Origin: a virus
Direction: 5' to 3' (one strand)
DNA: 20,714 nucleotides
Virus record (IMG/VR): IMGVR_UViG_3300020469_002533
Coordinates: 1 to 20,714 of that record
Under the pieces are notes generated by a model, which saw only the letters and a list, made by a program, of their open reading frames with translations, made no database searches and was not told the DNA's origin. The translations under genes and the position numbers were made by a program. Shown here piece after piece: positions 1 to 20,714 of the stretch. Numbering within the stretch: the stretch's first letter is position 1; each line of letters starts with the position of its first letter.

Positions 1-1347
1 AATCGTATGTGGGATGGTAAGATAAGATTATTTTCACAAAAGACCAAAGAGATATACTTTGGATTATTTCCTTACATCAAAGCATTTGCTGAAGAAAGAC
101 AATATCATATTGTTTGTGGTAAAGATGTTGAGATAGATAATAAGGTAGATAAAGATGTTGTCGCAAAATTTTCAAATAGTCTAGGTCAAAAGTTTGAAGC
201 CAGAGATTATCAGATAGACGCCATATATCATAGTCTAAAATACAATAGAGCACTCCTACTGAGTCCTACAGCGTCAGGTAAGTCATTTATCATATACTCA
301 TTAATACGATACTATTCACATCTAATCAAGGATGAGACTAATAATCGAATATTGTTGATTGTACCTACAACTTCATTAGTTGAGCAGATGTATTCTGACT
401 TTCAATCGTATGGTTGGAATGTAAAGAAGAATTGTCATAGATTGTATAGTGGATATTCAAATCAAACAGATAAGAAAGTTCTCATATCAACATGGCAGAG
501 TTTATATAAATTACCAAAAATATATTTTGAACAATTTGGTTGTGTCTTTGGTGATGAAGCACACTTATTTAAATCTAAATCACTCACAGAGATTATGACA
601 AAACTTGAAGATTGTAAATATCGTATTGGTCTTACAGGTACGTTAGATGGTGCTCAGACCCATAAACTAGTATTAGAAGGATTGTTTGGTGCTGTTAACA
701 AAGTTACATCTACAAGAAAACTTATGGATAAAAATCAATTATCAAATCTTACTGTTAGATGTTTAATATTAAAACACACAGTAGAAAATAGTAAAATGGT
801 TACAAGTGGTAAGTATCAAGATGAAATAGATTATCTAGTAAGTAGTAAATCAAGACAAAATTTTATTCGTAATCTAGCACTTAAATTAAAAGGCAATACT
901 TTGGTATTGTTTCAGTTAGTAGAAAAACATGGTAAAAATTTATATGAAATAATAAAAGATAAAGCTGCTGATGAACAAAAAGTTTTTTACATTTTTGGTG
1001 GCGTAGAAGCAGACGAAAGAGAAGCAATAAGAGGTATAGTAGAAAAAGAAAAGAATGCTGTTATTGTTGCAAGTTATGGCACATTTAGTACTGGTGTTAA
1101 TATTAGAAACTTACATAATATTATTTTTGCAAGTCCATCAAAGAGTAGAATAAGAAATTTACAAAGTATAGGTCGTGGCTTAAGATTAGGCGACAATAAG
1201 GTTAATGCCACTTTGTATGATATCGCAGATGATTTAACTTACAAATCAAAAGAAAACTTTACATTAAAACATTTTCAAGAAAGGATAAACATCTATACAG
1301 AGGAAGAGTTTGATTATGAAATTCATAATATCGACTTAAAAGAATAG
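1..1347 (+). CDS. uvsW: UvsW-like superfamily 2 helicase, 5' end cut by window
   Basis: ATP-dependent DNA/RNA-DNA helicase of the T4 UvsW family, which in T4 unwinds R-loops and branched recombination intermediates and helps switch off origin-dependent replication. The reading frame is open to base 1 (codons for N-R precede the first Met at 7), and the visible start NRMWDGKIRLF matches the inside of the UvsW N-terminal domain (T4: GNWDGRIRLL), so the true start lies upstream of the window. Counting from the Met at 7: Walker A PTASGKS with K92, DEAH box at 183-186, and motif VI QSIGRGLR with an arginine at about 390. The rest follows T4 UvsW closely, including ASYGTFSTGVN and a C-terminal dyad-resolving lobe. 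It is the first gene of the replication block and stops just before the Sm-like gene. Confidence 0.95.
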   Translation, partial: NRMWDGKIRLFSQKTKEIYFGLFPYIKAFAEERQYHIVCGKDVEIDNKVDKDVVAKFSNSLGQKFEARDYQIDAIYHSLKYNRALLLSPTASGKSFIIYSLIRYYSHLIKDETNNRILLIVPTTSLVEQMYSDFQSYGWNVKKNCHRLYSGYSNQTDKKVLISTWQSLYKLPKIYFEQFGCVFGDEAHLFKSKSLTEIMTKLEDCKYRIGLTGTLDGAQTHKLVLEGLFGAVNKVTSTRKLMDKNQLSNLTVRCLILKHTVENSKMVTSGKYQDEIDYLVSSKSRQNFIRNLALKLKGNTLVLFQLVEKHGKNLYEIIKDKAADEQKVFYIFGGVEADEREAIRGIVEKEKNAVIVASYGTFSTGVNIRNLHNIIFASPSKSRIRNLQSIGRGLRLGDNKVNATLYDIADDLTYKSKENFTLKHFQERINIYTEEEFDYEIHNIDLKE

Positions 1348-1354
1348 ATAAATA
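1347..1354 (+). promoter_or_regulatory. Possible T4-type late promoter (GATAAATA)
   Basis: GATAAATA matches the T4 late -10 element TATAAATA at 7 of 8 positions. If the T4 rule holds (element at -13 to -6), transcription would start at 1360, exactly the A of the next gene's ATG. It overlaps the uvsW stop codon. The sequence is AT-rich, so chance is possible. Confidence 0.35.
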
Positions 1355-1359
1355 TTAGT

Positions 1360-1809
1360 ATGGATAAATTACAAGAGAAAGCACCAAATGATGTAACAGA
1401 CTATCGAATAGTTAAACTAACTGATGGCAGTACAATTGTTGGTAGCATTACATTAGACAAAGATTTTTTAAGAATACAAAACCCTTTACGATTAGTTACA
1501 GTACCTAGAGTTACAGAGTTCGGAGTTAAGGATGATTCTACTTTATCACCATGGGTGCCATTTAGTGAAGATAAACTATATGTTATTCCAAAAGATAAGA
1601 TTGTAGTTATATCAAGAGCTGCAAAAGAACTAGCAAATTATTATGAAGTTATATTAAGAAAATTGCAAACTACTAAAATTAAAACTACCTATTCAGAACA
1701 TGAGATTAATAAGATAATGGAAATTGCTGAAGAATTAGATAAAAGAGTTAAAGAGCAAGAAGATGATGAGGGTGAATATTATGAAGAAACTAAAGTTACT
1801 TTACATTAG
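1360..1809 (+). CDS. Sm-like (LSm/Hfq-fold) phage protein
   Basis: Predicted RNA-binding protein with an Sm fold, 149 aa. Residues about 17-40 read like an Sm1 motif (KLTDGSTIVGSITLDKDFL: hydrophobic-x-L-x-DG, then G-x-hydrophobic, then D), and a later strand DKIVVISRA after a variable insert resembles Sm2. Residues after about 95 are helical and end in an acidic tail (EQEDDEGEYYEE). LSm/Hfq proteins form rings that bind U- or A-rich RNA; Sm-like proteins have been reported from cyanophage-type marine sequences (from memory). No clear Shine-Dalgarno precedes the ATG, which sits 12 bases after the uvsW stop. Placed between uvsW and the late sigma factor. The fold call rests on motif reading only; the function is inferred. 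Confidence 0.6.
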   Translation: MDKLQEKAPNDVTDYRIVKLTDGSTIVGSITLDKDFLRIQNPLRLVTVPRVTEFGVKDDSTLSPWVPFSEDKLYVIPKDKIVVISRAAKELANYYEVILRKLQTTKIKTTYSEHEINKIMEIAEELDKRVKEQEDDEGEYYEETKVTLH

Positions 1810-1828
1810 CTATAGCTCTATCCTCAGG

Positions 1829-1842
1829 CGACTACATAGTCG
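1829..1842 (+). terminator. Short hairpin after the Sm-like gene
   Basis: CGACT-ACAT-AGTCG forms a perfect 5-bp stem with a 4-nt loop, followed by an AT-rich stretch ending in CATTTTCC rather than a clean U-run. It lies 20 bases after the stop codon and just before the gp55 promoter, so it may be a weak terminator. Confidence 0.35.
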
Positions 1843-1897
1843 ATTATACACATTTTCCTAGAGATGTCAAGCACACCAAAAAAAGTAGTTGAAAGGC

Positions 1898-1926
1898 TTG
1901 CATTTAAGCACAAAATGTAGTATAAT
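1898..1926 (+). promoter_or_regulatory. Sigma70-type promoter of gp55, predicted leaderless
   Basis: TTGCAT (1898-1903), a 17-base spacer, then a perfect TATAAT (1921-1926), preceded by GC as in other promoters of the window. Standard spacing puts +1 at 1933, which is the A of the gp55 ATG, so the mRNA would have no leader and no Shine-Dalgarno. Confidence 0.8.
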
Positions 1927-1932
1927 AAGTTT

Positions 1933-2427
1933 ATGAAAAAAACAAAAGCAAAAGAAAAACCTCATTATGTAGATAATAAAAAGTTTCTTGAAGCGATGGT
2001 AGAGTACAGAGAAAAGTGTCTCAAAGCAGAAGAAAATAACAAAACAAAACCAGATGTAACTAATTATATTGGTGAGTGTTTTTTAAAGATTGCTAATCAT
2101 TTATCTTATAGACCAAATTTTATTAATTATACATTTAGAGACGATATGATATCAGACGGTATAGAAAACTGTTTGCAATACATGAGTAATTTTAATCCAG
2201 ACAAATCAAATAATCCCTTTGCATATTTTACACAAATAATCTATTACGCATTTATAAGAAGAATACAGAAAGAAAAAAAACAAATACAAATTAAATCTAA
2301 ACTGATTGCGAATACAGGTGTTGAAAATATGATGGATCAATTACAAGGAGATGATACACAATATCAAAGTCAATTATTAGACTTTTTACAGAGAAATTTA
2401 AAAGAAGAAGAACCAACTAAAAAATAA
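1933..2427 (+). CDS. 55: gp55-like late-transcription sigma factor
   Basis: T4 gp55 ortholog, the phage sigma factor that directs host RNA polymerase to TATAAATA late promoters and works with the gp45 sliding clamp. 164 aa against about 185 in T4. The N-terminal YVDNKKFLEAMVEYRE matches T4 YVNNKELLQAIIDWK; the central DDMISDGIENCLQYMSNFNP and NPFAYFTQIIYYAFIRRIQK correspond to the sigma region 2-like core (T4 QEMIADGIEASIKGLHNFD and NPHAYITQACFNAFVQRIK). Near the C-terminus, LLDFLQ matches the T4 clamp-binding tail SLDFLYE, followed here by a short charged extension. The gene has its own strong host-type promoter and no Shine-Dalgarno, and ends one base before gp47. TATAAATA elements at 18969 and 19196 are its expected targets. 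Confidence 0.93.
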   Translation: MKKTKAKEKPHYVDNKKFLEAMVEYREKCLKAEENNKTKPDVTNYIGECFLKIANHLSYRPNFINYTFRDDMISDGIENCLQYMSNFNPDKSNNPFAYFTQIIYYAFIRRIQKEKKQIQIKSKLIANTGVENMMDQLQGDDTQYQSQLLDFLQRNLKEEEPTKK

Positions 2428-2428
2428 T

Positions 2429-3514
2429 ATGAAAATAGCATTATTAAACGATACCCACTTTGGGGCTCGTAATGATAGTAGTATATTTGATGAATACTTT
2501 TATAAGTTTTATGATGATATATTCTTTCCTTACTTAAAAAAACATAATATAAAAACACTTATTCATTTAGGTGATATTGTTGATAGAAGAAAGTATATTA
2601 ATTATAGAATTGCTCATAACTTTAGACATAGATTTATGCAAAGATTATGGCAAGAAAAAATTGATACTCACATACTCATAGGTAATCATGATATCTATTA
2701 TCGTAATACGAATAAAGTAAACGCTGTTCAAGAGTTATGTACAGCGCCTGATGGTGTAAACGAACCATTTATTTACGAAGAGCCTAAAGTTGTAGAGTTT
2801 GATGGTTTAAATATTTTAATGATGCCTTGGATCAATCCAGAAAACGAAGCACAATGTTTAGAAATGTTAAACAAAGCAAATGCTGAAATCTGTATGGGTC
2901 ATTTTGATTTAAATGGATTTAGAATGATGGATCACATGGTACAGACACACGGTTACGATAAGTCTATTGTATCAAGATTTGAAAAAACTTATAGTGGACA
3001 TTTTCATCATAAAAATGGTGATGGTCAAGTATTGTATCTAGGCAGTCAATATGAAATGACTTGGTCTGATTATAATAACGAAAAGGGGTTTCACATATTT
3101 GATACTGAAACTAGAGAAATAGAGTTTATTAAAAATCCACATACTATATTTAAAAAACTAATCTATGATGATACTGAAACCAATTATGATAAGTTTGATA
3201 TTACAGAATACAATCAAAAATTTATTAAGTTAGTTGTTGTTAATAAAAAAGATAATCAAATGTTTGATAGATTACTTGATAGACTATACAATAAAATAAG
3301 TGTACACGAATTAAAAATACTAGAAGATTATTCTGACCTTAATCATACCAATGTAAGTGATGATGTGGTAGAAGGATCTGAAGATACAATTACGCTAGTT
3401 AATAGTTATGTAGATCAATTGCCAGTTGATTTAGATAAAGATAAATTAAAAATAATGATTAAAGAAATGTTTATTGAGGCACAAGATAGTGATGTAAAAG
3501 ATGATAATATTTAA
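2429..3514 (+). CDS. 47: gp47-like Mre11-type recombination nuclease subunit
   Basis: Calcineurin-like phosphoesterase subunit of the gp46/gp47 (Rad50/Mre11) complex, which resects DNA ends for recombination-dependent replication and host DNA breakdown. 361 aa, close to T4 gp47. Metal-binding motifs appear in order: D8-T-H10, G48-D49-IVDRR, G85-N-H-D88, G157-H-F, and G190-H-F-H193. The C-terminal third is the capping/Rad50-binding part and ends in an acidic stretch. The start follows the gp55 stop by one base, with no strong Shine-Dalgarno. The 3' end overlaps gp46 by 14 bases, implying translational coupling of the two subunits. Confidence 0.95.
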   Translation: MKIALLNDTHFGARNDSSIFDEYFYKFYDDIFFPYLKKHNIKTLIHLGDIVDRRKYINYRIAHNFRHRFMQRLWQEKIDTHILIGNHDIYYRNTNKVNAVQELCTAPDGVNEPFIYEEPKVVEFDGLNILMMPWINPENEAQCLEMLNKANAEICMGHFDLNGFRMMDHMVQTHGYDKSIVSRFEKTYSGHFHHKNGDGQVLYLGSQYEMTWSDYNNEKGFHIFDTETREIEFIKNPHTIFKKLIYDDTETNYDKFDITEYNQKFIKLVVVNKKDNQMFDRLLDRLYNKISVHELKILEDYSDLNHTNVSDDVVEGSEDTITLVNSYVDQLPVDLDKDKLKIMIKEMFIEAQDSDVKDDNI

Positions 3515-5216
3515 AAAAGTAAAATACAAAAACTTTTTAAGCACAGGTCAACAATTTATAGAAGTAGATTTGGACAAGTCAAATGCTACATTAGTTGTAG
3601 GCGAAAATGGTGCTGGTAAATCTACTATGTTAGATGCTTTATGTTTTGGTTTGTTTCAAAGAGCATTTAGAAACATAAAGAAAGACCAGTTAATTAATTC
3701 TATTAATGAAAAAGAATGTATTGTTGAAGTAGAGTTTAAAGTAGGTCAAAAAGATTATAAGATTATAAGAGGTATCAAACCCAATATATTTGAGATATGG
3801 TGCGATGGTGATATGTTAAATCAAGACGCAGCTCAAAGAGATTATCAAAAACATCTAGAACAACAAATACTCAAATTAAATTTTAGATCATTTACACAAG
3901 TTGTTATCTTAGGTAATGCTTCGTTTGTACCATTTATGCAATTACGAGCAAGACATAGACGCCAAGTTGTAGAAGAAATATTAGATATCGAAATCTTTTC
4001 TAAAATGAATATCATGTTTAGAGAAAAACAAAAAAGTCAAGATGAATTAATTAAACAAACAGATTTTAACTATCAGTTGGTTGACAATAAAATTGATGAT
4101 AAGAAAAAATACATTGATGATATTGATAATCGTAGTCAAGAATTGGTAGAATCAAAAAGAGCAGAATTGGATAAAAGTATAACTGATATATCAAACTATT
4201 CTCTAGATATAAAGAAAGTTAAAACAGATATTGCTGAATTACAAAAACAAGTAATAGATCAATCAAAGATAAATGGTAAACATAAAAAACTTCATAACAT
4301 GGAAGCAAAGTTAGAGAATACTTGTAATAAACATAAGAAAGATTTAAGTTTTTTTCAATCACATAATGATTGTCCTACCTGTCAACAAGCAATTGATGAA
4401 GTATTTAAATCTACAATGATTGATAAGAAAAAAGACAAAGTATCTGAATTAAATTCAGCATTAGAGCAGATAGACAAAGAAATCAAAACTACTGAAATGA
4501 GACTAGATACGATCAATAAAACTATGATAACAATTAGAGAAAAAGAATTGTTGATAAATCGCTACGAGACATCTATTGAAGAAATTAATAAACAAAGAAT
4601 CAAATTAGCTGAAGAAATAGAAGAACTACGAGACGAGAAAGTATCTTCAGCTGAACAAACAGGTGAATTGAATCAATTACAAGAAAGACTAACTGAATTA
4701 GGAAAAGATAAATTATCTCAAAAAGATGAAAAGATTTATATAGATACTGCTAGACACCTTATGCAAGATACAGGTATCAAAACTAAAATTATTAAACAGT
4801 ATCTACCAATAATGAATCAATTAATTAATAAGAATCTAGCAGATATGGATTTCTTTGTTAATTTTAGTCTAGATGAAGAATTTAACGAGACAATAAAATC
4901 TAGACATAGAGATGAATTTAATTATCACTCTTTTAGTGAAGGTGAAAAATTAAGAATAGACTTAGCAATACTATTCACATGGCGAGAAATTGCTAAACTT
5001 AAAAATAGTACAAATACAAATCTATTAATATTAGATGAAATATTTGATAGTTCACTAGACAGCTCAGGCACAGACGAGTTTATGAGAATACTACATACCA
5101 CTATGGAAAAAGAAAATGTATTTGTTATATCTCATAAAGGCGATACTCTTATAGATAAGTTCCCAAGAGTAATGAAGTTTGAGAAATATAAAAACTTTAC
5201 AAGGATGGCAGAATAA
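3501..5216 (+). CDS. 46: gp46-like Rad50-type SMC ATPase subunit
   Basis: ATPase partner of gp47. 571 aa, near the T4 length (560). Walker A GENGAGKST at 34-42, first coiled coil about 170-285, zinc-hook CPTC at 291-294 (the dimerising cysteine pair), second coiled coil to about 410, ABC signature SFSEGEK at 477-483, and Walker B LLILDE with D512/E513, followed by the D-loop IFDSSLD. It begins inside the end of gp47 and its stop TAA shares an A with the ATG of the next gene (TAATG). The last residues RMAE and the next protein's first residues MAEK come from a near-repeat of ATGGCAGA, suggesting a small local duplication at the junction. Confidence 0.95.
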   Translation: MIIFKKVKYKNFLSTGQQFIEVDLDKSNATLVVGENGAGKSTMLDALCFGLFQRAFRNIKKDQLINSINEKECIVEVEFKVGQKDYKIIRGIKPNIFEIWCDGDMLNQDAAQRDYQKHLEQQILKLNFRSFTQVVILGNASFVPFMQLRARHRRQVVEEILDIEIFSKMNIMFREKQKSQDELIKQTDFNYQLVDNKIDDKKKYIDDIDNRSQELVESKRAELDKSITDISNYSLDIKKVKTDIAELQKQVIDQSKINGKHKKLHNMEAKLENTCNKHKKDLSFFQSHNDCPTCQQAIDEVFKSTMIDKKKDKVSELNSALEQIDKEIKTTEMRLDTINKTMITIREKELLINRYETSIEEINKQRIKLAEEIEELRDEKVSSAEQTGELNQLQERLTELGKDKLSQKDEKIYIDTARHLMQDTGIKTKIIKQYLPIMNQLINKNLADMDFFVNFSLDEEFNETIKSRHRDEFNYHSFSEGEKLRIDLAILFTWREIAKLKNSTNTNLLILDEIFDSSLDSSGTDEFMRILHTTMEKENVFVISHKGDTLIDKFPRVMKFEKYKNFTRMAE

Positions 5217-5953
5217 TGGCAGAGAAACTAACCCCAGCAAAAATAGAAGAAGCAGCAAAACACTATCAAAATATTAGTAGTGGTAAGACACCTATTATAG
5301 AAAAAGACAAGGGTCTTTTAAAAGAAACAACTGTAAAAGACTTACACGAACATTTAAAGAAGAAAGATCCAACAACTTATCCTCTAATACCACCTACTGA
5401 TCCTAGACTATTAATGAAGATTGCACCTTTCACAGATGATATGCTAAAAGAATTTAAGATACAAGATAGAAAAGAATTATCTAAAAAGATGTACGATAGT
5501 ATGACTAAATATGGCGGCATAGGTTTATCAGCAAATCAAGTAGGTTTGCCATTTCGTATGTTTGTTATGGGCGGACACCCACAGATAGAAGATGGTAAAG
5601 TAAGAAACTGTTTTAATCCAATCGTAAAAGATTTAAGTGAAGAAACAATACTTATGAAAGAAGGCTGTTTATCTTTTCCTTTTTTATTCTTATCTATTAA
5701 AAGACCTAAATGGGTGAATATACAATATACTGATGAGACTGGTGAAACAGTTGACGAATATTTACACGGTATGTCAGCAAGAATATTTCAACATGAAAAT
5801 GAACACATGAACGGATATATTTTTACAGACTTAGTAAGTAAACTGAAACTAGATAGAGGTAAAAAGACACAAGCAAAATTAATTAAAGAAACAATTAGAC
5901 GACAACAACAAAGATTGAGAAATGAAGTTACAAGTAAAAATGTCGAAATCTAA
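5216..5953 (+). CDS. def: Peptide deformylase with N-terminal extension
   Basis: Metallo-enzyme removing the N-formyl group from new proteins. All three deformylase motifs are present: GIGLSANQVG at 101-110, EGCLS at 149-153 (metal-ligand Cys151), and QHENEHMNG with H193-E194-x-x-H197. 245 aa is longer than the 150-170 aa of minimal marine-phage deformylases; the extra length is mostly about the first 60 residues, charged and lysine-rich, ahead of the usual DPRLLMKIAPF start. Deformylases are common auxiliary genes of cyanophages and pelagiphages, thought to keep infected-cell protein maturation going (in cyanobacteria, D1). The ATG overlaps the gp46 stop, so it is probably co-translated. The extension could be an extra domain or an early start choice; the next in-frame Met is far inside (LLMKIAPF). 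Confidence 0.93.
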   Translation: MAEKLTPAKIEEAAKHYQNISSGKTPIIEKDKGLLKETTVKDLHEHLKKKDPTTYPLIPPTDPRLLMKIAPFTDDMLKEFKIQDRKELSKKMYDSMTKYGGIGLSANQVGLPFRMFVMGGHPQIEDGKVRNCFNPIVKDLSEETILMKEGCLSFPFLFLSIKRPKWVNIQYTDETGETVDEYLHGMSARIFQHENEHMNGYIFTDLVSKLKLDRGKKTQAKLIKETIRRQQQRLRNEVTSKNVEI

Positions 5954-6236
5954 GGGGTACTATCATACTAGACGAGCTCTACAACTGTCTGTAGCCGCGG
6001 CTATGAGATTGTTTTTCCTTCTAAAAATCAAAATTAGTAGAGATTTCGTTGAAAGTGTAATAGATGTAGGAAGTGGTTTCTTTTTATCTATCATAATACA
6101 ACTGACAGTATTTCCTTTGTTTGATCTACATCCAACTATATTTGAAAACTTTTATATCGCATTAATATTTACAGTTGTTTCAATGACACGATCAACATTG
6201 TGGCGAAGATATTTTAGAAAGAGAAAGTATGCATAA
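5940..6236 (+). CDS. Small conserved phage membrane protein
   Basis: 98 aa from ATG 5940 (an in-frame ATG at 5922 would add six residues and lengthen the overlap with deformylase; neither has a good Shine-Dalgarno). Two hydrophobic segments are visible: SGFFLSIIIQLTVFPLF and FENFYIALIFTVVSMT, with basic N- and C-termini (YYHTRRALQ; RRYFRKRKYA), so a two-pass inner-membrane protein with both ends in the cytoplasm is likely. The pattern of a hydrophobic turn at FPLF..HPT followed by FTVVSM.RS...RR is one I associate with small membrane proteins found in many phage genomes; no function is known to me. Overlaps the next gene by 8 bases. Confidence 0.6.
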   Translation: MSKSKGYYHTRRALQLSVAAAMRLFFLLKIKISRDFVESVIDVGSGFFLSIIIQLTVFPLFDLHPTIFENFYIALIFTVVSMTRSTLWRRYFRKRKYA

Positions 6237-6801
6237 ACCAGCAATTATTATAGCATTAAAAGAAGAAGCAGTAGGTGTTGAACACCATAACATTTATATA
6301 AGTGGTGTTGGTAAAGTAAACGCTGCGATAGCTACAATGAAAGCAATACATGATGGCGCCAATCATATTATAAATTACGGAACAGCAGGTTTAGTTAATG
6401 ACTTGCCTGGTATAGTTGAACCTAATTATATTGATAGAGGTTTAGTCGAAGTCTCAGGATTTGTTGATAGAGATATGGACGCTACACCTATGGGGTTTAA
6501 ATTAGGACAAACACCTTACGAAGAAGAAGTACTTTTAGGTACAGAGGAATTAGTATGTGGTACTGGTGATACCTTTGCTACTAAGAAACCTGATATCAAG
6601 TGTGATATAGTTGATATGGAAGGATATGCGATTGCTAAAATATGTTATAATCTTCCAATGTTGTTTACTTGTTGGAAATATATATCAGATAATGTAGATG
6701 AAAATTCACCTGATGATTTTATGAAGAATGTATCAAAAGGTAATAAAGAGTTTAATAACAAACTAAAGGAAACTATAGAGTTTTATGAAAACCAATATTA
6801 A
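6229..6801 (+). CDS. MTA/SAH nucleosidase-like phosphorylase-superfamily enzyme
   Basis: Nucleoside phosphorylase superfamily (PNP/UDP type). Seen: an N-terminal IIIALKEEAVGV resembling the MTA/SAH nucleosidase start with its catalytic Glu, GVGKVNAA (phosphate/ribose loop), INYGTAG, VDMEGYAIAK with E131 (ribose 2'-OH ligand position) and KYISDNVDE with D154 (base-protonating Asp position). 190 aa is shorter than the usual 230, with reduced loops. It probably cleaves the N-glycosidic bond of a nucleoside; 5'-methylthioadenosine or S-adenosylhomocysteine are the likeliest substrates, which would recycle the by-product of the methyltransferase at 11213, but substrate is inference. Starts inside the membrane-protein gene and overlaps the next gene by 17 bases. 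Confidence 0.7.
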   Translation: MHKPAIIIALKEEAVGVEHHNIYISGVGKVNAAIATMKAIHDGANHIINYGTAGLVNDLPGIVEPNYIDRGLVEVSGFVDRDMDATPMGFKLGQTPYEEEVLLGTEELVCGTGDTFATKKPDIKCDIVDMEGYAIAKICYNLPMLFTCWKYISDNVDENSPDDFMKNVSKGNKEFNNKLKETIEFYENQY

Positions 6802-7279
6802 AGACAGAGTTAATAATTTTTTTAAATGGGTCAAAGGTACAGAGTTAGTTGAACTAACCGATATAGATGTATCAGAAGATCCTGTAAGACCAGAATTAGA
6901 TTTAGATTGGCGTTTATTTGCCGAAAGAAAAATATATGGTTTAAGATATGAAGATAATATTGAAGCAATTGTTTGTGTTGCATATACTAATGAAGTTCCT
7001 ACTACGGTTAAAGAGTTAGATTTTATGAGCCAAGTTGCTTGTCAAGATAATCAATCTGGTAAGATTGCTATTGCATATACAGTATGGTCTAGAAAAAGAG
7101 GTGCAGGTAGAGAAATCATTAATAAACTATTAGAGTTTGTAAAAGAAGAAAGACTTGAAACAAAAAGATTACTAACACTCTCACCACTAACACCTATGGC
7201 TACACACTTTCATATTAATAATGGGGCAAAGTTAATTAGTATAAATTCAGAAACACAAAACTTTGAATATAAGTGGTGA
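6785..7279 (+). CDS. GNAT-family N-acetyltransferase-like protein
   Basis: 164 aa. The central block AIAYTVWSRKRGAGREIINK (from about residue 95) has the GNAT acetyl-CoA motif A pattern R-x-x-G-x-G/A followed by a helix, and the C-terminal LSPLTPMATHFHINNGAKLI resembles motif B, where a helix precedes the usual YxxxGF strand. The first about 40 residues are specific to this protein (EDPVRPELDLDWRLFAERKIYGL). Substrate unknown. It lies in a chain of overlapping small genes; its TGA overlaps the GTG start of the next gene. A distant resemblance to the N-terminal part of the protein at 7513 is possible. Confidence 0.6.
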   Translation: MKTNIKDRVNNFFKWVKGTELVELTDIDVSEDPVRPELDLDWRLFAERKIYGLRYEDNIEAIVCVAYTNEVPTTVKELDFMSQVACQDNQSGKIAIAYTVWSRKRGAGREIINKLLEFVKEERLETKRLLTLSPLTPMATHFHINNGAKLISINSETQNFEYKW

Positions 7280-7509
7280 TTGATTTAAAAGAATATGAAG
7301 AATTAAAAGAGTATTATGACTTTCAAAGAAAGAAAGAATACAATAGAGAACAATTACAGGATGCTATATTAGAAGTAGAAAAGAGAACTGGTATATCTGC
7401 TTTATCTTTTGATGAGATATGGAGTAGATTAGACGAGAAAGACTATCAAGAAGCGCCTAACAACTGGGTACCGAGAGATCCTAAATGGCGAATACATGAG
7501 AAGGAGTAA
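7273..7509 (+). CDS. Small protein of unknown function
   Basis: 78 aa, starting with one of two successive GTG codons (7273 or 7276); the second gives a GTGA overlap with the upstream stop. The protein is strongly charged and mostly helical in appearance (KEYEELKEYYDFQRKKEY, then a second helix up to TGIS), ending in a Trp-rich tail (NNWVPRDPKWRIHEKE). No family recognised. Its coding reality rests on tight packing between neighbours and amino-acid composition consistent with them. Confidence 0.55.
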   Translation: MVIDLKEYEELKEYYDFQRKKEYNREQLQDAILEVEKRTGISALSFDEIWSRLDEKDYQEAPNNWVPRDPKWRIHEKE

Positions 7510-7512
7510 AAA

Positions 7513-8595
7513 ATGAAAGCATGGCAAAAAGGATATGAATTAGATACTTTAGTTGATTGGACTAATAAGTTTGAATCATACAATAAATATTGTTTTAGTC
7601 CATTCACAAAAGCAAAAAAGAATGGTATGGCAAGTGCTTTAGATAAAGGATTATTACACGAACAGCAAGGTGTAGTTTATGAAGTAAGAACAGCAAAAGC
7701 AAAATCAAAAATTAAAATGTTTGGTGCAGGACCAGAAATTGCTGAAGTGTTACAAGGCGAACAAGTAATATCAAAGATATCTTATAGTGAAAATAATAAT
7801 GTTGAAAGTATTACTAATGTTTTGAATGAGTTTAAAGAACCTATCTGGTGTCATATATTTGAAGAAGATAAAATTTTAAAAGATTCTGTTATTAATTCAG
7901 GGTTTAGAAAGATAGGAACGAAAGTGAGTACATTTAGTGATATCGTAGGAGTTTATTATAAAGGTGAAAGAGAATTTACACCAGTACCTCAAACAGAAAA
8001 TATTAATATTCTTAAAACTAAGTTAGAGTTTGACCATAATGTTATAGATGATTTATCACAATATCTTATTGATATGAATTTAGAATATACGAATCATAAT
8101 AGTAATTATAATAAGGGTAAAGCATGGCAGGCATTATCATTATTAGGTTTTGAAAAAGACAGCACATATGTCGATAAAAAGGCAGACTTAAAGGAGGATA
8201 GACCTTTAGTTAAGACAGACCTATATGACAAGTTAGGAAGCAAAGTTGACCACTTTCTAGATAAGATACCAGGCAAGTTTGATAGAGTTCGTTTCATGAC
8301 ACTTAAACCAGGTGGGGGTGAACTTGCAAGACATACCGATCAGACAGATCCAACATGGGGTACAACCGATGGTAAAATGGTAAGATTACATATACCACTT
8401 AAAACAAATGATAAAGTTATATTTACATCTTGGGATAATAATGGTGAAAGACACATTCATAATATGAAAAAGGGTGAGTGTTGGTTTTTAGATACTAGAC
8501 GACCACACACAGCAATTAATGGTGGTGATGATATTCGTATTCACTTGGTTGCAGATGTTTGGGCAAATGATGATGTACGAAACATACTTACATAG
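7513..8595 (+). CDS. Protein with C-terminal Asp/Asn beta-hydroxylase-type 2OG-Fe(II) domain and possible GNAT-like N-terminal half
   Basis: 360 aa, preceded by a clear Shine-Dalgarno (AAGGAG, 7501-7506, six bases before the ATG). The C-terminal half has the double-stranded beta-helix oxygenase signature: R-H274-T-D276, then RRPH332TAINGG and DIR342IHLVADVW, giving the HxD...H iron triad and the 2-oxoglutarate-binding arginine. This is the aspartyl/asparaginyl beta-hydroxylase type seen in several marine phages. The N-terminal half (about 1-150) ends in KDSVINSGFRKIGTKVST, like the last helix and GF-strand of GNAT enzymes, so it may be a degenerate or divergent acetyltransferase domain. Target unknown: protein side chains, a nucleotide or a small metabolite are all possible. 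Last gene before the promoter at 8601. Confidence 0.7.
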   Translation: MKAWQKGYELDTLVDWTNKFESYNKYCFSPFTKAKKNGMASALDKGLLHEQQGVVYEVRTAKAKSKIKMFGAGPEIAEVLQGEQVISKISYSENNNVESITNVLNEFKEPIWCHIFEEDKILKDSVINSGFRKIGTKVSTFSDIVGVYYKGEREFTPVPQTENINILKTKLEFDHNVIDDLSQYLIDMNLEYTNHNSNYNKGKAWQALSLLGFEKDSTYVDKKADLKEDRPLVKTDLYDKLGSKVDHFLDKIPGKFDRVRFMTLKPGGGELARHTDQTDPTWGTTDGKMVRLHIPLKTNDKVIFTSWDNNGERHIHNMKKGECWFLDTRRPHTAINGGDDIRIHLVADVWANDDVRNILT

Positions 8596-8600
8596 TAGGC

Positions 8601-8629
8601 TGTACTTTTAGATTAATATATGATATAAT
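8601..8629 (+). promoter_or_regulatory. Extended -10 promoter of the PLP-enzyme operon, predicted leaderless
   Basis: TGATATAAT at 8621-8629 is a perfect -10 with the TG-n extension; the -35 (TGTACT, 8601-8606, 17-base spacer) is weak but is preceded by GC like the others. Predicted +1 is 8636, the A of the ATG of the PLP-enzyme gene. This supports ATG 8636 over the in-frame GTG at 8630. Confidence 0.7.
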
Positions 8630-8635
8630 GTGTTT

Positions 8636-9445
8636 ATGAGACTAGATACGCCTGTTGAGAAATATAAGTTAAACGGAAGAGATATACTTGTTAAAAGAGA
8701 TGATCTTATGGGTGATAATAATATTTTACCACCATGGGGAAAGATGGCAGGTATTGACGCCCTATTAGAAAACTTAAATCCTAAATATCCACTAATACAT
8801 TTAGCAGTAAACGGATCATGGAGTGGTTGGGCATTATCTCATTTATGTAAACAAAGGGGTATTAAATTTATCTATGCTTATCCACCATCTAAAACTTATT
8901 CTCAATTTATACTAGACAAGGCAAAACAAAATGGTTGTGAGTTTCATGAATTAAAACCTAACATGATGGCAATACTCTATAATAGAGTTAAAAAATATGC
9001 AAAAGAAAATGATATACAAATGTTGCCATATGCTTTTGACCATATTGATTATCGTAATAATTTAAAACAAAGAGCAGAGAAAGTATTTCAAGAACATTTA
9101 GTCGATCACTTAGTTATATCAGCAGGATCAGGTGTAACAAGTTCTGGTATAGTTCAAGCATATCAACCAGGTACTGATTTGTTTTCTAATTCAAATAAAC
9201 AAGCACATATTATCACAGTATCAAATATTAATACAATATATGAGAAGTATAAAAGTCATAGTATTATTTCAAGTGCTATCAATGTAGATAAAACAAAATA
9301 TGAGTTTGACAATATGATGACTGACTATGAAGTACCTTTTCCTTGTAATGGAACATGGGATAGAAAAGCATGGTGGTGGTTAGAACAAATGCAAGATCAA
9401 TTAGAGGGTGATATTATGTTTTGGAATATAGGCGGTAATATATGA
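8636..9445 (+). CDS. PLP-dependent enzyme, fold type II (ACC deaminase / D-cysteine desulfhydrase-like)
   Basis: 269 aa from ATG 8636. The N-terminal LVKRDDLMG, followed after a short insert by PWGKMAGIDAL, matches the KRDDLTG...GGNKxRKLE signature of the tryptophan-synthase-beta-like family, making K36 the PLP Schiff-base lysine. NGSWSGWALSHLC corresponds to the loop that holds the substrate carboxylate, SAGSGVTSSG (from S162) is the phosphate-cup loop, and the C-terminal FWNIGGNI corresponds to the conserved hTGG end. The enzyme is shorter than cellular relatives (about 330 aa). Likely eliminates or deaminates an amino-acid-like substrate, identity unknown. First gene of a four-gene overlapping operon ending in a DNA methyltransferase; its TGA overlaps the next ATG (ATGA). 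Confidence 0.75.
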   Translation: MRLDTPVEKYKLNGRDILVKRDDLMGDNNILPPWGKMAGIDALLENLNPKYPLIHLAVNGSWSGWALSHLCKQRGIKFIYAYPPSKTYSQFILDKAKQNGCEFHELKPNMMAILYNRVKKYAKENDIQMLPYAFDHIDYRNNLKQRAEKVFQEHLVDHLVISAGSGVTSSGIVQAYQPGTDLFSNSNKQAHIITVSNINTIYEKYKSHSIISSAINVDKTKYEFDNMMTDYEVPFPCNGTWDRKAWWWLEQMQDQLEGDIMFWNIGGNI

Positions 9446-10422
9446 AAATCTGTTTTGCAAGTTTAAGAAAGAAAGTAAACTATACCGATGTATTAGAATA
9501 TGGTATGGATGTATTCTATGAGAGTTTTAGATATTATAAAGACAACAATAAACAACACGAATACTCTTATTATAACTTTGCATGGGGTAGTAAAGGTGCA
9601 GAAAGAAATTCTGATGTAATAAAGAATGCTGATGTCATTGTCTTTCCTGCTGTACAAGAATTTATTTACTTTGCGAATGCTATGCATCCTAGAGATGTTG
9701 AAAAATCTCAAAGTATGATAAGAGAAACATATGAATATCTAAACAACAAAGATATTATTTTACTTACACAAGATAGGGGTGTTGACGAAAGTATGGTTAT
9801 GAAATATACTTTTGAAAAGCAAGTTAAACCAAAATCATTTAAGGTAATAGATGAAATGGATTTTACAATGTGTTTGCAAGGATTAAAATATCATTTTATT
9901 AAAAACTATTTTAGATTTGAAACAGATAAACAAACTGATTTTGTTTATTGGGGATCTGATAAAAGTAAAGTTGCTGGAGGCGAGAAGTCTGGCGATAGTA
10001 GGTTGAATATTATTAAATCAATAAGAAAAAATAAAGAAATAAGTTCTACTATTATAGGTAGATGGCCGTTTGAAGTAGAAAAGAAATGGATACCATTAAA
10101 AGAAACTTTAGGATATCTAGATAAGAGTTATAGTACATTATGTTTTAATTGGATAGATCAAACTGCCGTAACTGGTAGATATCATGAGGCATTGGCGTGT
10201 GATGTCTTTCCGTTTGTTTGGAAAGATTACGATACCAATAACATACTAGTTTCAGATAAATTTCAAAGGTGCTTTACAATTGATGAATTTTATGATAAGA
10301 TTAAGTATATTAAAGATGGTAATATGTTAAACAAAATTAAAAGTGATTTTATAGATAGGTTGCCTAGTGAACAAGAATATTATAAAGAATTTGAAACGGT
10401 ATTTAATAAATGTCTAAAATAA
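9442..10422 (+). CDS. Possible glycosyltransferase-like protein
   Basis: 326 aa. No firm family. The C-terminal third has TGRYHEALACDVFPFV (from T244) followed by DKFQRCFTIDEFYDKIKYI, resembling the sugar-nucleotide-binding end of GT-B glycosyltransferases, where an R-x-x-E-A-L-A helix precedes G/D-x-x-P-hydrophobic. The N-terminal half has alternating strands and helices (VIKNADVIVFPAVQEFIYFA) consistent with a Rossmann-like domain. In context a role in decorating DNA bases or a small molecule is possible, but that is inference. Coupled to both neighbours: ATGA with the PLP enzyme and a 13-base overlap with the dehydrogenase. Confidence 0.45.
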   Translation: MKICFASLRKKVNYTDVLEYGMDVFYESFRYYKDNNKQHEYSYYNFAWGSKGAERNSDVIKNADVIVFPAVQEFIYFANAMHPRDVEKSQSMIRETYEYLNNKDIILLTQDRGVDESMVMKYTFEKQVKPKSFKVIDEMDFTMCLQGLKYHFIKNYFRFETDKQTDFVYWGSDKSKVAGGEKSGDSRLNIIKSIRKNKEISSTIIGRWPFEVEKKWIPLKETLGYLDKSYSTLCFNWIDQTAVTGRYHEALACDVFPFVWKDYDTNNILVSDKFQRCFTIDEFYDKIKYIKDGNMLNKIKSDFIDRLPSEQEYYKEFETVFNKCLK

Positions 10423-11216
10423 TAGTTAAAGATAAAAAAGATATGCAATGGAGACCTGATTCTTTTCTTCAAAATGAAGATTGGGATTTACATGGTCAGT
10501 ACGATAGTTTAGATTTTGTTGATCCAGAGATAGAAGTTTTATCAGTTCAGTTTACAAAAGTAGGTGAAAAGACTTATAAGGCTATGCCTAATCTTAAATG
10601 GATTGTAGTAAGAACACATGGTTTCGATAATATTAATCTATCAGAGTGTGAGAAAAGAGGCATAGGTGTTGCAACAACTAAACCATTTACACAATCAACT
10701 GCTGATTGGATAAAAGATAAGATAGATGAAAACGATAAAGTATTGTTTATGGGATATGGTGCGATTGCAAAAAGTGTTGATGATCCACTACCGAATATTA
10801 TAGATAGAAAAACTACAAAAGAAATTTTACTTAAAAAAGTTAAAGAAGTAAATTGTTTAATTGTTTCAATAACACCAGAAGGCAACGATAACTATATTAA
10901 TGATGAAATACTAAAAAACTTTAAAGGTAAAATTATATCAGTAAGTAGGGCTAATGTAATAGACAACAATGCTTTATTAAATAATCTAGATAATATTACT
11001 CATGCTTATGTTGATACATTAGATAGTACACATAGAGAAACACTATTAGAATCTGGTAAAGTTTCATATACAAAACACACAGCGTGGTCGCATGGATTTA
11101 CTTATGAAAATAATAAAGATTACTATAATACATTACATAAAAGACTTATAGATTGTTTACATAATAATATAGACTTTAAACCAATATTACCTAGACAAGA
11201 AAGGATTACATTTTGA
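10410..11216 (+). CDS. Shortened D-2-hydroxyacid dehydrogenase-like protein
   Basis: 268 aa, against about 310-330 for the family. The N-terminal catalytic-domain hallmark is clear: LKWIVVRTHGFDNINLSECE then RGIGVATTKPFTQSTADW. The Rossmann nucleotide loop is GYGAIAKSV (G115-x-G117), followed by IIDRKT at the end of beta-2, where Asp would favour NAD. NCLIVSITPEGNDNYINDE and GKIISVSRANVIDNNALL with R180 match the substrate-binding arginine block, and H223 in KHTAWSHGF fits the catalytic histidine. Several tens of residues of the linker and Rossmann helices are missing, so it may be a minimal active form or a binding protein. Third gene of the operon; its stop is inside the TTG start region of the methyltransferase. 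Confidence 0.7.
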   Translation: MSKIIVKDKKDMQWRPDSFLQNEDWDLHGQYDSLDFVDPEIEVLSVQFTKVGEKTYKAMPNLKWIVVRTHGFDNINLSECEKRGIGVATTKPFTQSTADWIKDKIDENDKVLFMGYGAIAKSVDDPLPNIIDRKTTKEILLKKVKEVNCLIVSITPEGNDNYINDEILKNFKGKIISVSRANVIDNNALLNNLDNITHAYVDTLDSTHRETLLESGKVSYTKHTAWSHGFTYENNKDYYNTLHKRLIDCLHNNIDFKPILPRQERITF

Positions 11217-12292
11217 CCGATATATTACAAGAAGTTCATGATAGTTGGAAGACTAAAGGTTTTCCTTATTACCCAACAAACAAAGAATGGCGAAATGAGA
11301 TATTTAATCAACTAGTAAACTTTAGGCGAGACACACTTATTGATAGAAAGAATAAAATTATAGGTCAGTCAGCACATGGTCTTAATCTTGCATGGTCGTA
11401 CATGGAACACGCATGGGGTATTAAGTGTGGTAAGATGAAAACACCTATCGAGATATGGGATGATGAAGAACATCTTAAAAAAGGTTTAAATAAAATACTA
11501 TCAGGCACATTCTTTAAAAAGAAACCTGCTCATGATATTACAGATTCAGATATGCGTTCTATGTTAAGACGATATAGTGGCACTCAAATGGTTTCTAATT
11601 TTAGACCTACAGCAGCTGCAGCGTTATATGATGTATTTGTAGATAAAGATAGTCCACTTGAAGGTACTGCTGCAGGTACAGTATGGGATCCATCTATGGG
11701 TTATGGTGGTCGATTACTTGGTGCAATATCAGCGGGTGTAAACTATATCGGTACTGACCCATGTATTCCTACTTATGAAGGTCTACAAGGTATATTAAAA
11801 GATTATGGTAATACTCATAATACATATAACTTACATAGACAAGGTAGTGAGACATTTATACCAGAAGATGAAAGTCTAGATTTTGTGTTTACAAGTCCAC
11901 CTTACTTTGGTTGGGAAGCATATGGCGATGAACCAGAACAATCTAGTATTAAGTTTAGTACATCTGACATATGGAAAGAGAAGTTTCTAAAACAAACTAT
12001 TGCCAATGCATATAAAGGTCTTAAAACTGGTAAGTATCTTGCTCTTAATGTTGCGAATACAAAACAGTACAAGACATTCGAAGAAGATACTGTAGCCCTC
12101 TCTAAATCAGTAGGATTCGAACATACAGACACATGGTGGCTATCTTTGAGTACTCAACAAGGGGGATCTGCTATATCAACACTAGACGGCAATACTACTG
12201 AAATGAAACAAAAACAACAATATTTGGGCGAATATCAAAGACCTGACATATCAGGCCGTAAATTTGAACCGACTTTTATCTTTAAAAAGTAG
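11213..12292 (+). CDS. DNA amino-methyltransferase (N6-adenine or N4-cytosine)
   Basis: 359 aa SAM-dependent methyltransferase. Motif I-like DPSMGYGGRLLGA starts at D159 and motif IV is TSPPY at 227-231, the catalytic (S/D/N)PP(Y/F) of exocyclic-amino DNA methylases; order I then IV. SPPY alone cannot tell N6-adenine from N4-cytosine. An N-terminal about 130-residue region (SGTQMVSNFRPTAA and upstream) may recognise the target. The start is a TTG: a good Shine-Dalgarno AAGGA (11201-11205) lies 7 bases upstream, and TTGA overlaps the previous stop, as elsewhere in this operon. Could protect the genome from host restriction or accompany base modification. The gene is followed by a hairpin at 12337. 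Confidence 0.82.
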   Translation: MTDILQEVHDSWKTKGFPYYPTNKEWRNEIFNQLVNFRRDTLIDRKNKIIGQSAHGLNLAWSYMEHAWGIKCGKMKTPIEIWDDEEHLKKGLNKILSGTFFKKKPAHDITDSDMRSMLRRYSGTQMVSNFRPTAAAALYDVFVDKDSPLEGTAAGTVWDPSMGYGGRLLGAISAGVNYIGTDPCIPTYEGLQGILKDYGNTHNTYNLHRQGSETFIPEDESLDFVFTSPPYFGWEAYGDEPEQSSIKFSTSDIWKEKFLKQTIANAYKGLKTGKYLALNVANTKQYKTFEEDTVALSKSVGFEHTDTWWLSLSTQQGGSAISTLDGNTTEMKQKQQYLGEYQRPDISGRKFEPTFIFKK

Positions 12293-12336
12293 AACAAAAC
12301 ACGAACAAATCTAACTGCGTCATTCTGACAGCAGTA

Positions 12337-12357
12337 AACCCTTGAAAAATAAGGGTT
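12337..12357 (+). terminator. Hairpin ending the 8636-12292 operon
   Basis: AACCCTT-GAAAAAT-AAGGGTT is a perfect 7-bp stem with a 7-nt loop, followed by AAATTATTTT. It lies 45 bases after the methyltransferase stop and just before the duplicated promoter, as expected for a terminator, although the U-run is broken. Confidence 0.55.
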
Positions 12358-12387
12358 AAATTATTTTAAAAAAAATGGTAATAATGC

Positions 12388-12416
12388 TTGACTTTCATGC
12401 CGATTGGTGATAGCAT
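12388..12416 (+). promoter_or_regulatory. Upstream promoter copy of the duplicated pair
   Basis: TTGACT (12388-12393), 17-base spacer, TAGCAT (12411-12416) with TGA directly before it as an extended -10. Predicted +1 is 12423, the A of an ATG opening a 21-codon reading frame. Confidence 0.65.
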
Positions 12417-12422
12417 ATAGTT

Positions 12423-12488
12423 ATGTTAGAAAAATCATTGAAAAATAAGACTTATTTTATTTTCAAAAAAAACGGTATTAGTGCTTGA
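12423..12488 (+). CDS. Possible 21-codon leader peptide or duplicated gene start
   Basis: A 21-codon frame starting MLEKSLKNKTYF, rich in lysine, whose TGA stop lies inside the -35 of the next promoter. Its ATG coincides with the predicted start of transcription from the upstream promoter. Its first bases resemble the start of the VWA gene after copy 2 (ATG then A-rich with a second ATG-like triplet), so it may be a remnant of the duplication rather than a functional peptide. Confidence 0.25.
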   Translation: MLEKSLKNKTYFIFKKNGISA

Positions 12489-12513
12489 CATTACTACCGA
12501 TTGATGATAGCAT
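12485..12513 (+). promoter_or_regulatory. Promoter of the zincin/VWA gene
   Basis: Consensus TTGACA (12485-12490), 17-base spacer, TAGCAT (12508-12513) preceded by TGA. Predicted +1 about 12520, leaving a leader of only about 5 bases before ATG 12525 and no Shine-Dalgarno. Confidence 0.7.
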
Positions 12514-12524
12514 AGCACTATATT

Positions 12525-14936
12525 ATGAAAAACATGAAAACAAATAAAATTAACAATCAGGCAAAATCTTATCTTGCAAAATTACTTGCTACTGAAAATA
12601 TATCAGTAGAACACAAAAAAGTACAGACTGCTTATTTTGATGTAAAATCTAGATTACTTGTTTTACCTATATGGAAAAACATGAATGAAGATATTACAGA
12701 CCTATTAATATCTCACGAAGTTGGTCATGCATTATTTACACCATCATCAGGATGGCAAGACGCTGTTGTTGAGAAAAAGATTCCAAAGTCATTCTTAAAT
12801 GTTATTGAGGATGCTCGTATCGAAAAACTAATCAAAAGAAAATATCCTGGTTTATCACAATCATTTATCAGAGGCTATAGAGACCTAATCAATAATGATT
12901 TCTTTGGCACTAAAGATAAAGACCTTGACGATATGCTTCTTATTGATAGATTAAATATTCATTTTAAATCTTCTCATGTAGAATCTCCTATCACATTTAC
13001 TGATGAATATGAAAATGATGTAGTTTCTAGAATGAATAAATTAGAAACTTTTGATGATGTGATTAATCTTGCTGAAGAATTATCAGAATATTGTAAAGAC
13101 GAAGCCGAACAAAAAGAACAAGAGATGGAATCTGAAACTGCTAGTGATAATGATTATGACGGCGAAGATGATGATGATATGAGAGACGGTGAAAGTCAAT
13201 CTCAACCAGATAATAATGAAGAAGATGATGAAGAAGAAAATACAGGTTCTAAAAATTCTGAAGATGAGGGTGAAGATGATACCAAAGATAGTGAAGAAGA
13301 ACAAAAAGATCCTATCAATAGAGACGAACCTTCTAGTGGTCAACAATCTGATACAGACCTACAAGGTGAACCTGCAAAACCTGCTGAGATACCTGAAGAA
13401 GTATCTGCCGAAACAGATAAATCTTGGGAAAACAAAAAAGAAAATTTATTAGATCCTAAATCTAAAAACAATGAGTATATCAATATTCATAATTACAAAA
13501 ATGTCAACGATTATATTGTTGATTATAAAACTGTACTAAAAGATTTTGATTTAAAATTTAGACAACCTTATAAAGAAGAAACTAAAAGTCTATCAACGCA
13601 AAATGCTATATCTAAAATGATTTCTAATTTCAGACAGTTCAATAAAGACCAATCTAAAAAAGTTAGTTATATGGTCAAAGAATATGAGATGAAAAAGGCT
13701 GCCTCTGCTTACTCTAGAACTCAACAAGACAAATCAGGTATTGTTGACCCACTTAAATTACACAGTTACAAATACAATGATGATATCTTTAAAAGAATGG
13801 CAGTTACACCTGATGGTAAAAATCACGGTATGATGATGTTTATAGACTGGTCAGGTAGTATGCATGATAAGATTACACCTACAATACATCAATTAATGAA
13901 TTTAACTATGTTTTGTCAAAAAGTAAATATACCTTTTGAAGTATATGCTTTTAGTAATGATGGTCGTGCCTACAGAGATGATACTAGAAAAGATAAAAAA
14001 TCTCCTAGTTATCAAGACGGCGATATTACAGTTGATGAAAGAATGTCTTTATTAAACTTTGTATCTTCTAGAATGAATGCTAAAGAATATGAGAAAGGTA
14101 TGATTAACTTATTCATGCTTTCTGAAAAGTATAATCAAAAATATAATTTTAATGGTATGTCTAGAAGAAAAGTATACGATTTACCTGCCGAAGAATATAA
14201 CAAAATACTAGAAGAAAGTAATTATATAAATGATTTACCACGAGAACCTCAAGGTTACCATATGTGTTCTACTCCACTAAATGATTGTATCATGGCTGCG
14301 ATGCCGATGGTTAATGCTTTCAGAAAAAGATATGCTATTGATAAAATGAATACAATTTTTTTAACTGACGGTAGTAGTGATGGTAATGATAGAATTGTTA
14401 TCATGAATCCTAGTAAAGAAGAAACACAAAAAAGACATTTACATAAACAAGAAGGTGGTTATTATATTGGTTACGCTTCTTATAACAGTAATCTAGTATT
14501 AAGAGATACTAAAACTAAAAAAGAATATAATGATATTGGTCGTAGAAATATGACTGATGGTTTACTAGACGCTTTAAGAGAACGAACTGGCACTAAAGTA
14601 TTAGGTTTCTATATTTCAAGTGGCAAACAAGTTGATCGTTACACTATGGATACCTACTTTCCTACATATTCATATGATGGTAAAGAAAAAGTTTTTGATA
14701 GAAAAAAAGTAATGGCAGAGTTTAGAAAAAACAAATGTTTAGTTGTTAAACACAATACTGCTTATGATGAATTTTATCTCCTTGCTGGGGGTGAATTGCA
14801 GATATCTGATGGTCAAATGGCGACACCATCAGAGAATGCTAAAAAGAGTGAAATAAAAAGATTATTCACATCTAATCTAAAATCAAATAGAGATAGTCGA
14901 ATAGTCTTAAATAAATTTATTTCGCAAGTCGCTTAA
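12525..14936 (+). CDS. Zincin plus VWA-domain protein (CobT-like), phage type
   Basis: 803 aa, the largest gene here. The N-terminal domain carries a zinc-protease HEVGHALF motif (H64-E65-x-x-H68) and, about 30 residues on, NVIEDARIEKLIKRKYPG, which could supply the third metal ligand. Residues about 190-300 are a very acidic, low-complexity linker rich in Asp, Glu, Ser and Gln. The C-terminal half is a von Willebrand A domain: MIDAS motif DWSGSM (D441-x-S443-x-S445), then CSTPLNDC (MIDAS Thr) and FLTDGSSDG (MIDAS Asp). This arrangement is like CobT/VWA partners of MoxR- or CobS-type AAA+ ATPases, and such an ATPase is encoded two genes downstream. The pair may remodel or cleave a protein target; true cobaltochelatase activity is unlikely as no third subunit is seen. 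Confidence 0.78.
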   Translation: MKNMKTNKINNQAKSYLAKLLATENISVEHKKVQTAYFDVKSRLLVLPIWKNMNEDITDLLISHEVGHALFTPSSGWQDAVVEKKIPKSFLNVIEDARIEKLIKRKYPGLSQSFIRGYRDLINNDFFGTKDKDLDDMLLIDRLNIHFKSSHVESPITFTDEYENDVVSRMNKLETFDDVINLAEELSEYCKDEAEQKEQEMESETASDNDYDGEDDDDMRDGESQSQPDNNEEDDEEENTGSKNSEDEGEDDTKDSEEEQKDPINRDEPSSGQQSDTDLQGEPAKPAEIPEEVSAETDKSWENKKENLLDPKSKNNEYINIHNYKNVNDYIVDYKTVLKDFDLKFRQPYKEETKSLSTQNAISKMISNFRQFNKDQSKKVSYMVKEYEMKKAASAYSRTQQDKSGIVDPLKLHSYKYNDDIFKRMAVTPDGKNHGMMMFIDWSGSMHDKITPTIHQLMNLTMFCQKVNIPFEVYAFSNDGRAYRDDTRKDKKSPSYQDGDITVDERMSLLNFVSSRMNAKEYEKGMINLFMLSEKYNQKYNFNGMSRRKVYDLPAEEYNKILEESNYINDLPREPQGYHMCSTPLNDCIMAAMPMVNAFRKRYAIDKMNTIFLTDGSSDGNDRIVIMNPSKEETQKRHLHKQEGGYYIGYASYNSNLVLRDTKTKKEYNDIGRRNMTDGLLDALRERTGTKVLGFYISSGKQVDRYTMDTYFPTYSYDGKEKVFDRKKVMAEFRKNKCLVVKHNTAYDEFYLLAGGELQISDGQMATPSENAKKSEIKRLFTSNLKSNRDSRIVLNKFISQVA

Positions 14937-14955
14937 TTGAAAGGAACTTTATATT

Positions 14956-15198
14956 ATGAAAAATATAACTGACACTCAAAAAAACTTTGTATCAACAGCC
15001 AAAGAAATGTTTGGCGAAAGTACAACTGAGGTGAGCCGTCAAGATGTTATTAAGATGATTAATGACAAAGGCATTAAGTATCCTGTATGGTTACTTAAAT
15101 CACCTACATACAGAATCGGAAGAGGTAAATATTCTTTACCTACTTTTGAAGAAAGTATTGCTCAAGTTCAGACTACTACCGAATCTGATAGTGAGTAA
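14956..15198 (+). CDS. Small protein matching the N-terminal domain of the CobS-like ATPase
   Basis: 80 aa, Shine-Dalgarno GAAAGGA about 10 bases before the ATG. It aligns along most of its length with the first about 60 residues of the ATPase at 15383: here EVSRQDVIKMINDKGIKYP then WLLKSPTYRIGRGKYSLP; there NVSRSEINELVDNGTIKNP then WLKSNQYKVDRGVYALP. The shared pattern (helix, SRxxI helix, P-x-WL, then R-G-x-Y-x-LP hairpin) looks like a small winged-helix-type domain. It probably arose by duplication and may compete with or adapt the ATPase's N-domain for substrates or for the VWA partner (inference). Confidence 0.65.
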   Translation: MKNITDTQKNFVSTAKEMFGESTTEVSRQDVIKMINDKGIKYPVWLLKSPTYRIGRGKYSLPTFEESIAQVQTTTESDSE

Positions 15199-15211
15199 AC
15201 AAAAAAATCAA

Positions 15212-15238
15212 AATATGGGGGTATTTTTCCCCCATATT
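15212..15238 (+). terminator. Strong perfect hairpin after the small winged-helix-like gene
   Basis: AATATGGGGG-TATTTTT-CCCCCATATT: a 10-bp perfect stem with a 7-nt loop, 14 bases after the stop codon. On the + strand it is followed by GACAAAAAAG with no U-run; on the - strand by a T-rich run. It may terminate, or act as a 3' stabiliser of the VWA-containing transcript. Confidence 0.6.
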
Positions 15239-15314
15239 GACAAAAAAGAACAAAGTAAGAACAAAATAATTGAAAAAAGCGCAGAAAACAAGGGAAATAA
15301 AATTGGTTATATGC

Positions 15315-15343
15315 TTGACTTTATTATCAATTCATGATAGCAT
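15315..15343 (+). promoter_or_regulatory. Promoter of the CobS-like gene, third copy of the GCTTGAC/TAGCAT type
   Basis: GC-TTGACT (15315-15320), 17-base spacer, TAGCAT (15338-15343) preceded by TGA and followed by AGCACYAT as in the promoter at 12485. Predicted +1 about 15350, giving a 33-base leader with Shine-Dalgarno AAAGGA. Confidence 0.75.
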
Positions 15344-15382
15344 AGCACCATACTAAAGAACTACATTATGAAAGGACTAAAA

Positions 15383-16591
15383 ATGACTACACTAAATGAA
15401 CTACAAAAAGAAACTGTTGAAATTTTATATAAACATTATAAAAAATCAAATGTTTCAAGGTCCGAGATCAACGAATTAGTTGATAACGGCACAATCAAAA
15501 ATCCATCTTGGTTAAAATCTAATCAATATAAAGTTGATAGAGGCGTTTACGCTCTACCACTTGATGGTGATATTTCTTCACAAGTAAAAGAAGAAGTACT
15601 ATCTGAATTACCTAAGAATGAAACAGCACCTGTTAATGATACAGTTAGTCAGGCTGCTTATATTGTTTCATCTTTAACTGGTAATATTGTACCTACTAAA
15701 GATCCTGTGTTTGTACCATGGGGTTATTTCAAAGATATCAAATCAATTGTTTCTAGTAAACAATTTTATCCTATCTTTGTAACAGGTCTTTCTGGTAACG
15801 GTAAGACTATGAACGTATCTCAGGCTTGTGCTCAAGCAAAAAGAGAATGTATTAGGGTTAATATTACAATCGAAACCGATGAAGATGATTTACTCGGTGG
15901 TTATAGATTACAAGATGGTCAAACTGTTTGGCAGAATGGTCCTGTAATCGAAGCAATGGAAAGAGGTGCAATACTTCTTTTAGATGAGATTGACCTTGCG
16001 TCTAATAAGATCATGTGTTTACAACCGATCTTAGAAGGTAATGGTGTCTTTCTTAAAAAGATTAACAAGTTTGTTAAACCTGCACCAGGGTTTAATGTGA
16101 TTGCTACTGCCAATACTAAGGGTCAAGGATCTGAAGATGGCAAGTTCATCGGTACTAATATTCTTAACGAGGCATTCCTTGAGAGATTTCCGATTACTGT
16201 TGAACAGGCATATCCTACAAATAAGATTGAAAGTAAAATCTTATTAAATGTTATGTCCGAAAAGGGTCTGACAAAACAATCAGATGAGAAGTTTGCCAAT
16301 AATCTAATTACTTGGGCAGACATTATTCGTAAAACTTATTACGAAGGCGGTGTAGATGAGATTATTTCTACTAGACGATTAGTTCACATTGTCGAGGCAT
16401 TCATTATCTTTAAAGATAAAATGAAGTCTATTGAGATGTGTACCAATAGATTTGATGTTGATACTAAAACATCATTTATGGATTTATACTCCAAAGTTGA
16501 TGGCGGCGAAGATGTCACCACATGGGGAAATCCAGTTCTAGATGAAGAACCAGATTCCAATGATAGTGAGGAAGATAACCCTAGTTATTAA
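15383..16591 (+). CDS. cobS: CobS/MoxR-like AAA+ ATPase
   Basis: 402 aa from ATG 15383, chosen because AAAGGA sits 6 bases upstream; an in-frame ATG at 15368 would place that Shine-Dalgarno inside the gene. Residues 1-60 form the small domain also encoded alone at 14956, then a linker to about 125. AAA+ core: Walker A GLSGNGKT at 135-142 with K141, ETDEDDLLGGYRL (MoxR/CobS pre-sensor loop), Walker B LLLDEID with D201/E202, sensor-1 VIATANTKGQG, and arginine-finger region NEAFLERFPI. CobS homologs are frequent in T4-like marine phages, where they are annotated as porphyrin biosynthesis, but with a zincin/VWA protein nearby a MoxR-type protein-remodelling role seems more likely. The last about 25 residues are acidic. 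Confidence 0.85.
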   Translation: MTTLNELQKETVEILYKHYKKSNVSRSEINELVDNGTIKNPSWLKSNQYKVDRGVYALPLDGDISSQVKEEVLSELPKNETAPVNDTVSQAAYIVSSLTGNIVPTKDPVFVPWGYFKDIKSIVSSKQFYPIFVTGLSGNGKTMNVSQACAQAKRECIRVNITIETDEDDLLGGYRLQDGQTVWQNGPVIEAMERGAILLLDEIDLASNKIMCLQPILEGNGVFLKKINKFVKPAPGFNVIATANTKGQGSEDGKFIGTNILNEAFLERFPITVEQAYPTNKIESKILLNVMSEKGLTKQSDEKFANNLITWADIIRKTYYEGGVDEIISTRRLVHIVEAFIIFKDKMKSIEMCTNRFDVDTKTSFMDLYSKVDGGEDVTTWGNPVLDEEPDSNDSEEDNPSY

Positions 16592-16601
16592 AAAACTATC
16601 T

Positions 16602-16652
16602 CATAATGTAGTCGAGGGGCGGCGTAGTTTCCGCTCCTCTTTAAACATTATG
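16602..16652 (+). other. Two-tier structured spacer between the ATPase and ParB-like genes
   Basis: Outer stem CATAATGT (16602-16609) with ACATTATG (16645-16652), 8 bp perfect; inner stem GAGGGGCGG (16614-16622) with CCGCTCCTC (16631-16639), 9 bp with one G-U pair and an 8-nt loop. The inner hairpin is followed by TTTAAAC, so it could terminate weakly. No clear promoter is seen between it and the next start, so readthrough probably feeds the next gene. Confidence 0.55.
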
Positions 16653-16680
16653 ATAAACTATATTATGAAAGGACTACAAT

Positions 16681-17952
16681 ATGAATAAAACTTTAAACTC
16701 AAAAATACAAACAGCCAAAGTAAAAGATTTAAACCCACATCCTTTAAATGTTAAATTAAATCCGATAGAAAAAAACGAAGAAGAAAGAAAAGATTTAGCA
16801 AAAAGATTTGCTGAACATTTTGAACAAGAGGGTATTCCTAATCATAATCCTATTCTTATTTGTCCAGAAACTAATACTATTTGGTCAGGACATAATAGGT
16901 ATTTTACAGCAGATGAAGAAGGATATGATGAGGTTCAAATAGCATACACCACAAAAAAATATGATCCTAATGAACCAGAAGAGGATCAAATGTATTATTT
17001 AGAACAACACAATGCTGATGGTAAAAGGGATGAAGGAAAACCAAGTGTTATTTTAAGAAAATGGCACGCTATGAAAGAAGCACATACAGATGAAGATAAC
17101 AAGTATAGAATAAACGCTCCATATAGTGATTTTTTTAAAGATTTTGCTCATTCAAGAAAGGTTACCCCTAAAGAATTTAAACAATTGTTAGTGGTAGAAG
17201 AATATAATCCTGTTTGGATTGAAGATATTGAAACTAAAAAAATTAGTTCTATTCAAAAGGCATATGATATGACTAAAGCAAAAGAACCTGATGATAAAGA
17301 AAATCCTAATAGACATAATTTTATCAAAACTTTAGACGAGAATCCTAAAATTAAACAAGACATTGTAGATAATACTATTAAAGTTTTAAAAGATTTTAAA
17401 TCAATCTCAATTGGTAATAAACCAATGTTATTTGGTGACGATATATCTTGGGAAACTAATGCTCTATCAGCCATACTTTCTCATACAGTTATGTCAGCAA
17501 CTGCTGATGCTTTCAAAGAGTGTAAAATTCCACTAGTAGAAGATTGCATTACGCCTGGAGGATTAAATAAAAAACAAGGATATGCTGATGTTCAATTTCC
17601 TAGTTTAAATAAAGATGGATTTCAAAAAGAAAGAATTGAAGTTAAGGCAGCAAATGCTGGTGCTACTTGTGCTAGTACAAATATTAGTAGTGGTTTGGGT
17701 GCTACAAAAATTCATCCACATGAATATATGATTGTAGTATGGGATAATGATTTTAAAAGATTGTTTATAATGATAACTACTTTAACCAAAGAGGATTGGG
17801 GTTCTGGGTCAGAAGGAGAGAAAATAATGTCTATGAAAACTTGGCATAAAAATCATTATCATAATAAAGATGAATATAGATTTTTGATTGGTGAGATTTA
17901 TGAAGATCAAAAAGGTTTACCAAAATTTGATTTTGGTAAAACTAATATTTAA
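16681..17952 (+). CDS. ParB-like N-domain with PD-(D/E)XK nuclease-like C-domain
   Basis: 423 aa, Shine-Dalgarno GAAAGGA 7 bases before the ATG. The N-terminal about 95 residues follow the ParB/Srx pattern: KVKDLNPHPLNVK, then NPILICPETNTIWSGHNRYF, where GHNR73 sits at the usual GHHR/GERR phosphate-binding box. A middle helical region (about 100-240) is unassigned. The C-terminal part shows GYAD303VQ, then RIE320VK322AANAG, spaced like the PD-(D/E)XK nuclease core D...ExK, followed by a strand-helix block with MIVVWDNDFKRLFI. It may be a DNA endonuclease or a restriction-like enzyme of which the phage's own DNA is protected by methylation (methyltransferase at 11213), but that link is inference. 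A seven-codon frame overlaps its start. Confidence 0.6.
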   Translation: MNKTLNSKIQTAKVKDLNPHPLNVKLNPIEKNEEERKDLAKRFAEHFEQEGIPNHNPILICPETNTIWSGHNRYFTADEEGYDEVQIAYTTKKYDPNEPEEDQMYYLEQHNADGKRDEGKPSVILRKWHAMKEAHTDEDNKYRINAPYSDFFKDFAHSRKVTPKEFKQLLVVEEYNPVWIEDIETKKISSIQKAYDMTKAKEPDDKENPNRHNFIKTLDENPKIKQDIVDNTIKVLKDFKSISIGNKPMLFGDDISWETNALSAILSHTVMSATADAFKECKIPLVEDCITPGGLNKKQGYADVQFPSLNKDGFQKERIEVKAANAGATCASTNISSGLGATKIHPHEYMIVVWDNDFKRLFIMITTLTKEDWGSGSEGEKIMSMKTWHKNHYHNKDEYRFLIGEIYEDQKGLPKFDFGKTNI

Positions 17953-17957
17953 GAGGC

Positions 17958-17986
17958 TTGACAATAATTGAAAAGTATGATATTAT
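17958..17986 (+). promoter_or_regulatory. Promoter of the metallopeptidase/S21 unit, near-leaderless
   Basis: GC-TTGACA (17958-17963), 17-base spacer, TATTAT (17981-17986) with TGA before it. Predicted +1 is 17993, one base before ATG 17994. The -35 hexamer begins six bases after the upstream stop codon. Confidence 0.78.
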
Positions 17987-17993
17987 ATAGAAA

Positions 17994-18347
17994 ATGAAAA
18001 AACAAAAACCAAAAATGTATATTAAGGGATTACCAGAATCAGTTAAGATTGGATATGTTGACTATCAATTTGATTTTTGGCCTGACACATTTGCAAGTAC
18101 CGAAGAAGCTCAAGGTGAGTTCTTTCAATCACAAGGTAAGATTGGATTAAAAGAGTCCACTCTAGATAGTATTCATGGTGTGAATACAGTTTTACATGAG
18201 ATTATGCATGGTATAATTTATCAGTATGGATTAGTTGAAACACTAGGTGAGAAAGAAGAAGTAACAGTTAATACAATAACAAATGGTCTAACAACTGTAT
18301 TTAAAGATAATCCATGGTTGGTTGACTACATAAAGAAGCACATATGA
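17994..18347 (+). CDS. Small HEXXH metallopeptidase-like protein
   Basis: 117 aa. The motif TVLHEIMHGI (H68-E69-x-x-H72) is a zinc-protease signature; an acidic helix follows with EKEEVTVNTITNGL, where a Glu could be the third ligand, as in SprT/ImmA-like minimal proteases. The N-terminal part is a small beta-rich section (VKIGYVDYQFDFWP...GKIGLKES). Similar small HEIMH proteins are found in marine phages, function unknown to me. The ATG has no Shine-Dalgarno and sits at the predicted transcription start. Its TGA overlaps the ATG of the S21 gene (ATGA), so both are translated from one message. Confidence 0.6.
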   Translation: MKKQKPKMYIKGLPESVKIGYVDYQFDFWPDTFASTEEAQGEFFQSQGKIGLKESTLDSIHGVNTVLHEIMHGIIYQYGLVETLGEKEEVTVNTITNGLTTVFKDNPWLVDYIKKHI

Positions 18348-18553
18348 CAATAGAAGTAAATGTAAGAAATAACAATGTCGAAAAGGCTATGAGAGTTTTG
18401 AAAAAGAAACTACTTAAAGATGGTTTGATGAGAGAATTAAAAGATAGACAGTATTATTCTAAACCCTCTGCTTTAAAAAGAGAAGCAAAGAAACAGGCAG
18501 TTAGAAGATACAAAAAAGATCAAAGATTGAAAGCCCTAAGCGAGGGCTTCTAA
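18344..18553 (+). CDS. rpsU: Ribosomal protein bS21 homolog encoded by the virus
   Basis: 69 aa small-subunit protein S21. The N-terminal MTIEVNVRNNNVEKAMRVLK and the arginine/lysine-rich helix (RELKDRQYYSKPSALKREAK, then RYKK) match S21 along the whole length. S21 sits near the anti-Shine-Dalgarno end of 16S rRNA and takes part in initiation; S21 is the ribosomal protein most often carried by aquatic viruses, including pelagiphages. It is translated from the same message as the small metallopeptidase through an ATGA overlap. It may replace host S21 on ribosomes and bias initiation toward viral messages (inference), which is notable given the many starts here without a Shine-Dalgarno. Confidence 0.93.
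   Translation: MTIEVNVRNNNVEKAMRVLKKKLLKDGLMRELKDRQYYSKPSALKREAKKQAVRRYKKDQRLKALSEGF
18531..18549 (+). terminator. Hairpin at the end of the S21 gene
   Basis: AAGCCCT-AAGCG-AGGGCTT is a perfect 7-bp stem with a 5-nt loop lying within the last codons of S21. The bases after it (CTAAAAGAATT) are A-rich, without a U-run, so termination is uncertain; it could also protect the 3' end. Confidence 0.4.
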
Positions 18554-18637
18554 AAGAATTACTTGATATGATTATGTTGTCCATATCGAATAATGTAATA
18601 AACAATGACAACAAAGACTTGAAGGAGTTGATATATT

Positions 18638-18955
18638 ATGGGTAGAAAAGCCTTATCAAAAAAAACAAAAGTACTAAACTTATTATCAAAAGGAAAAGCA
18701 GTTGCTTGGACTACATTGAGAAATAAGTTTGATTTAACATCACCAAGAGCGATGGTAGATCAACTAAGAACTGAAGGACATATGGTGTACATTAATCAAA
18801 CATCAAATGGTACTTCGTATCGTTTAGGTACACCTACTAAAGCAATTTTAGCTGCAGGCGTTCAAAAAGTACTAAAAGGTAGTACTAACGAAATCGTTGC
18901 TGCTGGTATCAGAGCTTTATACGGTACACAAAAATACGCTTACTCTAATCAGTAA
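18638..18955 (+). CDS. Small winged-helix DNA-binding-type protein
   Basis: 105 aa, with a good Shine-Dalgarno AAGGAG (18622-18627) about 10 bases before the ATG. Residues 8-65 read as a winged helix: TKVLNLLSKGKAVAWTTLR (helices 1-2), NKFDLTSPRAMVDQLRTEG (recognition helix region), then a wing HMVYINQTSNGTSYRLG. The C-terminal third (PTKAILAAGVQKVLKG and on) is helical. Possible phage transcription regulator or DNA-bound structural protein; related small winged-helix proteins are common in marine T4-like phages. It is the last gene before the first late promoter. An 84-base gap separates it from S21, with TTGATA at 18563 but no convincing -10. Confidence 0.6.
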   Translation: MGRKALSKKTKVLNLLSKGKAVAWTTLRNKFDLTSPRAMVDQLRTEGHMVYINQTSNGTSYRLGTPTKAILAAGVQKVLKGSTNEIVAAGIRALYGTQKYAYSNQ

Positions 18956-18968
18956 GACTATTTTATCG

Positions 18969-18976
18969 TATAAATA
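18969..18976 (+). promoter_or_regulatory. T4-type late promoter, exact TATAAATA
   Basis: TATAAATA, identical to the T4 late -10 consensus read by gp55, which is encoded in this window. With the T4 placement (-13 to -6) transcription starts near 18982, at the 5' end of the structured stretch and with no long gene downstream before the second late promoter. Confidence 0.8.
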
Positions 18977-18981
18977 GTAAT

Positions 18982-19164
18982 GTCTAGGCAGTTCGTAAGT
19001 CCTGACATTAGAGGTAGAGTGTCTTCCGCAAAGACACTATTTTGGGTTTCGCCGTTCCCTTAAAAAACGGCGTTTACATTGGTCCATTGGTCTTCGAGGT
19101 TATGAGAGCCGTAAATCTTTAGGATTAAGAGAGGGTGAGACCTACCTCCACCAATAATTTTTTT
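18982..19164 (+). ncRNA. Candidate late structured non-coding RNA
   Basis: A 310-base stretch (18956-19265) holds no convincing gene but is rich in stems and lies between a late promoter and a U7 run (19158-19164). Seen: TAATGTC/GACATTA (18978-18984 with 19004-19010, plus AGG/CCT inside); AGTGTCTT/AAGACACT (19018-19025 with 19031-19038, loop CCGCA); CGCCGTT/AACGGCG (19050-19056 with 19066-19072); TTTAC/GTAAA (19073-19077 with 19111-19115). A long-range helix GAGGTAG/CTACCTC (19011-19017 with 19142-19148) closes the others into a multi-branched structure. GGG 19044-19046 could pair with CCC 19057-19059 in the third loop, an H-type pseudoknot. An 8-base tandem repeat CATTGGTC lies at 19077-19092. 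It ends in CACCA but does not fit tRNA or tmRNA. Family unknown to me. Confidence 0.6.
19086..19164 (+). terminator. Probable terminator of the late RNA, alternative to its closing helix
   Basis: ATTGGT (19086-19091) pairs with ACCAAT (19150-19155), and GAGGT (19096-19100) with ACCTC (19144-19148), forming a two-part stem directly followed by T7. The ACCTC arm is also used by the long-range helix with 19011-19017, so the two folds exclude each other. The long inner loop makes this an unusual terminator. Confidence 0.4.
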
Positions 19165-19195
19165 ATAGGGGTTGTAATTTTTAAAACAATACTTA

Positions 19196-19203
19196 TATAA
19201 ATA
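19196..19203 (+). promoter_or_regulatory. T4-type late promoter of hsp20, exact TATAAATA
   Basis: Second exact TATAAATA, predicted +1 about 19209, giving a 57-base leader for the small heat-shock gene. Places hsp20 in the late, gp55/gp45-dependent class. Confidence 0.8.
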
Positions 19204-19207
19204 ATTG

Positions 19208-19232
19208 TGATACGCTCAATTAAGAGGTATCA
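19208..19232 (+). promoter_or_regulatory. 5'-terminal hairpin of the hsp20 message
   Basis: TGATAC (19208-19213), a bulged G, CTC, loop AATTAA, GAG, then GTATCA (19227-19232): a 9-bp stem with one bulge lying exactly at the predicted 5' end of the late transcript. Such end hairpins can shield mRNA from 5'-end-dependent decay; a thermosensor role is conceivable but the start region itself is not paired. Confidence 0.5.
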
Positions 19233-19265
19233 TTTAGATTAACTTGCTTATAAAAGGAGAAAACA

Positions 19266-19691
19266 ATGACAAGACTATCTATATGGAACGATTTGCGTCC
19301 ATTTTCAGTAGGTTTTGATGACCTATTCGACCACTTTAATAACACATTAGAGTACACGGTTAAACAACCAACATCATACCCACCTTATAACATCAACAAA
19401 GTAGATGATTTAAATTATCAAATTGAAATGGCACTTGCTGGTTTCAGTAAAAAAGATATTGAAATCAAAACTGCTGATGGTCAATTGACAATTAAGTCAG
19501 TTGAGAATGATGATAAGGATGAAAAAGAAACTTTACATAGAGGTATTTCAAAAAGAAAATTTAGTAGAACATTTACTTTGGCTGAAGATATCAAAGTTAA
19601 TGGTGCTGAATTGAAAGATGGAATGCTTTTAATTGAGTTAGAGAAAATCGTACCAGAGGAAAAGAAACCTCGTACAATTGACATCAAGTAA
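19266..19691 (+). CDS. hsp20: Small heat-shock protein, IbpA/Hsp20 family
   Basis: 141 aa ATP-independent holdase chaperone. The alpha-crystallin domain spans about residues 38-130: YPPYNINKVDDLNYQIEMAL, AGFSKKDIEI, LHRGISKRKFSRTFTLAEDI, and the conserved GAELKDGMLLIELE end (A-x-x-x-x-G-x-L motif). The N-terminal FDDLFDHF is the usual short aggregation-binding segment, and VPEEKKPRTIDI is the C-terminal tail with an I-x-I that docks to neighbouring dimers. Shine-Dalgarno AAAAGGAGA lies 6-12 bases before the ATG. Hsp20 genes are near-universal in T4-like cyanophages and are thought to help virion assembly or stabilise proteins in the late phase, consistent with the late promoter. Confidence 0.95.
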   Translation: MTRLSIWNDLRPFSVGFDDLFDHFNNTLEYTVKQPTSYPPYNINKVDDLNYQIEMALAGFSKKDIEIKTADGQLTIKSVENDDKDEKETLHRGISKRKFSRTFTLAEDIKVNGAELKDGMLLIELEKIVPEEKKPRTIDIK

Positions 19692-19702
19692 TTGGTCAAT
19701 AG

Positions 19703-19731
19703 ATAGGGGCCTTGCTTGACAAGGCTCCTAT
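19703..19731 (+). terminator. 12-bp hairpin after hsp20, nested with the gp45 promoter
   Basis: ATAGGGGCCTTG (19703-19714), loop CTTGA, CAAGGCTCCTAT (19720-19731): 12 bp with one G-U pair. It begins 12 bases after the hsp20 stop. Only a mixed A/T stretch follows. Its loop and 3' arm contain the TTGACA -35 of the gp45 promoter. Confidence 0.6.
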
Positions 19732-19744
19732 AATATGTTATTAT
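19716..19744 (+). promoter_or_regulatory. Sigma70-type promoter of gp45
   Basis: GC-TTGACA (19716-19721), 17-base spacer, TATTAT (19739-19744) with TGT before it (extended -10). Predicted +1 about 19751, giving a 28-base leader containing AAAGGTG as Shine-Dalgarno. A separate TATAAT at 19729 is too close to this -35 to use it. Confidence 0.78.
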
Positions 19745-19778
19745 AACTTAAACATTAAATAAAGGTGAAATTAATATT

Positions 19779-20453
19779 ATGAAATTAAATCAAAACACAC
19801 AAAACATTCTTAAAAACTTTTCTGAGATCAATACAAACATACTGATTAAACCAGGAAAACAATTAAACACAATTTCTACTATGAGAAATATATTTGCTAA
19901 GGCAGATATTGATGAATCATTTGATACTGAATTTGGTATCTATGACCTCAATGAGTTTCTTGCAGTAATGTCAGGTCTTAATAAACCTGAATTATCTTTA
20001 CAAGATAAATTTATGACTATTGCTTCAGATGGCAGTAAGTCAAAAGCAAAATACTTTTATTCTGATCCGTCAGTTCTAGTATCGCCAACTAAAGAAGTAA
20101 ATATGCCAGAGGCAGATGTTACTTTTAGTTTATCAGAATCACATCTTACAGAATTAAAAAAGATGGCTGCGATTTTGAAAACACCTGATCTTGCATTAGT
20201 AGGAACGAAAGGTGGTGATATCATATTAAAAGTATGTGATAAAAAGAATGATACATCTAATAACTTTGATATTGTTGTAGGCGAAGGTGCTACAGCAGAT
20301 TATACTTTCTATTTTAAAGTAGAAAATCTTAAAATGCTATCTGGTGATTATGATGTTTCAGTATCTTCAAAGTCTATATCTCATTTCAAAAACAAGAAAC
20401 TACCTATTGAATACTGGATTGCTCTTGAGCCAGACAGTACTATTACTAAGTAA
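19779..20453 (+). CDS. 45: gp45-like sliding clamp
   Basis: Trimeric DNA polymerase processivity clamp and, in T4-like phages, mobile activator of late transcription through gp55 and gp33. 224 aa against 228 in T4. MKLNQNTQNILKNFSEINT matches T4 MKLSKDTTALLKNFATINS; FGIYDLNEFLAVMSGL matches VAIYDLNGFLGILSLV; the end YWIALEPDSTITK matches YVVALEADSTHDF. Two clamp-fold domains span about 1-105 and 106-224. It has its own host-type promoter after the late hsp20 gene, and is followed 37 bases later by gp44, as in T4. Confidence 0.95.
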   Translation: MKLNQNTQNILKNFSEINTNILIKPGKQLNTISTMRNIFAKADIDESFDTEFGIYDLNEFLAVMSGLNKPELSLQDKFMTIASDGSKSKAKYFYSDPSVLVSPTKEVNMPEADVTFSLSESHLTELKKMAAILKTPDLALVGTKGGDIILKVCDKKNDTSNNFDIVVGEGATADYTFYFKVENLKMLSGDYDVSVSSKSISHFKNKKLPIEYWIALEPDSTITK

Positions 20454-20490
20454 TTTTTATTATAATATTATAACATGAACGGAGTGAAAT

Positions 20491-20714
20491 ATGAATACAG
20501 ACTTTTTATGGGTCGAAGAATATAGACCAGGCAAGATTGATGATTGTATATTACCAACATCATTAAAAACACTATTTAAGTCCTTTATTAAGAAAGGCGA
20601 ATTATCTAATCTATTATTTTCTGGTACACCAGGCATAGGTAAGACCACAGTTGCGAAAGCATTATGTGAAGAATTAAACTGTGATTGGATTATGATTAAT
20701 GGTTCCGAAGAAGG
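20491..20714 (+). CDS. 44: gp44-like clamp-loader ATPase, 3' end cut by window
   Basis: Large subunit of the gp44/gp62 clamp loader, an AAA+ ATPase of the RFC family that opens gp45 and loads it on primer-template DNA. The first 74 codons are visible: FLWVEEYRPGKIDDCILP is the RFC-type entry motif (W-x-E-x-YRP), and GTPGIGKTT is Walker A. The ATG at 20491 is preceded by GGAG (20481-20484), six bases upstream. An ATG at 20475 is in another frame. The gp45-gp44 order matches T4, where gp62 follows. Confidence 0.93.
   Translation, partial: MNTDFLWVEEYRPGKIDDCILPTSLKTLFKSFIKKGELSNLLFSGTPGIGKTTVAKALCEELNCDWIMINGSEE

Follow-up and report, generated by a model that had tools for sequence, protein, structure and literature searches.

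Is the cobS gene of marine phages, which many marine virus surveys count as a vitamin-B12 auxiliary metabolic gene, a cobalamin gene at all? We addressed this question on a window comprising the whole 20,714 nucleotides of virus record IMGVR_UViG_3300020469_002533, a marine fragment whose kin are phages of the ocean bacterium Pelagibacter; the record being a 20.7-kb fragment, genome-wide absences of genes were judged on four complete relatives. Three genes lie in a row on the plus strand at 12525–16591, where an earlier note on this DNA had placed them: an 803-amino-acid (aa) HExxH/VWA protein (12525–14936; PHROG_459, ‘peptidase’; identified by family assignment, motifs and a predicted model), an 80-aa protein that is a stand-alone copy of the ATPase N-domain (14956–15198; identified by BLAST homology and predicted structure) and a MoxR/CobS-like AAA+ ATPase (15368–16591; 407 aa; PHROG_249, ‘porphyrin biosynthesis’). 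That note had read the row, with its HExxH domain fused to a MIDAS-complete VWA domain and its related promoters, as a protein-remodelling or protease machine rather than cobalamin synthesis. Its account of the parts agrees with our results and its preference for a machine is supported, but the cassette is less novel than it implied: the two-gene core is long known, and the new part is the conserved 80-aa gene. We favour, with moderate confidence, a MoxR-type finger-in-pore zincin/VWA remodelling machine that acts near replication, with the 80-aa protein as a trans-acting copy of its targeting domain.

The VWA and ATPase genes (PHROG_459 and PHROG_249) occur in essentially all marine T4-like phages, and cobS belongs to the core genes of cyanophages (PMC3037559). 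The clade studied here has the identical two genes at the identical site, between gp46 and gp45, but adds the stand-alone 80-aa gene, which is absent from most marine T4-like phages and from cultured phages. HExxH, VWA and AAA+ pairs (motifs checked) recur beside replication genes in unrelated elements—next to gp46/gp45/gp44 in marine T4-like phages, DNA polymerase in SSU5, primase in JPW and toprim/orn in a Vibrio plasmid. Judged from gene neighbourhood only, action near replication is the best reading.

The VWA protein begins with a zincin-like domain (H64, E65 and H68 of the HEVGH motif at residues 64–68, codons 12714–12728 on the plus strand; candidate third ligand, E95), continues through an acidic disordered linker (residues approximately 208–290, net charge −31) and a conserved predicted finger block (approximately 380–433) that precedes the MIDAS, and ends in a MIDAS-complete VWA domain (430–803; DWSGS at 441–445, codons 13845–13859 on the plus strand, placed by homologue alignment, with T583 and D615). 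Across 63 homologues (29–77% identity), there is no variation in the HExxH motif, in N92, E95, D96 and R98 or in any MIDAS residue. Nine named catalytic and MIDAS columns all fall within the 35 invariant columns out of 803 (p ~2 × 10−13), so their invariance is not due to chance. An HExxH followed by a downstream glutamate ligand is a gluzincin-type feature, and the predicted model (pLDDT 77, pTM 0.73) puts the HExxH on helix 55–71 and E95 on the next helix (88–106), a gluzincin-like order in which the site may bind zinc. In a fold search with this model, matches spanned residues 372–803 only, with none over the zincin half, and the zincin fold is thus a candidate based on motif and secondary structure only. 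The best matches of the VWA part were the Rea1/MDN1 MIDAS domain (Z = 16.7) and the NorD VWA domain in NorQD (Z = 15.8). Pfam and NCBIfam gave no family call for the protein, and searching the PDB sequences with the VWA profile yielded no match. DUF2201 (PF13203) metallopeptidase–VWA proteins likewise carry HExxH and MIDAS in a single chain, but were rejected as the family of the phage protein, which has no match to PF13203; they are also shorter, differ in the spacing that flanks the HExxH and are rare in Pseudomonadota.

The ATPase consists of a predicted winged-helix N-domain (approximately 1–64) and an AAA_5 module (E = 2.4 × 10−18; Walker A at 140, Walker B at 203), and its ribosome-binding site and relatives make a start at 15383 (402 aa) more likely. 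Its kin with solved structures are Midasin, CobS, NorQ and CbbQ; a MoxR-type AAA+ module and an adjacent VWA gene with a complete MIDAS, the two marks of MoxR AAA+/VWA pairs, are both present. In NorQ/NorD, a finger-in-pore pair, the VWA partner shows the same layout of N-domain, disordered linker and VWA domain; the NorD finger (403–448) is essential for client remodelling and its last two residues are required for NorQ binding (PMC13036017). The C-terminus of the phage family is …[VI]A almost without exception, which we count in favour of a comparable finger-and-ring assembly. The analogy has limits: HExxH is not known from NorD, NorQ has no winged-helix N-domain and the client differs. Midasin/Rea1, with its ATPase modules and MIDAS domain, is the closest solved relative, but is one giant polypeptide without a zincin domain that serves eukaryotic ribosome assembly. 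The layout also resembles that of McrB/McrC, in which an AAA+ ring bears a targeting domain at its N-terminus and the partner supplies both a finger in the pore and the catalytic domain (PMC13036017), although McrC is an endonuclease without a VWA domain and the homology was compared at the AAA+ module only.

In the proposed machine, the AAA+ ATPase would assemble into a ring that, by analogy with NorD in NorQ, is plugged by the pre-MIDAS finger and conserved C-terminus of the VWA protein. ATP turnover would then twist or pull the VWA protein, across the acidic linker, against the zincin domain at its N-terminus, and a bound client would thereby be remodelled and probably cut. The predicted winged-helix N-domain of the ATPase may determine where the ring acts, with DNA or a replication protein as the probable target. 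The 80-aa protein, a separately expressed copy of this domain, would act in trans: it may serve as an adaptor, or it may compete with the ring and thereby control how much of the target the ring occupies. The role of decoy or adaptor suggested for it in the earlier note is compatible with the data.

The best-surviving alternative concerns catalysis. The HExxH domain might be a pseudo-enzyme, a metal-stabilised clamp that only binds, and the machine purely a chaperone like NorQD and CbbQO; NorD and CbbO work without proteolysis (PMC9976466), and cellular CobT shows that the domain can do without HExxH. The general-base glutamate E65, which never varies among the 63 homologues, argues against this, as does the presence of HExxH in SSU5, ICP2-like, Ochrobactrum phage and plasmid relatives (motifs checked), and we regard a pseudo-enzyme as possible but the lesser prospect. 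The invariant HExxH makes a single residue, E65, informative on function.

The 80-aa protein is 32% identical to the N-terminus of the ATPase over 72 aa (BLAST E = 8 × 10−9 as a single comparison). It is predicted to form a winged helix (6–60) with a disordered acidic tail ending in SDSE; its model has the order H-E-H-H-E-E at pLDDT >90, its best PDB match is a weak one to the winged helix of MCM8 (Z = 4.8), its best BFVD match is a phage CobS N-domain, and Pfam and NCBIfam gave no family call. The domain has a net charge of +3 to +10 in 35/35 copies. Such a positively charged winged helix could instead be a DNA-binding autoregulator of a shared promoter module, with a merely regulatory link to the machine, and near-identical modules do stand upstream of both transcription units. 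The module (CTTGAC-N15-TGATAGCAT) has zero-mismatch copies at 12387, 12484 and 15314, and six matches at ≤3 mismatches against 0.70 expected, a number reached in 0/100 shuffles; the promoters are thus related, as had been noted. Two of the three exact copies sit inside a tandemly duplicated (~97 bp) promoter region 5′ of the VWA gene (12336–12530, plus strand), an arrangement also kept in the related locus L008, and the third belongs to the sigma-70-like promoter of the ATPase gene (15314–15343, plus strand), which has the same extended −10 module. Since the gap of 19 bp between the VWA and 80-aa genes is promoter-free, these two genes probably share one transcript, with a separate promoter for the ATPase. 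A strong hairpin of 10 bp (15212–15238, strand unassigned) stands between that promoter and the 80-aa gene; it has no T-run on the plus strand and is therefore not a canonical plus-strand terminator. However, the exact module is missing from many loci that carry the 80-aa gene, and the winged-helix domain is fused to the ATPase also in phages that lack the stand-alone copy, a pattern more in keeping with a role in the machine; autoregulation seems unlikely to us. As a part of the machine, the 80-aa protein would offer a small handle on recognition by the N-domain of the ring.

A role in cobalamin synthesis, in which the pair would be a true CobS/CobT that joins host CobN and boosts cobalamin, has been proposed for tailed viruses (PMC8651126). 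CobS/CobT, which works with CobN, is likewise a pair of AAA+ and VWA proteins; the phage ATPase is similar to CobS (TIGR01650, E = 1.3 × 10−20; PDB CobS, E = 1 × 10−21), and the finger/MIDAS region (pre-MIDAS block, profile E = 7 × 10−5) and one N-terminal helix (ExxRxE) of the VWA protein align with cellular CobT. Yet the ATPase scores 73.8 bits against a TIGR01650 equivalog cut-off of 558.6, CobT Pfam families were matched by 0/63 members (E 0.01), and CobN (PF02514) was found in 0/4 complete relatives in a search that detected its positive controls (CobN occurs in 117/289 sampled Alphaproteobacteria at large, not SAR11 specifically). The ribonucleotide reductase of these phages is class I and B12-independent, and B12 auxotrophy is described for SAR11, the likely host group (PMC9296465). 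Finally, HExxH is present in 63/63 phage proteins and in 0/49 cellular CobT proteins at the homologous place, which makes the published view that the phage peptidase is a mis-annotated CobT doubtful. These results side with the rejection of cobalamin synthesis in the earlier note, and viral CobST appears improbable.

Beyond this locus, we raise only tentatively the idea that the genes named cobS/cobT in the most abundant marine phages specify a zinc protease or remodelling machine that is driven by ATP and targeted to DNA or the replisome, and that this clade regulates it by an exchangeable, separately expressed copy of the winged-helix targeting domain. If a zincin-VWA/AAA+ machine is indeed encoded, the meaning of cobS counts in surveys changes, and marine T4-like phages have a core function yet to be identified.

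Whether other phages carry the trio, a search that the earlier note had proposed, can be answered: the 80-aa gene lies between the VWA and ATPase genes in 33 non-redundant contigs. That it is a passenger, a duplicated fragment retained by chance, would suit its shortness and its absence from most relatives and from cultured phages but is very improbable given this recurrence, purifying selection (median dN/dS of 0.27), a conserved C-terminus and a ribosome-binding site of its own. A recent duplication from the adjacent ATPase was rejected as its origin; in the tree the copies cluster together and apart from the N-domains of the ATPases, although with weak support (61/91), and they do not share the one-residue deletion seen in the N-domain of the neighbouring ATPase. 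An Rfam search found no match. The gene maps to one origin on the ATPase tree; L039 has probably lost it, and L079 is oddly placed. In L079 it is located elsewhere, and in the window it has been exchanged as a single gene, both as expected of a trans-acting module; the single-gene exchange also speaks against a close co-evolution of the gene with the ATPase of this locus.

The arrangement at 12525–16591 is real, conserved and partly new: the new element is the small component, whereas the machine itself is already known. As the earlier note described, a VWA protein (12525–14936; PHROG_459 'peptidase', E 2.7e-210), an 80-aa protein (14956–15198) and an ATPase (15368–16591; PHROG_249 'porphyrin biosynthesis', E 1.5e-120) are encoded in a row. 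The 80-aa protein, for which a family search returned no match, is homologous to the ATPase N-terminus, as had been proposed (32% over 72 aa, E 8e-9). The related promoters were also recovered: CTTGAC-N15-TGATAGCAT occurs in three copies without mismatch, at 12387, 12484 and 15314, and a similar promoter lies 50–90 bp 5′ of the ATPase gene in most related loci (34 checked). The first two copies lie inside a tandem duplication of the promoter region (~97 bp; 12336–12530) 5′ of the VWA gene, which is likewise found in the related locus L008. With 19 bp between them, the VWA and 80-aa genes are probably co-transcribed.

The window is the entire IMG/VR record (20,714 bp), which is a fragment; T4-like genes are present (gp46/47 endonuclease, peptide deformylase, Hsp20, gp45 clamp and the start of gp44). 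Given that the nearest isolates are the Pelagibacter phages Mosig and HTVC008M (Kyanoviridae), a SAR11-type host is likely; Mosig is the sole megablast match (64.6% ATPase identity), and the clamps of HTVC008M and the window share 55% identity.

Residues H64, E65, H68, N92, E95, D96 and R98 of the VWA protein are invariant in 63 homologues (29–77% identity), as are the MIDAS residues D441, S443, S445, T583 and D615. An AlphaFold2 model places HExxH on helix 55–71 and E95 on helix 88–106, with an acidic disordered linker (208–290) and a C-terminal VWA domain. The closest fold match of the VWA part was Rea1/MDN1-MIDAS (Z 16.7, 3.5 Å, 226 aligned), and NorD VWA also matched (Z 15.8, 5.7 Å, 259 aligned); because this search gave the zincin half zero coverage, the zincin fold of the N-terminal half is one that we infer. 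The 80-aa protein was modelled as a winged helix (domain pLDDT >90) with a disordered tail; its best PDB match was weak (MCM8 WH, Z 4.8) and its best viral match was a phage 'CobS' N-domain. The domain has a net charge of +3 to +10 in 35/35 copies (the tail is acidic), compatible with putative nucleic-acid binding.

The evidence runs against the customary vitamin-B12 reading of the pair, in agreement with the earlier note. One published view is that 'mistakenly annotated as a peptidase' applies to phage cobT, which hijacks host CobN (PMC8651126), and the phage VWA and CobT families are indeed related: alignment with cellular CobT (n = 49) gave single-comparison E values of 7e-5 for the finger/MIDAS region and 0.0016 for one N-terminal helix. 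The ATPase scores 73.8 bits against TIGR01650, far below the cut-off of 558.6, and CobT Pfam families matched 0 of 63 phage VWA family members. A search for CobN, suggested earlier and made here on relatives, found none in HTVC008M, Mosig, S-PM2 or ACG-2014f, the ribonucleotide reductases of which are class I (PF00268 above cut-off in 4/4, NrdJ in 0/4). B12 auxotrophy has been reported for SAR11 (PMC9296465). Cellular CobT, by contrast, reads H[DN]xxx[HA] at the position of the phage HExxH; one of the 49 cellular proteins has HExxH elsewhere in the N-terminal region. Given this difference, and the retention of HExxH and MIDAS in relatives (Ochrobactrum phage, SSU5, ICP2-like phage and Vibrio plasmids), 'peptidase' is the better-founded label, with putative protease activity; by the tests available, the pair does not appear to be a cobaltochelatase.

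The pair is ordinary among marine T4-like phages, flanked by gp46 on one side and gp45 on the other. The VWA gene occurs in 463 phage records and the ATPase gene in 512, with equal counts per group (Synechococcus, 365; Cyanophage, 61; Prochlorococcus, 24; Pelagibacter, 3). In cultured phages the 80-aa gene was not found as a separate gene, the matches being ATPase N-domains. Among IMG/VR relatives, it lies between the VWA and ATPase genes in 33 non-redundant contigs and 5′ of the ATPase in 3 further truncated contigs, and 30 contigs have the same ATPase N-domain without it; these loci were selected by similarity, and the proportion is therefore no population estimate. On an ATPase tree built from the AAA part only, its presence requires 3 changes (~30 in shuffles), which we read as one gain, one loss (locus L039) and one odd placement (L079, in which the gene sits downstream). 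Median pairwise dN/dS is 0.27 (240 non-independent pairs), and 29/35 copies of the protein have a C-terminal SE. In a distant relative (L183), a 107-aa ORF (2992–3315) with a weak N-domain-family match, 0.7 kb before the ATPase, is perhaps another stand-alone copy. Phage-type VWA/ATPase genes within MAGs of diverse bacteria (L167, L168, L171 and other genome_contigs loci) are most likely phage contigs binned in.

The 80-aa gene of the window is of an allele type unlike its flanks: it resembles that of the related locus L003, whereas for the genes on either side L008 is the nearest locus. DNA identities to L008 are 81% (VWA 3′ end), 57% (80-aa gene), 83% (spacer) and 88% (ATPase), as against 64%, 83%, 69% and 80% to L003; this profile places one allele type in the background of the other, a gene-sized, single-gene exchange. 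The 80-aa protein seems free of ties to one particular ATPase allele.

NorQ/NorD provides a mechanistic model, in which a pre-MIDAS finger of NorD is inserted into the NorQ ring and held via the NorD C-terminus, and ATP turnover twists the VWA against the N-domain via a flexible linker (PMC13036017, PMC9976466). Like NorD, the phage VWA protein has an N-domain, a long disordered linker, a conserved pre-MIDAS block, a MIDAS and a conserved ...VA C-terminus; unlike in NorQ/NorD, the N-domain retains a putative zincin active site and the ATPase bears a winged helix. We infer a putative targeted remodelling protease. In this scheme the target of the ATPase winged helix would also be that of the 80-aa protein, working in trans as adaptor or as competitor, two roles indistinguishable here. 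Neighbours of the pair in unrelated elements (clamp and gp46; DNA polymerase; primase; toprim and oligoribonuclease) are circumstantial pointers to replication. In a plasmid relative of the system, L252 (2685–7986; Vibrio cholerae plasmid pNDM-116-14), genes for an AAA ATPase, a DUF3150 protein and an HExxH/VWA protein follow one another, with toprim and oligoribonuclease genes nearby. Directly 3′ of the ATPase in the window lies a gene for a 423-aa protein with a ParB-like N-terminus (16681–17952; PHROG_8071, E 7e-5; no Pfam match), followed by a second, minimal HExxH protein of 117 aa (17994–18347; ...VLHEIMHGI..., PHROG_1233, weak SprT-like score) and a phage homologue of ribosomal protein S21 (18344–18553; PF01165, E 4e-15), which HTVC008M and Mosig also carry.

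Follow-up and report, generated by a model that had tools for sequence, protein, structure and literature searches.

Locus Architecture and Late Promoters

The window, by which we mean the whole 20,714-nt stretch of DNA that was analyzed, is a 20.7-kb IMG/VR record of a T4-like marine phage. It carries a phage ribosomal protein S21 gene (18344-18553; Pfam PF01165, E 4e-15), a winged-helix gene (18638-18955), an hsp20 gene (19266-19691), and a gene at 19779-20453 that we take for the sliding clamp from its position and the annotation of Pelagibacter phage HTVC008M. The winged-helix protein has no Pfam match, and its AlphaFold model (pLDDT 70) returned weak MarR/ArsR-like matches only; the predicted structure gives no clue to RNA binding. 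The winged-helix and hsp20 genes are the 5′ and 3′ neighbors of the stretch considered here, in which an ORF scan found no + strand reading frame of at least 40 aa. A preliminary description of this DNA had likewise seen no convincing gene there and had placed a single structured RNA of about 180 nt between two T4-type late promoters.

Both promoter boxes are exact. On the + strand, TATAAATA occurs at 18969-18976, directly upstream of the RNA as is characteristic of a T4-type late promoter, and again at 19196-19203, where it separates hsp20 from the RNA. Transcription from T4-type late promoters starts about 6 nt downstream of the box and needs gp55, gp33, and gp45; the late box of marine relatives is NATAAATA. 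Whereas 20.4 copies of the core ATAAATA would be expected in the 20.7-kb window, there are only 4, two of which flank the RNA. Given this rarity, the phage seems to avoid the core except at used sites.

The hsp20 leader (19203-19265 in the window; 3436-3498 of the Melnitz-2 locus, L161) holds two conserved hairpins, in the second of which UUGCU or UCGCU pairs with the Shine-Dalgarno sequence AGGAG, as in a ROSE RNA thermometer. Rfam ROSE_3 scored 34.1 bits against Melnitz-2 (E 0.0015; gathering score 43) and 16.3 bits against the window.

RNA1 Is a Conserved Predicted RNA

We collected 75 IMG/VR loci by a search with the winged-helix protein. Behind the winged-helix gene, all 75 carry a conserved stretch of about 100 nt after the same late box. 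Comparison of these and more distant loci shows window positions 18977-19077 to encode a conserved structured RNA, here called RNA1, which consists of two hairpins, P1 and P2, followed by an H-type pseudoknot at its 3′ end. A covariance model (R1), built from type A members with types B and C left out, matched each of the 75 loci once, many of these being members or near copies of the model's own sequences. R1 also found one copy each in Pelagibacter phage HTVC008M (E 7.7e-8; KC465899.1, 91,772-91,868), Methylophilales phage Melnitz-2 (E 2.2e-5), and Pelagibacter phage Mosig (E 2.1e-4; MT647606.1, 9,702-9,898, minus strand), none of which was used in building it.

A DNA pattern combining the late box with the P1 loop added the diverged types A′ (P2 loop UUGCUAA), B (HTVC008M-like; P2 loop CUCUCGUAA), and C (Mosig-like). 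Every RNA1 member used has NATAAATAG upstream; the box is itself part of the pattern used to find the diverged types, whereas the 75 IMG/VR loci were found by protein. R1 had no match in five complete cyanophage genomes or, in a search run without a positive control, in 289 alphaproteobacterial genomes, and the exact type A core is absent from 84,980 bacterial and archaeal genomes. Three annotated hypothetical proteins, Mosig_00014 and Mosig_00015 (L162, 2413-2661) and Melnitz-2 gene 222 (L161, 3324-3428), overlap RNA1 or the second module described below and are probably spurious ORFs.

P1 spans 18978-19010 on the + strand, with pairs 18978-18984/19004-19010, 18986-18988/19001-19003, and C18989-G18999 and a bulged U19000; 7 of 9 pairs are compensatory over all types. 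Its 9-nt loop contains UCGUAA (18993-18998), which is invariant apart from one member with C for the first U. The apical pair, C13-G23, becomes U13-A23 in 6 of 48 members, always together, beside the bulged base. A GNRA-tetraloop reading of the loop (C-GUAA-G) is disfavored, as G23 pairs with C13 and changes with it. A likeness of UCGUAA to the 16S decoding site was dropped as a 6-mer match likely due to chance, and a tRNA-Arg anticodon complementarity was set aside as too short.

A joining segment, GAGGTAGA (19011-19018, +), follows; it is invariant in type A and missing in types B and C. P2 (19019-19037, +) pairs GTGTCT (19019-19024) with AGACAC (19032-19037) around the loop UCCGCAA and covaries through U-A/A-U/G-C and G-C/A-U exchanges. 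P3 (19050-19072, +) pairs CGCCGTT (19050-19056) with AACGGCG (19066-19072), forms the 3′ end of the conserved RNA, and has compensatory changes in 8 of 8 pairs over all types. Helix lengths among members are about 7-10 bp for P1, 6-8 bp for P2, and 7-9 bp for P3. YCGYAA-type loops cap P1 as well as P2 in types A and B (UUCGUAA and UCCGCAA in the window); the P2 loop lacks the motif in type C and Melnitz.

The pairing of GGG (19044-19046) with CCC (19057-19059) in the P3 loop, suspected in the preliminary description, represents, in the window, an H-type pseudoknot that is general at the 3′ end of RNA1 (19044-19059, +). Its strands vary together as GGG/CCC, GAG/CTC, AAGG/CCTT, CGG/CCG, AAGTCT/AGACTT, GTCAG/CTGAC, and AGCAG/CTGCT. 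Members scored 10.99 with their own partner strands versus a mean of 9.52 when partners were swapped, and none of 500 swaps scored as high; the margin is modest because many members share one type. At the pseudoknot, a U-rich joining strand lies beside a UUU/AAA stem; this strand is missing in type C. A second copy of the pseudoknot/P3 part alone (TGAGTTTTCGGTGGTTTCTCCCTTGTATAAAAACCACCA) occurs in Mosig (L162, 2670-2708), downstream of the second module.

In the type A alignment, 97.4% of cells are paired and 12 of 23 pairs are compensatory. Over all types, in an alignment that had been fitted to the structure model, the values are 95.6% and 20 of 23, compared to 36-48% of cells and 5-11 compensatory pairs in a slid-partner control. 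Because related sequences can mimic covariation, we ran a tree-based null in which type A columns were simulated independently along the tree (500 simulations). The observed summed covariation score was 80, versus a simulated mean of −219 and maximum of −132. G-U pairs are often tolerated (U-G in 16 of 43 members at one P1 pair), which points to RNA rather than DNA. The whole stretch folds with an energy z score of −2.36 (5 of 200 shuffles as good) and RNA1 alone with −2.57 (2 of 200). RNA1 combines conserved structure, covariation, and a lack of coding capacity, the features of a phage structured non-coding RNA.

An Optional Second Module, M2

Comparison also shows that 19078-19155 encodes a second, optional pseudoknotted RNA module, M2, separate from RNA1. 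Its closing helix pairs ATTGGT (19078-19083) with ACCAAT (19150-19155) on the + strand and reaches at least 4 bp in 50 of 50 distinct members. The terminal CACCA that had first suggested a tRNA-type end is the 3′ strand of this helix and varies with it; ARAGORN found no tRNA or tmRNA in the window. Inside lie a pseudoknot (19089-19142, +), in which GGTCT (19089-19093) pairs with AGACC (19138-19142) and GGUCU/AGACC changes coordinately to GGCCU/AGGCC, and a hairpin (19131-19148, +) of GAGG (19131-19134) with CCTC (19145-19148), whose loop holds the pseudoknot strand. Hairpin strands formed 5.34 bp with their own partners versus 2.92 when swapped (swapped maximum 3.46), and two of the pairs show four or five pair types with none broken. 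M2 alone has an unremarkable folding energy (z −0.25); single-sequence energy is uninformative here because the conserved fold is a pseudoknot. The middle of M2 is variable, with two hairpins and, in long forms, a GUAAGA hexaloop.

M2 is present in 24 of the 75 distinct type A loci and absent from 51. A covariance model (R2) that includes a near-identical copy of the window's M2 matched window 19076-19162 with E 1.3e-14, and a pattern search found M2 in at least 119 stretches of viral contigs, many copies being without RNA1 and beside other genes. Copies of M2 lie in L352 (2928-3044), L162 (2492-2578), L350 (707-789), L282, L274, and L259; it is a widespread phage RNA module, often beginning 5-16 nt after a stop codon. 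It occurs without RNA1 also in the unrelated SAR11 phages Kolga and Aegir (Pelagibacter siphophages). R2 matched once per genome in Mosig, Kolga, Aegir, and eight IMG/VR contigs and had no match in HTVC008M, Melnitz-2, or three cyanophages; its sole match among bacterial genomes is a 3.9-kb MAG contig of phage-like appearance.

A general linkage between M2 and S21 was rejected: a query with the window's S21 found the gene near 2 of 30 M2 loci without RNA1, although Kolga and Aegir have S21 nearby. On one viral contig (L263, 2251-2372), the Rfam Flavobacterium-1 RNA (E 3.4e-22) lies directly upstream of an M2 copy. L016, L018, and L019 have in place of M2 a simple hairpin, ATTGGTTTAATATTAGGG...CCTAATATTGAACCAAT, which lies about 130-190 nt past the stop codon of the winged-helix gene and is perhaps what remains of M2.

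The structured RNA behind a late promoter stands, as two modules rather than the one closed domain first drawn: about the first 100 nt are the conserved RNA, and the rest is an optional module found alone in other phages. Among the stems described at the outset, P1, P2, and P3 were confirmed. Homologous spacers, proposed earlier as the means of checking, preserve the RNA1 pairings with compensatory changes and do not preserve the long-range helix that was thought to close the whole.

A Stand-Alone Late RNA or a Part of Something Else

RNA1, together with M2 in the window, is probably a stand-alone structured late RNA gene, a reading to which we assign a probability of roughly 0.7. We infer its late transcription and independent action from the promoter and gene layout. 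Late transcription of the gp55/gp45 type would start at or just after TATAAATA (18969-18976), cross RNA1 and M2 to the U7 run at 19158-19164, and yield a single RNA of about 180 nt; in relatives that lack M2, the product would be about 100-120 nt long. The outermost P1 pairs covary even though a T4 late promoter would be expected to start transcription 1-4 nt farther downstream, which suggests that the RNA begins nearer 18978 than 18982. The 5′ end of RNA1 may thus differ from the expected start or come from processing. The U7 run (+) noted in the preliminary description is present after the M2 closing helix. The terminator scan does not allow for so long a loop and did not call it; from its location, transcription probably ends there.

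The reading that competes best, itself unlikely, is that RNA1 is a cis-acting 5′ leader, mRNA-stabilizing or ligand-sensing, of a late hsp20 or gp45 transcript. In most cases (48 of 60 loci), RNA1 does precede hsp20, and read-through is likely where P3 is followed by no U-run: the longest T-run within 15 nt after P3 averages about 3, and 6-7 T occur in only 9 of 69 members without M2. Transcription of many copies may therefore continue into the gene behind. Against a leader, the next gene usually has a promoter of its own, namely a late box between RNA1 and hsp20 in 86 of the 87 members with hsp20 next and a sigma-70-like promoter ahead of gp45 in 5 of 11 cases. The RNA also stays while the gene behind it changes from hsp20, the most frequent, to gp45 or other genes, and hsp20 has its separate ROSE-like leader after its own promoter. 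With its own late box and the promoters of the downstream genes, RNA1 is most likely a separate late RNA.

It is very improbable that the hairpins are terminators of the upstream winged-helix gene and that the conservation reflects terminators plus promoter. P2 with TTTT, and P3 with a U-run in some members, look terminator-like; most members, however, have no U-run after P3, and a terminator needs neither an invariant UCGUAA loop on P1, nor a covarying P1 right behind the promoter, nor a conserved pseudoknot. Still harder to credit is that the hairpins function as DNA, in a replication origin or in an element for recombination or packaging: RNA1 is present in one copy per genome, close to the replication genes gp45 and gp44, but its many tolerated G-U pairs and its fixed orientation directly behind a late promoter argue otherwise.

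We give almost no credence to one 180-nt RNA closed by GAGGTAG (19011-19017) and CTACCTC (19142-19148). These strands match perfectly over 7 bp in the window, as they do in 13 of the 24 M2-bearing type A loci. Yet CTACCTC was found near none of the 51 loci without M2, and the other 11 M2-bearing loci have CTACCAC in its place, which pairs with M2's own GTGG, with GAGGTAG unchanged. The helix is best explained as a chance consequence of two independent conserved motifs. A pairing between the joining segment and M2 across types was also rejected; Mosig can form it and L173 cannot.

Possible Function

A stand-alone RNA1 would act in trans. The YCGYAA loops of P1 and P2 (UUCGUAA and UCCGCAA) would be the most likely protein docking sites. 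Protection of the 3′ end would fall to the pseudoknot, whose U-rich joining strand lies by the UUU/AAA stem, and would let the RNA accumulate. Loops that recur, with few other single-stranded positions conserved among the types, point to a protein partner more readily than to an antisense target, and RNA1 probably binds protein.

As to the process served, late control of translation or RNA stability is our first guess, one that we hold tentatively. Translation is proposed because most relatives carry S21 just upstream (in 54 of 60 loci, on the same strand and no more than 1.5 kb away) and because other phages express their S21 genes late (PMC9723584). This proximity may reflect no more than the synteny of a single virus lineage. 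Next among the possible roles would come the sequestration of an RNA-binding protein, whether of the host or of the phage.

SAR11 phages that differ in virion type have M2 in common, and this suggests that they share a target in the host. A bolder proposal, decidedly speculative, is that RNA1 is the founding member of a class of late phage RNAs which, together with phage S21, remodel the host translation machinery and that M2 is a host-directed module common to unrelated SAR11 phages. SAR11 phages are among the most abundant ocean viruses. If the proposal were true, some of the most common ocean viruses would steer their streamlined hosts by RNA and not by protein. Since RNA1 lies behind a late promoter in three cultured phages, its function is testable in existing phage-host systems.

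Relation to Known Systems

No Rfam 15 family matched in the window at the gathering score. With the threshold relaxed to E 10 in the window, and to E 0.1 or 1 in relatives, RNA1 and M2 still had no match, in agreement with the first impression of an unrecognized family. The literature searched contains no description of RNA1 or M2. Riboswitch-type RNAs were sought but not found in a metagenomic survey of pelagimyophages, which was also unable to predict middle or late promoters (PMC7029224). The Melnitz paper reports tmRNA and glutamine riboswitches, and a term search of it returned nothing on the RNA1 locus (PMC9004378).

The closest comparison is with the manA and wcaG motifs, structured RNAs of marine T4-like cyanophages found by comparative genomics; they are described mainly as potential 5′ leaders, and manA also precedes ibpA (hsp20-type) chaperone genes (Weinberg 2010, PMC2864571). 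RNA1 is likewise a structured RNA of marine T4-like phages; unlike manA and wcaG, it has its own late promoter and a varying downstream gene. The Rfam models of manA (RF01745) and wcaG (RF01761) gave no match at the gathering score or at E up to 10. The ROSE-like element at 19203-19265 resembles the ROSE RNA thermometer (Rfam ROSE_3) and shares the intergenic region as the hsp20 leader, separate from RNA1 and M2.

T4 itself makes the stable RNAs C and D, which are small, have no assigned function, and are encoded in the tRNA cluster and not as late-promoter genes; RNA1 is like them an RNA of a T4-type phage and is set apart by this description. The pRNA of phi29 is a phage-encoded structured RNA that acts in trans. 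It serves here as a working analogy only, as it belongs to another phage family and has another architecture, and no RNA is known to serve T4-type motors. Telomerase RNA and viral ENE elements contain H-type pseudoknots with U-A-U triples, which the 3′ pseudoknot of RNA1 resembles in its U-rich joining strand beside a U/A stem; in RNA1 such triples are putative, and the U-rich strand is missing in type C. We file RNA1 as what would be a new RNA family, its newness being judged against Rfam, within a known kind, the phage structured non-coding RNAs.
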